Below are positions 1 through 64,000 of a stretch of DNA of 64,000 bases, in pieces (position 1 is the stretch's first letter; the number at the start of each line of letters is the position of its first letter). Source of the stretch: Rubrivivax sp. Its GTDB lineage: Bacteria > Pseudomonadota > Gammaproteobacteria > Burkholderiales > Burkholderiaceae_C. Under the pieces are notes generated by a model. That model ran no database searches and had not been told where the DNA came from. It worked only from the letters and a program-made list of their open reading frames with translations. The translations under genes and the position numbers were made by a program. The stretch spans positions 1 through 64,000 of the forward strand of contig JAJTDM010000009.1 of the NCBI GenBank assembly GCA_021300575.1, read 5' to 3'.

Positions 1-142
1 CGGCCCCACCCCCATGCAGCGCATCAATTGCCAAATTGACGGGCACGCGCCCCACAAAGGCCAGCCAAATCGCGCCTGCGAACCCTCCAGGGCTCCACTC
101 GTGAAATATCCGGGTTAGAGCGATGGTCAGGGACTTGAACAT
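1..142 (-). CDS. Partial gene of unknown function, cut by the left window edge
   Basis: An open frame starts with ATG at position 142 and runs off the left edge without a stop (47 codons visible). An AAGGAG box lies seven bases before the ATG (minus strand, about 150-155), which is why I take it as real. The visible N-terminus reads MFKSLTIALTRIFHEW and then a mainly hydrophobic stretch (GAIWLAFVGRVPVNLAI), which could be a membrane segment. I do not recognise the family. A perfect inverted repeat lies about 40 bp upstream of the start. Confidence 0.45.
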   Translation of the reverse strand, partial: MFKSLTIALTRIFHEWSPGGFAGAIWLAFVGRVPVNLAIDALHGGGA

Positions 143-180
143 GTGGGCACTCCTTGGTCAGGATAACGACGTCACCGCGC

Positions 181-201
181 CATACCGGACAACCCGGTAT
201 G
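181..201. promoter_or_regulatory. Candidate operator: perfect 8-bp inverted repeat
   Basis: CATACCGG (181-188) and CCGGTATG (194-201) are separated by ACAAC. The repeat sits in the 193-bp gap between the leftward edge gene (start 142) and the rightward cytochrome b561 gene (start 336). Size and symmetry fit a dimeric repressor site (TetR, PadR or GntR type), but no regulator is visible beside it. The rest of the gap, 202-335, shows no clear gene. Confidence 0.35.
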
Positions 202-335
202 ACCAATTTAGTGTAGACACGATCGTCCTCCAACGCACGGACCTCGCTCAAGTCGTGCCCGAAGTTGACGACCTGTTTGGTGTATCCCAGGTCGCCAGGG
301 TATCGTTGCGGTTGAGCAAGCTAACAAGTTCCGAG

Positions 336-1016
336 ATGTCCAACGAGTATCTTTCCGTGCGGGTCTGGGACCTGCCCACCCGCGTCTTCCACTGGGTGCT
401 GGCCCTCAGCGTCGTGGCCTCGATCGTCACGGCCAAGGTGGGCGGTGCGGCCATGGTCTGGCACTTCCGGCTGGGGTATCTGGCCCTGGGTCTGCTGCTG
501 TTTCGTATCGTCTGGGGTCTCGTCGGGGGGCGCTGGTCGCGCTTTGCCAGCTTTCTCCATGGGCCAGGCCGGGTATGGGCCTATCTGCGGGGACAGCGCG
601 ACCCGCAGGGCCGCGACGAGGTGGGCCACAGCCCGCTGGGCGCCTTGTCGGTGTGGGCGCTGCTGGGTCTGTTGTTGGCCCAGGTGGCCAGTGGCCTGTT
701 TGCCGACGACGAGATCGCGAACGTGGGCCCGCTCAACCGGTTTGTCAGCGGGAGCACCGCGCAACTGCTGACCGGCTGGCACAAGGAGGTGGGTGAGTCG
801 GTGCTGATCGCGCTCCTCCTGCTGCACGTGGCGGCGGTGCTCTTCTACCGCTGGGTGCGGCGCAAGGACCTGCTCACCCCCATGATCACTGGCGACAAGC
901 CGCTGCCTGCTGACACCCCCGCGTCGGCCGACGGCTGGCCCCAGCGCTCAGGAGCCTTGGTGCTCGCGCTGCTGGCGGCCATGGCCGTGTACGCGGTCGT
1001 GCGCCTGGGTGGGTGA
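336..1016 (+). CDS. Cytochrome b561-family membrane protein
   Basis: A 226-residue di-heme membrane cytochrome that would pass electrons between a quinone pool or soluble donor and a partner redox protein. The N-terminus has the typical VWDLPTRVFHW start with the first His in helix 1. Further His candidates for heme lie in MVWHFRLG, GWHKEVGE and the last helix (LLLHVAAVLFY). Four central helices plus a C-terminal hydrophobic segment can be seen. I chose the ATG at 336 because the family begins just before the VWDLPTR motif; the longer frame from 123 adds unrelated residues. The next gene follows after 9 bp. The electron partner is not evident. Confidence 0.85.
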   Translation: MSNEYLSVRVWDLPTRVFHWVLALSVVASIVTAKVGGAAMVWHFRLGYLALGLLLFRIVWGLVGGRWSRFASFLHGPGRVWAYLRGQRDPQGRDEVGHSPLGALSVWALLGLLLAQVASGLFADDEIANVGPLNRFVSGSTAQLLTGWHKEVGESVLIALLLLHVAAVLFYRWVRRKDLLTPMITGDKPLPADTPASADGWPQRSGALVLALLAAMAVYAVVRLGG

Positions 1017-1025
1017 GGTGATCGC

Positions 1026-1538
1026 ATGACGGTACCGGGCCCGACGATCGAACTGCGCGTTCCTGAAGGCGCGGCCATGATCGACGACACCCGCATCATC
1101 TTCCGCGAGTACGCCGCCCAGTTGGGCGTGGACCTGTGCTTCCAGGGTTTCGAGGAAGAACTCACCGCGCTGCCGGGCGAGTACGCGGGCCCCGACGGCG
1201 CCTTGCTGCTGGCCTTCGTGGACGGCGCGCTGGCCGGTTGTGGGGCCTTCAGGCCTTTGCGCGACGTGGACTACCCCAACGCCTGCGAGATGAAACGGCT
1301 CTACGTCCGCCGCGCCTTCCGCCGCTTTGGTTTGGGCCGGGTGCTGGCCCGCCAGTTGATGGACCGCGCCATCGAAGCGGGTTACTCCACCATGCTGCTG
1401 GACACCCTGGACGACATGGAGGCGGCGCGCAATCTGTACCAGACGCTGGGCTTCGAGGAAGTGCCGCCCTACTACTTCAACCCGGTGCCAGGCGCGCACT
1501 ACCTCAAGGTCGACCTCCGCTTTCCCGGCATGGGGTGA
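1026..1538 (+). CDS. GNAT-family N-acetyltransferase
   Basis: A 170-residue acetyl-CoA-dependent acetyltransferase of unknown substrate. The fold is recognisable: beta strand 4 (ACEMKRLYVRRAFRRFGLG) leads into the acetyl-CoA pyrophosphate loop with R-x-x-G-x-G character, followed by ARNLYQTLGFEEV, the usual GNAT C-terminal signature. The start at 1026 has GAGGTG upstream. An internal ATG at 1077 (MIDDTRIIF) matches where many family members begin and is an alternative. It probably shares a transcript with the cytochrome b561 gene. Confidence 0.85.
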   Translation: MTVPGPTIELRVPEGAAMIDDTRIIFREYAAQLGVDLCFQGFEEELTALPGEYAGPDGALLLAFVDGALAGCGAFRPLRDVDYPNACEMKRLYVRRAFRRFGLGRVLARQLMDRAIEAGYSTMLLDTLDDMEAARNLYQTLGFEEVPPYYFNPVPGAHYLKVDLRFPGMG

Positions 1539-1613
1539 TCTGGGGGCGGCGGATGGTGCCTTGGACGCGGCGGACAGAAGGGACCGGTCTGCAGGCCCGG
1601 ATAGGATCGGGTC

Positions 1614-2468
1614 ATGACCCAAGCCCATCCTGAACTTCGTGCCGGCGAGCTTCGCCTGGCCCTGCGGCCTGACCTGGGCGGCAGCATCGCCGGCCTGTGG
1701 TGTGGCGGCCTGCCGGTGCTGCGCAGCACCGAGCCCGCCGCGCTCGAGGGCCCGCGTCAGTCGGCCAGCTACCCGCTGGTGCCGTATTCCAACCGCCTGG
1801 GCTACCGGCGTTTCCGCTGGCTGCACCGCGACCACACCACCCAGCCCAATTTCGACGACAGCCCGCACTCCGTGCACGGTGTGGGCTGGCTCAGAGCCTG
1901 GGAGGTGGAGTCGTGCAGCGCGGCCGAGGCCGTGCTGCGCCTGGACCACGCCGGCGACGCCCACTGGCCCTTCGCCTTTGAGGCCCGTCAGTCCTTCGCG
2001 CTGGACGAGGAGGGGCTGCATCTGACGATGTCGGTGCGCAACGACGCACCCCACCCGGCGCCCGTGGGGCTGGGATGGCACCCCTACTTTCCCAAGCGCA
2101 GCCGCAGCCGACTGCACATCGAGCTCAGCGAGCGCTGGGAGTCCGACCCCGGCACGCAACTGCCCACGCGCCGTGTGCGCCAGCCCGGCATCGACGCCGA
2201 CGTGGCGCACCTGGACTTCGACCACTGTTTCGAAGGCTGGCCTGGCTCGGCGCGGGTGCGCGACGAGAAGCTCAAGATCGGCATCTCGTCTTCGCTGCCC
2301 TATCTGGTGGTGTACACGCCGCCGCAGAAGGATTACTTCTGCGTCGAGCCGGTGAGCCACGTGAGCAACGCCATCCACATGGCCGAGCCGGCGCAGCACG
2401 GCCTGCGTACCCTGGCCACGGGCGAGACCTTCGAGGCCTGGATGCGGCTGGACGTGGCCCGGGTCTGA
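1614..2468 (+). CDS. galM: Aldose 1-epimerase (mutarotase) family protein
   Basis: A 284-residue protein of the GalM/YeaD superfamily, which interconverts alpha and beta anomers of aldoses in the cytoplasm. Visible hallmarks are the substrate-binding HGVGW motif near residue 86 (PHSVHGVGWLRAWEV), GLGWHPYF near 155, and the late Glu region (YFCVEPVSH). It is followed after 6 bp by a gluconolactonase-like gene and then by glpD, so it looks like the first gene of a sugar/glycerol operon. The closest family is the short galactose mutarotase-like group rather than classical GalM, so the true sugar is unknown. Confidence 0.85.
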   Translation: MTQAHPELRAGELRLALRPDLGGSIAGLWCGGLPVLRSTEPAALEGPRQSASYPLVPYSNRLGYRRFRWLHRDHTTQPNFDDSPHSVHGVGWLRAWEVESCSAAEAVLRLDHAGDAHWPFAFEARQSFALDEEGLHLTMSVRNDAPHPAPVGLGWHPYFPKRSRSRLHIELSERWESDPGTQLPTRRVRQPGIDADVAHLDFDHCFEGWPGSARVRDEKLKIGISSSLPYLVVYTPPQKDYFCVEPVSHVSNAIHMAEPAQHGLRTLATGETFEAWMRLDVARV

Positions 2469-2474
2469 GGAGCT

Positions 2475-3212
2475 GTGGGCGTTCCCGTCATCCAGCCGCT
2501 GCCGGTGGAGGCCTCGCTGCTGGGCGAGTCCCCGTTCTGGCACCCTGACGAGCGCGCGCTGTGGTGGTGCGACATCCCTGGCCACCGCCTGAACCGCTAC
2601 CACCCGGCCACGGGCGAGCACCGCGCCAGGCGCTTCGACACGGACGTGGCGTGCGCGGCCCCGCTGACGGGCGGCCACCTGCTGCTGGGCATGCGTGACG
2701 GGCTCTGGCGTTTCAACCCGGCGAGCGGTGCCGGTGGCGTGACCGTCAGCAACGGTCTGGCCTTCAGCCCTGACGGCCGCACCTTGTACTGGAGCGACAC
2801 CAAGGCCCACACCGTGTTCGCCTTCGACTTCGACGGCCAGGACGGCTCGCTGTCGCGGCAGCGGGTGTGGGCGAGCTTCCCGGCCCGCGCGGCAGATCAG
2901 CCGCTGGCGTCCTACGGTGGCCGGCCCGATGGAGCCGCCATGGATGCCGAAGGCTGCTACTGGGTGGCGATGTTCGAAGGCGCCCGCCTGCTGCGCCTGT
3001 CGCCGGCAGGCGAAGTGCTCCGCGAACTGCCGCTGCCAGTGCGCTGCCCGACCATGCCCTGCTTCGGCGGCGACGATCTGCGCACGCTGTACATCACCAC
3101 CTCCCGCCAGAACCGCCCTGCCGAGGAACTGGCACGCGAGCCCTGGGCCGGCCAGGTGCTGCACTGCCGGGTGGAGGTGCCCGGTCTGCCGGTGAATTTC
3201 GCTCATGTCTGA
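2475..3212 (+). CDS. SMP-30/gluconolactonase-like protein with an apparent internal deletion
   Basis: A 245-residue beta-propeller related to SMP-30/regucalcin lactonases, starting at GTG. The N-terminal metal ligand region (LLGESPFW) and the later VSNGLAFSPDG and RPDGAAMDAEG motifs are present, corresponding to the Glu, Asn and Asp that hold the metal in this family. After LWRFNPASG (about 2706-2730) the chain jumps straight to the SNGLAF strand. The usual stretch of about 45-55 residues with the R-x-NDG and GRFW motifs, which forms the substrate site, is absent. The frame is kept. The gene may be a decayed lactonase or a binding protein. It overlaps glpD by 8 bp. Confidence 0.75.
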   Translation: MGVPVIQPLPVEASLLGESPFWHPDERALWWCDIPGHRLNRYHPATGEHRARRFDTDVACAAPLTGGHLLLGMRDGLWRFNPASGAGGVTVSNGLAFSPDGRTLYWSDTKAHTVFAFDFDGQDGSLSRQRVWASFPARAADQPLASYGGRPDGAAMDAEGCYWVAMFEGARLLRLSPAGEVLRELPLPVRCPTMPCFGGDDLRTLYITTSRQNRPAEELAREPWAGQVLHCRVEVPGLPVNFAHV

Positions 3213-4887
3213 GGCGCGCTCGCAGGCCCTGGCCCGGCTGCGCGAGCCGCGGCGCTGGGACGTGGTGGTCGTGGGCGGCGGGGCCACCGGCCTGGGCGTG
3301 GCGCTGGACGCGGCCGTGCGCGGCCTGCAGGTGCTGCTGCTGGAGGCAACGGACTTCGCCCAGGGCACCAGTTCGCGCGCTACCAAGCTGGTGCATGGCG
3401 GTGTGCGCTACTTGGCGCAGGGCCACCTGGGCCTGGTGCGCGAGGCCCTTCGCGAACGTTCGGCGATCCTGTCCAACGCCCCCCACCTGGCGCAGCCCCT
3501 GGCCTTCGTGGTGCCGGGCTACCGCCTGTGGGAGCTGCCCTTCTACGGTGCCGGCTTGAAAGCCTATGAATGGCTGGCAGGGCAGCGCAGCCTGGGGCCC
3601 ACGCAGGTGCTGTCGGCCCGTGCCACGCGCCAGGCCTTGCCCACGGTGCTGGAGCGGGGCCTGCTCGGCGGCATCCGCTACTGGGACGGACAGTTCGACG
3701 ACGCCCGCCTGGCGGTGGCGCTGGCGCGCACTGCTGCTGCCCACGGCGCGGTGGTGGTCAATCACCTGCGGGTCACGGGCCTACGGCTGGAGGGGACACG
3801 CGTGCGGGGTGTCCACGCACGAGATGCCGAGACCGGCGAGGTGTTGGAGATCGCGGCCGGCTGCGTGGTCAACGCCACCGGGGTGTGGGTGGACGGACTG
3901 CGCCGAGAGGCGACCTTCCCGACTGCGGACGAGGGTACGGGCGGCGATGCGGGTCAGCAGACGGGCCAGGAGACCGGCCAGGAGGCGGGCAGGGCGTCGG
4001 GCCAGGAGACGGCGCCCCTGGTCACGCCCAGCCAGGGCGTGCACCTGGTGGTGGACCGGGCTTTCCTGCCTGGGTCCACGGCGCTCATGGTGCCCAAAAC
4101 GACTGACGGTCGGGTGCTGTTCGCCGTGCCCTGGCTGGGCAAGACCCTGCTGGGCACCACCGACACGCCGCGCAGCGACATCGTGGCCGAGCCCCGTCCG
4201 TTCGCCCACGAGGTGGACTTCATCCTGCGCGAGGCGGCGCGTTACCTTTCGCGTCCGCCCACCCGCGCCGATGTGCGCTCGGCCTGGGTGGGTCTGCGCC
4301 CGCTGGTTCGCGCTTCCGCCCCGCCCAGCGCCGAAGGCGGGCCGGCTGCCGCGACGCGCAGCCTGTCGCGCGAGCACACGGTGGAGGTGGGCGCCACCGG
4401 GTTGGTCACCGTCACGGGTGGCAAGTGGACCACCTACCGGGCCATGGCCGAGGACGTGCTGGCGGCCTGCATGGCGCAGGGCCTGCTGCCCCAGCGCCCG
4501 GGCGGTGCTACCGAGCATCTGTCGCTGGTGGGCGCGGCGCCGGGGCGCGCGCTGTGCGAGCCCCCGGGCGAGCACCTGTACGGCTGCGAGGCCCCGATCC
4601 TGCGCGCCCTGCCGGGTGCTGATCGCTGGCTGGCCCGGGACCAGGAGAGCGGCCAGGGCCTGCTCAGCGAGGCCATGGTGCGCTTCGGGGCGCGGTTCGA
4701 GATGGCGCGCACCGTCGAGGACATGCTGGCCCGGCGCAGCCGACTGCTGTTCGTGGATGCGCAGCAGGCCGCGGCTTGTGCCGACGAGGTGGGGAAGATC
4801 CTGGCGGAGGAACTGGGCCCTGCATCCGCGCCCCAGGACCTCGAAGCTTTCAAGGCCCTGGCGGCCCGGTACGCTGAAGTGCCTTGA
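3205..4887 (+). CDS. glpD: Aerobic glycerol-3-phosphate dehydrogenase
   Basis: A 560-residue FAD enzyme that oxidises sn-glycerol-3-phosphate to dihydroxyacetone phosphate at the membrane and feeds electrons to quinone. The dinucleotide motif VVVGGGATGLG lies near residue 20, followed by the family signature GTSSRATKLVHGGVRYL. LLGTTDTPR and VTGGKWTTYR complete the fold. The C-terminal DAO_C domain is present (ARRSRLLFVDAQQA). The start overlaps the upstream lactonase-like gene by 8 bp, indicating translational coupling. Unusual is a low-complexity stretch of G-Q/E-T/A repeats at about residues 249-270, absent from typical GlpD. Confidence 0.93.
   Translation: MSEARSQALARLREPRRWDVVVVGGGATGLGVALDAAVRGLQVLLLEATDFAQGTSSRATKLVHGGVRYLAQGHLGLVREALRERSAILSNAPHLAQPLAFVVPGYRLWELPFYGAGLKAYEWLAGQRSLGPTQVLSARATRQALPTVLERGLLGGIRYWDGQFDDARLAVALARTAAAHGAVVVNHLRVTGLRLEGTRVRGVHARDAETGEVLEIAAGCVVNATGVWVDGLRREATFPTADEGTGGDAGQQTGQETGQEAGRASGQETAPLVTPSQGVHLVVDRAFLPGSTALMVPKTTDGRVLFAVPWLGKTLLGTTDTPRSDIVAEPRPFAHEVDFILREAARYLSRPPTRADVRSAWVGLRPLVRASAPPSAEGGPAAATRSLSREHTVEVGATGLVTVTGGKWTTYRAMAEDVLAACMAQGLLPQRPGGATEHLSLVGAAPGRALCEPPGEHLYGCEAPILRALPGADRWLARDQESGQGLLSEAMVRFGARFEMARTVEDMLARRSRLLFVDAQQAAACADEVGKILAEELGPASAPQDLEAFKALAARYAEVP
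3950..4015 (+). repeat. Degenerate 12-bp tandem repeat inside glpD
   Basis: Copies of a GGGCCAGGAGAC-like unit encode runs such as GQQTGQETGQEAG and SGQET. The stretch stays in frame and lies between the GVWVDG and GVHLVVDRAF motifs, where GlpD normally has a short surface loop. It looks like repeat expansion by slippage. Confidence 0.6.
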
Positions 4888-4959
4888 TCCGCCTGGCCCC
4901 GTCCAGATCGGGCCGGAGCCGAAAGAAGGCGGCCTGCGCCTCGCCGGCCCGGGATGCCC

Positions 4960-7230
4960 TCAGGGCAGCGCGGCCAGCGCCTCTCGCACTTCACCTACCG
5001 ACAGCACCTCGCTCAGCACTCGCGGTGCAGCACTGCTCGGCGCCTGCAGCAGGTACACCGGCACCCCGTTGCGGCCGAGCTGGGCCAGGGCGGCGGTGAT
5101 GGCCGGGTCGCGCCGGGTCCAGTCGGCACGCAGCAGCACCACCCGCTTGGCGGCGAAGTCGGCGCGCACCTGGGCGTCGGCCAGGGTGGTGCGCTTGTTG
5201 AACTGACAGGTCACGCACCAGGCCGCCGTGAAGTCCACGAACACCGGCCGGCCGCCGGCCAGCGCGGCCTGCATGCGTTCGGGCGACCAGGGTTGCCAGT
5301 CTGTTTCGCGGCCTTCTCGGCGGCCTTCTTCGCGGTTTGATCCGCCGCTGCGCGGGGCCTCCGGGCTGCCGACAATGCCGCCCGTGCTGCCTGAAGTCGT
5401 GACTGAGCTGATCGGCGCCGTGTGGAAGGACGGCCAGGCCCAGGCGATCGTGGCGGCCAGCAGCAAGGCCGAGGAAGACCACCACAGCGCACGCGTGGAC
5501 GGCCGCCGCGCCGGCAAGCCCCAGGCCCAGGCGGCAAAGGCCAGCGCGAGCAGCACGCCCAGCAGCCCGGCGACGGCGTCCACGCCGGCCTGCTGGCCCA
5601 GCACCCACGCCAGCCACACCACCGTGGCGAACATGGGGAACGCCATCAGCGTCTTGAAGGTCGCCATCCAGGGCCCGGGCCGCGGCAGGGCGCGTGCCAG
5701 CGCCGGCCAGGCGCTGGCCAACAGGTAGGGCAGCGCCAGCCCCAGGCCGAGCGCGGCAAAGATCGCCAGCGCCTGGCCGGTGGGCAGTGTCACGGCCAGG
5801 CCCAGCGAGGCCCCCATGAAAGGCGCGGTGCACGGTGAAGCCACGGCCACGGCCAGCACCCCCGTCAAGGCCGAATCCACCACGGGATGCCGCGCGCGCG
5901 CCGCGGCCCAGGAGCCCGGCAGCAGGTTGCCGATCTCGAACACGCCGGCCAGGTTCAGCCCGATCAGGCTGAACAGGATGGCCAGGCCCGCGACGAAGCC
6001 GGGGGACTGCAACTGGAAACCCCAACCCAGTTGCTCGCCCCCCGCGCGCAAGGCCAGCAGCAGCCCCGCCAGCGCCAGGAAGCTCACCACGACGCCGCCG
6101 GTGTAGGCCAGCCCACCGGCCAGCAAGGCGCGCCGGTCCCGCGCATGTGCGGTGAAGCCAAAGACCTTGAGCGACAGCACCGGGAAGACGCAGGGCATCA
6201 GGTTGAGCAAGGCGCCGCCCGCCAGGGCCAGCAGCAGCGCCCAGGCCAGGGACATGGCGCTGGCCCCCGGACCGCTGCCCGCACTGGCGAGGATGGTGGC
6301 ATCGCCGTGTGAAGGCGCCGGCGTGCCCGAACCTGCCGCCGGCCACGCGCCACTGACCGAGACCGTCAACTGCACCCCCGCGGCCTCGCCTTCGCGCGTC
6401 AGCACGGCGGGCAGCAGCGCCGGGCTCTCGCTGCGCTGGGCCGACAGCGGCACCGCCGCTACCCAGGTGCCATCCTGCCAGCTGGCGGTGGGCGGGGCGG
6501 CGTTGTCGATCACGCCGGCGGTCTCGGGGAAGAAGCGGAGCTTCTGGCCTTGCCACGCCGCAGGCAGCCCCTGCACGCGCAATTGCAAGGCCTGGGGCGC
6601 GGCCGGTTCGCCCACCATGGCCTGCGCCTGCACGCCGGCCACGCTGCGTGGGGTGGCGGCCCGAGCGGCGTCGAACAGCGCGGTGTGGGCCACCGTGGCC
6701 GCCTGCGCCGGGATCTCCAGCGCGAAGTTCCCCGACTCCGGGATGCAGACGTCCTTGCACACCAGCCATTGCGCCTCCAGGCGCACGGGCAGCGAAGCAC
6801 CTCGGAAGTCCACGGGCACCGTCACCGGCACGGGCAGCAGCAGCGTGCCTTCGTAGCCGAAGTTCATCAGCGGCCCCACAGGCAGCTGCTTGGGCGTGGG
6901 CCAGACGATCTCGCCTGCCGAGAAGCCTGCCGGCAGGGTCCAGTTCAGACTCGTGGCCAGTCCTGAATCGCCAGGATTCTTCCAGTAGGTGTGCCAGTGC
7001 GGCTGATGCTCGATGCGCAAGCCCAGCCACACCGCCTTGCCCGCGGCCACGCCCTGCGGGGCATGGGCCACCAGCTCGGCGCGGACCTGCTCGGTGCGCA
7101 CAGTGGCCGTTGCAGCGTGGGCGGCCTGGGCCGCCAAACCCGCCAGGAGCGCGACCCCCAGTGCCCGCCACGCCATCAGACCGAAGGCGTGCTGCACACC
7201 GGGCACTGCCCTGGATTCAGAAGTTGTCAT
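4960..7230 (-). CDS. dsbD: Thiol:disulfide interchange protein DsbD
   Basis: A 756-residue protein that carries electrons from cytoplasmic thioredoxin across the inner membrane to periplasmic disulfide reductases. Order seen: signal segment (to about residue 40), periplasmic alpha domain with the Cys pair in LVCKDVC (about 158 and 162), eight-helix membrane domain from about residue 324 with its Cys pair in LMPCVFP and ASPCTAPF, and a C-terminal thioredoxin domain with CVTC (about 672). The ATG at 7230 is preferred because it directly precedes a good signal sequence. The gene converges on glpD with a 72-bp gap and diverges from atpI. Confidence 0.92.
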   Translation of the reverse strand: MTTSESRAVPGVQHAFGLMAWRALGVALLAGLAAQAAHAATATVRTEQVRAELVAHAPQGVAAGKAVWLGLRIEHQPHWHTYWKNPGDSGLATSLNWTLPAGFSAGEIVWPTPKQLPVGPLMNFGYEGTLLLPVPVTVPVDFRGASLPVRLEAQWLVCKDVCIPESGNFALEIPAQAATVAHTALFDAARAATPRSVAGVQAQAMVGEPAAPQALQLRVQGLPAAWQGQKLRFFPETAGVIDNAAPPTASWQDGTWVAAVPLSAQRSESPALLPAVLTREGEAAGVQLTVSVSGAWPAAGSGTPAPSHGDATILASAGSGPGASAMSLAWALLLALAGGALLNLMPCVFPVLSLKVFGFTAHARDRRALLAGGLAYTGGVVVSFLALAGLLLALRAGGEQLGWGFQLQSPGFVAGLAILFSLIGLNLAGVFEIGNLLPGSWAAARARHPVVDSALTGVLAVAVASPCTAPFMGASLGLAVTLPTGQALAIFAALGLGLALPYLLASAWPALARALPRPGPWMATFKTLMAFPMFATVVWLAWVLGQQAGVDAVAGLLGVLLALAFAAWAWGLPARRPSTRALWWSSSALLLAATIAWAWPSFHTAPISSVTTSGSTGGIVGSPEAPRSGGSNREEGRREGRETDWQPWSPERMQAALAGGRPVFVDFTAAWCVTCQFNKRTTLADAQVRADFAAKRVVLLRADWTRRDPAITAALAQLGRNGVPVYLLQAPSSAAPRVLSEVLSVGEVREALAALP

Positions 7231-7330
7231 CCTGGATACCGTAGCGCAAGAAAGGGCCAAAGGATACGCCCTCGGGTTTCCACGTACACTCCTGCGGTTT
7301 GTCCCAAACGCCGCATCCGCGCACCAAGCC

Positions 7331-7807
7331 ATGTCCGACCGGACGATCCGATCAGACCCCTGGCCCCACGAAGGAGATGCGGCGGGGTACGAGGGCTTCA
7401 AGCCCTTGACCCAGCAGGAAGCGCAGGCCCTGCGTGCAAAGGAACGCCCCGTCTCACCATGGCGGGTCGTTCGGTTGCAGGCGGTGGCGGGCGTCGTGGT
7501 GGCCGCCTTGGTGTGGGTCATCATGGGTGAACGATCGGCGGGATTGTCGGCTCTGTACGGAGCGGCAGTCGCGGTGGTGCCGGGGGCCTTGATGGCGCGC
7601 GGCATGACCAGCCGGTTCTCGAGCATGTCGCCCGGTCACAGTGCCGTCAGCTTCATGTTGTGGGAGATGCTGAAAATTGCGGTCTCTGTGGTCCTGCTGA
7701 TGCTGGCGCCGCAGATCCTGCAGCCCTTGAGCTGGCCGGTATTGCTGGTCACTCTCCTGGTCTGCATCAAGGTGTACTGGTTCGCGCTGTTGTGGCGCGG
7801 CCGTTGA
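7331..7807 (+). CDS. atpI: ATP synthase assembly protein AtpI
   Basis: A 158-residue membrane protein at the head of the atp operon, thought to help assemble the c-ring and possibly to move Mg2+. After a soluble N-terminal tail of about 60 residues there are four hydrophobic helices (VVAALVWVIMG, YGAAVAVVPGALMA, MLKIAVSVVLLMLAP, VLLVTLLVCIKVYW). The ATG at 7331 is chosen over longer frames because those run back into the dsbD promoter and signal-peptide region. atpB follows after 30 bp. The operon promoter must lie in the 100 bp shared with dsbD. Confidence 0.88.
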   Translation: MSDRTIRSDPWPHEGDAAGYEGFKPLTQQEAQALRAKERPVSPWRVVRLQAVAGVVVAALVWVIMGERSAGLSALYGAAVAVVPGALMARGMTSRFSSMSPGHSAVSFMLWEMLKIAVSVVLLMLAPQILQPLSWPVLLVTLLVCIKVYWFALLWRGR

Positions 7808-7837
7808 AGAAGACGAGAACCTGGACGAGCTTTTCTG

Positions 7838-9044
<1,207 letters not shown>

Positions 9045-9127
9045 TCTTCGGCCGCGCGGGCTGCGGCATCCCTTCCGGGCGACGCTGCGGCGTCTCCCTG
9101 TGAGCACCCCAAGACGAGGTTCCTGAA

Positions 9128-9598
9128 GTGAGCATCAACGCCACCCTGATCGTCCAGATGATCGTGTTTGCGATCCTGGTCTGGTTCACGATGCGATTCA
9201 TCTGGCCGCCGCTCACGGCGGCACTGGACGAGCGCGCCAAGAAGATTGCCGAGGGCCTGTCGGCAGCCGACAAGGCCAAGGCGGACCTGGCCGCGGCCAA
9301 CCAGCGCGTCGAGCAGCAGTTGTCTGCGGCCCGCAACGACGCCGCCAAGCGCCTGGCCGATGCCGAGCGTCTGGCCCAGCAGACGATCGAGGAAGCCAAG
9401 GCGCGCGCTGCCGAGGAAGGTTCCAAGATCGTGGCTGCCGCCCGCGCCGAGGCGGAACAGGAGTCCGTGAAGGCCCGCGAGGCCCTGCGTGAGCAGGTGG
9501 CCGCGCTGGCCGTCAAGGGTGCCGAGGCCATCCTCAAGCGCGAAGTGAACGCCGGCGTCCATGCCGAGCTGCTCACCCGTCTGAAGACCGAGCTCTGA
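9128..9598 (+). CDS. atpF: ATP synthase Fo subunit b
   Basis: A 156-residue peripheral stalk subunit. One N-terminal membrane helix ([16 protein letters not shown]) is followed by a long Ala/Glu/Lys/Arg-rich coiled coil, as expected for the dimeric stalk that reaches the delta subunit. The start codon is GTG at 9128. The length matches the standard b subunit, with no b/b' duplication in the window. Confidence 0.95.
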
Positions 9599-9658
9599 AA
9601 GAGCTGTCCGGCCAGGTCACACGACCCTTCTCCACTCCGACACCCCGAGCCCCACGAC

Positions 9659-10189
9659 ATGGCTGAAATCGCCACCATCGCCCGGCCCTATGCCGAGGCC
9701 CTGTTCAAGGCTGCCGGTGCGCAGGCTGCCGTGCTGTCCGCTGAGGTGGGCGCGCTGGCGGCCGTGGCTGCCGACGAGCAGCTGCGCCAGTTCGCCGACA
9801 ACCCCAAGACCTCGTCCGATCAGGTGCTCGGCGTGGTGCTGGGAGTCGTCAACCAGCCTCTGTCGGCTGCTGCGCAGAATTTCCTGCGTGCGGTGCTGGA
9901 CAACGGCCGACTGGCGGCGCTGCCCGAGATCGCTTCGCAGTTCCATGCCCTGGTGAACGCGCAGAGCGGCGTGTCCGACGCGCTCATCGAAAGCGCTTTC
10001 CCCATCGAGCCGGCGCAACTGCCTGACGTGGTGGCCACGCTGGAGCAGCGCTTCTCGCGCAAGCTCAACGCCCGAGTGGAGCTGTGCCCTGAGCTGATCG
10101 GCGGCATTCGCGTCATCGTGGGTGACGAGGTGCTGGACGCCTCGGTCAAGGCCCGGCTCGATCACATGAAGGTGGCGCTCACGGCCTGA
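9659..10189 (+). CDS. atpH: ATP synthase F1 subunit delta
   Basis: A 176-residue subunit joining the b-dimer to the top of the F1 head. The N-terminal six-helix domain starts [13 protein letters not shown], and the C-terminal signature reads [24 protein letters not shown], both typical. It lies between atpF and atpA with gaps of 60 and 68 bp. Confidence 0.95.
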
Positions 10190-10257
10190 GGCGGTTTGCG
10201 CCCACGCCAGCACCCACAGCCCGAACTCATCCGCCTGCAAGACGTCAGGAGAGACAC

Positions 10258-11808
<1,551 letters not shown>

Positions 11809-11843
11809 ACCTCGCCTGACTTACCTGCTTAGGAGCATCCGTC

Positions 11844-12722
11844 ATGGCGGTCGGTAAAGAGATACGCGGCAAGATCAAGTCGGTGGAAAACACCAAGAAG
11901 ATCACCAAGGCCATGGAGATGGTCGCCGCCTCCAAGATGCGCAAGGCGCAGGAGCGTATGCGCCAGGCGCGGCCCTACAGCGACAAGGTCCGCAACATCG
12001 CGGCCAACCTGTCGCAGGCCAACCCGGAGTACCGTTCGCCGTACATGCGCACGGACGGCACCTCCAAGGTGGATGGTTTCGTGGTGGTCACCACCGACAA
12101 GGGCTTGTGCGGTGGCCTGAACACCAACATCCTGCGTGCGCTGACCAACCGCATGCGCGAGTCCCAGGATGCCGGCCGCTCGGTGCAGACCGTGGCCATC
12201 GGCAACAAGGGCTTCGGCTTCCTCAACCGCATCGGAGCCAAGCTCATCAGCCACGCGGTGCAGTTGGGTGATGCGCCGCAGCTCGAGAAGCTCATCGGCC
12301 CGGTGAAGGTGATGCTGGATGCCTTCGTGGCGGGCAAGGTGGATTCCGTTCACCTGTGCTTCACCAAGTTCATCAACACGATGAAGCAGGAACCGGTGAT
12401 CGTCAAGCTGCTGCCGCTGTCGGCGGAGAGCCTGGCGCAGTCCGAGGCGGAAAAGGCCCAGTACGGCTGGGACTACATCTACGAGCCCGACGCCCCCAGC
12501 GTCATCGACGAGCTGCTCACCCGTTATGTCGAGGCCCTGGTCTACCAGGCGGTGGCGGAGAACATGGCCTCCGAACAGAGCGCCCGCATGGTGGCGATGA
12601 AGGCGGCCACCGACAACGCAGGCAGCCTGATCGGCGAACTCAAGCTCATTTACAACAAGACGCGTCAAGCGGCGATCACCAAGGAATTGAGTGAAATCGT
12701 CAGCGGCGCGGCAGCGGTCTAA
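11844..12722 (+). CDS. atpG: ATP synthase F1 subunit gamma
   Basis: A 292-residue central shaft subunit. The N-terminal helix starts [29 protein letters not shown], and the C-terminal helix contains [26 protein letters not shown], the two regions that form the coiled-coil rotor. Complete, with the usual position between atpA and atpD. Confidence 0.96.
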
Positions 12723-14162
<1,440 letters not shown>

Positions 14163-14177
14163 GCTTCGCATTCGGGC

Positions 14178-14244
14178 CGGGTCCGTCGTTGCGCTCCTCG
14201 CCGTACGGGAGTACGTCTGCGGGGCGCGCCTAGGCCGCGACCCG
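14178..14244. repeat. REP-like nested palindrome between atpD and atpC
   Basis: An outer pair CGGGTC (14178-14183) / GACCCG (14239-14244) encloses an inner hairpin CGTAC (14202-14206), loop GGGA, GTACG (14211-14215). It occupies most of the atpD-atpC gap and has no reading frame. It resembles dispersed palindromic elements seen between genes in Burkholderiales. It may stabilise the upstream mRNA or lower atpC expression. Confidence 0.45.
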
Positions 14245-14293
14245 ACTGCTCGCTCCTTGAACCTCCTTGTAGAACTGTAGGACCCGCAACATC

Positions 14294-14710
14294 ATGGCCA
14301 CCATCCACGTCGACGTCGTCTCTGCCGAGGAAAGCATCTTCTCGGGCGAGGCGAAGTTCGTTGCGCTGCCGGGCGAGAACGGCGAGTTGGGCATCCTGCC
14401 GCGCCACACGCCGCTGATCACGCGCATCAAGGCCGGGGCCGTGCGCATCGAGCGGGCGGACAACGGGGAGGAAGAGTTCGTCTTCGTGGCCGGTGGCATC
14501 CTGGAAGTGCAGCCGGGCACCGTGACGGTGTTGGCCGACACCGCCATCCGCGGCCATGACCTGGACGAAGCCAAGGCCAACGAAGCCAAGAAGGCGGCCG
14601 AAGAAGCGATGAAGAACGCCAAGAGCGACATCGACCTGGCTGCCGCGCAGAGCGAGTTCGCCGCCATGGCGGCCCAGTTGGCCGCCATCGCCAAGCTGCG
14701 AAGGAAGTAG
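14294..14710 (+). CDS. atpC: ATP synthase F1 subunit epsilon
   Basis: A 138-residue subunit that contacts gamma and the c-ring and inhibits ATP hydrolysis. The N-terminal beta-sandwich is recognisable ([34 protein letters not shown]), followed by the two C-terminal Ala-rich helices. It ends the atp operon; two hairpins follow within 80 bp. Confidence 0.96.
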
Positions 14711-15026
14711 GCCTCCTGTCCTGATGCCGGTGCTGCTGCACCGGTGTCCCTGTTTCCCACACCCGGTGCGCGGCGAGCCCACCGGGTGTCGCGTTTCTGG
14801 AGGATGCTGGGCGCTGTGCCCCCCCCTGTTTACCCTTAGGGGGTTTGCGCTGGCCTGGGCTGGCGCCATGCACCTTTACGAGGGAAGCTGCCCTGGTTTT
14901 GCACGGGTCTGGCCCGTGAAGGACAAAGCCCGACAAGGCAGCACGGATTGGTGCTTCTCCAACAATGCGCAACGGCTAGGCAGCCCGCTTCGGGTAGCTT
15001 GGTGTCACGGAATGCAGGAGCACCGC
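14711..15026. other. 316-bp intergenic region between atpC and coxM
   Basis: Besides the two hairpins at its left end, this gap holds a C8/TTA/G5 stretch (about 14818-14846) and a perfect inverted repeat CACGGG-TCTGG-CCCGTG at 14902-14918, about 110 bp before coxM. The repeat is a candidate operator for CO- or redox-dependent control of the cox genes. I looked for a -24/-12 (sigma-54) promoter and found none convincing. No gene is apparent. Confidence 0.45.
14727..14797 (+). terminator. Double hairpin, probable terminator of the atp operon
   Basis: A first hairpin pairs CCGGTG with CACCGG around CTGCTG (about 14728-14745). A second is a perfect 10-bp stem, ACACCCGGTG (14759-14768) with CACCGGGTGT (14780-14789), followed by a short T stretch (GCGTTTCT). 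The T tract is weak, so termination may be incomplete. Confidence 0.55.
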
Positions 15027-15890
15027 ATGATTCCTCCGAGTTTTGATTACCACGCGCCGAAATCGGTTGGTGAAGCCGTCTCGCTGCTGGGCAGCCTGGG
15101 GAGCGACGCCAAGCTCCTGGCGGGTGGCCACAGCCTCCTGCCGATGATGAAGTTGCGCTTTGCGCAGCCGGCGCACCTGATCGACATCAACCGCATCCCC
15201 GAGTTGCGCGGCATCTGCGAGGACGGGCCGGACGTCGTGATTGGCGCCATGACGGTGGAGAACGAGCTGATCCGCTCTGCGCTGCTCCAGTCCAAGGTGC
15301 CCTTGCTGGCCGAGGCACCTCGGCTGATTGCCGACCCGCAGGTGCGCAACCGCGGCACCATCGGCGGCGACATCGCCCACGGGGACCCGGCCAACGACCA
15401 TCCGGCACTGGCCTTGGCCCTGGACGCCACTTTCGTGCTCGAGGGCCCCAAGGGCAGGCGCAGCGTCAAGGCCGATGACTTCTTCTTGGGCACCTACGCC
15501 ACAGCGCTGGCCGACGACGAGATCATGGTCGCGATCCGGGTGCCCGCCTTCGCCGCGGGCACGGGGTGGGCCTACGAAAAGCTCAAGCGCAAGACCGGCG
15601 ACTGGGCCACCGCCGGCGCTGCTGTGGTGCTGCGCATGAGTGCAGGTACCGTCACCCACGCCCGCATCGGCCTGACCAATGTCGGCCCCACGGCGCTGCG
15701 CGCCACCGGGGCCGAGGATGCCTTGCTCGGCAAGCCGCTGAGTGACGCCAGCATCAACGCCGCCGCTGATGCCGCCATGGCCATCTGCGATCCGGCCGAG
15801 GATCTGCGAGGTGACGTCGAATACAAGACGGCGATGGCCGGCCAGATGCTCAAGCGTGCCATCCGCGCTGCCGCCGCCCGCTGCGCCTGA
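15027..15890 (+). CDS. coxM: Aerobic CO dehydrogenase medium subunit (FAD)
   Basis: A 287-residue flavoprotein subunit of the molybdenum hydroxylase that oxidises CO with water to CO2 and passes electrons to quinone. Both FAD-binding signatures are seen: AGGHSLLP (about residues 33-40) and TIGGDIAHGDPANDHPA (about 112-128). I chose the ATG at 15027, six bases after CAGGAG and directly before the family start MIPPSFDY; an ATG at 15012 is in frame but badly placed. It is first of the M-S-L order typical for true CO dehydrogenases. Confidence 0.94.
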   Translation: MIPPSFDYHAPKSVGEAVSLLGSLGSDAKLLAGGHSLLPMMKLRFAQPAHLIDINRIPELRGICEDGPDVVIGAMTVENELIRSALLQSKVPLLAEAPRLIADPQVRNRGTIGGDIAHGDPANDHPALALALDATFVLEGPKGRRSVKADDFFLGTYATALADDEIMVAIRVPAFAAGTGWAYEKLKRKTGDWATAGAAVVLRMSAGTVTHARIGLTNVGPTALRATGAEDALLGKPLSDASINAAADAAMAICDPAEDLRGDVEYKTAMAGQMLKRAIRAAAARCA

Positions 15891-15914
15891 CCCCGCCGAC
15901 ACAGGAGAAACCTC

Positions 15915-16406
<492 letters not shown>

Positions 16407-16469
16407 CGCCTGCTGCGTGACGCCGACTCCCCACGAACCGACACCGTCCGCCTACCAGGAGACGACCGC

Positions 16470-18884
16470 ATGAACGCACCCACCGACCCGAAGCTGCTCG
16501 AGCGCAGCGCTGCGCTGCAAGGCATGGGCGACAGCCGCCTGCGCAAGGAAGACGCCCGTTTCATCCAGGGCAAGGGCCACTACGTCGATGACATCAAGAT
16601 GCCCAGCATGCTGCACATGGACATCGTGCGCAGCCCGCTGGCCCATGCCCGCATCAAGAAGATCGACAAGACCGAGGCGCTGAAGGTGCCCGGGGTGATC
16701 GCCGTGCTCACGGCCGAGGACCTCAAGCCCCTGAAGCTGCACTGGATGCCCACGCTGGCTGGCGACGTGGCCGCCGTGCTGGCTGATGGCAAGGTGCACT
16801 TCCAGATGCAGGAAGTGGCCGTGGTCATCGCTGAAGACCGCTACGCCGCGGCTGACGGCGTGGAAGCGGTGCTGGTCGAGTACGAAGAGCTGCCGGTGGT
16901 GATCGACCCCTACGAGGCGCTCAAGCCCGATGCGCCCGTCATCCGCGAGGACCTGGCCGGCAAGACCAGCGGCGCCCACGGCCCGCGCGAGCACCACAAC
17001 CACATCTTCACCTGGGATGCGGGCGACAAGTCTGCAGCGGATGCGGCCTTCTCCGCCGCGCCCGTGACGGTGAAGGAGCACATCTTCTACCCGCGTGTGC
17101 ACCCCTGCCCGCTGGAGACCTGCGGCTGTGTCGCCAGCTTCGACCCGGTGCGAGGCGAACTCACCACCTTCATGACCTCGCAGGCGCCCCACGTGGTGCG
17201 CACGGTGGTGTCGCTGCTGTCGGGCATCCCTGAGAGCAAGGTGCGCATCGTGTCGCCTGACATCGGCGGTGGCTTCGGCAACAAGGTGGGCGTCTACCCC
17301 GGGTACGTGTGCGCCATCGTGGCCAGCATCGTGCTGGGCAAGCCGGTGAAATGGGTGGAGGATCGCATCGAGAACATCTCGTCCACCGCCTTTGCTCGCG
17401 ATTACCACATGGACGGCGAGATCGCCGCCACGGCCGACGGCAAGATCACCGGCCTGCGCGTCAACGTGGTGGCCGACCACGGCGCCTTTGATGCCTGCGC
17501 CGACCCGACGAAGTTCCCCGCCGGGCTGTTCCACATCTGCTCGGGTTCGTACGACATCCCCGCCGCGCATGCCAGCGTGAAGGGCGTCTACACCAACAAG
17601 GCGCCGGGTGGCGTGGCCTACCGCTGCAGTTTCCGTGTGACCGAGGCGGTCTACCTGATCGAACGCATGGTGGACGTGCTGGCGCAGAAGCTCGGCATGG
17701 ACAAGGCCGAGATCCGCGCCAAGAACTTCATCCGCAAGGAGCAGTTCCCCTACACCAGCGCCTTCGGCTTCGAGTACGACTCGGGCGACTACCAGACGGC
17801 GCTGGACAAGGTGCTAAACGCGGTGGACTACAAGGCACTGCGCGCCGAGCAGGCGGCCAGGCGGGCCGACCCGAACTCACCCACGCTCATGGGCATCGGC
17901 CTGGTCACCTTCACCGAGGTGGTGGGTGCCGGCCCCAGCAAGATGTGCGACATCCTCGGCGTGGGCATGTTCGACTCCTGCGAGATCCGCATCCACCCCA
18001 CCGGCAGCGCCATCGCCCGCATGGGTACCATCACCCAGGGCCAGGGCCACCAGACCACCTACGCGCAGATCATCGCCACCGAACTGGGCATTCCCAGCGA
18101 GGTGATCCAGGTGGAGGAGGGTGACACCTCCACCGCCCCGTATGGCCTGGGCACCTATGGCAGCCGCTCCACCCCGGTGGCGGGGGCGGCCATCGCGCTG
18201 GCTTCGCGTAAGATCCACGCCAAGGCGCGCAAGATCGCGGCCCACCTGCTGGAAGTGGGCGAGAACGACCTGGACTGGGAGATCGACCGCTTCAACGTCA
18301 AGGGCGACGCCTCTCGTCACAAGACCATGAAAGACATCGCCTGGGCCGCTTACAACAACGTGCCGGCCGGGCTGGAGATGGGCCTGGAGGCGGTGCACTA
18401 CTACGACCCGCCCAACTTCACCTTCCCCTTCGGCATCTACCTGTGCGTGGTGGACATCGACCGCGCCACGGGCGAGACGAAGATCCGGCGCTTCTACGCG
18501 CTGGATGATTGCGGCACCCGCATCAACCCGATGATCATCGAGGGCCAGATCCACGGGGGCCTCACCGAGGGATTTGCGGTGGCGATGGGTCAGCAGATGC
18601 CTTTCGATGCGCAGGGCAACCTGCTGGGCAACACCCTGATGGATTACTTCCTGCCCACCGCGGTGGAGACGCCGAAGTGGGAGACGGACTTCACGGTCAC
18701 GCCCAGCCCGCACCACCCCATCGGGGCCAAGGGTGTGGCCGAGTCGCCGCACGTGGGCTCCATCCCGACCTTTACCTCGGCGGTGGTGGACGCCTTTGCC
18801 CATGTGGGCGTGACCGAGATGACCATGCCGCACACCAGCTGGCGGGTGTGGAAGCAGCTCAAGGCCACCGGTTTGGCGCTCTGA
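16470..18884 (+). CDS. coxL: Aerobic CO dehydrogenase large subunit, form I
   Basis: An 804-residue catalytic subunit with the Mo-Cu active site bound to molybdopterin cytosine dinucleotide. The diagnostic form I loop AYRCSFR is at residues 383-389, so Cys386 should hold the copper. The base-catalyst Glu is in GAKGVAESPHVG (Glu758). The Mo-cofactor motif GGGFGNK is also seen. Length and N-terminus (LRKEDARFIQGKGHYVDDI) match carboxydotroph CoxL. This separates it from form II or purine/aldehyde hydroxylases, which lack the Cys in this loop. It is followed by a strong hairpin terminator. Confidence 0.97.
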   Translation: MNAPTDPKLLERSAALQGMGDSRLRKEDARFIQGKGHYVDDIKMPSMLHMDIVRSPLAHARIKKIDKTEALKVPGVIAVLTAEDLKPLKLHWMPTLAGDVAAVLADGKVHFQMQEVAVVIAEDRYAAADGVEAVLVEYEELPVVIDPYEALKPDAPVIREDLAGKTSGAHGPREHHNHIFTWDAGDKSAADAAFSAAPVTVKEHIFYPRVHPCPLETCGCVASFDPVRGELTTFMTSQAPHVVRTVVSLLSGIPESKVRIVSPDIGGGFGNKVGVYPGYVCAIVASIVLGKPVKWVEDRIENISSTAFARDYHMDGEIAATADGKITGLRVNVVADHGAFDACADPTKFPAGLFHICSGSYDIPAAHASVKGVYTNKAPGGVAYRCSFRVTEAVYLIERMVDVLAQKLGMDKAEIRAKNFIRKEQFPYTSAFGFEYDSGDYQTALDKVLNAVDYKALRAEQAARRADPNSPTLMGIGLVTFTEVVGAGPSKMCDILGVGMFDSCEIRIHPTGSAIARMGTITQGQGHQTTYAQIIATELGIPSEVIQVEEGDTSTAPYGLGTYGSRSTPVAGAAIALASRKIHAKARKIAAHLLEVGENDLDWEIDRFNVKGDASRHKTMKDIAWAAYNNVPAGLEMGLEAVHYYDPPNFTFPFGIYLCVVDIDRATGETKIRRFYALDDCGTRINPMIIEGQIHGGLTEGFAVAMGQQMPFDAQGNLLGNTLMDYFLPTAVETPKWETDFTVTPSPHHPIGAKGVAESPHVGSIPTFTSAVVDAFAHVGVTEMTMPHTSWRVWKQLKATGLAL

Positions 18885-18941
18885 GGTCCACGCGGGCGGG
18901 ACGGTACCGCCCCCTCGTGCCCTCAGGGTGATGAACGTCTT

Positions 18942-18967
18942 GGGCCGCGACCATCGCGGCCCTTTGT
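18942..18967 (+). terminator. Intrinsic terminator-like hairpin between coxL and coxG
   Basis: A perfect 8-bp stem GGGCCGCG (18942-18949), loop ACCAT, CGCGGCCC (18955-18962) is followed by TTTGTATT. It separates the three structural genes from the accessory genes. It probably lowers accessory transcription or protects the 3' end of the coxMSL message. Confidence 0.65.
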
Positions 18968-19003
18968 ATTGAGTGCCGCGTTTTGGAGCAAGGACCCCGA
19001 TCC

Positions 19004-19702
19004 ATGGAAGTCAAACTCGACAAGCAGTACCCCCTTGAAGTCTCGGTGGAACAGGCCTGGGCTGTGCTGTCGGACATCCGCGCCGTGGGCAGTTGCATGC
19101 CTGGCGCGCAGATCACCGAGCAACTGGACGACACCCACTACAAAGGCACGGTCAAGACCAAGGTGGGCCCGGCGTCCATGCAGTTTGGGGGCGAGATCGA
19201 GGTGCTGGGCGTCGATGCGGCGGCCTACGCCATGCAGATGGTGGGCAAGGGCGCGGACCGCGGAGGCTCCTCCGCCTCCATGAAGCTGTCCGCCCACATC
19301 GAGCCCGGAGCCACGCCCCAGACCTCGGTGCTTGTGGGGCAGGCCACGGTCACGGTCAGCGGCAAGCTGGCGCAGTTCGGCAGCCGCTTGCTGGTGCCGG
19401 TGTCGGACGCCATGCTTGCGCAGTTCGCTGACAACTTCCGCGCCGCTGCGGCGGCGGTGCCGGTGGCTGCGGCCGCGGCAGCTGCCACAGAGGCCCCCGA
19501 GGCCGAAGGTGCTGCAGTGACGCAAGCTGGTGAAGCCCCGGCAGCACAAGCGCCGGCCGGTGCTGCGGGCGCCGTGCCTGTTCGCGCCGCCATGGTGCAC
19601 GCACCCGCACCGATGGCCCCGGTCAAGGAGCTGAACGCGCTGGCGCTGATGTGGACGGTGTTCAAGTCCTGGCTGGGCGGCTTGTTCGGCAGGAAGTCCT
19701 GA
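19004..19702 (+). CDS. coxG: CoxG, SRPBCC-fold CO dehydrogenase accessory protein
   Basis: A 232-residue protein with an N-terminal SRPBCC (START-like) domain of about 145 residues (MEVKLDKQYPLEVSVEQAWAVLSDI) and a long Ala/Pro/Glu-rich linker to a hydrophobic C-terminal helix (LMWTVFKSWLGGLFG). Known CoxG proteins help anchor the enzyme to the membrane and handle quinone, which fits this tail. The ATG at 19004 follows GGAGCAAGGA; a TTG at 18983 would place that box inside the coding region. The stop overlaps the coxD start (TGATG). Confidence 0.88.
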   Translation: MEVKLDKQYPLEVSVEQAWAVLSDIRAVGSCMPGAQITEQLDDTHYKGTVKTKVGPASMQFGGEIEVLGVDAAAYAMQMVGKGADRGGSSASMKLSAHIEPGATPQTSVLVGQATVTVSGKLAQFGSRLLVPVSDAMLAQFADNFRAAAAAVPVAAAAAAATEAPEAEGAAVTQAGEAPAAQAPAGAAGAVPVRAAMVHAPAPMAPVKELNALALMWTVFKSWLGGLFGRKS

Positions 19703-20610
19703 TGGACGAGGCCGGCCTGCGTCAACGCCTGCACGAGGCGGGCTACATCGCCGACGAGGCGATGGCCACCACCTTGTGGCTGGCAGGTGAGCTCCAGAGG
19801 CCCCTGCTGCTGGAAGGCGACGCTGGCGTGGGCAAGACCGCGCTGGCGCTGGCCATGGCGCGTGCCGGGGACCGTCGGCTGGTGCGGCTGCAGTGCCATG
19901 AGGGGCTGGACCTGTCGCAGGCGGCCTACGAGTGGAACTATGGACGCCAACTGCTGGCCATACGGCTCAGCGAGGCGGCCTCCTCCAGCCCGCAGGCGCT
20001 GCGCGAGGCCGATCTCTTCTCCCGCGACTACCTGCTCGAGAGGCCGTTACTGGCTGCCATCGACAGCGAGCAGCCCTGTGTGCTGCTGATCGACGAGGTG
20101 GACCGGGCCGACGAGGCCTTCGAGGCCTTCCTGCTGGAGGTGCTGGCCGACTGGCAGATCACGGTACCGGAGTTCGGCACCGTGCAGGCGCGCCATGTGC
20201 CGGTGGTGGTGCTCACCAGCAACGGCACGCGCGAGTTGTCGGACGCGCTGCGCCGCCGCTGCCTGTACCACTGGTTGGACTACCCCACGCTGGCGCGCGA
20301 GATCGACATCGTGCGCCACACACTGCCGGGGGCCGAGACCGCGCTGGTGGAACAGGCGGTGACCTTCGTGCAGCGCCTGCGCCGTGAAGACCTGGGCAAG
20401 ACACCGGGCGTGGCCGAGACGCTGGATTGGGTGCGCGCCCTGCACCGCCTGAACTGGCGCGAACTCGCCGACGACCCGACCGCCATCGTCTCCACCTTGG
20501 GATGCCTACTCAAGACACGCGAAGACCGCTTCCAGATGGGCCCCGAGCGCGTGAGGCAGCTGGTGGAAGGCCGTCGCAGCGTGGGAGTGGCGGAGAAGGT
20601 GGCCGCGTGA
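19702..20610 (+). CDS. coxD: CoxD, MoxR-type AAA+ ATPase for active-site maturation
   Basis: A 302-residue AAA+ chaperone. Walker A GDAGVGKT lies at residues 39-46, Walker B is CVLLIDEVDRADEAF, and the sensor 1 region is VVLTSNGTRELSDALRRR. In carboxydotrophs CoxD uses ATP to unfold CoxL so that sulfur and copper can be loaded. The start overlaps the coxG stop and the stop overlaps the coxE start, so translation of coxG-D-E is coupled. Confidence 0.92.
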   Translation: MDEAGLRQRLHEAGYIADEAMATTLWLAGELQRPLLLEGDAGVGKTALALAMARAGDRRLVRLQCHEGLDLSQAAYEWNYGRQLLAIRLSEAASSSPQALREADLFSRDYLLERPLLAAIDSEQPCVLLIDEVDRADEAFEAFLLEVLADWQITVPEFGTVQARHVPVVVLTSNGTRELSDALRRRCLYHWLDYPTLAREIDIVRHTLPGAETALVEQAVTFVQRLRREDLGKTPGVAETLDWVRALHRLNWRELADDPTAIVSTLGCLLKTREDRFQMGPERVRQLVEGRRSVGVAEKVAA

Positions 20611-21770
20611 GTGTGTCGCCGCTGCAGACCATCGCCGGGTTTGCGGCACTGCTGCGTGACCATGGCATGAAGGTCGGCGTGGCCGAGCAGCAGGCTTTTG
20701 TTCGCGCGGCGCTGGCCCTGCCGCTGCAGCGCTGCGCCCAGCTGGATCCGGCCTGGCGCGCCATCGCCTGCCGCGACGCCCGCGACTGGCGGCGCTGGTC
20801 GGAGCTGTTCCAGAGCTACTGGCATCCCCACCGGGTGCAGGGCTCGGTGAAGGTCAGCGGCCAGACCCGGCCCTCGCGCGATCTTCGGCAGGTGGTGCAG
20901 TCCCTGCAGGATTCGCTGACCCAGGGCCAGCGTCCGGGCGCGGCGGGGCAGGGCATGGACACCGCGCTGCAGACCGTGCCGCCCGATCTGTCCTCCTCCC
21001 AGGAGGCGGGCGTGGCACGTGCCCAGGGCGGCGCCAGCCAAGCCGACGCCTTGCACGACCGCAGCCTGTCGCAGTGGCTCCCTCAGGATCTGGCCCAACT
21101 CAACCAGCTTGCCGAGCGCATTGCCCAGCGCCTGCGCGAACGCGTCACGCGCCGCTGGCACGATCACCCCCGGGGCCGACGTCTGGATGTGCGCCGCACC
21201 CTGCGCTCCTGCCTGCGCACGGGCGGCGTGCCGTTCAAGCCCGCGTGGCGCCAGCCCCGCCGCGAGCGGCCTCGCCTGTTCATCCTGGTGGATGTGAGCC
21301 GCTCGATGGAAACACACGCGCAGTTGTTCCTGCGCATCGCGCGGGCCTTTGTCGGTGTCGCGCAGGCGCGGGTCTTCGTTTTCCACACCCGCCTGGCGGA
21401 GGTCACGCCGCTGCTGCAGCGCGACTCGGCCGCCGTGCAGGAGAAGGTGAACGCCGTGACCGCGGGATTTGGCGGCGGCACCCGCATTGCCACCAGCGTC
21501 GCTGACTTTCACCGGGTGCACGCGCGGGCGCAGTTGCAGCGCTTGGCCCGTGTATGGGTGCTGTCCGACGGCTTTGATGCCGACCCCCCGCAGGCCCTGG
21601 CCGACGAGTTGCGTGCGGTGCGCCGTCACGGCGCGCGCATCACCTGGTTTCACCCGTCTGCGCAGCCGCCGGCGTCCGAGGCCCTGCGCGAGGCCCGGCC
21701 GCTGATCGACCGCTTCGTGCGCCTGAACAGCCTGCGTGACCTGATGCAAGCCGCCGAAATCCTGCATTGA
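20607..21770 (+). CDS. coxE: CoxE, VWA-domain partner of CoxD
   Basis: A 387-residue protein with a C-terminal von Willebrand A domain. The metal-ion-dependent adhesion site is LVDVSRSM (about residues 227-234), followed by FGGGTRIATS and VWVLSDGFDADP. MoxR ATPases work with such partners; CoxE with CoxD prepares the Cu site of CoxL. The GTG at 20607 overlaps the coxD TGA (GTGA); a second GTG at 20613 is possible. Confidence 0.9.
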   Translation: MSVSPLQTIAGFAALLRDHGMKVGVAEQQAFVRAALALPLQRCAQLDPAWRAIACRDARDWRRWSELFQSYWHPHRVQGSVKVSGQTRPSRDLRQVVQSLQDSLTQGQRPGAAGQGMDTALQTVPPDLSSSQEAGVARAQGGASQADALHDRSLSQWLPQDLAQLNQLAERIAQRLRERVTRRWHDHPRGRRLDVRRTLRSCLRTGGVPFKPAWRQPRRERPRLFILVDVSRSMETHAQLFLRIARAFVGVAQARVFVFHTRLAEVTPLLQRDSAAVQEKVNAVTAGFGGGTRIATSVADFHRVHARAQLQRLARVWVLSDGFDADPPQALADELRAVRRHGARITWFHPSAQPPASEALREARPLIDRFVRLNSLRDLMQAAEILH

Positions 21771-21811
21771 ATCCCCTCCCTGCCCACCCCACTGCGTCGG
21801 AGCGACCCCTC

Positions 21812-22822
21812 ATGAGCACTGCATCCATCGACTTTCTCCAAGCAGCCTTGCGCCTGCAGCAGCAGGACCGCCCGCATGCCATCGTCACCGTGCTGCGCGT
21901 GCAGCCGCCGGCCTCGGCCCGGCCGGGTGACAAGGCGCTGGTCACGGCCGAGGGCATCGAGCTGGGTTGGATAGGGGGTGGCTGTTCGCAGCCGGCGGTG
22001 CTGAAGACGGTGCGGCTGGCGCTGGCTGACGGCCGGGCGCGCGTGGTGCGCATCGCACCTTCGTCCGAAGGCGAGGTGCGCGAACTGGACGACGTGCTGG
22101 AATTTGGGATGTCCTGCCACTCCGGCGGCACGGTCGAGCTTTTCGTCGACCCCATGCTGGCGCGGGCGCGCCTGACGGTGGTGGGCGATTCGCCGCTGGC
22201 GGTGGCCCTGTCGTCCCTGGGCCCGCGGGTGGGCCTTCCCGTCACCGTGGTGGCCCACGCCACCGATGCGGCGCGGTTCCCGGACGCCGAACGGGTGCTC
22301 GACAGCGACGACGCCGCGGCGGTCGCTCAGGCGCTGACGCCTGGCAGCTTCGTGGTCGTGGCCACGCAGGGCCGCCGGGACGTGCAGGGCTTGCGCGCTG
22401 CGCTGGCGGCGCGGGCGCGGCAGGTGTTCTTCGTGGCCAGCCACCGCAAGGCGCAGGTGCTGAAGGCGGCCCTGGTCGAGGCCGGCGAAGACGCCGCAGC
22501 CGTGGCAGCCATCGTGGCGCCGGCGGGTCAGCCCATCGGTGCGCAGACCCCTGAGGAAATTGCGCTGTCGGTGCTGGCGGCTGTGGTGGCGGCGCGTCGC
22601 GGTCAGGAGGCCCCAGCCCAAGTTCCGAACCTGACCCCGACCCCGGTGCAGACTTCAGCTGCCCAGGAGCCATCGCCGCGCGCCGAGCACGCCGCAGCCG
22701 CCGCTGCGTCGGCGCCCTCCGCGCTGCCGGCGCAGGCCGAGACCCCAGCCTGCCCCCCGGCTGCGGACGAGGTGCCGGAGTTCGTGGTGCGCGCAGGGCC
22801 CATGTCCTGCTGCGGCATGTGA
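21812..22822 (+). CDS. coxF: CoxF, XdhC-family cofactor insertion or sulfuration factor
   Basis: A 336-residue XdhC/CoxI-family protein that would bind and sulfurate the molybdenum cofactor before insertion in CoxL. The N-terminal XdhC domain has GWIGGGCSQPAVL and FGMSCHSGGTVELF; the Rossmann-like C-domain contains VVVATQGRRDVQGLRAAL and APAGQPIGAQTPEEIA. A long Ala/Pro/Glu linker leads to a terminal Cys pair (GPMSCCGM). The ATG at 21812 has GGAG nine bases upstream; a TTG at 21767 overlapping coxE is less likely. CoxF and CoxI are similar, so the letter is uncertain. Confidence 0.85.
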   Translation: MSTASIDFLQAALRLQQQDRPHAIVTVLRVQPPASARPGDKALVTAEGIELGWIGGGCSQPAVLKTVRLALADGRARVVRIAPSSEGEVRELDDVLEFGMSCHSGGTVELFVDPMLARARLTVVGDSPLAVALSSLGPRVGLPVTVVAHATDAARFPDAERVLDSDDAAAVAQALTPGSFVVVATQGRRDVQGLRAALAARARQVFFVASHRKAQVLKAALVEAGEDAAAVAAIVAPAGQPIGAQTPEEIALSVLAAVVAARRGQEAPAQVPNLTPTPVQTSAAQEPSPRAEHAAAAAASAPSALPAQAETPACPPAADEVPEFVVRAGPMSCCGM

Positions 22823-22852
22823 CGAAGGAGCCCGGCGCGGAGGCAACACACG

Positions 22853-23533
22853 ATGGGATGCATTCTCAAAGGCGGCGGCGGTCTCTACAGCCGCGTGGTG
22901 GTGGGGGCCGTGCTGCTGGCTGCCGGCAGCGGCTCGCGCATCGGGCACCGGCCCAAGAGCCTGCTGGAGCTGGGCGGCGTGCCGCTGATCAGGCGCCAGC
23001 TCATCGCCCTGTCCGGGGCCGGGGTGGACGAGGTGGTGGTGGTGCTGGGTCACCACGCCGACCTGATCGAGCCGGTGGTGCAGGCCTTTCCGGTGACCGT
23101 GGTGCGCAATCCCAGTCCTGACGACGGGCAGGTCTCCTCCCAGCGCATCGGCCTGGCGGCCCTGGCGGGCAAGCTGGATGCCGTCGTCGTGGCCCTGGCC
23201 GATCAGCCGCTGATCCAGGCCCAGGACATCAGCGACCTGATCGGCGCCTTCAAGAAGCGGCCGGCCGGCACTTCCGTCGTATTCCCGCAGGTGCATGGAG
23301 AGCCCGGCAATCCGGTGATCTTCAGCGCCGAGGTGCGCGATCAGATCCTGACCGGCGGGGCGAACGTGGGCTGTCGTCAGTGGCGAGGCGCCCACCCTGA
23401 GGCGGCAGCGCCGTTCGTCACGGACAACCGCCGCTACCGCCTGGACATCGACACCGAAGAAGACCTGGCAGCCTTCCAGCGAGACACCGGACACCGTCTG
23501 TACTGGCCGGCCAGCGTGGCGGCGCCCGCGTGA
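22853..23533 (+). CDS. mocA: Molybdenum cofactor cytidylyltransferase (MocA-like)
   Basis: A 226-residue nucleotidyltransferase of the MobA/MocA family. It starts VVGAVLLAAGSGSRIGHRPKSLLELGG, the NTP-binding signature, and has ADQPL for metal binding. The context shows the likely product: CoxL needs molybdopterin cytosine dinucleotide, which MocA makes from CTP and Mo-molybdopterin. It is 30 bp after coxF and overlaps the next gene by 4 bp. GMP-transferring MobA is the alternative, but position argues for MocA. Confidence 0.85.
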   Translation: MGCILKGGGGLYSRVVVGAVLLAAGSGSRIGHRPKSLLELGGVPLIRRQLIALSGAGVDEVVVVLGHHADLIEPVVQAFPVTVVRNPSPDDGQVSSQRIGLAALAGKLDAVVVALADQPLIQAQDISDLIGAFKKRPAGTSVVFPQVHGEPGNPVIFSAEVRDQILTGGANVGCRQWRGAHPEAAAPFVTDNRRYRLDIDTEEDLAAFQRDTGHRLYWPASVAAPA

Positions 23534-24255
23534 GTCCTTCCGGCGCGACGCCTGGATTCCGCAGCCTGTGGCCCACGCCCTTGGGCGTGCACCGCTACGC
23601 CGAGGCCGCGGAACTGAACCCGCTGCTGGTGCGGGTGTTGAGCGCCCTGCGCATCGCCCAGGTGCAGTCGCGGGTGCGAGGAGGTGAGCCGCCACCGGCG
23701 TCCGCGTTCTTTGCCAGTGACGACGATCTGGTCGACCGTATCCGGCTGCCCGAGTGGCAGGGATTTCTGCGCTTCGTGGTGGAGTCGCTGCGCGACACGG
23801 TCAAGACTGCTAACGCGGGGGTCTGGCCTGCGCAGGGCCTGGACCTGCGCATCAGCCTGGACGGCATGTGGTTCCAGATGTCCAACGGCGGCGCGTTCCA
23901 CGACGTGCACAGCCACGGCAACTGCTCGTGGTCCGGGGTGTACTGCGTGCAGGTGGACCCGCAAGAGCGCCGGGTCTCCCATGCCACCTACGGGTCCGCC
24001 AATGGCGTGACGCGCTTCTTCGGGCCGCGCTTCGAGCGGCTGGGCGGCGCCCGCATCGACCTGGGCAACGCCTATCTGCAGGACGCCCACCTGGACGTTG
24101 ACCCGGTGCCGGGTCAGTTGCTGATCTTTCCCTCCTGGCTGGCGCACCAGGCGCTGCCCTACGCGGGTGAGCAGGAGCGCGTGATCATTTCCTTCAACGC
24201 CAGCGTGCACGCCGCGCAGGGTACCCACCCCTTGCACCGCTACGCGGCCACTTGA
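23530..24255 (+). CDS. Putative 2-oxoglutarate/Fe(II)-dependent oxygenase
   Basis: A 241-residue protein like the TIGR02466 family of putative 2OG-Fe(II) oxygenases. The predicted iron-binding triad is HDVHSHGN (HxD/H region, about residues 126-133) plus a distal His in PSWLAHQALPY, followed by RVIISFNA, which would hold the 2-oxoglutarate carboxylate. The GTG start overlaps the mocA stop (GTGA), so it is translationally coupled to the CO dehydrogenase cluster. The substrate is unknown and I know of no such gene described as part of cox clusters. Confidence 0.75.
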   Translation: MSPSGATPGFRSLWPTPLGVHRYAEAAELNPLLVRVLSALRIAQVQSRVRGGEPPPASAFFASDDDLVDRIRLPEWQGFLRFVVESLRDTVKTANAGVWPAQGLDLRISLDGMWFQMSNGGAFHDVHSHGNCSWSGVYCVQVDPQERRVSHATYGSANGVTRFFGPRFERLGGARIDLGNAYLQDAHLDVDPVPGQLLIFPSWLAHQALPYAGEQERVIISFNASVHAAQGTHPLHRYAAT

Positions 24256-24284
24256 GCCCGCGGACCTGGGGGGCTGTCAAGTTC

Positions 24285-24803
24285 TCAGGCCAGGTAGGGG
24301 CGATTGGGCAGCTCATTGGGGTTGCCCTGCCCCTGCCTCTGAGGAAAGTGCTGGAGCATCAGCGCTTCCACCGCCCCGATGGCCTGCATCAGCCCGGGCT
24401 CGAAGCGCCCCGCGCGGAACTCCTGTCGCATGACGTCGACCATGGATTCCCAGTGGCCCGGCGGTGCGTGGCGCGCGATGCCTCGGTCGGCGACGATCTC
24501 GATCTGGTGTTCGGCCAGCAGCAGGTAGATCAGCACGCCGTTGTTGGCTTCGGTGTCCCACACGCGCAGCTTGCCGAACATGGACACGGCGCGTTCCCGC
24601 GCGCTGGCGCCGCGCCACAGGTAGCTCAGGGGCAGGCCAGCCTCCACGCAGACGCGGATCTCGCCCGTGTGGAGCTTCTCGCTTTGCGCGATGCGCTCCG
24701 CGATACGCGCCAGCGCCTGCGGGCCCAGGGCGCGCCGCGTATCGGATTCATCGAACCAGCGATGACGCATCAGGCGTGCCAGACGTCTCAGGCCAAGGCT
24801 CAT
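24285..24803 (-). CDS. TPM-domain protein (second of two)
   Basis: A 172-residue protein with a single TPM domain (AERIAQSEKLHTGEIRVCVE through NNGVLIYLLLAEHQIEIVADRGI). There is no signal peptide, so it is probably cytoplasmic or a peripheral membrane protein. TPM proteins next to LemA are common, but their role is poorly known. The ATG at 24803 would overlap the intended stop of the upstream TPM gene (TGATG) once that gene's frameshift is repaired, which strongly supports this start. Confidence 0.82.
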   Translation of the reverse strand: MSLGLRRLARLMRHRWFDESDTRRALGPQALARIAERIAQSEKLHTGEIRVCVEAGLPLSYLWRGASARERAVSMFGKLRVWDTEANNGVLIYLLLAEHQIEIVADRGIARHAPPGHWESMVDVMRQEFRAGRFEPGLMQAIGAVEALMLQHFPQRQGQGNPNELPNRPYLA

Positions 24804-25842
24804 CACCAACTCCCTCCTGCGCCGCCGCCGCCGAAGTCGCCGCCGCCTGAGGAGAATCCCCCAAAGCCGCCCCCCCGCCTGCGAAACCACCGCCTGACCC
24901 GCCGCCGCGGGACCAGCCCCCATCACCGAAGACCACAGGCCCGCTCCGGCCGGTGCCGCCGCGCCGTGCACCCAGACCTCGAAGTGCCGAGCCCAGGCCC
25001 AGCACGCCTACGACAAACAAGGCGGCGAGTCCCGCGCCAACCCCCAGCAAAAGGCTTTGGGTGACCCACCAGACCACACCGCCGGCCGCACCACCCGTCA
25101 GCACCGCGCCCAGCTTGCGGCCCACTATCGCACTCAGCACGCCACCGGCCACAGGCACGGCCACGAACAGAAAAGCTAGCAGGTCTTCGGCCTGGAAACC
25201 GTCTTCGGCGGCACCGCCTCGGGCGCGCTCGGGCTGGGGCAGACCTTCGCCGCGAATGCGGGCCATGAGCGCGTCCAGGCCCTTGTCCAGGCCGCCGGCG
25301 TAGTCCCCGGTCTTGAAGGCCGGTGTGATGATGTCGCGCACGATCTGGCGTGCTGCAAGGTCAGGCACCGCGCCTTCCAGCGCCTTGGCCGGGGCGATCC
25401 ACAGCCTTCGGTCGTTCTTGGCCACCACCAGCAGCAGGCCGTCGCCCACGTCTTTGCGGCCGATCTTCCAGGTTTCGCCCACGCGCTGCGTGAAGGCCGC
25501 GATGTCCTCGGGCTGGGTGGTGGCCACCATCAGCACCACGATCTGCGGCCCGGCCTGCGCCTCGAAGGCCGCGAGCTTGGACTCCAGGGCCTCGCGCTGC
25601 GCCGTGGACAGGGTGCCAGTGGCGTCCATCACGCGCGCCGTCAAGGCCGGGACGGGTTGAAGATCCTGCGCCCGCACCGGGCCACTGAGCAGGGCCACCA
25701 GGCCCCAGATCGTCAACAGCTTGAGGGCGACCAGCAGGCCCCAGGCCGCCAGCGTGCGGACTGTATGTACCGCACGCACCGAAAGCACCGTACGTACCGT
25801 GGGGCCAGGGGCGTCCGGGGCCAAGCCGTTGACAGGGCGCAT
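24803..25842 (-). pseudogene. TPM-domain membrane protein, frameshifted in a poly-G tract
   Basis: The frame starts at 25842 with a signal sequence, then the TPM domain (ARVMDATGTLSTAQREALESKL through VGDGLLLVVAKNDRRLWI), a central stretch with membrane segments, and a Gly/Ser-rich tail. As read, the frame continues to 24748 with atypical Ala/Ser/Pro residues. A run of seven C on the plus strand (24870-24876) shifts the frame. With one more G in the coding strand the tail becomes a normal Gly-rich end (...GGGGAGGSW) and stops at 24803, exactly overlapping the next start. It is therefore a slippage-prone tract, a sequencing error or a recent mutation. Confidence 0.8.
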
Positions 25843-25859
25843 GGTTCCTCGTCAGCGCA

Positions 25860-26510
25860 TCACTTCGAGGCTGCGGGTGCCGGGCTGGCCGGTTGCTTGT
25901 CGAAACTCACCGCCGGCGGCGCCGAGATGGCGGCTTCGTTCTGCACGGTGAAGCTGGGCTTGACCGCATAGCTGAAGACCATGGCCGTCAGGTTGGACGG
26001 GAATCGGCGCACCAGCACGTTGTATTCCTGCACCGCCTTGATGTAGCGGTTGCGCGCCACGGTGATGCGGTTCTCGGTGCCCTCCAACTGCACCCGCAGG
26101 TCCTGGAAGCCTTGGTTGGCCTTCAGGTTGGGGTAGCTTTCGCTCACCACCAGCAGCCGGGCCAGCGCGCTGCCCAGTTCGCCCTGCGCTTTCTGGAAGC
26201 GCTCGAACGCCTGCGGGTCGTTCAGGGTCTGCGGCGTGACCTGGATGGACGTGGCGCGCGCGCGCGCCTCCACCACCTTGGTCAGCGTCTCCTGCTCGAA
26301 GTTGGCTTCGCCCTTGACCGTGGCCACGATATTGGGAATGAGGTCGGCGCGGCGCTGGTATTGGTTCATCACCTCGGACCACGCGGCCTTGGTCTGCTCG
26401 TCCAGGGTCTGGAACTGGTTGTAGCCGCAGCCCGACAGCAAGGTGGCGGCGGCCAGCATCAGCGCGGCCAGCCAGCGCCGCGACAGGGAGGTTTCAGGAC
26501 GTGACCACAT
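25860..26510 (-). CDS. lemA: LemA-family lipoprotein
   Basis: A 216-residue LemA protein. A signal peptide with lipobox (LLSGC, Cys around residue 28) indicates membrane anchoring. The body has the conserved LemA pattern: LDEQTKAAWSEVMNQYQRRADLIPNIVATVKG, then QFDR-type helices and the end motif VQEYNVLVRRFPSNL. LemA proteins form helical bundles in the envelope and often pair with TPM proteins, as here in the order lemA-TPM-TPM. The ATG at 26510 is chosen to give a compact signal peptide; a longer frame to 26552 is possible. Confidence 0.88.
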   Translation of the reverse strand: MWSRPETSLSRRWLAALMLAAATLLSGCGYNQFQTLDEQTKAAWSEVMNQYQRRADLIPNIVATVKGEANFEQETLTKVVEARARATSIQVTPQTLNDPQAFERFQKAQGELGSALARLLVVSESYPNLKANQGFQDLRVQLEGTENRITVARNRYIKAVQEYNVLVRRFPSNLTAMVFSYAVKPSFTVQNEAAISAPPAVSFDKQPASPAPAASK

Positions 26511-26627
26511 GGGGGGCTCGCTTTCCGGTAAGGCGTGGGACAGAACTCGCAAGATGGGGACGGCGCGGGAGATTCAAGCCCCGGACGGCGGGTGAAGTTG
26601 CGCCCATCGGCCTCACCTCGAGGCTTC

Positions 26628-27707
26628 TCATGCCACCCCCAGGCATACGCCCAGACCGCGAGCGGCCTCCACCAGCGGGTGGTCCGGGGGCACATGGCGG
26701 CTGCGGCCCGCCACCTCGCTCAGCGGCACGCTGATGCAGGCATCGGCCTGCAGGGCCACCATGTGGCCGAACCCGCCCTGCACGGCCAGGCGCGCCGCAG
26801 CGTGACCGAAGCGCGTGGCCAGCACGCGGTCGTAGGCGGTGGGGGTGCCGCCGCGCTGCACATGGCCCAGCAGCGTGGTGCGCACCTCGGACTGCAGGTG
26901 CGGTTCCAGCAGGGCGCGCAAGCGTTCGCCCACCCCGCCCAGGCGCACCGGGTCCGGGCTGTCGGCCAGGGTGTGCGCCACGGTCATCGAGCCGCCGGCC
27001 GGCGCGCAGCCTTCGGCGATGCAGATCAGGGTGCTGCCGTCGCGTCCGGCCGCGCCGGCGGCGGCCTCGCGCTGCTGGCAGCAGCGCAGCACCCGTTCCG
27101 GCTCGAAGGGCAGTTCGGGCAGCAGGATCACGTCGGCCCCGCCGGCGATGCCGCCCTCCAGCGCGATCCACCCGGCGTAGCGCCCCATGGTTTCCACGAT
27201 CATCACCCGCCCGTGGCTGCGCGCCGTGGTGCGCAGCCGACCCAGCGCTTCGGTGACGATCGCCACGGCGCTGTCGAACCCGAAGGTGCGCTCGGTCAGG
27301 GCGATGTCGTTGTCGATGGTCTTGGGCACGCCAATCATCGGCAGGCCCAGGGCATGCAGCCTGGCGGCGATGTCCATGGTGCCGTCGCCGCCGATGGCCA
27401 GCACGCCGTCCAGCCCCGCCTGGCGGGCGCAGGCCAGCACCTGGGCGGACACGTCTGCACCTCCCAGGGCGAAGTCGTGGAAGGGGTCGGCCCGGTTGTG
27501 CGTGCCCAGGATGGTGCCGCCCTGGTCCAGGATGTCGTCCACGTCTGCCACCTGCAGCGGGCGCATCCGGTTGCGCATCAGCCCCAGGAACCCGCGCTCG
27601 ATGCCGGTGACCCGCACGCCGGCGTGCAACAACTCCAGCGTGGCCGCACGGATCACCGCGTTCAGGCCCGGACAGTCGCCGCCGCCAGTGAGGATGCCGA
27701 TGTGCAT
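26628..27707 (-). CDS. pfkA: 6-phosphofructokinase
   Basis: A 359-residue phosphofructokinase that phosphorylates fructose 6-phosphate in glycolysis. [16 protein letters not shown] lies at the N-terminus, and the catalytic TIDND is present in VPKTIDNDI. The phosphoryl-donor site reads GGDGT, where Gly is typical for ATP users, while Lys precedes TIDND as in pyrophosphate users. Such a mixed pattern occurs in the actinobacterial-type group, so the donor cannot be settled from sequence. The ATG at 27707 directly precedes the fold. It is divergent from hemE. Confidence 0.9.
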
Positions 27708-27846
27708 GGGTCTATATTGTGCGAGCGGTTGCAGTGCCGGCCCGCTGAGGTCGCGCAAGTCCGTCCGATGGTCATGCCGTGCGGGCCGCGCGGGGCCCGC
27801 AGGCTGTGGAGGCCTGGGCCGCGCCGCAGGTTTGACGCCTGGACAC

Positions 27847-27881
27847 TTGGGAATGTCAGCCGCCGTGGCCATAATCGACGG
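27847..27881 (+). promoter_or_regulatory. Sigma-70-like promoter of hemE, predicting a leaderless mRNA
   Basis: TTGGGA (27847-27852), a 17-bp spacer and CATAAT (27870-27875) form a good promoter. The expected start is seven bases beyond the -10, which is the A of the hemE ATG at 27882. No ribosome-binding site fits between. Confidence 0.5.
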
Positions 27882-28964
27882 ATGTTCGCACCGCTCCAAA
27901 ACGACAGCTTTCTGCGCGCCTGTCTGCGCCAGCCCACGCCCCACACGCCCGTGTGGCTGATGCGCCAGGCCGGGCGCTACCTGCCCGAGTACTGCGCCAC
28001 GCGCGCCAAGGCCGGCAGCTTCATGGGCCTGGCCACCAACGTGGACTACGCCACCGAGGTGACGCTGCAGCCCCTGGAGCGCTACCCGCTGGACGCCGCC
28101 ATCCTGTTCAGCGACATCCTGACCGTGCCCGACGCCATGGGCCTGGGCTTGAGCTTCGCGCAAGGCGAAGGCCCGCGCTTCGCGCATCCGGTGCGCGACG
28201 AGGCGGCGGTGGCGGCGCTGCAGGTGCCCGACCTGGACAAGCTGCGTTATGTGACCGACGCCGTCACCTCGATACGCCGGGCGCTGAACGGCCGCGTGCC
28301 GCTGATCGGCTTTTCCGGCAGCCCTTGGACGCTGGCCTGCTACATGGTCGAGGGCGCTGGCTCCGACGACTACCGGCTGGTCAAGAGCATGCTCTACGGC
28401 CGCCCGGACCTGATGGAGCGCATCCTGCAAGTCAACGCGCAGGCCGTGGCGGCCTACCTGAATGCGCAGATCGATGCCGGCGCCCAGGCGGTGATGGTGT
28501 TCGACAGCTGGGGCGGGGTGCTGGCTGACGGCGCTTTCCAGCGCTTCAGCCTGCGCTACACGCAGCAGGTGGTGCAGGCGCTGCAGCGCGAGAAGGACGG
28601 CGTGCGCATCCCGGTGATCGTCTTCACCAAAGGGGGCGGGCTGTGGCTGGAGCAGATCGCCGGCATCGGGGCCGACGTCGTGGGCCTGGACTGGACGGTC
28701 AACCTCGGTGCCGCCCGTGCACTGGTGGGGGACCGCGTGGCCCTGCAAGGCAACCTCGACCCGAACGTGTTGTTCGCCCCGCCCGAAGCCGTGGCGCGCG
28801 AGGCGCGTGCGGTGCTGGACAGCTTTGGCCGGCCGCAGCGTGCCGATGGCACCTGGGACGGCCACATCTTCAACCTGGGCCATGGCATCAGCCAGTTCAC
28901 CCCGCCAGAGCACGTGACGGCGCTGGTGCAGGCGGTGCACGAGCACTCGCGGACGCTGCGCTGA
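27882..28964 (+). CDS. hemE: Uroporphyrinogen decarboxylase
   Basis: A 360-residue cytosolic enzyme of heme synthesis that removes four carboxyl groups from uroporphyrinogen III. Signature 1 [15 protein letters not shown] is near residue 22, signature 2 [16 protein letters not shown] near 145, and the catalytic Asp region is [16 protein letters not shown]. The C-terminal [15 protein letters not shown] is intact. It lies before priA, a pairing seen in other Burkholderiales near the atp operon. Confidence 0.96.
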
Positions 28965-29345
28965 GCCGCTCGGCCAGCGCCGTCGGGCGAGCACGGCATG
29001 ACGCCGTGTGCGCGGTGAGTGAGCACTTAGCATCGCAGTTATCCCCATTTTTCGGGCCTTCCCAGGGGGTGGGTTTTTCCGGGTCGCCGGGTCGCCTCCA
29101 GCGGGGGCAGACTGCGCTAAGTTGTTGATTTTTCGAAGGGCTGGGGGTTGCTGATAAATGAGGCAATCCAGCGGGAGACCGCATGAATCAAGGGTTTGGC
29201 GAGTTCCAAACCGGGTTGCCCACAAAGTTATCCACAGAATCGGTGGACAGGCCAAAAACCCTATGCACATCATGAACTTGGGTGCGAATTCTCAATCCTG
29301 GACGAAGACCTTGGCGCAAGTTGAGAGTGCGCAGTCTGGGGTGGC
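28965..29345. other. 381-bp intergenic region hemE-priA with DnaA-box-like sites
   Basis: A hairpin CACGGC-ATGAC-GCCGTG (28992-29008) without T tract follows hemE. Further on are TTATCCCCA (29039-29047), TTGCCCACA (29216-29224), the perfect DnaA box TTATCCACA (29228-29236) and CTATGCACA (29261-29269), all in the same orientation. The middle part (29117-29160) is relatively AT-rich. I see no gene here; the short frames lack ribosome sites. Confidence 0.45.
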
Positions 29346-31433
29346 GTGAAGGCTGGCAGAGCGTTGTCCGAAACCGTGAATGCTGTCGTGGAAGGCCCGT
29401 TTGAGCGTCTGTCGGTGGCGGTGGAGACACCGCAGCATGCGGGCTTGGGTGGGCTGCTGGACTACCGGGCGCCATCGGTCCTGGCGGCCGGTACCCTGGT
29501 GCGCTGTCCGCTGGGCCGGCGCACCGTGCCCGGCATCGTGTGGGGCGAGCAGGAAGGTGGGCACACACCCAGCGATCGCCTGCGCGACGTGGCCGAGGTG
29601 ATGCACAGCCTGCCGCCGCTGCCGGCCGCCTGGCGGGCTTTGGTGGATTTCGCTGCCGGCTACTACCAGCGCGGCGTCGGCGAACTGGCCTTGTCGGTGC
29701 TGCCGCCTGAACTGCGCAAGCTCAGCGGGCCGCAGGTCGCCAAGCGGGTGGCCCGCCTGCTGAAGAGCCCGCCTGCGGCGCCGGGCGGCCCGGCTCCCGA
29801 GTGGCCGGCCCTGACGGCCGAGCAGGCCGCAGCGCTGGAGGGGCTGCCGCTGGTGGGCCCAGTGCTGCTGCACGGCGCCACGGGCAGCGGCAAGACCGAG
29901 GTCTACCTGCGCGCCGCTGATCGGGCCCTGCGTTCAGGTCGGCAGGTCCTCGTGCTGGTGCCCGAGATCAACCTCACGCCGCAACTGGAGGCGCGCTTCG
30001 CGCAGCGTTTTCCGGACCGCGTGCTGGTGGCCCTGCACAGCGGCCTCACCCCCGCGCAGCGGCTCAAGCATTGGCTCACGGCCCACCTGGGGCTGGCCGA
30101 CCTGGTCCTGGGCACGCGGCTGGCCGTCTTCACCCCCTTGTCGCGGCCCGGGCTCATCGTCGTCGACGAGGAGCACGACCCGTCCTTCAAGCAGCAGGAG
30201 GGCGCCCGTTACTCGGCGCGTGACCTGGCCGTCTACCGCGCCCGGCTGGAACAGGTGCCCGTGGTGCTGGGCTCGGCCACGCCGTCGCTGGAGAGCTGGC
30301 AGCGCGGCCTGGAGGGGCGCTACCGCCGCTTGTCCATGCCCACGCGCATTGGGAGCGGCGTGATGCCCGAAGTGCGCCTGCTGGACATGTCGCAGCAGCC
30401 GCGCGAGCGAGGCGAGAACGCCCCCGCCCTGGCCGCGCCGCTGCTGAGCGCCATCGAGGAGCGCAGGGCCCGGGGCGAGCAGAGCCTGCTGCTGCTCAAC
30501 CGTCGCGGCTACGCCCCCGTGCTGCACTGCGGTGCCTGCAGCTGGAAGAGCCAGTGCCCGCACTGCAGCGCCTGGCGCGTCTTCCACAAGCAGGACCGCA
30601 CCCTGCGCTGCCACCACTGCGGGTTCACCGAGCGCGTGCCGCGCGCCTGCCCCGACTGCGGCAACCTGGACATCGCGCCCGTGGGTCGGGGCACGGAAAA
30701 GCTCGAGGAGCAGATGGCCGCCCTGCTGCCCGGTGCGCGGGTGGCACGCATCGACGCCGACACCACGCGCACCAAGGGCTCGCTGGATGCGCAGTTGGCC
30801 GCCGTGCATGACGGCGAGGTGGACGTGCTGGTGGGCACGCAGATGGTGGCCAAAGGGCACGACTTCCGCCGCATCACCCTGGTGGCTGCGGTCAACCCCG
30901 ACGGCGCGCTGTTTGCCAGCGATTTCCGCGCCGCCGAGCGGCTTTTCGCGTTGCTGCTGCAGGCCGCGGGCCGGGCCGGGCGTGACGCGGCGGCCGCGCA
31001 CCGCAGCCAGATGTGGCTGCAGACCTGGCACCCCCACCACCCGCTGTACGCGGCGCTCAAGCGCCACGACTTCGAGGCCTTCGCGGCCCAGCAACTGCTG
31101 GAACGGCGTCAGGCCGGCCTGCCCCCGTTCAGCCACCTGGCCCTGTTGCGGGCCGAGGCCCGAACACCACAAGAAGCGCGGGCGTTTGTGGAAGCCGCCG
31201 CCGCCGCGGCTGCGGCCCTGGCGTCGGCGGCGGGTGTCACCTTGTACCCGGCGGTGCCGCCGCCCGTGGCCCGGGTGGCCGACGTTGAGCGCATGCAGAT
31301 GTTGCTGGAGTCGCCCTCGCGCACCGTCCTCCAGCGCCTGCTGGCGGACTGGACCCCGGTGCTCCACGGGCTGCGCAGTGACCACCGCGGGGTGCTGCGC
31401 TGGGCCGTGGACGTGGACCCGCTGGCGATCTGA
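29346..31433 (+). CDS. priA: Primosomal protein N' (replication restart helicase)
   Basis: A 695-residue superfamily 2 helicase that recognises stalled forks and reloads the replisome. The N-terminal DNA-binding domain (RLSVAVETPQHAGLGGLLDY) is followed by Walker A GATGSGKT (about 177-184), DEEH (about 275-278), the zinc region with CGAC, CPHC, CHHC and CPDC, and helicase C motifs (LVGTQMVAKGHDF, LLLQAAGRAGR). The GTG at 29346 is the first start; others lie slightly downstream. Complete. Confidence 0.94.
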   Translation: MKAGRALSETVNAVVEGPFERLSVAVETPQHAGLGGLLDYRAPSVLAAGTLVRCPLGRRTVPGIVWGEQEGGHTPSDRLRDVAEVMHSLPPLPAAWRALVDFAAGYYQRGVGELALSVLPPELRKLSGPQVAKRVARLLKSPPAAPGGPAPEWPALTAEQAAALEGLPLVGPVLLHGATGSGKTEVYLRAADRALRSGRQVLVLVPEINLTPQLEARFAQRFPDRVLVALHSGLTPAQRLKHWLTAHLGLADLVLGTRLAVFTPLSRPGLIVVDEEHDPSFKQQEGARYSARDLAVYRARLEQVPVVLGSATPSLESWQRGLEGRYRRLSMPTRIGSGVMPEVRLLDMSQQPRERGENAPALAAPLLSAIEERRARGEQSLLLLNRRGYAPVLHCGACSWKSQCPHCSAWRVFHKQDRTLRCHHCGFTERVPRACPDCGNLDIAPVGRGTEKLEEQMAALLPGARVARIDADTTRTKGSLDAQLAAVHDGEVDVLVGTQMVAKGHDFRRITLVAAVNPDGALFASDFRAAERLFALLLQAAGRAGRDAAAAHRSQMWLQTWHPHHPLYAALKRHDFEAFAAQQLLERRQAGLPPFSHLALLRAEARTPQEARAFVEAAAAAAAALASAAGVTLYPAVPPPVARVADVERMQMLLESPSRTVLQRLLADWTPVLHGLRSDHRGVLRWAVDVDPLAI

Positions 31434-31458
31434 AGCGCGCCCGTGTCGGGCCGCAGGG

Positions 31459-32427
31459 TCAGCCCGGTGGCCGCACGTCGAACCACCACACCAGGGCGGA
31501 CAGCGTCACAAAGGCCAGCACCGTGCTGGCCATGATGATCCGCGCCACCCGGCCGTTGTCCGCGCCGTAACGCTCGGCCAGCAGCGAGACGTTGCTGGCG
31601 CTGGGCAGGGCGGCCACCAGCGTCAGCACCAGAATCTGGAAGCCCGTGAGCGGCACGCCCAGGGCGCGCGCGGCCGCCCCCACGCTGAACACCAGCAGCG
31701 GGTGCAGAACCAGCTTGATGGCAGCCACTGGCAGGTACAGCGCGGGTGGGGTGCGGCCGTGCGCGTGCTGACCGGCGCGCCACAGCACAGCCCCAATGGT
31801 GAACAACGCCACCGGGGAAGCCGCGTCTGCCAGCATGCGCACCACCGTGTCCACCGGCCCGGCCAGATGCAGTCCGGTGGCCTGGCTGGCCGCGCCCAGG
31901 GCGATGGCCCAGGGCAGGGGGTTGGCCAGCGTGCCCTTGAGCGCCTTGACCATGGCCGTGCGCGCGCCCTGGCCGGAGGCCTCGTGCGCCTGGGCCAGGC
32001 CGATGCACAGCGAGCTGGTGATGAAGATGTCCACCAGGATGGTGCAGATGGCCGGGCCTGCCGCGGCCGGCCCCAGCAGCGCCACCAGCAGCGGCACGCC
32101 CATGAAGCCCGTGTTGGGAAAGGCCGCTACCAGGGCGCCGAAGGCGGCGTCCTTGAGGTGCACCCGGCGGCTCCAGGTGACGGCCACGGTGAAGAACACC
32201 AGCAGCAGTGCACACAGCATCCATACGCCGAACATGCCCGGGTGCAGCAACTCCAGCACCGGCGTGTTCGCGCCAAAGCGAAACAGCATGCAGGGCAGCG
32301 CGAAGTACAGGACGAAGCTGTTCAGCCCGGTGATGGCGCTCTCGGGCAGCACCTTCTGCCGGCCAGCCAGGAAGCCGCACAGCACCAGTGCGAAGAACGG
32401 GGTGGTGACGGACAGGATCGCATCCAT
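31459..32427 (-). CDS. AEC-family membrane transporter (auxin efflux carrier type)
   Basis: A 322-residue integral membrane carrier with about ten hydrophobic helices. The family pattern is visible in FPNTGFMGVPLLVALLG (helix 4 region) and in the C-terminal repeat ALPSASNVSLLAERYG. Bacterial AEC proteins carry dicarboxylates or similar organic acids. No substrate hint comes from the neighbours. The start at 32427 leaves a 55-bp divergent gap to the sppA-like gene, which must hold both promoters. Confidence 0.85.
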   Translation of the reverse strand: MDAILSVTTPFFALVLCGFLAGRQKVLPESAITGLNSFVLYFALPCMLFRFGANTPVLELLHPGMFGVWMLCALLLVFFTVAVTWSRRVHLKDAAFGALVAAFPNTGFMGVPLLVALLGPAAAGPAICTILVDIFITSSLCIGLAQAHEASGQGARTAMVKALKGTLANPLPWAIALGAASQATGLHLAGPVDTVVRMLADAASPVALFTIGAVLWRAGQHAHGRTPPALYLPVAAIKLVLHPLLVFSVGAAARALGVPLTGFQILVLTLVAALPSASNVSLLAERYGADNGRVARIIMASTVLAFVTLSALVWWFDVRPPG

Positions 32428-32482
32428 GACGGTTCCGAGTATCGCCACAATCATCGAATCCGCAATAGCAGAGGAACTGGGC

Positions 32483-34372
32483 ATGTCGCGAGAAAAGAAG
32501 GGCTTTTTGCGCCTCTGGGCCGGCCGCTTGTGGGCGCTGGTGGACGGCACACGGCGGGCCGTGTTCAACCTGCTGTGGCTGGCCTTGCTGATCGGCGTGC
32601 CCGTGGCCCTGCTCATGGGCCGCGCCGAAAAGCTGGAGGACAAGACCGTGCTGGTGCTGGACCTGGCCGGCCCCTTGGTCGAACAGGGCGCTGGCGGCAC
32701 GCGCGATACCTTGCTGCGCCAGGTGCAGGGTCAAGACCAGGGCCAGGTGCGGCTGCGCGACCTCGTCCGCGTGCTGGACGCCGCCGCGCGCGACCCGAAG
32801 ATCGAGCGCGCCCTGCTGCTGCCGGAAGAACTGTCGGGCGGGGGGCTGTCGGCTCAGCGCGAGGTGGCTGCGGCGCTCGAGCGCTTCAAGGCCTCGGGCA
32901 AGCAGGTGGTGGCCTGGGGCACGCGCCTGGACCAGCGCCAGTACTACCTGGCCGCCCACGCCAGCGACGTCTACATCCACCCCATGGGCACCGTCACGCT
33001 GCAGGGCTACGGCCGGCTGCGCAACTACTACCGCCAGACGCTGGACCGGGTGGGCGTGAGCGCCAACGTGGTGCGTGTGGGCAAGTACAAGAACGCGGCC
33101 GAGCCCTTCTTCGCCAGCGCGCCCTCCAAGGAGACGCTGGAAGCCGAGGCCTACCTCTACGACGCGCTGTGGAGCCTGTACACCCGCGGGGTGGAGAAGG
33201 CGCGCAAGCTGCCGGAAGGGGCCATCGCTCAAGGCATTGCCGCGCTGCCCGGCAGCCTGCAGGCCCTGCAGGGTGACACCGCGCGCCTGGCACTGGAGAG
33301 CCGGCTGGTGGACGGCCTCAAGACTCGCGACGAACTGCGGGCGATGCTGATCGAGCGCGGCGCCGAGGACCCCAAGGCCAAGACCTTCCGGCAGATCGGC
33401 TGGCGCGAGTACCTGTCGCGGCAGAAGCCTGCCGCCAGCGGCCCGGCCATCGGCGTGGTGGTGGCCGAGGGCGAGATCGGCGAGGGCAGCGAGCCGCCCG
33501 GGCGCATCGGCGGGCGCTCCACGGCCGAGCTGATCCGCAAAGCGCGCAATGATGACGAGGTCAAGGCCGTGGTGCTGCGTGTGAACTCCCCTGGCGGCAG
33601 CGCCCTGGGCTCGGAGCTCATCCGCCGCGAGCTGGAACTCACGCGGGCGGCGGGCAAGCCCGTGGTCGTGTCGATGGGCGATGTGGCGGCCTCGGGCGGC
33701 TACTGGATCGCCCTGGCGGCCGACGAGGTGATCGCAGACCGCGCCACCATCACCGGGTCCATCGGCGTGTTCGGCATGCTGCCCACGGCCCAGGGCCTGA
33801 TGGACAAGCTGTCGGTGGGCACGGGCGGCCACGCCACCACCTGGCTGGCCACCGGCTACGACCCACGCCGTCCGCTGGACCCGCGCTTCGAACAACTGGT
33901 CCAGTCGGTCATCGGCCGCACTTACACGGACTTCATCGCCAAGGCCGCGGCGGCGCGCAAGACCACGCCCGGCAAGATCGACGCCGTCGCGCAGGGCCGG
34001 GTTTGGACCGGCACCCAGGCGCTGGAGCGTGGGCTGATCGACCGCAACGGCGCCTGGAGCGACGCGCTGAAGGCGGCCGCAGCGCGTGCCAAGCTGCCCG
34101 AGGATGCCCGTCTGCGGTGGATGGAACGCGAGCCCGGCCGCCTGGAGCAACTGGCGGGGTTCTTCAAGTCCACCGTGGCGGCCTCGGTGCAGCAGGCGCT
34201 GGGGTTGGGAGCACCCGGGCTGCCCGTGTCAGGGTTGTCAGGGGCCGCTCCGGCGGGCGGCCTGCTCGATGCGGGCACCCAGGCCTTGCAGGATCTGGTC
34301 TGGCTGCACGACCTGGCCCAGCGCCGCCGGCCCTTCGATGCGGTGGTGCACTGCCTGTGCGCGGCTGACTGA
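32483..34372 (+). CDS. sppA: Signal peptide peptidase SppA, 67K type
   Basis: A 629-residue S49 serine protease of the inner membrane that cleaves leftover signal peptides. One N-terminal membrane helix (NLLWLALLIGVPVALLMG) is followed by two S49 domains. The catalytic pair should be Lys203 in VGKYKNAAEPFF and Ser373 in NSPGGSALGSE, matching the long SppA form where Lys comes from the first and Ser from the second domain. A C-terminal extension of about 90 residues is Ala/Gly/Leu-rich. GAGGAA precedes the ATG. Confidence 0.92.
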   Translation: MSREKKGFLRLWAGRLWALVDGTRRAVFNLLWLALLIGVPVALLMGRAEKLEDKTVLVLDLAGPLVEQGAGGTRDTLLRQVQGQDQGQVRLRDLVRVLDAAARDPKIERALLLPEELSGGGLSAQREVAAALERFKASGKQVVAWGTRLDQRQYYLAAHASDVYIHPMGTVTLQGYGRLRNYYRQTLDRVGVSANVVRVGKYKNAAEPFFASAPSKETLEAEAYLYDALWSLYTRGVEKARKLPEGAIAQGIAALPGSLQALQGDTARLALESRLVDGLKTRDELRAMLIERGAEDPKAKTFRQIGWREYLSRQKPAASGPAIGVVVAEGEIGEGSEPPGRIGGRSTAELIRKARNDDEVKAVVLRVNSPGGSALGSELIRRELELTRAAGKPVVVSMGDVAASGGYWIALAADEVIADRATITGSIGVFGMLPTAQGLMDKLSVGTGGHATTWLATGYDPRRPLDPRFEQLVQSVIGRTYTDFIAKAAAARKTTPGKIDAVAQGRVWTGTQALERGLIDRNGAWSDALKAAAARAKLPEDARLRWMEREPGRLEQLAGFFKSTVAASVQQALGLGAPGLPVSGLSGAAPAGGLLDAGTQALQDLVWLHDLAQRRRPFDAVVHCLCAAD

Positions 34373-34395
34373 AGCCCGACCCGGACAGGGCCGAT

Positions 34396-35928
34396 TCAGG
34401 CCCGCTGCGGCCCGGGCCGACCCGCTTCCACCACGAAGCGCGCTGCGCTGCGCACGGCGCTGTCCGCCTCGCGCGGACGGTCTACGGCGCGCAGGTCGGC
34501 CTGCAGCGTGCGTGCGTCGAGCCGGAACAGCACGCTGCCGCGATGGCGGGCGTTGCCGTAGAGCAGGTGCGGATTCAGCGGCAGGGCGGCATCCAGGCGC
34601 GACTGCGCCGGGCCGCGGCTGGAGATCGAGGTGCCGCAGAACTCTGCCCCGACCACGGGGCTGCGCGGGTCGTCGTAGCTGGTCTTGAGTTCGCTCACAT
34701 AGTGCGCGTGCACGTCACCGCCCAGCACCACCAGCCCCGGCACCTGGCGCTGCGCCGCCGCGCTAAGCAGCCGCTGGCGTGACGGGGCATAGCCGTCCCA
34801 GCCGTCGGTCCAGTAGGTGGGCTCCTGGGCGGGGTCGGTCCAGCTCAGGCGTGACATCAGGGTCTGCTGGGCCACCAGATTCCAGGGGCGGTCCAGGCTC
34901 CAGTTCTGCGCCAGCCAGCGCTCCTGCGCCGCTCCCAGCAGGCTGCGCCGGGGGTCCAGCAGTGCGGGGCAGTCCTTGAGCGAGACCGTGTGCGAGCCCA
35001 CCAGGCGCCCCGGCCGCGGGCAGACCTGCGGATCACGGTACTGGCGGTTGTCGAGCAACTGAATGCGGGCCAGGCGCCCCCAGTCCAGGTGGCCGTAGAT
35101 GCGCATGGCGTCCCCGGTCGGCCGGGCCGACTTGGGAAAGGGCATGTGCTCCCAGTAGGCCTGGTATGCGGCGGCGCGCCGACGGCCGAAGTCCCCCAGC
35201 AAGGCCCCCAGCGAGTGACCCAGCAGGCCCCCGCCGACCCCGGCCGCGTAGTCGTTCTCCACCTCATGGTCGTCCCACACCATGACCCAGGGCGCACAGG
35301 CGTGAGCGGCCTGCAGCAAGGGGTCGGCCCTGTATTGGGCATAGCGGTCCCGGTAGCCGTCCAGCGTGGTCACCAGGCCGCCGCTGATCGGGCGCACCGG
35401 GTCGTTGGCCAGCAGCGGGTATTCGTAGATGTAGTCGCCCAGGAAGACGATCAGGTCGGGCTCCGAGGCCGTGATGTCGCGCCACGCGGCATAGTGCCCG
35501 TACTCCCAGCGCTGGCAACTGGCGATGGCAAAGCGCAGGGTCGCCTCGGCGCCGGGGTCGGGGGCCGTGCGGGTGCGGCCCGCCCTGCTGCGGTCGCCCA
35601 GGGCGGTGAAGCGGTACCACCAGGGGCGCCCGGCGGCCAGGCCCCCCGGTTCCGCATGCACGCTGTGCGCGGTCTCGGTCTGCGCCAGCTCCACGCCGCG
35701 GGCGGCGATCTGCGTGAAGCCCTCGTCGTGCGCCAGTTCCCACTGCACCGGTACGCTGTCGGGCAGGCCGGGGCCTGTCAGCCGCGTCCACAGCACCATG
35801 CCGTCCGGCCGGGGCTGGCCCGAGGCCAAGCCCAGGCTGAAACGGGGGGTGTCGGCTGCGCTGGCATGGCGCACCCAGGCCGGCAGGGCCAGCGCGCCCG
35901 CGCCGCTGAGCCAGTCGCGGCGCTTCAA
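34396..35928 (-). CDS. phoD: PhoD-type alkaline phosphatase/phosphodiesterase (Tat-exported)
   Basis: A 510-residue secreted metallophosphatase. The N-terminus MKRRDWLSGAGALALPAW is a twin-arginine signal, as expected for PhoD, which folds with Fe3+/Ca2+ before export. The N-terminal PhoD_N domain (FSLGLASGQPRPDGMVLWTRL) precedes the catalytic metallophosphatase domain with VFLGDYIYEYPLL, MVWDDHEVENDYA and GGDVHAH. It releases phosphate from mono- and diesters outside the membrane. No obvious Pho box was found in the 100 bp upstream. Confidence 0.92.
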   Translation of the reverse strand: MKRRDWLSGAGALALPAWVRHASAADTPRFSLGLASGQPRPDGMVLWTRLTGPGLPDSVPVQWELAHDEGFTQIAARGVELAQTETAHSVHAEPGGLAAGRPWWYRFTALGDRSRAGRTRTAPDPGAEATLRFAIASCQRWEYGHYAAWRDITASEPDLIVFLGDYIYEYPLLANDPVRPISGGLVTTLDGYRDRYAQYRADPLLQAAHACAPWVMVWDDHEVENDYAAGVGGGLLGHSLGALLGDFGRRRAAAYQAYWEHMPFPKSARPTGDAMRIYGHLDWGRLARIQLLDNRQYRDPQVCPRPGRLVGSHTVSLKDCPALLDPRRSLLGAAQERWLAQNWSLDRPWNLVAQQTLMSRLSWTDPAQEPTYWTDGWDGYAPSRQRLLSAAAQRQVPGLVVLGGDVHAHYVSELKTSYDDPRSPVVGAEFCGTSISSRGPAQSRLDAALPLNPHLLYGNARHRGSVLFRLDARTLQADLRAVDRPREADSAVRSAARFVVEAGRPGPQRA

Positions 35929-36028
35929 GAGGGGTCAGCCCGGGATGGTTTGGGAGGCGGGGTGCAGGGCCAGCAGCGGTGCCAGGAACGGCGTGGCCGG
36001 AAGCACCTGGCAAGGCTGTGCGCGCTCA

Positions 36029-37552
36029 TCAACGAACAACCGTTGGGCGGCCCGCCACCACCCTGAGGGCCAGCACCACCGCCAGCAGCACGAGGAAGTA
36101 GGTCACGGCAGCCGCGGTGGAGCCACTCTGGCCGTCATCACGCAGGTAGGCCAGGCCCACCCCGGCAATGCCCATGGAGTTGCCGATCTGTTGCAAGGTG
36201 GACGCCATGCCCCCGCCCACCGAAGCCCACTGCGCCGGCACTTTCGCCAGGGAGGTGCCCACCAGCTGGCCCATGATCAGGCCGATGCCCAGGCCCTGCA
36301 GCAGCACTGCAACGGCATAAGCCGACAGTTGGGCCCAGGACGAGGCGCCAGTCAGGGTCGACGCGGCCCACATCACCAGGTGCCCCATGGCCAGCATGCC
36401 CAGCCCGGTCTCGGCCCACCAGGCGCCCACACGCGCCTTGACGCGCCGTGATGAGGAGGCAGTCACGAAGGATGCCGCCATCACGCACAGCATGCCGGCA
36501 ACCCCCAGCGGCGTGAGGCCTGCCTTGTCCCGCAGCTCCAGGGCGATCACGAAGTACAGGCTGGCCACGCCTGCGTAGAAGGCGGCGATGGTCACCAGCG
36601 CCAGCCAGAAGCGATTTGCGCCCAACACGCCCGGCGGGATGATGCGGTGGTGACCCAGCCTGCGGCCCAGGGCCTGCCAGGCCCACAGCGCCACCGCGCA
36701 AGCCGCTGCCATCAGCAGGGCCCGCTTCGACCACTCAGGCCAGCCTTGCTCGTACCCCAGCGTGAGCGCCGAGCACAGGCAGGCCAGCAACGCCCCCAGC
36801 ATCAGCGCGCCCACCAGGTCGATACGCTGGAACAGGCCCAGCCCGCGGAAGGGGCTGGTGGTATGGGGCGACGGAGCTGCCGGTGCTGCCACCTGGTCTG
36901 CAGCGGCCACGGGTCGTGAGGGATCGACCACACCTCTCACCCACCAGGCCGAACCCAGGCACAAGGGCACGGACAGCCAGAAGCAGGCGCGCCAGCCCAT
37001 GTCCGCCGACAGCAGGCCCACCAGCGCCCCCCCGATCAACTGCGCCGCCACGGCGGCAAAGCCCATGGTCGCAGCGTATAGATCGAATGCCCTGGTCCGC
37101 CCTGCGCCTTGGAAGGACACCGACAACAAGCCCAGCACCTGGGGTTGCATCAGGGCCCCGGCAGCGCCCTGGGCGGCCCTGAACAGGATCAGCACCGCAG
37201 GGTCGGCCGCGGTAGCGCACCCCACCGAGGCCAGTGTGAACAGGGCTAGGCCCACGTGCAGGGTGCGCTTGCGGCCAAGCAGATCGCCCAGCCGACCGCC
37301 GACGATCAGCAGCGCAGCGTTCGCGATGGCGTAGGCGCCCAGCACCAGTTGCAACTGTGCCTTGGACGCGCCGATCGAGGATTCGATGGCAGGAAGGCAC
37401 GCCAGGACGACGAAGAAGTCCAACACCACCGTGCAGGACGCCAGCAGCAAGCCCCAGGTCCAGGTGGACCAGGCAAACCACAGGGCCCGCGACGGCGCCG
37501 CTTCAGCCTCAGGGGCCAAGTTGGACGTGCCGGTGCCGGCAACTTTGGACAT
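36029..37552 (-). CDS. MFS transporter, DHA2-like drug exporter
   Basis: A 507-residue permease with about 14 hydrophobic segments, which fits the DHA2 (EmrB/QacA) group. The first helix pair holds the conserved LDFFVVLACLPAIESSIGASKAQLQLV and the loop GGRLGDLLGRKRTLHVG, the MFS motif A. A proton-driven exporter of small hydrophobic compounds is likely; the real substrate is unknown. It stands alone between phoD and the c-di-GMP gene, in the same orientation. Confidence 0.85.
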   Translation of the reverse strand: MSKVAGTGTSNLAPEAEAAPSRALWFAWSTWTWGLLLASCTVVLDFFVVLACLPAIESSIGASKAQLQLVLGAYAIANAALLIVGGRLGDLLGRKRTLHVGLALFTLASVGCATAADPAVLILFRAAQGAAGALMQPQVLGLLSVSFQGAGRTRAFDLYAATMGFAAVAAQLIGGALVGLLSADMGWRACFWLSVPLCLGSAWWVRGVVDPSRPVAAADQVAAPAAPSPHTTSPFRGLGLFQRIDLVGALMLGALLACLCSALTLGYEQGWPEWSKRALLMAAACAVALWAWQALGRRLGHHRIIPPGVLGANRFWLALVTIAAFYAGVASLYFVIALELRDKAGLTPLGVAGMLCVMAASFVTASSSRRVKARVGAWWAETGLGMLAMGHLVMWAASTLTGASSWAQLSAYAVAVLLQGLGIGLIMGQLVGTSLAKVPAQWASVGGGMASTLQQIGNSMGIAGVGLAYLRDDGQSGSTAAAVTYFLVLLAVVLALRVVAGRPTVVR

Positions 37553-37611
37553 CCGAAATGCTACCTTGCGCTGAGGACGGGATGTGTGTTGTCAGGCCCG
37601 ACGCAGAGGCC

Positions 37612-39315
37612 TCAGATGGCGAAGGGGTCAGGGCCCGCCACAGCGGGTCGGCTGGCGGCAAAGGCGCGGAACTGTGGCAGCGGCATGGCCGGGGCCACGG
37701 CAAAGCCCTGCACTGCGTCGCACTTCAGGCGTTGCAGTTGCACCAGCTGGTTCTCATCCTCGGCGCCCTCAGCCACCACGTCCAACCCCAATGAGTGCGC
37801 CAGGCGCACGATGCCCTTGACGATCTTGCGGCTGGGGCCGCTGCCGCTCAGGCCGATGACGAAGGAGCGGTCGATCTTCAGGGTGTGGACCGGGAACTGC
37901 GCAAGATAGGCGAAGGAGGAGTAGCCGGTGCCGAAGTCGTCGATGGACAGGCGCACCCCCATGTTGGCCAGGGCCTCCAGCGTGCGCACACTGGCTTGCA
38001 CGTCGGCCATCAGATCGCCTTCGGGAATTTCAATCTCCAGCATGCTGGCCGGCAGGCCTGCGGTGGCCAGGTCCCTGATGAGGCGCTCGGGCAGCATCAC
38101 ATCGCCCAGGGCATCGGCCGAGAGGTTGATGCTCAGCGGAAAGGTGGCCCCGAAGTCGCGCAGCTGCGCGCACAGGCTGATGGCCTGGCGCAGCACCCAG
38201 GCGTCGATGGTACGCATGGCGCCGATCTCGCGCGCCAGCGGCAGGAAAGCGCCTGGCGAGAGGATGCCTCGCTTGGGGTGGACCCAGCGGATCAGCGCCT
38301 CGGCCCCGACCACGGCCCCGGTGTTCAGGCACACCTTGGGTTGCAGCAGCAATGTGAACTGCGAACCGTCCAGGCACTGTCGCAACTCCTGCTCCAGCAC
38401 CAGCCGGTGCTTGGCGGCCAGTTCCAGATCCATGCGAAACGGCATCACGGGCAGGGCCTGGGAGGCCACGCGCTTGGCCTCGCCCAGCGCCAGGCCCGCG
38501 CGCTTGAGCAGGAGACCGAAAGCATCGCCGTGCACCGGGCTGTTGACCGTTCCTACGCCGACGGACACTGGGATGCGCAGACCCTCGATGACGACGGGCG
38601 GATGCAGCAAAGTCAGCAGAAGACGAATACGCTCGTGGGTCGACTCAGGGCTTGGACCGTTTACCACCAGTGCGAACTCGTCGCCGCTGACCCGGAAGAC
38701 GGCTTCGGTACCTCGGGTGGCGCTCTGCAGACGCGAGGCCAGTTCCATCAGCACCAGATCGCCCGTGGCATAGCCGTGGGTCTCGTTGATCTCGCGGAAC
38801 CGACGCAGGCCCAGCAGGGCGAGCGTGAAGGGCTCCATGCGGGTCGCCATTTCCTCGACACGCTGCTCCAGAGCCAGCTTGTTGCCCAGACCGGTGAGTT
38901 CATCGCGGACGGCGGCTTGGGCCAGGTGGTAGGCCTTGACCACGCTGTCCGTGGCGTCATTGGCCAGCAACAGGCCGCCCCCGCGCACAGGGTAGGCACG
39001 GATCATCAGCCACCGGTTCAGGACTGTGGAGAAACCGACTTGGCTGGTGGCTTGACGCTCCACCACGCACTTGTAGCAAGCGTCATAAAAGATGGAGCGT
39101 TTGAAGTCGGTAGGGGTGTACTCAAAAGGGGTACGCCCAATGATCTGGTTTGGCGCCAAGCCCAAGTTGGATGCGAACGTGGCGTTGCAATACCTGGCGA
39201 TCCAATCGCCGTCCACAAAGACCACAGCCTCCGAGGCATCGTTCAGCAGGGTCTCAAGGTTGAGGCCCCCACCGGTCTCCAAGGCCAGCAATAGGTCATT
39301 CGGGTCGAGCTTCAT
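37612..39315 (-). CDS. PAS-GGDEF-EAL cyclic di-GMP turnover protein
   Basis: A 567-residue soluble protein. Order: PAS domain (residues about 20-130, DASEAVVFVDGDWIARYCN), GGDEF domain with SGDEF near residue 211, and EAL domain from about 320 with AEALIRW, NLSADAL and DDFGTGYSS. The GGDEF motif is SGDEF, which can still be active. EAL metal and catalytic residues look intact, so phosphodiesterase activity is likely. It has no membrane segment, so the PAS domain senses a cytoplasmic signal. Confidence 0.9.
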   Translation of the reverse strand: MKLDPNDLLLALETGGGLNLETLLNDASEAVVFVDGDWIARYCNATFASNLGLAPNQIIGRTPFEYTPTDFKRSIFYDACYKCVVERQATSQVGFSTVLNRWLMIRAYPVRGGGLLLANDATDSVVKAYHLAQAAVRDELTGLGNKLALEQRVEEMATRMEPFTLALLGLRRFREINETHGYATGDLVLMELASRLQSATRGTEAVFRVSGDEFALVVNGPSPESTHERIRLLLTLLHPPVVIEGLRIPVSVGVGTVNSPVHGDAFGLLLKRAGLALGEAKRVASQALPVMPFRMDLELAAKHRLVLEQELRQCLDGSQFTLLLQPKVCLNTGAVVGAEALIRWVHPKRGILSPGAFLPLAREIGAMRTIDAWVLRQAISLCAQLRDFGATFPLSINLSADALGDVMLPERLIRDLATAGLPASMLEIEIPEGDLMADVQASVRTLEALANMGVRLSIDDFGTGYSSFAYLAQFPVHTLKIDRSFVIGLSGSGPSRKIVKGIVRLAHSLGLDVVAEGAEDENQLVQLQRLKCDAVQGFAVAPAMPLPQFRAFAASRPAVAGPDPFAI

Positions 39316-39461
39316 TCAATCTACTTGTTGCGCGTACAAGATCACGCGGCAGCGTTGGGATGCGGGTCGATACCGCTGACCATTCGAACCTTAGCGCCTA
39401 CGCTTGCTGCGAGCCTGTGACGCGGGGTCGCGGGCTTCATCATCGACCACCGGAGTTCCAA

Positions 39462-40229
39462 ATGCAAATCGATTTCGAAGACTTGGCCACCGAACTGCAA
39501 CTTGTTCACACTGCGCGACTTGCGCTCAGGCCGCTGGCGCTGGCCGACGCCTGGCCGCTGTGGACTGCGACGAAAAACCCAGCATTCAATGCTGGATTGC
39601 TCTGGGAGCAGCCAGACAACGAGATACAGGTGTTTGAAAGAGTGGAAGCAATAGTTCAGGCGGCGCATCGCGGCCGGCTGGCCGCTTTGAGCGCAGTGTG
39701 CAAGGAGACCGGGCAGTGGGTAGGACTCTTCAGGTTTCAGCCCTATGCCGCTGCCCCTTCGGGCGTCGAGATGGGCCTGTGGATGCACCCCACCTTCTGG
39801 CACGGCAGAGTCAGTCTTGAGCTGGGAAAAGCGTGCGTTAACGCGGCCTTCAGCCTGTCCGCAGTTCAGTTGCTTGTTGGAGCTGCTGCACCTTCGAACC
39901 GCGGAGCCTGCCAGCTGAACCAACTGTGTGGCATGGTTCCGACACGCAATATCTGGCGCAAGCACGAAACCCTGGCTGACGTCGAACTCATCGAGCACGA
40001 GATCACCCGCGCGCAGTGGCTGGCGCAGCAGGCGGACCAGGCGCCGGGCAAGCGCAAGGCCTTCGAGCAGGTCGTGCTTCCCAGCCGCATTGGCGCCGCC
40101 GCCCCGGCCGTGGTTCAGCGGCAGACCCGGGTCACGCCGTTGCTGCCGCCTCAGCCCGCGCCACTGGTGGAACACCTGCTGCCCGTCAACGAAACCGCAG
40201 CGGCTGTTCCGCTGCGGCAGGCAGCTTGA
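39462..40229 (+). CDS. GNAT-family acetyltransferase (RimJ-like) with C-terminal tail
   Basis: A 255-residue protein of the ribosomal-type GNAT group: LVHTARLALRPLALADAWPLW at the start, VEMGLWMHPTFWHGRVSLELG for acetyl-CoA binding, and SNRGACQLNQLCGMVP near the end of the domain. The last 65 or so residues are a Pro/Ala/Gln-rich tail of no known family. The ATG at 39462 follows CGGAG; the frame could start at 39360 but without a ribosome site. Substrate unknown. Confidence 0.75.
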   Translation: MQIDFEDLATELQLVHTARLALRPLALADAWPLWTATKNPAFNAGLLWEQPDNEIQVFERVEAIVQAAHRGRLAALSAVCKETGQWVGLFRFQPYAAAPSGVEMGLWMHPTFWHGRVSLELGKACVNAAFSLSAVQLLVGAAAPSNRGACQLNQLCGMVPTRNIWRKHETLADVELIEHEITRAQWLAQQADQAPGKRKAFEQVVLPSRIGAAAPAVVQRQTRVTPLLPPQPAPLVEHLLPVNETAAAVPLRQAA

Positions 40230-40381
40230 ATGCCGCGCTCGGGCGCAGACCCGCGGGCCAGGCGGCGTGCCCTGGCTTGCGGGTTTTCTCGGGGTTGTCG
40301 CCAGAGCCGGATGTCCTGCAGACTTATCTTCCGGCTTTGGGGCGACCCCATCCACATGCACCGAAGCCGGCGGAGGATGGC

Positions 40382-40759
40382 GTGCTGCAAACAGTGATCA
40401 CGGAGCGCAGAGCTCATGTTCGACAACCGCTTCGCACCAGCGCAGCGTTGATCCTGCCTGACGGCCGGTTGATGATCGCGCGCACGCTGGACATCGGTGC
40501 CGAAGGGGCGGCCATCGTGGTCGACGTGGACCCGGGAAGTGCGTCGATGCTCACGGTGAAGATCCGGCTGCCGGCCCGGCCCGAGGGCAGCCGTCTGTTC
40601 CAAGCCCGGGGCCGTGTGATCGCCAGCGTGCTGACGGGGCGGGAGGACGGCTTCCGTCTGAGCGTGAAGTTCGACGCGCTGGGCGTGAATGCCTCCCGCG
40701 CGCTGGCCGGCTACCTGGCCCGCGACCCCGTGGCGGGCTTGTCTTTCGTGCGTTGGTGA
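40382..40759 (+). CDS. PilZ-domain c-di-GMP-binding protein
   Basis: A 125-residue single PilZ domain. The c-di-GMP motifs are ERRAHVRQPLR (RxxxR) and DIGAEGAAI (DxSxxG type, with G for S). Such proteins couple c-di-GMP to motility or polysaccharide output. The start is GTG at 40382, directly after GGAGG, better than any upstream ATG. A GGDEF/EAL gene lies 1 kb away on the other strand. A weak hairpin AGCCGG/CCGGCT lies just upstream (about 40305-40338). Confidence 0.82.
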   Translation: MLQTVITERRAHVRQPLRTSAALILPDGRLMIARTLDIGAEGAAIVVDVDPGSASMLTVKIRLPARPEGSRLFQARGRVIASVLTGREDGFRLSVKFDALGVNASRALAGYLARDPVAGLSFVRW

Positions 40760-40987
40760 CCCACCGGCGTCCCTGACGCCCTCTGCTGCAGCTACTCGCC
40801 TGCGCCCCAAGCCTCTGCCCTAAGCCTCCGCCCCGCGCTTCCACACCGCGCTGCCCGCACGCGGCCACCCTATTGAAGGTCTGGCGCACGGTCCCACACG
40901 CCGCATTGCGCGCTGCTGCTTCGCAGCCAGCGCCGGCGACTGCAACCGATGCTCCCCTGGTGTCCGGGTGGCTATGATCCGCCCCCC

Positions 40988-43033
40988 ATGTCCGACGCCC
41001 CCGCCTCGCTCAACCCGGCCCAGACCCAGGCCGTGCACCACCTGAACGGGCCGTGCCTCGTGCTGGCCGGCGCTGGCTCAGGCAAGACGCGCGTCATCGT
41101 GCACAAGATCGCCAAGCTGCTGCACACAGGGCTGGAGCCCAAGCAGATCGCGGCCATCACCTTTACGAACAAGGCCGCCGCCGAGATGCGCGAGCGCGCC
41201 AAGGCCCTGGTGGGTCCGCGTGCGGCGCGCGATCTGGTGGTCAGCACCTTCCACTCGCTGGGCGTGCGCATGCTGCGCGCCGACGGCACGCGCCTGAACC
41301 TGAAGGAAAACTTCTCCATCCTCGACAGCGACGACGTGCTGGGCGTGCTGCGCGATGCCGGTGGCACCACCGACGCCAAGACCGCGCGCGGCTGGCAGTG
41401 GGCCATCAGCCTGTGGAAGAACCAGGGCCTGAACGCCGCGCAGGCCGCGGCAGTGGCCAAGGATGACCTGGAACTCACGGCGGCCAAGGTGATGCAGCGC
41501 TACGAGGAGCGCCTGAACGCCTACCAGGCGGTGGACTTCGACGACCTGATCGGCCTGCCGCTCAAGCTGCTGAGCACGGACGCCGAGGCCCGGCGCAAGT
41601 GGCAGGACAGCTTCCACCACCTGCTGGTGGACGAGTACCAGGACACCAACGCCGTGCAGTACGAACTGCTCAAGGCGCTGGTGGGTGAGCACACGCCCTT
41701 CACCGCCGTGGGCGACGACGACCAGAGCATCTACGGCTGGCGCGGCGCCACCATCGACAACCTCAAGCGCCTGCCGCAGGACTATCCGCGGCTGAAGGTC
41801 ATCCCGCTGGAGCAGAACTACCGCTCCACCGGCGCCATCCTGCGCGCGGCCAACCAGGTGATCGCCAAGAACCCCAAGATCTTCGAGAAGAAGCTGTGGA
41901 GCGAGTTCGGCGAGGGCGAGCCGGTGCAGGTGGTGGAGTGCGACGGCGAGGAGCACGAGGCCGAGCGCGCGGTGGCGCGCATCACGGCGCTGCGCGCGCG
42001 CGGCGGCACCGTGAAGTTCAGCGACTTCGCCATCCTGTACCGCGCCAACCATCAGGCACGCGTGTTCGAGCAGAAGCTGCGCGCCGCGCAGATGCCCTAC
42101 AAGGTGTCGGGCGGGCAGAGCTACTTCGACCGCACTGAGATCAAGGATCTGTGCGCCTGGCTGCGCCTGCTGGTCAACCAGGACGACGACCCCGCCTTCC
42201 TGCGCGCCGTCACCACACCCAAGCGCGGCATCGGCCACACCACGCTTGGGACGCTGGGCGAGTTTGCGGCGAAGTGGAAGACCAGCCTCTTCGAGGCGCT
42301 GTTCTCGCCCAGCCTCAGCACCATGCTCAAGGGCAAGGCGGTGGAAGCGCTGCAGGACTTCGGCCGCGAGGTCAATGAACTCGAACACCGCGCCCGCCAG
42401 ACCACCGGCGCCGAGGACGCCAAGGCGCTGCTGCTGGGCTGGCTCAAGGCCATCGGCTACGAGCAGCACCTCTACGACGGTGAGGACAGCGAGAAGCTCG
42501 CCGCCTCACGTTGGAGCAACGTGCTGGATTTCGTGGACTGGATCGCCCGGCGCTGCGGCGGCGAGCTCACCCAGGAAGGCGGTACCTTCGAGACCGAGAA
42601 GCAGAGCGTGCTGCAGGTGGCGCAGACCATCAGCGTCATCATCAGCCTGGCCGAGCGCGGTGACGAGCAGGACGTGGTGACGCTGTCCACCCTGCACGCG
42701 GCCAAGGGCCTGGAGTGGCCGCATGTGGTGCTGACCGGCGTCAACGAGGGGCTGCTGCCCTTTCGCTCGGGCGACGACGACATGACGCCAGAGCGCCTGG
42801 AAGAAGAACGTCGCCTGATGTACGTGGGTATCACCCGCGCCCGCACCACGCTGGCGGTGAGCACCTTGCGCAGGCGCAAGCGTGGGCGCGAGACCGTGGC
42901 CGGCGTGCCCAGCCGCTTCATCGCCGAGATGAAGCTGGGCGAGGGCGTGGCCAAAGAAGACCCGCGCGAGCGCCTGCGCAAGCTGCGCGAGCAGCTGGCT
43001 GCGCGCCCGGCGGTAGTGGTGGACCGGGGCTGA
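40988..43033 (+). CDS. rep: ATP-dependent DNA helicase Rep
   Basis: A 681-residue superfamily 1 3'-5' helicase. Q motif LNPAQTQAVHHLNGPCLVLAGAGSGKT with Walker A, Walker B VDEYQDTN, then GDDDQSIYGWRGA, LEQNYRSTG, and VTLSTLHAAKGLEWPHV are all in order. It helps forks pass protein blocks. TATGAT lies 12 bases before the ATG, so the mRNA leader is very short. The length and the short C-terminus suit Rep rather than UvrD. Confidence 0.93.
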   Translation: MSDAPASLNPAQTQAVHHLNGPCLVLAGAGSGKTRVIVHKIAKLLHTGLEPKQIAAITFTNKAAAEMRERAKALVGPRAARDLVVSTFHSLGVRMLRADGTRLNLKENFSILDSDDVLGVLRDAGGTTDAKTARGWQWAISLWKNQGLNAAQAAAVAKDDLELTAAKVMQRYEERLNAYQAVDFDDLIGLPLKLLSTDAEARRKWQDSFHHLLVDEYQDTNAVQYELLKALVGEHTPFTAVGDDDQSIYGWRGATIDNLKRLPQDYPRLKVIPLEQNYRSTGAILRAANQVIAKNPKIFEKKLWSEFGEGEPVQVVECDGEEHEAERAVARITALRARGGTVKFSDFAILYRANHQARVFEQKLRAAQMPYKVSGGQSYFDRTEIKDLCAWLRLLVNQDDDPAFLRAVTTPKRGIGHTTLGTLGEFAAKWKTSLFEALFSPSLSTMLKGKAVEALQDFGREVNELEHRARQTTGAEDAKALLLGWLKAIGYEQHLYDGEDSEKLAASRWSNVLDFVDWIARRCGGELTQEGGTFETEKQSVLQVAQTISVIISLAERGDEQDVVTLSTLHAAKGLEWPHVVLTGVNEGLLPFRSGDDDMTPERLEEERRLMYVGITRARTTLAVSTLRRRKRGRETVAGVPSRFIAEMKLGEGVAKEDPRERLRKLREQLAARPAVVVDRG

Positions 43034-43057
43034 GCGGCGCCGCAGCCCGGTTCCGCG

Positions 43058-44020
43058 TCACCCCTGGCTGGCGGCGCTCAGCGTGCTCAGGTCGGCGTCG
43101 CTCAGCGCCAGCTCGGCGGCGGCGCGCAGCTCCGCCCACTGTGCCAGGGAGGTGGCGCTGGCAATCGGTGCGGCAATGCCCGGCTGGCGCATCTGCCAGG
43201 CCAGGGCCAGCTGCGCCGGTGTGGCCTTCAGCCGGGCGGCCATCTCGTCCAGGGCCGCCAGCACGCGCCAGCCGCGGTCGTTGAAGTAGGCCGTCTTCAC
43301 GCCGGCACCGCGCGGACTCTGGGCCACGTCGGCCTCGCCGCGGTATTTGCCGGTGAGAAAACCGCGCGCCAGGCCGAAGAAGTTGATGACCCCCAGGCCT
43401 TCGCGCACGCACAGCGCCTGCAACTCGGCCTCGTAGGCGCTGCGGTCCAGCAGGTTGTACAGCGGCTGCAGCGTCTCGTAGCGCGGCAGGCCCAGGCGCG
43501 CGCTGGTATCCAGGGCCTGCTGCAGCCGGGCCGCGCTGTAGTTGCTGGCGCCGATGGCGCGCACCTTGCCGGCCCGGATGAGGTCGGCAAAGGTGCCCAG
43601 CGTGTCTTCCAGCGGGGTGTCCGGGTCGTCCATGTGGGCCTGGTACAGGTCGATACGGTCGGTCTGCAGCCGGCGCAGCGAGTCGTCCACGGCCTGGCGG
43701 ATCCAGGCCGGCTGCAGGCGCCGGCCGGGATCGTCCGTGGGGTGGCCCACCTTGGTGGCCAGCACGATGCGCTCGCGCATGCCGCTACCCTTGCGCGCGG
43801 CCAGCCAGCGCCCGATCACCGTCTCGGACTCGCCACCCTGGTGCCCCGGCACCCAGCGCGAGTACACGTCGGCGGTGTCGATGAGGTTGAAGCCGGCCTC
43901 GACAAAGGCGTCCAGCAGGGCGAAGGAGGTGGGCTCGTCGGCCGTCCAGCCGAAGACGTTGCCGCCCAAGGCGATGGGGGCGGTGGAAAGGCCGCTGCGG
44001 CCCAGGGGTTTCATCTGCAT
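43058..44020 (-). CDS. Aldo/keto reductase
   Basis: A 320-residue NADPH-dependent oxidoreductase with a TIM-barrel fold. The catalytic tetrad can be placed: Asp and Tyr in LIDTADVYSRW, Lys in VLATKVGHP, and His in LYQAHMDDPDTPL. It resembles the YajO/Tas-like group of AKRs. The first Met (44020) is followed two codons later by another (44014). The gene converges on rep with a 24-bp gap. Confidence 0.9.
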   Translation of the reverse strand: MQMKPLGRSGLSTAPIALGGNVFGWTADEPTSFALLDAFVEAGFNLIDTADVYSRWVPGHQGGESETVIGRWLAARKGSGMRERIVLATKVGHPTDDPGRRLQPAWIRQAVDDSLRRLQTDRIDLYQAHMDDPDTPLEDTLGTFADLIRAGKVRAIGASNYSAARLQQALDTSARLGLPRYETLQPLYNLLDRSAYEAELQALCVREGLGVINFFGLARGFLTGKYRGEADVAQSPRGAGVKTAYFNDRGWRVLAALDEMAARLKATPAQLALAWQMRQPGIAAPIASATSLAQWAELRAAAELALSDADLSTLSAASQG

Positions 44021-44084
44021 GGCGGGGGTGTCCTGGTCATGGAGCAAGGTGGTGGGATGTGGGTGGCGGAACGCGGGGGGCAGC

Positions 44085-44426
44085 CTACCGCAGACGCTGC
44101 ATCGCGTCGCGCAGCGCCTGCCCGGGCGCCAGGCCCAGCGCCTGGGCGGCCGCGTTGACATGGGACAGCACGCCGTGCTCCCAGGTGTCGCGCGCATCGC
44201 CGATGCGTGCACTGGTGTGCGCCACCGTGACCGCGGCGCAGCCGCGTGTCTGCAGCATGGCCAGGGCCGCGATGCCGGCACCCTCCTTGCCCACGCCGGC
44301 GTCATTGAACATGGCCACCTTCGTGATGGTGTCCATCAACCAGACACTGCAGCCTGCCTGACCCGCTGGCGCAGCCTGTTGCGCCGGCGCGCCGAGCGCA
44401 TCGGTCACTTCCTGCCGTTCGATCAT
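44085..44426 (-). CDS. Conserved hypothetical protein with an apparent internal deletion
   Basis: A 113-residue protein of a family I recall as conserved hypothetical, recognisable by FNDAGVGKEGAGIAALAML, ARIGDARDTWEHGVLSHVN and the end ALGLAPGQALRDAM. In relatives a stretch of about 25-30 residues with a SHGG motif stands between LMDTITKV and FNDAGVGK. Here WLMDTITKVAMFNDAG runs straight through, so this copy seems to have lost it in frame. It lies 24 bp after the purine deaminase gene, probably in one operon. Function unknown. Confidence 0.6.
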   Translation of the reverse strand: MIERQEVTDALGAPAQQAAPAGQAGCSVWLMDTITKVAMFNDAGVGKEGAGIAALAMLQTRGCAAVTVAHTSARIGDARDTWEHGVLSHVNAAAQALGLAPGQALRDAMQRLR

Positions 44427-44450
44427 GTCTGTGTCCTGGTCGGCCTGGCC

Positions 44451-45533
44451 TCAGGCGTGCGTGGGCCGCGCCGTGGCTGGCCCGACGGCCTCGGCAAAGA
44501 CCTCGTCCAGCCGGGCGCGCCAGCCGGCTTTCACGGGCTCGGGCGCGAAACTGGCGTCCAGGCTGTGGCGTGCCAGTTGCCAGGCTTGAGGCGGCCCCAG
44601 GCTGGGATGGGCCTCGAACAGGGCGCGGTAGTTCTCGCCCACGTAGCCGCCGAAGTAGGCGGGGTCGTCGGAGTTCACCGTCACGCACAGCCCGGCCTGC
44701 AACAGCTGCGGCAGACGGTGCGCGGCCATGTCGGGGTAGACGCGCAGCTTGACGTTGGACAGCGGGCACACGGTGAGCGGGATCTGCCGGCGTGCCAGCT
44801 CGGCCACCAGCGCGGGGTCGTCCACGCAGCGCACGCCGTGATCGATGCGCTGCACCTGAAGTTGCTCCAGCGCGGTGCGGATGTAGGCCGGGGGGCCTTC
44901 TTCTCCCGCGTGGGCCACCAGGTGCAGGTCCAGGCTGCGGCAGCGCTCGAAGACGCGCGCGAACTTCTCCGGCGGATGGCCGCGCTCGCTCGAATCCAGG
45001 CCCACGCCGATGAATTGTTCGCGCCAGGGCAGGGCTGCCTCCAGCGTGGCGAAGGCGTCGTCTTCGCTCAGGTGCCGCAGGAAGCACAGGATCAGCGCAC
45101 TGCTCAGGCCCAGCGCCCGCTCAGCCTCCTGTCGGGCCCGTGCCAGCCCCTGGATCACCGTGCCCATGGCAACGCCGCGGGCCGTGTGGGTCTGCGGGTC
45201 GAAGAACACCTCGGCATGCACCACGCCATCGGTTGCCGCCTGACGGAAATAGGCCATCGCCATGTCGAAGAAGTCCTCCTCCTGCAGCAGCACCGACGCC
45301 CCGGCGTAGTAGAGGTCCAGGAAGCTCTGCAGGTCGGTGAAGGCGTAGGCCTGGCGAAGCGCCTGCACGCTGGCGTGAGGCAGATTCACGCCGTTGCGTT
45401 GTGCCAGCGCGAAGATCAGCTCTGGCTCCAGCGAGCCCTCGATGTGGATGTGCAGCTCGGCCTTGGGCATGCGCTGCAGCAGGCCGGGCAAACGGTCGCG
45501 GGGGATGCGCTCCAGGGTCAGCGGGTCCATCAT
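44451..45533 (-). CDS. add: Adenosine/adenine deaminase family hydrolase
   Basis: A 360-residue zinc amidohydrolase that removes the amino group of a purine. Zinc ligands: [12 protein letters not shown]-type HxH ([11 protein letters not shown]), AHAGEEG, and [11 protein letters not shown] with the metal Asp. The catalytic Glu is in HAGEE. The last motif, with FGGY, is more typical of the adenine deaminase branch than of classical adenosine deaminases, so adenine may be the true substrate. It starts at ATG 45533 or one codon later, divergent from the first histidine kinase. Confidence 0.85.
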
Positions 45534-45670
45534 GGGCCTCCGTGGTGTCAAGCAGGTGGCGGATGCGTCTTCGTCCACCTCCAAAGCGTACCCTGGCTTG
45601 CCTCGGGCACGGCAAGCTCCCCGGTGCAACAGGTACGATCCGCGATCTTCTCAGAGGCCGGATCCCCCCC

Positions 45671-48055
45671 ATGAAGCGACAGGACGAACGCATCGATCTG
45701 CGGTTCAACATCACCCTGTTTGCCTTTTTCGCCGCGATCGGCGTCCTCGGCTACCTGGGTTTTGCCAGCATCCGCGCCGAGCTGCTGAACGAGCAGATCG
45801 CCATCCTGCAGGAGAAGACCAACGGCGTGGCGCACCGCGTGGACCGCTGGCTGCTGACGCGCAAGACCGAGATCTCCACGCTGGCCAACACGCCCGTCAT
45901 CCGCTCGATGGACTGGAAGGAGGCCGGTCCCTTCCTCAAGGCCAAGCACGAGTTGATGCCCTGGTTCTACATCTTCGCCCACATCAACCCCGACGGCACC
46001 TACTACAACTCCAAGGTCGATTTCGCCAAGGGCCAGAACCTCAGCGACCGAGCGCACTTCAAGGCCGCCATGCAGGGCCGGGTCTACGCCTCCGACCCGG
46101 TGAACTCGCGCACGCTGAATGCCGACATCGTGGCCGTCACCAGCCCCGTCTTCCGCACTGACGCCAAGGGGGCCGACATCATCGGCGTGTTCGGCGGCAT
46201 GATCGACACCACCACCATCGTGCAGGAGTTGTCGCGCTTTTCCAATGGCCCGAAGAGCTACGCCTTCGCGGTGAACTCCGCCGGCATCGCCATCTCCCAC
46301 CCTGACGCCAAGCGTCGCGGCAACATCAACACCAAGGCGATCTCGCTGCTGGAAGATGCGGACCCTGGCGTGAAGGCACTGGTTAACCAGATGCTGACGC
46401 AGAAGACCGGCTGGCTGGACACCACCATCGACGGCCAGCGGGTGTTCGCAGCCTTCACGCCGATTTCCGAGGCTGACTGGTACATCGCCACCATCACCGA
46501 CGCGCCTTACGTGCGGGCGCATCTGCGCTTCATCGACTATGTGGGCGCCTTCGCCTTCCTGCTGCTGTGCCTGGCGGTGTGGCTGGTGCTGCGATTCAGG
46601 CGACAGGAGTTCCAGACGCTGAACCAGCGGCGCGAGATCTCCGAGGAAAAGAGCCGGGCCAAGAGCGCCTTTCTGGCCAATATGAGCCATGAATTGCGCA
46701 CGCCGCTGAACGGCATCCTGGGCTACGCGCAGATCCTGCTGCAGCGCGACGGCCCTGACGCCACCGTGCAACGCCACCTGCAGGCGATCCTGTCCTCCGG
46801 GCAGCACCTGCTGAGCATGATCAACCGGATCCTGGACCTGTCCAAGATCGAGGCCGGCCGCATCGAACTCGAGCCACGGCCGGTGGACCTGCCCAGCCTG
46901 CTGCAGGACCTGGTGCGCCTGTTCGACATCGAGAAGTCCAAGTACGGCGCCACGTTCAGCGCGCAGTTTTCCCTGGGCAATCACTCGGTGGCGGTGCTCG
47001 ACCCGGAGCGCTTCAAGCAGATTCTCATCAACCTGGTGGTCAACGGCTTCAAGTACGGCCGGCAGTCGCTGGTCCAGCTGGAGGTGGCCGTGCGGGAGGG
47101 CCAACCCAAGCCCGTGCTGGTGGTGCGGGTCAGCGACGGCGGTATCGGCATGAGCCCGGAACAGGTGAGCCAGGCCTTCGTCCCCTTCGAGCAGGTGAAC
47201 AAGACCTCGGAAGGGGCGGGGCTGGGGCTGGCCATCGTGAGCCAGCTCGTCAGCCTGATGGGCGGCACCATCGCCATCGACAGCACGCCGGGGCAAGGCA
47301 CCACCGTCAGCATCACGCTTCCCTTCGAGGAGGCGGCGCCCGACATGGCGGTGCTGATGTCTTCCGAGCGCGGCATGCCTTGTGGTCTGCGCGCGGGCAG
47401 GCCGCGCATCCTGGTGGTGGACGACAACCCGACCAACGTGCAGTTCCTGGTCGACCTGTTGCAGATGGTGGGTTTCGAGGTGCACAGTGCGCTCGGTGTC
47501 ACCGAAGCCCTGGCGGCCCACGCGGCCCGGCCCTTCGACCTGGTGATCACCGACCTGGTGATGCCCGAACGCGACGGCTTCGACCTGATCCACGCCATCC
47601 GCTGCGGGCCCCATGCGCCGCAGACGCCCATCATCGTGGCCTCGGCCAGTGCTTTCCCGGGAGACCAGGTCCGCAGCGCGGCCGCCGGCGCCAATGCCTT
47701 CGTGCCCAAGCCGGTGGAGAGCCTGGCCCTGCTGCAGAAGATGGCCGGCCTGCTGAAGATCGAGTACGAATACGCGTCGGCCCAGGCCGAGGCCTCCACC
47801 TCGGCGCAAGGCTTGCAGCATCTGCGCGAGGCCTTGGGCCAGCCCGACGCCCGGGCCGCGGTGCAGGAGCTGCGCGACGCGGCAGAGCTCGGCCAGATCC
47901 GCCGGGTGGAAGCGTTGATCGGCCAACTCACCGACCCTGGGCTGCAGCGTGCGTTGCAGGATGCGCTGGGCACGGCCTTGAAGGAACAGGACTCCGAGCT
48001 GGTGCTCCAGCGCCTGGACGAGGCCCTGCAGTCCGCCCAGGGTGAGGCTGCGTGA
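45671..48055 (+). CDS. Hybrid sensor histidine kinase with extracellular dCACHE domain
   Basis: A 794-residue membrane kinase. A first helix (ITLFAFFAAIGVLGYLGF), a periplasmic double-Cache sensor (about 40-280) and a second helix (AFAFLLLCLAVWLVL) precede the kinase core with phospho-His340 in MSHELRTPLNG, an ATP lid GIGMSPEQ and GAGLGLAIV. A C-terminal receiver domain has Asp628 in TDLVMPERDG. The end is an alpha-helical tail that may act as a phosphotransfer domain. The second hybrid kinase starts 27 bp downstream. Confidence 0.92.
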   Translation: MKRQDERIDLRFNITLFAFFAAIGVLGYLGFASIRAELLNEQIAILQEKTNGVAHRVDRWLLTRKTEISTLANTPVIRSMDWKEAGPFLKAKHELMPWFYIFAHINPDGTYYNSKVDFAKGQNLSDRAHFKAAMQGRVYASDPVNSRTLNADIVAVTSPVFRTDAKGADIIGVFGGMIDTTTIVQELSRFSNGPKSYAFAVNSAGIAISHPDAKRRGNINTKAISLLEDADPGVKALVNQMLTQKTGWLDTTIDGQRVFAAFTPISEADWYIATITDAPYVRAHLRFIDYVGAFAFLLLCLAVWLVLRFRRQEFQTLNQRREISEEKSRAKSAFLANMSHELRTPLNGILGYAQILLQRDGPDATVQRHLQAILSSGQHLLSMINRILDLSKIEAGRIELEPRPVDLPSLLQDLVRLFDIEKSKYGATFSAQFSLGNHSVAVLDPERFKQILINLVVNGFKYGRQSLVQLEVAVREGQPKPVLVVRVSDGGIGMSPEQVSQAFVPFEQVNKTSEGAGLGLAIVSQLVSLMGGTIAIDSTPGQGTTVSITLPFEEAAPDMAVLMSSERGMPCGLRAGRPRILVVDDNPTNVQFLVDLLQMVGFEVHSALGVTEALAAHAARPFDLVITDLVMPERDGFDLIHAIRCGPHAPQTPIIVASASAFPGDQVRSAAAGANAFVPKPVESLALLQKMAGLLKIEYEYASAQAEASTSAQGLQHLREALGQPDARAAVQELRDAAELGQIRRVEALIGQLTDPGLQRALQDALGTALKEQDSELVLQRLDEALQSAQGEAA

Positions 48056-48082
48056 TCGGCACCGCGTGATGGAGGCCGCCTG

Positions 48083-50143
<2,061 letters not shown>

Positions 50144-50290
50144 GCGTGCTCTAGATCTTCTCTCAGTCGGTTCTTTGTTCTCGCCCGCCGGCCTGGCTGG
50201 CGGTTCGGCCAAATCTTCCATCGGTGAGTTGCGGGGTAGTTCTGCATGGCGTCCGCATGTGTGGGCGTCTCACTGAAAAGGAAATGAAAA

Positions 50291-50503
50291 ATGGCCAAGG
50301 AAACCGGTATCGTCAAGTGGTTCAACGAGGGCAAGGGCTTCGGCTTCATCGCCCCTGACAGCGGCGGCAAGGATCTGTTCGCCCACTTCAAGGAAATCCA
50401 GGGCACGGGCTTCAAGACGCTGAAGGAAAACCAGCGCGTGGAGTTCGAGGTCACGCAAGGCCAGAAGGGCCCGCAGGCCTCTGGCATCCGCACCCTGGAC
50501 TGA
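50291..50503 (+). CDS. cspA: Cold-shock protein, CspA family
   Basis: A 70-residue single-stranded nucleic acid binding protein. RNP1 is GKGFGFI and RNP2 is DLFAHF. It acts as an RNA chaperone in the cytoplasm. The leader from the preceding gene is 147 bp and contains a GC hairpin (about 50186-50206), as cold-shock mRNAs often have structured leaders. A clear terminator follows. The constitutive stress-type Csp is as likely as a cold-induced one. Confidence 0.95.
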
Positions 50504-50555
50504 TGTCCTGAAGGGCCTGTGCCCCGGGGGCCTCGCAGCCCCCGCACAGACCAGC

Positions 50556-50582
50556 GCCGCGGCACCGTCCGCGGCTTTTTTT
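50556..50582 (+). terminator. Intrinsic terminator after the cold-shock gene
   Basis: A 7-bp perfect stem GCCGCGG (50556-50562), loop CACCGT, CCGCGGC (50569-50575) is followed by seven T (50576-50582). A textbook rho-independent terminator. Confidence 0.9.
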
Positions 50583-50606
50583 CGTCTGTGTGGCTTCGTC
50601 TGTGTG
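50581..50606 (+). repeat. Two copies of a 12-bp direct repeat
   Basis: TTCGTCTGTGTG occurs at 50581-50592 and 50595-50606 with a 2-bp spacer, right after the terminator T tract. Probably a slippage product; no function inferred. Confidence 0.6.
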
Positions 50607-50661
50607 ACCCCACGATCCGCCGCCCCGGGCGCTGACCGCGCCGGGCCACGACAATGCGGCG

Positions 50662-51423
50662 ATGTCATCACAAGACGAACGGCGCGTCCTGCGCCTGCGG
50701 GGCGCCACCAACTTCCGTGACCTGGGCGGCTACCTGACGCCAGACGGCCGCCAGGTCCGCTGGGGCCGGATCTTTCGCTCCGATCACCTGGGCCGGTTGA
50801 CCGACGACGACGAGGCCCTGCTCTCGGCGCTGGGGCTGCAGCGCGTGCTGGACTTCAGGGGCGAGCAGGAGCGCGCAGCCATGCCCAACCGGCTGGCTGC
50901 GGCCCGCCACCACGCACTGGGCATCGAGCCCGTGGTGGTGCAGCGCATGCAGGACCTGGCTGCCGCCGGGCAGCGCCTGTCCGCCGCGGTGGCGGTGGAC
51001 CTGATGAAGGACCTGTACCGCGGCCTGGTCCATGACCAGGCGCACCGCTTTGCCGAACTCTTCGAGCACCTGCTGCAGGCCGAAGGCCCCTTGGTCTTTC
51101 ACTGCACCGCAGGCAAGGACCGCACCGGGTTTGCTGCCGCCCTGGTCCTGCATGCGCTGGGCGTGCCGCGCGCGGTGGTGATGCAGGACTACCTGCTGAC
51201 CAACGCGCTGTACCAGCCACCGCCTGTGCCCCGCACCGACACCCCAGCCGAGGCCCTGGCCGTGCTGTGGCGCGTGCAGGCGGGCTTTCTGGAAGCCGCC
51301 TTCGACGCGCTGGAGGCCGACCACGGCGGCGTGGACCAGTACCTGCAGCAGCGCCTGCGCGTGGGGCCCGCCGCCCGCCAGGCCCTGGCCGAGCGATACC
51401 TGGAGCCGAGCGCGAGCACCTGA
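50662..51423 (+). CDS. Tyrosine-protein phosphatase (Y_phosphatase3 family)
   Basis: A 253-residue phosphatase of the bacterial PTP/MptpB-like group. The N-terminus has RGATNFRDLGGY and the active site is HCTAGKDRTG, with Cys148 as nucleophile and Arg in the P-loop; the Asp/Lys inside the loop (GKDRTG) mark the atypical dual-specific family that can also act on phosphoinositides. Complete length. Only 14 bp separate its stop from a universal-stress-protein remnant. Confidence 0.9.
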   Translation: MSSQDERRVLRLRGATNFRDLGGYLTPDGRQVRWGRIFRSDHLGRLTDDDEALLSALGLQRVLDFRGEQERAAMPNRLAAARHHALGIEPVVVQRMQDLAAAGQRLSAAVAVDLMKDLYRGLVHDQAHRFAELFEHLLQAEGPLVFHCTAGKDRTGFAAALVLHALGVPRAVVMQDYLLTNALYQPPPVPRTDTPAEALAVLWRVQAGFLEAAFDALEADHGGVDQYLQQRLRVGPAARQALAERYLEPSAST

Positions 51424-51505
51424 GACTGCACTACTTGATCTCTTCGGTTCGCAGACCAAGGCCGTGCTGGCGGGCAGCAAGCTGCCCCTGCTGGTGCTGT
51501 ACTGA
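51422..51505 (+). pseudogene. C-terminal remnant of a universal stress protein gene
   Basis: The frame 51437-51505 reads DLFGSQTKAVLAGSKLPLLV, then LY and a stop. This is the last helix and strand of the UspA fold (GSxTxxVLAxxxLPVLV). No start or remainder of the domain is found upstream, where the phosphatase gene ends at 51423. It marks a deletion that joined the phosphatase to the tail of a former usp gene. An intact usp gene lies 4 kb away. Confidence 0.65.
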
Positions 51506-51537
51506 AGGGGCCGTTCGACGCCCCTGCGGCAGGCGCG

Positions 51538-53118
51538 TCAGCCGTTTGAGGTGCTTGAGGTGCTCAAGACCATGTCCGCCGTTTCGGCCCGCAGGTCCTC
51601 GAACGAGGCGGCCACCCGCGCCTTCGCACGTCGTGCCAGCGCCCTTGCATCGGCCCCCAGGACCCAGGCCCGGTCGGCGTAGCGCAGCATTTCCACCGTG
51701 TCAGCGTGGCGCCCGACGGCCCAGATTTCCTCGAAACAGGTCTGCGCGCCGTCCTGGCGGAACCGGTCCACGATATGGCGCTTGCAAGGGGTGGCTTCCT
51801 GTTGCCGATGTGGCGGCTGGAAGGCCGGGTTCAGCCGGTACTCGCCCGTGCAGACCTCGCCATCGAACTGCAGCGTGTGGGCGATGGCGAAGTCTGCGAA
51901 GACGCGGCGGCGCAGGATGTCGGCCGCCACGAAGGGGCTGGTGCTGACCACCCCCACCATGAAGCCGGCGCGGCGCATCTGGTTGACCCACTCTATCGCC
52001 CCCGGCCGCAGCGCCATGTCGTGGGCCACCTGCTCGAACTGACGGCGGTGCACAAACCGGAACAGGCGGGCTGTGTCCGCATCGAACCCCGGGCCTCCTT
52101 CCGAGCGTTGCCCGTGAGGTGCTTGAGCCGCCTGAAGTGCCTGCAGCGCAGTCATCGCTCCTGTGGCCTGCGCCAGTTCCTGCGCGTAGGAATTTGCCGT
52201 CAACAGCGCCGACAGGTCCAGCAGCAAAAGGCGCTTGCGCTGCCGCCGGCGGCTGAGGATGTAGTCGATCGAGGCCGTGGCCTGACGCTGGCTCTCGTAC
52301 ATGGCCGTGATCTGCTCGACATGCAGCCTTCCCGCCTGGCGGGCGCGGGAGTACACCACCCGCGCCACCTCGTTGGCCATGGCGGTGAGGTCCAGCAGCG
52401 GCTGGCTGTCGTGCTGCAGCGAGCCGATGTCCACTTCCTCCATCAAGGCCCCGGCGCGGTGCGCGTCGATCAGCAGCCCGATGTCCACGCCGTAGCCGTC
52501 CTCGAACTCCAGGGGTGTCAGCAAGGTCTTGCGTGCGGCAATCAGCCCGCCCAGAGGCTGCTCGAAGCGGGCCAGTTCAGGGAAGAACACGCGCAGCATG
52601 GGCTTGGCGGTCAGCTCGGTCACGCGGCCGCCACCGCGGCCGAAGCGCGCCTTGACGAAATCCGCCCTGCCCGCGGCCAGGGGCTTCACGAGACTGGTGA
52701 CGATGCCTGGCCTCAGGCCCGACAGGTCACCGTCCAGGTAGGCCAGCAGTTCGAAGCTGCTGGCCCGCAGGCCGTCACGCATGGACGCACCCTTGCCGAG
52801 CATGGTGCTGGTGATGACGGTGGCGCCGGCTTCCCGCGCCAGGCTTGCGGTGTCGTCGATGGAGCTGTCGTCCACCACGATCACCTCGCCCGTGGCCGGG
52901 TCTGACCAGGCGTAGCGCACCACTTCGGCAATCCGCGCCGCCTCGTTCAGTGCGGGGATGATGACGCTGACGCAGGCCTTCGGCGGTTCGGCGTCCTGCG
53001 GGGGGATTGGCGCCGGCACCGGCATGGGCCGGGCACCGGGCCCGGCGGCCCTGCGCGGCCCTTCCCGCAATCGGCTCCAGGCAGCGGTCAGCCGGTGCAG
53101 CAGGTCATGCAGCTTCAT
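51538..53118 (-). CDS. Family 2 glycosyltransferase fused to a HAD-like domain
   Basis: A 526-residue protein. Residues about 45-270 form a GT-A domain like glucosyl-3-phosphoglycerate synthases: VSVIIPALNEAARI, VDDSSIDDT, LDGDLSG as DxD-like metal site, GRVTELTAKPMLRVFFPEL and FEDGYGVDIGLLID. Residues about 310-520 resemble a HAD phosphatase, but motif 1 reads LLLDLSALLT (second Asp replaced by Ser) and the late motif reads VGRHADTVEML (Asp lost), so it may be inactive. The start overlaps the ClC stop by 4 bp. A compatible-solute or lipid glycoside role is a guess. Confidence 0.72.
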   Translation of the reverse strand: MKLHDLLHRLTAAWSRLREGPRRAAGPGARPMPVPAPIPPQDAEPPKACVSVIIPALNEAARIAEVVRYAWSDPATGEVIVVDDSSIDDTASLAREAGATVITSTMLGKGASMRDGLRASSFELLAYLDGDLSGLRPGIVTSLVKPLAAGRADFVKARFGRGGGRVTELTAKPMLRVFFPELARFEQPLGGLIAARKTLLTPLEFEDGYGVDIGLLIDAHRAGALMEEVDIGSLQHDSQPLLDLTAMANEVARVVYSRARQAGRLHVEQITAMYESQRQATASIDYILSRRRQRKRLLLLDLSALLTANSYAQELAQATGAMTALQALQAAQAPHGQRSEGGPGFDADTARLFRFVHRRQFEQVAHDMALRPGAIEWVNQMRRAGFMVGVVSTSPFVAADILRRRVFADFAIAHTLQFDGEVCTGEYRLNPAFQPPHRQQEATPCKRHIVDRFRQDGAQTCFEEIWAVGRHADTVEMLRYADRAWVLGADARALARRAKARVAASFEDLRAETADMVLSTSSTSNG

Positions 53119-54542
53119 CGGCGGGGTGGGGTAGGCAACAGCAGTGCCGCCAGCTCGTCATACATCGAGCGGGTGATCAGGCGCGAGAAGGCGCTGGACA
53201 GCAAGGCGCAGGCCATGAGGCTGAGCACCATGGCGTGGCCGGACACCATCTCCATGACGATGATGAAGGCGGTGATGGGGCCGCCCGTGGTGGCTGCCAG
53301 AAACCCCACCATGCCCAGCGCGATGAGGGGGATGGCGGCCTCGCCCGACATTCCGCTGAGCCAGGCAATGTCGTTTCCGATGCCCGCACCGATGGCCAGC
53401 GAGGGCGCGAACACGCCTCCGGGCACGCCGCTCCAGGCAGAGAGCCAGGTGGCACAGAACTTCAGCAGGGTGTAGACCCCTGGCAGGTCTGATTGCCCCT
53501 CCAGCAACTGCCGCGTGGTGAGGTAACCCGCGCCGGCGGTGGCGCCGCCCGTCACCAGGCCGATCAGCGCGACGGCCAGGCCGCAGCCCGCCGCAAAGCG
53601 GTACGGGTAGGTCGCCCGCCACTGCGAGAAGCGGTCTGGCAAGCCCCGAGCCGACACGACGATCAGCCGCGCGAACAGGCCCCCGGCCAGGCCGGTGCAC
53701 ACCGCCACGCACAGGCCAGGCCACCACAGGCTCCATGACATCTGCTGTACCCGCAGGCGGCCGAAATAGGTTTCGTTGCCGAACACGGCCACCGAGACCA
53801 TGCCTGCCATCACGATGGCGGCGATCACCCACGTGGAGTGCGACAAGCCACGGCGGCGGGTGAGTTGCTCCAGTGCAAAGACGATGCCGCCCAGGGGGGT
53901 GTTGAAGGCCGCGGCAATGCCTGCGGCGGCGCCCGCCACCATCAGGTCGTGGGCGTCCAGCCCAGCGCGCGGGGACAACCAGCGCTGCGCGGCGCTCATG
54001 ACGCCGGCTCCCACCTGTACCGTGGGACCCTCGCGCCCGATGGACAAGCCCGCCAGCAGGCCGCCGCACACCAGCGCGATCTTCTGGAACGACATGCGCA
54101 GGCTGACCAGGGCGTTGCGCCGGGCGTGATCTAGCCCGTCGTCCAGGGCGCGCAACACCTGCGGGATGCCCGAGCCCGCTGCCGCCGGGGCGTAGCGCCG
54201 GGTGCACCAAAGCACGCCCACGGTCAGCAGGGGTGTCCAGAGCAGCACAAGGTAGCGTCCGGCGGAGCCCCAGGACTCGATGGCCCGGAACGCTTGTATG
54301 GCTCCCTCGGCCAGCAGGGTGAAGCCCACCACCGCGGCACCGGTAAGCACCGCAAAGCCCAGCATCACGGCGCGGTCCACCCAGTGGCGCCCCAAGGTGA
54401 GTTCCTGCAGTACTCGGCGCCAGAAGTCCGGGTGCGACTGTCGCAGGGCGCGCTGGCCTTGCGCCCAGGACCAGCGCAGACGCCGCCAGGCGGCGTGTGC
54501 CGCCGTGCGTGCCTTCGCCAATGGGCTCAAGGGTGTTGTCAT
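53115..54542 (-). CDS. ClC-family chloride channel or H+/Cl- antiporter
   Basis: A 475-residue membrane protein with the three chloride-filter motifs: GSGIPQV (about residue 123), GREGPTVQVG with the gating Glu (about 168), and GGVFAPSLAIG. The end (SRSMYDELAALLL-like, ITRSMYDELAAL) shows the short ClC form without CBS domains. It would move chloride, perhaps coupled to protons for acid resistance. It is translated together with the glycosyltransferase-HAD gene (ATGA overlap). Confidence 0.9.
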   Translation of the reverse strand: MTTPLSPLAKARTAAHAAWRRLRWSWAQGQRALRQSHPDFWRRVLQELTLGRHWVDRAVMLGFAVLTGAAVVGFTLLAEGAIQAFRAIESWGSAGRYLVLLWTPLLTVGVLWCTRRYAPAAAGSGIPQVLRALDDGLDHARRNALVSLRMSFQKIALVCGGLLAGLSIGREGPTVQVGAGVMSAAQRWLSPRAGLDAHDLMVAGAAAGIAAAFNTPLGGIVFALEQLTRRRGLSHSTWVIAAIVMAGMVSVAVFGNETYFGRLRVQQMSWSLWWPGLCVAVCTGLAGGLFARLIVVSARGLPDRFSQWRATYPYRFAAGCGLAVALIGLVTGGATAGAGYLTTRQLLEGQSDLPGVYTLLKFCATWLSAWSGVPGGVFAPSLAIGAGIGNDIAWLSGMSGEAAIPLIALGMVGFLAATTGGPITAFIIVMEMVSGHAMVLSLMACALLSSAFSRLITRSMYDELAALLLPTPPRR

Positions 54543-54628
54543 CCGCGCATCGGTCTGGCTGCCGTCATGCGCTAATCATATGGTGACAAATACAGTTTGT
54601 TCCTCAGGGTCTGCCCCGGGAGGGCGCA

Positions 54629-55165
54629 TCACATGTGCGCCAGCGGGATGCCTGCACCGCTCTGGTCTGCCTGCAGCAGATCGATCAGGGCTCCGAGGTC
54701 CCGGTCCAGACGTTCCAGCGTCTGCGGGTCCAGCCGGGCCAGGGCGTCGGGCAGCACGCCGGCAAAAGGGCCGGGCACCCGCTTGAGCACCTCCCGCCCG
54801 GCGGGCGTCACGCGCAACTGCACCGCACGACGGTCCGGACCGTCCCGGTTGGCCTGCACGAGGTCCTGCTGCAGCAGGGCCTTGACCAGGTTGCTGGCGG
54901 TGGTCTGGTGGATGTCCATGTCCCGAGCCAGGGCCCCTACGCCAATGCCGGGGCGGCCGGCAATGATGCTCAGCGCCCAGATCTGTGCTCCTCCCAGGCC
55001 CGCCTTGCGCTCGACATCCCTGAAATGCGTCTTGACGGCGTTGAACACCAGCCGGAAGCGCCGCAGCACGCGAACGGTGGAAGGCGGGTGGGCCTCTTCA
55101 GGAGGCGTCGGCGCTAGACCGCGAGCGGTGGCCGTGGAGGCAGGGTTGCCGGGTTTTCTGGGCAT
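54629..55165 (-). CDS. MarR-family transcriptional regulator
   Basis: A 178-residue winged-helix repressor. The DNA-binding part reads IWALSIIAGRPGIGVGALARDMDIHQTTASNLVKAL, followed by the wing with NRDGPDRRAVQLRVTPAGREVL, the MarR signature. Dimerisation helices lie at both ends. The ATG at 55165 is chosen because longer frames run back into a strong promoter region. It has no clear ribosome site. A terminator-like hairpin lies between its promoter and start codon. The usp gene is divergent. Confidence 0.88.
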   Translation of the reverse strand: MPRKPGNPASTATARGLAPTPPEEAHPPSTVRVLRRFRLVFNAVKTHFRDVERKAGLGGAQIWALSIIAGRPGIGVGALARDMDIHQTTASNLVKALLQQDLVQANRDGPDRRAVQLRVTPAGREVLKRVPGPFAGVLPDALARLDPQTLERLDRDLGALIDLLQADQSGAGIPLAHM

Positions 55166-55214
55166 GGTCGCATGATAGGAGCGACACCCGGGTAGACGCG
55201 CCGGCGGGCGCCGC

Positions 55215-55244
55215 AAAAAAAGCGGAGCCCGTGAAGGCCCCGCT
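55215..55244 (-). terminator. Terminator-like hairpin in the marR leader, with alternative pairing
   Basis: On the minus strand, AGCGGGGCC (55244-55236) pairs with GGCTCCGCT (55229-55221), with one mismatch, and is followed by a run of seven T (55221-55215). Just before it, CCGCT (55253-55249) can pair with the same AGCGG (55244-55240), giving a mutually exclusive antiterminator. This is the layout of an attenuator or of a short independent RNA of about 77 nt. Confidence 0.6.
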
Positions 55245-55297
55245 GAAGAAGCGGCTCCTGACCGCGCCACTTGGATGGAAGTCGTCGTGGCAAGCAA

Positions 55298-55325
55298 ATA
55301 ATATGTGAACCAATGCAATTGTCAA
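55298..55325 (-). promoter_or_regulatory. Near-consensus sigma-70 promoter directed at marR
   Basis: On the minus strand the -35 is TTGACA (55325-55320), the spacer is 16 bp and the -10 is TATTAT (55303-55298). Transcription would start near 55291, about 125 bases before the marR ATG. The element is unusually AT-rich for this window. Confidence 0.75.
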
Positions 55326-55440
55326 CCTGGGTTTTCCTTGATGCGCGCCGACCCGTGCAGTGCGACGCTGCGGCTGGCCGTGAATGGCCGCCACGGCGCC
55401 GTTCACGCAATCGGTTCTCACCCAAGGAAAGGGCTGTGCC

Positions 55441-55878
55441 ATGTACAAGACTGTGCTGCTGGCTTATGACGGCTCCGAAGCCGGGCAGAAGGCCCTGCTG
55501 GACTGCCGCGAGATCGTGCAGTGGAGCCACGCCGAACTGCGGCTGATTGCGGTGATGCCGCGCCCGGTCACCTCGGTGGCGGCCGAGGGCTGGGTCTACA
55601 CGCAGGAGGCCGATGTGGCCCAGCGCGACCGCCACCAGGCCGTGCTCGACCAAGGCCTGCAGCGCCTGCGCGAGGCCGACCTGAAGGCCGAGGGCGAACT
55701 CGTGCAGGGCGATTCGGTGGAGGAGATCGCGAACTGCGCCCGCCGCATCGGCGCCGACCTCATCGTGGTGGGCCACAAGCACCTGGACAGCTGGGCCGAG
55801 CGTTGGTGGCGCGGCTCGGTGTCCAAGGCCTTGATCGAGCAGGCGCCCTGCAGCGTGCTGGTGGCCATCACCCAGTGA
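55441..55878 (+). CDS. Universal stress protein UspA family
   Basis: A 145-residue cytoplasmic Usp. The fold starts YKTVLLAYDGSEAGQKAL and ends ADLIVVGHKHLDSWAERWWRGSVSKALIEQAPCSVLVAI. The ATP-binding Gly pattern G2xG9xG(S/T) is only partly kept: GHKHLDSW takes the place of GSHGRGG, so nucleotide binding is doubtful. AAGGAAAGG precedes the ATG at 55441. Divergent from marR, with 275 bp between. Confidence 0.9.
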   Translation: MYKTVLLAYDGSEAGQKALLDCREIVQWSHAELRLIAVMPRPVTSVAAEGWVYTQEADVAQRDRHQAVLDQGLQRLREADLKAEGELVQGDSVEEIANCARRIGADLIVVGHKHLDSWAERWWRGSVSKALIEQAPCSVLVAITQ

Positions 55879-55989
55879 TCACTCGTTGATCACCCGTTCA
55901 AGGGTGCGTCCGGTGCGACTGCGGTTCGCAGCCGGTTGAACGGTTGCCGCGCGGACGGGGCACGCCAGAGCACCTGGGCGGTTCAGGGT

Positions 55990-56718
55990 TCAGAACAGCA
56001 CTGTCAGCTTCAGCCAGCTCTCGGGCAGCCAGTTGTTCACGCGCGCTTCCAGCCATTTGTCCGCTCCCGTCAGGATGGCCACGCCCATGGCGCCCAGCAG
56101 CACGGCAAACGCGTTCTTGATCCCAGCGATGCGCGCCATCACCCACCCGCGGGCACGGCTGAAACCGGCGCGTGAGGCGTAGGCCACCGCCACCAGCGGC
56201 ACCGCCGCCCCAAGGCCGAACAGGCCCAGGATGATGCCGCCGCGCACCCCTCCGCCCTCGCTGGCCACCAGCGTGAGCGCCGAAGCCAGAAGGGGACCTG
56301 AGCACGGGCTCCACACCAGGCCCAGCACGCTGCCCAGCATCAGCGCACTGCCCAGAGACCCACCGGAAAACTTCGAGGACGCCGCCTGCGCGCCGCTGGC
56401 CAGCGGCGTCATCAGCTGCGTGAAGCGCTCGTTCCAGGCGGGCACCAGCATCACCAGGGCGAAGGCGATCAGCAGCCAGCCGCCGGCTATCCGCACCACG
56501 TCGGTGTCCAGCCCCACGGCTTGGCCGACGGTGCCCACCAGCACGCCGATACCGGCAAACGACAGGGCCATGCCCAAGCCCAGGGCCACGGGCGCCAAGC
56601 GGTGGTTCTGCAGCGCGCCGCCCAGCACCAGCGGCAGCAGCGGGAAGACGCACGGGCTCAGCGTGGTGAGGCTGCCGGCGGCCAGACTCAGGCCGACTTC
56701 GGGAAGGGTGATGGCCAT
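55990..56718 (-). CDS. ccdA: CcdA-type cytochrome c biogenesis/thiol transporter
   Basis: A 242-residue membrane protein with six helices. The redox Cys pair is in LTTLSPCVFPLLPLVLGG (helix 1) and LVWSPCSGPLLASALTL (helix 4), as in CcdA, the minimal relative of DsbD. It passes reducing power from the cytoplasm to a periplasmic thioredoxin-like partner. The upstream gene, 13 bp away, encodes just such a partner with CGTC. The pair probably reduces a specific periplasmic target, next to the general DsbD of this window. Confidence 0.88.
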   Translation of the reverse strand: MAITLPEVGLSLAAGSLTTLSPCVFPLLPLVLGGALQNHRLAPVALGLGMALSFAGIGVLVGTVGQAVGLDTDVVRIAGGWLLIAFALVMLVPAWNERFTQLMTPLASGAQAASSKFSGGSLGSALMLGSVLGLVWSPCSGPLLASALTLVASEGGGVRGGIILGLFGLGAAVPLVAVAYASRAGFSRARGWVMARIAGIKNAFAVLLGAMGVAILTGADKWLEARVNNWLPESWLKLTVLF

Positions 56719-56731
56719 CGCCTTGCCCGCC

Positions 56732-57127
56732 TTACAGCGCCGCCTTCAGGGCGGCGCGGAACTTCGCCGGTTCGGTGTCACCGCCCAGCCGAGCCTTCTC
56801 CTCCTTGCCGCGGAACACCACCATGGTGGACTGGCTGCGCACCTTCAGGGCCTTGCGCAGCTCCTTTTCCTTGTCGTAATCGGCAATCAGCAGCGTCACG
56901 TCCAGGCCGCTTTCGCCCTTGAGCTGGGCGATGGCCTTTTCCTGCTGCTTGCAGGTGCCGCACCAGTCAGCATGGAAGTGCACGGCCACCGGCTTGCCAG
57001 CGGCCTGCGCTTCGGCCAGCGCCTGCGCGGTGTAGGGCTTGACCTCCAGGGCCTGCGCCAGGGTGGCGGCAACACCGAGCGCCAGGGCCAGTGCGGTGCG
57101 CAGGAAGGGGCGTGTGGTGGTGAACAT
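56732..57127 (-). CDS. Periplasmic thioredoxin-like protein
   Basis: A 131-residue exported thioredoxin-fold protein. A signal peptide (RTALALALGVAATLAQA) is followed by the fold with HFHADWCGTCKQQEKAI, active site CGTC. It is coupled to ccdA (13 bp gap), which would keep it reduced. The ATG at 57127 gives a compact signal peptide. An exact GTAACC-N16-CGAA site about 100 bases upstream suggests control by the neighbouring ECF sigma factor. Confidence 0.88.
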   Translation of the reverse strand: MFTTTRPFLRTALALALGVAATLAQALEVKPYTAQALAEAQAAGKPVAVHFHADWCGTCKQQEKAIAQLKGESGLDVTLLIADYDKEKELRKALKVRSQSTMVVFRGKEEKARLGGDTEPAKFRAALKAAL

Positions 57128-57227
57128 GAGAAAACCTTTCTGGTTTCTGGTGAGGGCGGATTGAACGGACAGTGGCAGGGTACCGGGCTTTGGCTTGACA
57201 AGCCGCAAAAGGGCCACTGGCAGGCCA

Positions 57228-57253
57228 TTCGCTGCAGCTCTCGCCCCGGTTAC
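57228..57253 (-). promoter_or_regulatory. Predicted ECF sigma promoter of the thioredoxin-ccdA operon
   Basis: On the minus strand, GTAACC (57253-57248), 16 bases, CGAA (57231-57228). This is identical in hexamer, spacing and -10 to the site upstream of the ECF gene. The predicted leader to the ATG at 57127 is about 95 bases. The remainder of the 215-bp gap to nrsF shows no gene. Confidence 0.7.
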
Positions 57254-57342
57254 ATCGAAGCGATCCGTTTGATGCAGGTGCCCCGTGTCTTGGCAGCGAA
57301 ACAGCCGCGGCGCAGGCCTGCGGTCTCGGCCTGAGCGGGTGC

Positions 57343-57984
57343 CTACCAGCGCAGCAGCCGGGGGCCGAGCAGGGCACCTGCTGCCGCGCAGGTGGCGATG
57401 CCCGCGGTGTACCAGACGGCAACGTACGCGGCGGAAAACTCCGGGCAGCAGAACGCGTAGGCGAAGGCGCCGCAGGCGCCGGCTGCTCCGCCGGCCAGAG
57501 CGCCTGCGGGGCGCAGCCGGGTGGGTGCCAGCCGGCGCAGGGCCAACATCGCCGCGGCAAACACCGGCAGGGCCAGCAGCATCACCTTCGGCGCGCAGGT
57601 CACCCAGCTGCCGTCACGGCCCAGCACTGTGGCGGCCTGCTGGGCGGCAGGGGCCTGGTTCCAGACCACCAAGCCGAACGTTGCCATCAGCAGGAACACG
57701 ACGCCCGCGGCCCGCAAGGGCCCGCGCCAGGGCTGTGCCGGCAGCCCGGCGTGCAAGGTCGCCAGGCCCAGTGTCCAGGCCAGCAGCCCGGTGTAGGCCA
57801 GCTTCATCCAGGGTGCGGGCGCGGCGAAGTCGCTCGCCGGCACCGCGCCCAGCACGGTCAGCCCACCCCCCAGGGCCAGCGCCGTGGCCCCTGCCAGCGG
57901 CAGGCCCATGGCACGCCAGCCGGAACTGCGTGGTGCCGGCCCGGCGCCGTGCGCCAGGGTGTTGATGAGTTGATCGGTGTGCAT
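57343..57984 (-). CDS. NrsF-type (DUF1109) anti-sigma factor
   Basis: A 213-residue protein with six membrane helices and a short cytoplasmic N-terminus (MHTDQLINTLAHG) that should hold the sigma factor. Cys residues in VTCAPKVMLL and in the pair FCCPEFSAAY face likely periplasmic or membrane-edge positions, as in NrsF of Caulobacter, where such Cys sense heavy metals. It lies 4 bp after the ECF gene in the same operon. This is a sequence-family call; metal sensing here is inferred. Confidence 0.85.
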   Translation of the reverse strand: MHTDQLINTLAHGAGPAPRSSGWRAMGLPLAGATALALGGGLTVLGAVPASDFAAPAPWMKLAYTGLLAWTLGLATLHAGLPAQPWRGPLRAAGVVFLLMATFGLVVWNQAPAAQQAATVLGRDGSWVTCAPKVMLLALPVFAAAMLALRRLAPTRLRPAGALAGGAAGACGAFAYAFCCPEFSAAYVAVWYTAGIATCAAAGALLGPRLLRW

Positions 57985-57988
57985 AGGT

Positions 57989-58576
57989 TCAACCTCCTGC
58001 AGGCGGCTTGGGGGTGCCGGGCTGCACCCACGCCGCCAGGCGCTTGAGCCCCCGGTGGACCTGGACCTTGATCGCCGAGGCGGAGTCACCCGTCTCCAGT
58101 GCGGCCTCGGCCACGGAAAGGCCTTCGAGCTTGGTGAGTTCAATGGCGCGCCGCTGCGCGGGCGGCAGCCGCGCCAGCAGCGTGCTCAGGTCGCGCCGGA
58201 CCGATCCGACTTCCTGGGGTGCGTCCTCGGCCGGCCAGTCGTCGAAGTCGTCCACCGGGTCGTGCAAGGCCTCGCGCCGGCCGAGGCGGCGCCAGTGGTC
58301 CACCAGCTTGTAGCGCGCGATGGCGTGCATCCAGTGGCTGACGGTCAGGGCTGGGTCGTGCGTGCCGCGCTGCACATGCACGGCGATCAGGGTCTCCTGC
58401 ACCAGGTCCTCCACATCGTCGGGTCGGTCGGTCAGCCGGCGCCGCAGGTAGGCCCGCAGCCGTTGCGCCATCTTCTGCAGGGCCAGACGGTAGGCGGCTT
58501 CGTCACCGGCCTGAGCGCGCTGCCACAGCGGGGCCAGACCGGCTTCGAAGGCGTCCGGCGGCTGCTCAAAGTTCAT
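57989..58576 (-). CDS. ECF sigma factor paired with NrsF
   Basis: A 195-residue RNA polymerase sigma factor. Region 2 covers VEDLVQETLIAVH and HWMHAIARYKLVDHWRR; region 4 covers LLARLPPAQRRAIELTKLEGLSVAEAALETGDSASAIKVQVHRG. It lacks region 3, as ECF factors do. The ATG at 58576 shares its A with a predicted autoregulatory -10 (CGAA, 58579-58576), so either the mRNA begins inside this frame and uses a later start, or another promoter is used. Target promoters should match GTAACC-N16-CGAA. Confidence 0.92.
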   Translation of the reverse strand: MNFEQPPDAFEAGLAPLWQRAQAGDEAAYRLALQKMAQRLRAYLRRRLTDRPDDVEDLVQETLIAVHVQRGTHDPALTVSHWMHAIARYKLVDHWRRLGRREALHDPVDDFDDWPAEDAPQEVGSVRRDLSTLLARLPPAQRRAIELTKLEGLSVAEAALETGDSASAIKVQVHRGLKRLAAWVQPGTPKPPAGG

Positions 58577-58601
58577 TCGTCGGGCAGGGCCTGGTGGTTA
58601 C
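58576..58601 (-). promoter_or_regulatory. Predicted autoregulatory ECF promoter of the sigma gene
   Basis: On the minus strand, GTAACC (58601-58596), 16 bases, CGAA (58579-58576). It matches exactly the site before the thioredoxin-ccdA operon. The -10 runs into the annotated start codon. Confidence 0.7.
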
Positions 58602-58641
58602 AGCCTGCACCCGGCACACGGTCGGGCGTCAGCCCACCGGA

Positions 58642-59712
58642 TCAGCCGACCATAAGGCGTGCCTGCGGCGCCGCTACGCAGCGCCCCACCACCGCCGCCG
58701 CCTCGAAGCCATGGCGGGCGAAGGTGGCGCGCACGGCGTCCACGGCTTGCGGTGCACAGGCCACCAGCAGGCCGCCACTGGTCTGCGGGTCGGTCAGCAG
58801 GGCCTGGTCTTCCGAGGCGAAACCGGCGGGCAGCACCACGTCGTGGCCGTAGCCGGCCCAGTTGCGGCCGGAGGCGCCGGTGACGAAGCCCTGCGAGGCG
58901 AGCTGACGCACGCCCGGCAGTTGCGGCACGCTGGCCCACTCCAGCTGCACCTCGCACTTCGCGCCGCGCGCCATCTCCAGCGCGTGGCCGGCCAGGCCGA
59001 AGCCGGTGACGTCGGTCAGCGCGTGCACGCCCGGCAGCGCGGCCAGGTCAGGTCCGGGCGTGTTGAGCTTGGTGGTGGTGGCGATCATCTGCGCGTAGCC
59101 CGCCTCGCCCAGCTCGCCCTTCTTCAGCGCCGCGCTCATCACGCCCACGCCGATGGGCTTGCCCAGCACCAGCACGTCGCCGGGTTGCGCGTCAGCGTTG
59201 CGCTTGACATGGTCCGGGTGCACCAGGCCCAGGGCCACCAGGCCGTAGATGGCTTCCACGGAATCGATGGTGTGACCGCCGGCAATCGGGATGCCCGCGG
59301 CCCGGCACACCGAGGCGCCGCCCTCCAGGATGCGGCCGATGGTGGCCGTGGACAGCACGTTGATGGGCATGCCCACCAGCGCCAGCGCCAGGATGGGCCG
59401 CCCACCCATGGCATAGACATCGCTGATGGCGTTGGTGGCGGCTATACGGCCGAAGTCCAGCGGGTCGTCCACGATGGGCATGAAGAAGTCGGTGGTGGCG
59501 ATCAGCGCCTGCTCGTCGTTGAGCTTGTAGACGGCGGCGTCGTCCGCGGTCTCGATGCCGACCATCAGCTCCTTGGGGATGGGCATGGCCGCCGTGCCCT
59601 TGAGGATCTCGGACAGCACGCCCGGGGCGATCTTGCAGCCGCAGCCGCCGCCGTGGGACAGCGAGGTCAGGCGGGGTTCGGCGGTGGGGGCGAGCTTGTC
59701 GGGGGCGTTCAT
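58642..59712 (-). CDS. selD: Selenophosphate synthase (SelD/SenC)
   Basis: A 356-residue enzyme that makes selenophosphate from selenide and ATP. The N-terminal catalytic motif SHGGGCGCKI has Cys24, Cys26 and Lys27; Cys, not selenocysteine, occupies the key position. GIETADDAAVYKL, GGHTIDS and TDVTGFGLAGH follow as expected. AAGGAAG precedes the ATG at 59712 at normal distance, better than the ATG at 59718. It is the downstream partner of the SenB-type glycosyltransferase (18-bp gap), so it likely supplies selenoneine synthesis (SenC role) and perhaps tRNA selenation too. Confidence 0.93.
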   Translation of the reverse strand: MNAPDKLAPTAEPRLTSLSHGGGCGCKIAPGVLSEILKGTAAMPIPKELMVGIETADDAAVYKLNDEQALIATTDFFMPIVDDPLDFGRIAATNAISDVYAMGGRPILALALVGMPINVLSTATIGRILEGGASVCRAAGIPIAGGHTIDSVEAIYGLVALGLVHPDHVKRNADAQPGDVLVLGKPIGVGVMSAALKKGELGEAGYAQMIATTTKLNTPGPDLAALPGVHALTDVTGFGLAGHALEMARGAKCEVQLEWASVPQLPGVRQLASQGFVTGASGRNWAGYGHDVVLPAGFASEDQALLTDPQTSGGLLVACAPQAVDAVRATFARHGFEAAAVVGRCVAAPQARLMVG

Positions 59713-59730
59713 GGGCATCTTCCTTTCGGT

Positions 59731-60735
59731 TCAGCGGCCCTGCCGCTGGAGCAGTTCGGTGACCAGCCGTAACAAGGTGCTGGCCTCGGTTTCGGGCGCA
59801 AAACATGGAGCGCGCCAGCCGATCTGCTGGCGCAGGGCTCGCAGCATATCGGCATCGTCACGGACGCGCTCGAGCAGGCGCGCCAGGCTTGCATCGTCTC
59901 CGGGCTTGAAGTAGCCCCCGTAGTCAGGCCCCAGCAGGCCGACATTGCCCTCGATACGCGAGGCGATGACGGGCGTGCCGCTGCGCACGGCCTCGATCAC
60001 CACGTGTGCGCCGCCCTCCATGCGGCTGGGGTGCACCAGCACGTGGGCGGCCTGGATGCGCCGTCGCGTCGTCTCGTGCGGCAGGCCGCCCAGCCAGCGG
60101 TACCGAGGGTGTGACGCGGCCAGCGTGGTGGCGCGCCGGGCCCATTCCGGGTCCAGGGCGTTGCCGATATGGTCCAGCAGGATGTCCGGGCGGTGGGTCA
60201 GGCGCCGCGCCGCAGCGAAGTAGGTCTGCGGGTCCTTCTCGGCGCGCAGGTGGCCGACCATGAGCGCACGCAAATGGCGTGACGTGTGCGGCAGCGCCTG
60301 GCGGGCGCTGCAGGACTGCAGCACCACCCGGCACTTCGGGCGCAAGGCCAGCGGCAGGCGTTGCGCGCCCAGTTCGTTCAGCACCACCAGCGCGTCGGCC
60401 AGTTTCAGCGAGCGCTGCGCACTGGCATCGTGCTCGATGTCGCGGTACAGGTCGGTCCCGGTCAGCGCCACGACCAGCGGTGCGTTGGGGTGCTGCTCGC
60501 GCCAGGCGGCGATCGAGGCCGCCGAGCGGCGGGCGTGCAAGGCAATCATCAGGGCCGATGAGTCCGCCTGTTCTTCCCGGCGGGTCGATGCGCTCGCAGC
60601 CTGTGGCCATGCAGCCGCCAGCGTGACGGGATGGTGCGCTGAGAGCATGGCATGCCAGCGCCGCGCCGTCTGCCAGTTGCCGTTGTTCGCATCGGCCAGC
60701 GCGGGCGTGACGATCACAATCGGTGCCGTATGCAT
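59731..60735 (-). CDS. senB: SenB-type selenosugar synthase (TIGR04348 glycosyltransferase family)
   Basis: A 334-residue GT4-like glycosyltransferase with the family start IVIVTPALADANNGNWQTA. The GT-B C-terminal half is seen in RALMVGHLRAEKDP, YRWLGGLPHE, HPSRMEGGAHVVIEAV and SGTPVIAS. In described sen clusters this enzyme uses selenophosphate and UDP-GlcNAc to make a selenosugar. Here it stands with selD behind it and an EgtB-like gene in front, the expected context. Its start codon overlaps that of the divergent senA-like gene. Function assigned by family and context. Confidence 0.85.
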   Translation of the reverse strand: MHTAPIVIVTPALADANNGNWQTARRWHAMLSAHHPVTLAAAWPQAASASTRREEQADSSALMIALHARRSAASIAAWREQHPNAPLVVALTGTDLYRDIEHDASAQRSLKLADALVVLNELGAQRLPLALRPKCRVVLQSCSARQALPHTSRHLRALMVGHLRAEKDPQTYFAAARRLTHRPDILLDHIGNALDPEWARRATTLAASHPRYRWLGGLPHETTRRRIQAAHVLVHPSRMEGGAHVVIEAVRSGTPVIASRIEGNVGLLGPDYGGYFKPGDDASLARLLERVRDDADMLRALRQQIGWRAPCFAPETEASTLLRLVTELLQRQGR

Positions 60736-62121
60736 GGGACAAGCGTAACCGGACTGACATCTGCGGGCGGCGTGGGGGTATCTCCGGCACCTGGCGTGCA
60801 GGAGACGGCTGCTCAGCCGGACCCCGTGGAAGGCAGCGAGGCCACGCTCGCCCGCAGCGGCGGCCCCGACGTGCTGGCCCAGGCGCTGCAGGACAGCCGG
60901 CGCGACACCCTGGCCACCTTCGCCGCCTATGAACGCGCCTTGCCGGGCTTGCAGGTGCCGCGCACACCGGAGTTGAACCCGCCGCTGTGGGAGTTGGGCC
61001 ACATCGGCTGGTTCCAGAACTTCTGGATCGCGCGCAACCCGGTGCCCGAACGCACGTGCGGCCGCCGTGCGGACCCGCTGGCGCCGCGGCTGGCGCAGGC
61101 CCCCGGCCACCGCCCCGAGGCCGATACCCTGTACGACTCCACCCGCGTGGCGCATGCCACTCGCTGGCAGTTGCCCTTGCCTGATGCGCCCTGCACGCGC
61201 CACGACCTGGCGCAGGGCCTGGCCTGGACGCTGGACTTGCTGCAGGGCCTGGCCCGCGCTGCCCCGCAAGGCCCGCCCGACGACGACGCGCTGTACTTCT
61301 TCCGCCTGGCCTTGATGCACGAGGACATGCACCATGAAGCGGCCTTGTACATGGCGCAGGTCCTGGGCGTGCCCGTGGACGATGGCCGTTGGCAGCCCCG
61401 CCCGCTGCCCGAACTCCCAGCGGCGCTGGCAGTGCCGGCCGGGCTGTGGAGCGGCAAGCTGCCCGGGACCACGGGATTTTGCTTCGACAACGAGTTCGGT
61501 GCGCTGCAGCGGGAGGTCCCGGCCTTCGAGATCGACGCCCAGGTCGTTCGCTGGGCCGAATTCCTGCCCTTCGTGGAGGCAGGGGGCTACGAGAAAGCAC
61601 GCTGGTGGACACCTGCCGGCTGGGCCTGGCGCGGGGCTGCCAGGTCTGGCCGGGCGGGCCAGCTTGGCACGATGGCCGCGATGGGTGCGAAGGGCGCAGC
61701 AGCCCCGCGCTATCTGCGCCAGGCGGGCCGACATTGGCAGGTCTGGCGGCAAGGCCGGTGGACACTGCTGGACCTGACCGAACCGGCCTGCCACCTCACC
61801 TGGCATGAAGCCCAGGCCTGGTGCGCCTGGGCGGGCCGGCGACTGCCCAGCGAGTTCGAGTGGGAGCGCGCGGTGCTCACGCACCCCGCGGCCTTCGCCT
61901 GGGGCGATGTGTGGGAGTGGACGGCCAGCCCTTTCGCCCCCTTCCCCGGTTTCGAGCCCCACCCGTACCGTGAGTACTCCGCCCCCTGGTTCGATGGCCG
62001 GCCGGTGTTGAAGGGCGCGTCCTTCATGACCCAGCCGCGCATGCGCCACCCGCGCTACCGCAACTTCTTCGAGGCCCACCGCAACGACGTGCCGGCGGGG
62101 TTTCGCACCTGCACGGCGTGA
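60730..62121 (+). CDS. senA: SenA-type selenoneine synthase (EgtB-like iron enzyme)
   Basis: A 463-residue non-heme iron enzyme. The N-terminal DinB-like domain has three His ligands, His91 in ELGHIGWF and His197/His201 in HEDMHHE, as in EgtB. The C-terminal FGE-sulfatase-like domain has RLPSEFEWERAV, WGDVWEWTASPF and the ending GFRTCTA. EgtB joins gamma-glutamylcysteine or cysteine to hercynine; next to SelD and SenB the likely reaction is selenosugar with hercynine to form the C-Se bond of selenoneine. The ATG at 60730 overlaps the senB start; GTG at 60772, 60796 or 60826 are alternatives, none with a good ribosome site. Confidence 0.83.
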   Translation: MHGTSVTGLTSAGGVGVSPAPGVQETAAQPDPVEGSEATLARSGGPDVLAQALQDSRRDTLATFAAYERALPGLQVPRTPELNPPLWELGHIGWFQNFWIARNPVPERTCGRRADPLAPRLAQAPGHRPEADTLYDSTRVAHATRWQLPLPDAPCTRHDLAQGLAWTLDLLQGLARAAPQGPPDDDALYFFRLALMHEDMHHEAALYMAQVLGVPVDDGRWQPRPLPELPAALAVPAGLWSGKLPGTTGFCFDNEFGALQREVPAFEIDAQVVRWAEFLPFVEAGGYEKARWWTPAGWAWRGAARSGRAGQLGTMAAMGAKGAAAPRYLRQAGRHWQVWRQGRWTLLDLTEPACHLTWHEAQAWCAWAGRRLPSEFEWERAVLTHPAAFAWGDVWEWTASPFAPFPGFEPHPYREYSAPWFDGRPVLKGASFMTQPRMRHPRYRNFFEAHRNDVPAGFRTCTA

Positions 62122-62143
62122 AGCACGGCGTGAAGCGCATCCC

Positions 62144-63103
62144 TCAACCCCAGGCCAGCCACACCCCGAACCAGCCCTGCGCGTCAGTCCAAGCTTCGGT
62201 CTGCGTGAACCCGGCCCCGCGCAGCAGCGCCTCGAAAGCCTGGGGGTTCCATTTGTACGAGTTCTCGGTGTGGATGCGCTCGCCTGCGGCGAAGCGGCGC
62301 TCGGCGCCGGGCCAGCGCACCGTCAGGCTGCGCCGCGCTTCCAGATGCATCTCGATGCGGGACTCGGCCGCGTTGAACACCGCCAGGTGCCGCCATTCGC
62401 GCAACTGGAAGTCTGCGCCCAGCAGGCGGTTGAGGTGGTTCAGCAGGTTCAGGTTGAAGGCGGCGGTGATGCCCAGGGCGTCGTCGTAGGCGGCCTCCAG
62501 CACGTCCACGGGCTTGACCAGGTCCGCGCCGATCAGCAAGGCGCCACCAGCGGCCACGCTGCGGGCCTGGCTCAGCAGGTGCAGGGCTTCAGCGGGGGTG
62601 AAGTTGCCGATGCTGGAGCCCGGATAGAACACCACCGCCGGCCCCGACACCAGGCCCGGGGGCAGGGCGAGTTCGGCCGAGAAGTCCAGGCCCACGCCGA
62701 CCATGGGCATCTGCGGATGTTCTCGCTGCAGGCATTGCAGCGACTGGCGCAGGAACTCCACCGAGATGTCCACCGCCACGTAGCGCCCGGGCTGCAGCAG
62801 CGGGAACAAACGCGAGGCCTTGGCGCAGTTGCCCGCGCCCAGGTCCACCAGCGCGGGCCCGGGCCCGGTGACGCGCCGGGCCGCCTCGCCGATCGCCAAG
62901 CCGTGCGTGGCCATGAGGGCCGCCTCGGTGCGGGTGGGGTAGTACTCTGCGGTCTCGGTGATGGCGTCGAACAGCCTCGAGCCCAGCGAGTCGTAGAAGA
63001 ACTTGGGTGACACGTGGGCCGCTGGCGCCCGCAGGCCGGCGGCGGCTTCAGCGGCCAGGGCCCGGTCGTCGCCGTGGTGCAGCTGGATGAAGTCAGGCGT
63101 CAT
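62144..63103 (-). CDS. egtD: L-histidine N-alpha-methyltransferase (EgtD)
   Basis: A 319-residue SAM-dependent enzyme that trimethylates histidine to hercynine, precursor of ergothioneine and selenoneine. Seen: KFFYDSLGSRLFDAITETAEYYPTRTE for histidine binding, the SAM motif LVDLGAGNCAKA, VFYPGSSIGNF, and RIHTENSYKW near the end. The ATG at 63103 is used; the frame has a TTG two codons earlier. It converges on senA (22-bp gap) and diverges from the binding-protein gene. No egtA or egtC is nearby, which suits the selenium route. Confidence 0.92.
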   Translation of the reverse strand: MTPDFIQLHHGDDRALAAEAAAGLRAPAAHVSPKFFYDSLGSRLFDAITETAEYYPTRTEAALMATHGLAIGEAARRVTGPGPALVDLGAGNCAKASRLFPLLQPGRYVAVDISVEFLRQSLQCLQREHPQMPMVGVGLDFSAELALPPGLVSGPAVVFYPGSSIGNFTPAEALHLLSQARSVAAGGALLIGADLVKPVDVLEAAYDDALGITAAFNLNLLNHLNRLLGADFQLREWRHLAVFNAAESRIEMHLEARRSLTVRWPGAERRFAAGERIHTENSYKWNPQAFEALLRGAGFTQTEAWTDAQGWFGVWLAWG

Positions 63104-63146
63104 CGTCAAGAATTCCGCGGGCCCAGTGGCGGGCCTTGTCCTTTCA

Positions 63147-63181
63147 GGTCACTCTAGCAGCCGCCCCGGGATAGAGTGACC
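63147..63181. promoter_or_regulatory. Perfect 10-bp inverted repeat in the egtD/binding-protein divergent gap
   Basis: GGTCACTCTA (63147-63156) and TAGAGTGACC (63172-63181) are separated by 15 GC-rich bases. Placed midway between two divergent genes (starts 63103 and 63220), it fits the binding site of a regulator controlling both. Each half also contains TAGAGT reading outward, which could serve as a -10. Confidence 0.5.
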
Positions 63182-63219
63182 GATCGCTTTGTCTTTACCC
63201 ACTTCGCTTGGAGCCTTCG

Positions 63220-64000
63220 ATGATCAGCCTGTCTCCCTCCCGCACCCTCAAGGCCCTCATGACCTGCGCCCTGATGGTGTTTGGATCTTTATCTCACGCT
63301 CAGCAGGTGTTTCGCGTCACCACCATCCCGGAGGAGGCGGCCACGGAGCAGGTGCGCAAGTTCACCCCGCTGGCCAGCTACCTGGAGAAGCGGCTGGGCA
63401 TGAAGGTGGAATTCACCCCTGTGAGCGACTACCCCGCGGCGGTGGAGGCCCTGGTCAACAAGAAGGTGGACCTGGTCTGGTTCGGCGGCTTCACGCATGT
63501 GCAGGCGCAACTGCGCTCGGGTGGCAAGATCGTGCCCATCGCCCAGCGCGAGGAGGACACCAAGTTCCAATCGGTCTTCATCGCCAAGACCGATTCGGGC
63601 ATCAAGGCGCTGGCCGATCTCAAGGGTAAGCAGATCAGCTTCGGTTCGCAGAGCAGCACCTCCGGCCACCTGATGCCGCGGCACTTCCTGCTGCAGGCGC
63701 AGATCAACCCGGAGAAGGATTTCAGACGCATCGCCTACAGCGGCGCGCATGACGCCACCATCGCCTCGGTGGTCAGCGGCAAGGTGGACGCCGCCGCGCT
63801 GGACATCACCGTGTGGCGCAAGTTCGTGGGTGAGAACAAGGTCGACACCAAGGCCGTCAATGTGTTCTACACCACGCCCACCTTCTTCAACTACAACTGG
63901 TCCATGCACGTGGACACCGCGGCCGAACTGCGCGAGCGGGTGAAGAAGGCCCTGCTGGACCTGGACCCGGCCATGCCCGAGGGCAAGGAGATCCTGCAAC
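63220..64000 (+). CDS. PhnD-like ABC transporter substrate-binding protein, possibly for selenium oxyanion (partial)
   Basis: The 3' end is cut; 260 codons are visible. A signal peptide ends SLSHA (residue 27), then comes a periplasmic binding domain of the phosphonate/phosphite type: IPEEAATEQVRKFTPLASYLEKRLG, DLVWFGGFTHVQAQL, FGSQSSTSGHLMPRHFL and AALDITVWRKF. The family named putative selenate ABC binding protein (TIGR04553) is of this kind and often stands by selD and TIGR04348 genes. The neighbours make that the best guess over phosphonate or phosphite. GGAG lies 8 bp before the ATG. Confidence 0.78.
   Translation, partial: MISLSPSRTLKALMTCALMVFGSLSHAQQVFRVTTIPEEAATEQVRKFTPLASYLEKRLGMKVEFTPVSDYPAAVEALVNKKVDLVWFGGFTHVQAQLRSGGKIVPIAQREEDTKFQSVFIAKTDSGIKALADLKGKQISFGSQSSTSGHLMPRHFLLQAQINPEKDFRRIAYSGAHDATIASVVSGKVDAAALDITVWRKFVGENKVDTKAVNVFYTTPTFFNYNWSMHVDTAAELRERVKKALLDLDPAMPEGKEILQ

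Follow-up and report, generated by a model that had tools for sequence, protein, structure and literature searches.

Selenoneine synthesis and related systems

Selenoneine is an antioxidant. Its biosynthetic pathway is already known and is set out in the available parts of three papers (PMC9814287; PMC10702425; PMC10891094). The closest described system is the sen cluster of Variovorax paradoxus, given in the accessible portions of these descriptions as three genes or proteins (SenA, SenB, and SenC). The ergothioneine pathway of EgtB and EgtD is a second relative, in that EgtD is common to both routes and SenA is a relative of EgtB. A third point of comparison is transport. According to the available part of a 2026 review, prokaryotes have no known selenium transporter that is both specific and of high affinity, and the part at hand of PMC10702425 makes no mention of a transporter. 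An ABC importer tied to a compound class is described for ergothioneine (EgtU; PMC9732360, available in part), and PtxB and PhnD (5jvb, 5lq5, 7s6g) are binders of phosphite and phosphonate.

Here, we describe a locus at the right end of the window, by which we mean the whole 64,000-nucleotide stretch of a Rubrivivax contig that was analysed. The locus has the same three enzymes as the V. paradoxus cluster, each over its cut-off, and in addition egtD, an ABC importer operon, an ATP-grasp gene, and a YHS-domain gene. Like EgtU, its importer is tied to a class of compound.

Gene content of the locus

Five genes lie between positions 58642 and 64000, at the place where the sequence-only reading had noted them: selD, senB, senA, egtD, and a gene for a binding protein, each over a curated NCBIfam cut-off (Table 1). 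The profile searches which that reading had proposed, with the SenA, SenB, TIGR04348, and TIGR04553 models, all gave scores over the cut-offs. Judged by the NCBIfam and solved-chain scores of the five genes, chance is excluded. All five frames are open; four genes are complete in the window and the binding-protein gene is cut by its edge. Some starts can be placed in more than one way: selD could begin at an ATG 6 bases upstream, and senA either at the ATG at 60730 or at one of several in-frame GTGs downstream. The gap between selD and senB is 18 bases.

The same reading had proposed looking beyond 64 kb. The contig runs for another 5,968 bases, to 69968, and genes for an ATPase and two permeases do follow directly downstream of the binding protein. 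An ATP-grasp gene starts 9 bases after the stop of the second permease gene, and a YHS-domain gene comes last. Together with the binding-protein gene these look like one six-gene operon, divergent from egtD.

Table 1. Genes of the locus, with contig positions and model scores in relation to curated cut-offs
Gene or product	Position	Strand	Model score and remarks
selD/senC, selenophosphate synthase, 356 aa	58642..59712	-	TIGR00476 425 bits vs cut-off 125; PRK00943 533 bits
senB, selenosugar synthase, 334 aa (ATG at 60735)	59731..60735	-	TIGR04348 441 vs 300
senA, selenoneine synthase, EgtB-like iron enzyme	60730..62121	+	NF041186 477 vs 420
egtD, histidine N-alpha-methyltransferase (to hercynine), 319 aa (ATG at 63103)	62144..63103	-	TIGR03438 353 vs 291
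Binding protein, PhnD-like ABC importer	63220..64000 (gene ends at contig 64086)	+	TIGR04553 353 for the whole protein, 316 for the part in the window, vs 250
ATPase, importer operon, downstream of window	64127-64972		PhnC-like model 181 vs 266
Two PhnE-like permeases, downstream of window	64969-65805 and 65812-66639		198 and 264 vs 217
ATP-grasp protein, downstream of window	66649-67992		no curated family over cut-off
YHS-domain protein, downstream of window	about 67989-68693		likely ATG overlaps ATP-grasp stop

SenA, EgtB, and the proposed pathway

On the SenA model NF041186 (cut-off 420) the EgtB-like protein scores 477 bits, against 197 bits on the EgtB model TIGR03440 (cut-off 360). Its best solved chain is 8k5i, the selenoneine synthase SenA (367 bits), and the best solved chains for SenB are 8jjn and 8fbx (331 bits). 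The upstream His and the HxxxH motif, which we take to be the iron ligands of SenA, are retained. For a tree, EgtB-like frames 300 residues or longer were taken from the fetched loci; the 83 frames were reduced to 78 distinct ones, which with the solved V. paradoxus SenA gave 79 rows; the root was set at the midpoint for drawing only. Nineteen rows carrying HEQQHQE, the EgtB group, stand on one side of a 100/100 branch, and the other 60 include both the window SenA and that of V. paradoxus. For two rows with HEQQHQE the EgtB model gave 531 and 523 bits, and one of the two matched a solved ergothioneine EgtB at 438 bits. The SenA-type call of the sequence-only reading was borne out by this tree, in which the protein did not fall inside the ergothioneine EgtB clades.

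It is not the case that every EgtB-like gene of these clusters is SenA. In five loci (L131, L132, L137, L154, and L167) a gene of the EgtB group sits between the permease and ATP-grasp genes; the EgtB-model score was taken for L131 alone, and the other four were placed by the tree.

The window genome (4.72 Mb, 97.7% complete) has a single egtD match. Unlike a genome with the ergothioneine pathway, it has no EgtB over the TIGR03440 cut-off, the best match being SenA itself (184-197 against 360), and this SenA lies outside the EgtB group. One SelD is over the cut-off, no SelA is over the cut-off in this genome, and SelU is present at 360 bits; selenophosphate therefore appears to serve both selenoneine and selenouridine. 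This other use of SelD, together with the 197 bits that SenA obtains on the EgtB model, is what could be said for the alternative that the EgtB-like enzyme makes ergothioneine and that its neighbours are coincidental or serve selenouridine only. We consider this alternative very improbable in view of the 477 bits on the SenA model, the much higher EgtB scores of the two relatives' EgtB-type proteins, the splitting off of their 19-row group, and the presence of a dedicated SenB.

Based on orthology with enzymes whose chemistry is established in V. paradoxus, we infer the following steps. EgtD would trimethylate histidine to hercynine, and SelD/SenC would make selenophosphate. SenB would move selenium onto a nucleotide sugar, and SenA would join the selenosugar to hercynine, after which selenoneine would be released. 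That the locus encodes this complete selenoneine pathway is, in our estimate from the sequence, about 87% probable. The reading is supported by four enzymes over their cut-offs, solved matches, the tree, the lack of an EgtB over the cut-off in the genome, and a conserved neighbourhood. The original claim of four enzymes leading from histidine and selenide to the C-Se bond is thus supported, with each of them over a curated cut-off and SenA outside the EgtB group.

Frequency of the arrangement

SenA is over the cut-off in 27 of 61 related genomes. Forty stretches, none longer than 20 kb, were collected around matches to the SenA model, and SenB is found in 27 of them. The neighbour counts in these 27, made under set identity limits, are lower bounds (several stretches are cut by contig ends): at least 26 have SenA, 20 SelD, 16 the binding protein, 13 EgtD, 9 EgtD and the binding protein together, and 8 the ATP-grasp gene. 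The linkage of egtD and the importer, presented in the sequence-only reading as something special, is instead common among the related SenB loci. From these counts the cluster is a regular form in this Burkholderiales group and not a single oddity. The whole set is also present in Rubrivivax pictus strain W35 (L154), whose record is not marked as a metagenome assembly, with selD cut by the end of the stretch.

The TIGR04553 importer

With a binding protein over the cut-off and genes for an ATPase and permeases, the operon has the parts of a TIGR04553-type putative selenate importer. The binding protein matches the Pfam family Phosphonate-bd (PF12974), unlike EgtU, which is of another, betaine type. 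Its closest solved relatives are phosphite or phosphonate binders (7s6g, 5lq5). The pocket was mapped from the ligand contacts of PtxB and PhnD given in the available part of PMC5700983. Two Tyr (one a contact, one the cap), the first Ser of S-T-S, and a His are kept in all 62 distinct rows; the Thr and second Ser of S-T-S are kept in 61, and both are lost in a row from a SenB-negative genome (L219). The Tyr, S-T-S, His, and Tyr cap are common to this importer and to PtxB and PhnD. The residue after the cap Tyr is different: all 62 distinct members have Asn there, where the four reference chains carry His or Pro. Three further pocket positions switch together, as D-N-D in 34 rows, E-D-N in 26, and two other triplets once each. 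D-N-D is also found in two PhnD-type reference chains, so that part of the family is no different from a phosphite binder at these positions.

Phosphite and selenite are both pyramidal anions with three oxygens. Selenite might thus fit the phosphite-type cage of the importer and, on this likeness, is the cargo that we favour. We propose that the TIGR04553 ABC importer may feed selenium to the pathway, with selenite a more likely form than selenate.

Within the order, 54 of the 250 genomes searched have TIGR04553 over the cut-off. SenB is present in 30 of these 54 and in 43 of the 196 negative genomes (Fisher 4e-6, a value in which independence is overstated, the genomes being related), which leaves 24 importer-positive genomes without SenB over the cut-off. 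Importer loci were fetched from 20 of the 24, two of the stretches being shorter than 13 kb. In three of the 20, selD is beside the binding-protein gene, and in two of these loci (L215, L218) selU is present also; in the other 17 neither selD nor selU was found within the stretch. When ten genes of five SenB-negative importer loci were run against NCBIfam, no selenium partner common to the loci emerged: two genes matched nothing, and the match of another to a selenoprotein-type sulfide quinone reductase fell far short of the cut-off (93 vs 525).

These SenB-negative genomes, the 17 loci without a selenium gene nearby, and the kept phosphite cage with its phosphite- and phosphonate-binding solved relatives are what one would expect if the cargo were phosphite or phosphonate and not selenium, with the sen linkage being historical. 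We judge this unlikely. The importer shares a stretch with the sen genes in 16 of the 27 SenB loci and is beside selD in three SenB-negative ones, so that, unlike PtxB and PhnD, it has sen genes, or selD and selU, as linked neighbours; the Asn after the cap Tyr also sets it apart from the four references. A selenium cargo, probably selenite, is the reading that we prefer.

The ATP-grasp protein

The model of the ATP-grasp protein has a pLDDT of 88.5. Its best fold matches are the L-amino acid ligases BL00235 (3vot) and BacD (3vmm), with E values of 6e-20 to 8e-19; the TM scores of the top five matches are moderate (0.59-0.66). Generic ATP-grasp enzymes (PurK, PurT, biotin carboxylase) come next. 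The active-site motif E-x-N-P-R, the metal- and ATP-binding motif of this enzyme class, is present, with E296, N298, P299, and R300 invariant in 17 rows. Unlike BacD/YwfE and BL00235, to which it is 13-15% identical, the window genome's protein has no NCBIfam or Pfam model over the cut-off; three of three distant members tried pass Pfam ATP-grasp_4. PADLOC gave no match for a defence role. An in-frame TGA in the homologue from L103 is the terminal stop and not a selenocysteine codon.

A profile built from 17 relatives was searched over 250 genomes. The gene was found in 29 genomes of 11 families, with a clear gap between the lowest carrier (260 bits) and the next genome (49 bits); in two carriers it is split into two pieces. 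EgtD is over the cut-off in all 29 carriers and SenB in 27. When the genomes are arranged by gene content, 27 of the 58 that have both SenB and EgtD carry the ATP-grasp gene. The count is 2 of 50 where EgtD occurs without SenB, and there is no carrier among the 15 genomes with SenB alone or the 127 that have neither enzyme. The Fisher value is 2e-7 for the EgtD-positive genomes and 4e-4 for the SenB-positive ones, independence again being overstated among related genomes. G095 and G175 are the two carriers with EgtD only: in the first no SenB match comes near the cut-off (best E 4e-10), and the second has a SenB-like protein at 201 bits. In G066, counted as SenB-only, a contig end truncates a piece of EgtD (257 bits). 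The gene is optional, since it is absent from 46 of 73 SenB-positive genomes.

A scan of named genomes, in which 80 of 274 loci were kept on the ATP-grasp gene alone, gave sen genes in 36 stretches, egtD in 39, importer genes in 34, and any of these in 49. Where the flanks reach 9 kb or more on each side (43 loci), a sen, egtD, or importer gene lies within 10 kb in 31 cases and no such gene in 12. The commonest single neighbour among the genes queried is YHS (49 of 80, whether sen genes are present or not). In loci of Methyloversatilis, Rhodocyclaceae, and Thiobacillus the ATP-grasp gene is within about 110 bases of egtD, and in L149 it occurs with a true EgtB and EgtD in a stretch that has no sen gene. 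A tie of the ATP-grasp gene to selenium alone is therefore too narrow, given this locus and the EgtD in 29 of 29 carriers.

The ATP-grasp gene goes with EgtD and SenB, and so the enzyme would most simply act on their joint product, selenoneine. Because the amine of selenoneine is trimethylated and cannot be acylated, the carboxylate is the only group that such a ligase could activate. The ligase thus probably activates the carboxylate of selenoneine or hercynine with ATP and couples it to an amine. In the lineages that carry the gene, the pathway may continue past selenoneine, and the product may be an undescribed selenoneine conjugate.

A competing explanation, whose chances we put only a little short of even, is that the ATP-grasp enzyme serves selenium or redox metabolism in some other way, for example as a peptide or cofactor ligase, without touching selenoneine. 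Its presence in fewer than half of the genomes with SenB and EgtD (27 of 58) and the frequency of YHS as a neighbour with or without sen genes agree with such a role; its absence from all SenB-only genomes, its rarity in EgtD-only ones, and its closeness to egtD in the Methyloversatilis, Rhodocyclaceae, and Thiobacillus loci argue against it.

Titles and the beginnings of abstracts gave neither an ATP-grasp partner nor a tested TIGR04553 importer for selenoneine, although the original papers on the pathway (Nature 2022, Nature Chemistry 2024) may mention these neighbours; the available part of PMC13188914 makes no mention of ATP-grasp. In our view the newest part of the locus is the ATP-grasp gene found towards the end of that operon with the importer genes.

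Implications

Confidence is much lower for the cargo of the importer, and likewise for the ligase step, than for the selenoneine pathway. Taken jointly, they lead to a tentative proposal, to which we give somewhat under even odds: selenoneine would be an intermediate in a large group of Betaproteobacteria, in which the ligase would join its carboxylate to an amine to give an undescribed selenium metabolite, and the importer, dedicated to selenite, would be the missing specific prokaryotic selenium transporter, derived from a phosphite cage because selenite has the same pyramidal three-oxygen form. The locus offers testable candidates for a selenium transporter and for an enzyme with a possible role in making another selenium metabolite.

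Gene content of the clusters

Three Limnobacter clusters (L181, L184 and L186) hold the ATP-grasp, YHS and importer genes together with egtD, senB and a SelD-like match, and SenA found no match within these three stretches. Between egtD and senB of L184 there is a frame that was judged by eye to be methyltransferase-like. The ATP-grasp gene, egtD and selD adjoin one another in the 20 kb stretch L108 of genome G013, where neither senA nor senB gave a match. This arrangement is possibly a decaying cluster, or it may be an effect of the incomplete genome (80%).

The match to SelD in genome G039 falls within a longer frame of 835 aa. By eye, the N-terminal part of this frame resembles an NADH dehydrogenase-type oxidoreductase, which points to the frame probably being a fusion. 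In the window, the ATG starts of senA and senB, if used, share an ATGCAT palindrome on opposite strands.

Coordinates of the features discussed
Feature	Location	Position	Basis
Genes beside selD: one apparently for a CcdA-type membrane protein, one for a thioredoxin-like protein, and one for an ECF sigma factor, together with an NrsF-like partner	window	55990-58576	read by eye from sequence
ATGCAT palindrome	window	60730-60735	
Second SenA-like protein, 413 aa	G000 contig C91 (L009, L085)	51410-52582	SenA model, 305 bits
ATP-grasp, egtD, selD	L108 (G013)	9431-13019	
835 aa SelD frame	L069 (G039)	11433-13940	

SenA-like, binding and EgtB-group proteins

The second SenA-like protein of G000 no longer has the second histidine of the HxxxH motif, and neither do its counterparts in G020, G011 and G004; the site reads HEDRS in G004 and HEDRL in the other three. 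In the tree, the four proteins form a 100/100 clade on a long stem within the SenA side.

Positions 38, 195 and 224 of the binding protein covary as a triplet among the 62 distinct rows: D-N-D occurs in 34, E-D-N in 26, and two rows have odd triplets. The window protein (63220-64000) has E-D-N, a triplet found in 1 of the 20 SenB-negative rows (L216).

In five importer clusters (L131, L132, L137, L154 and L167) an EgtB-group gene separates the permease gene of the importer from that of the ATP-grasp protein; the one in L131 scores 523 with the EgtB model. Given this placement, ergothioneine and selenoneine may both draw on a single egtD in these clusters.
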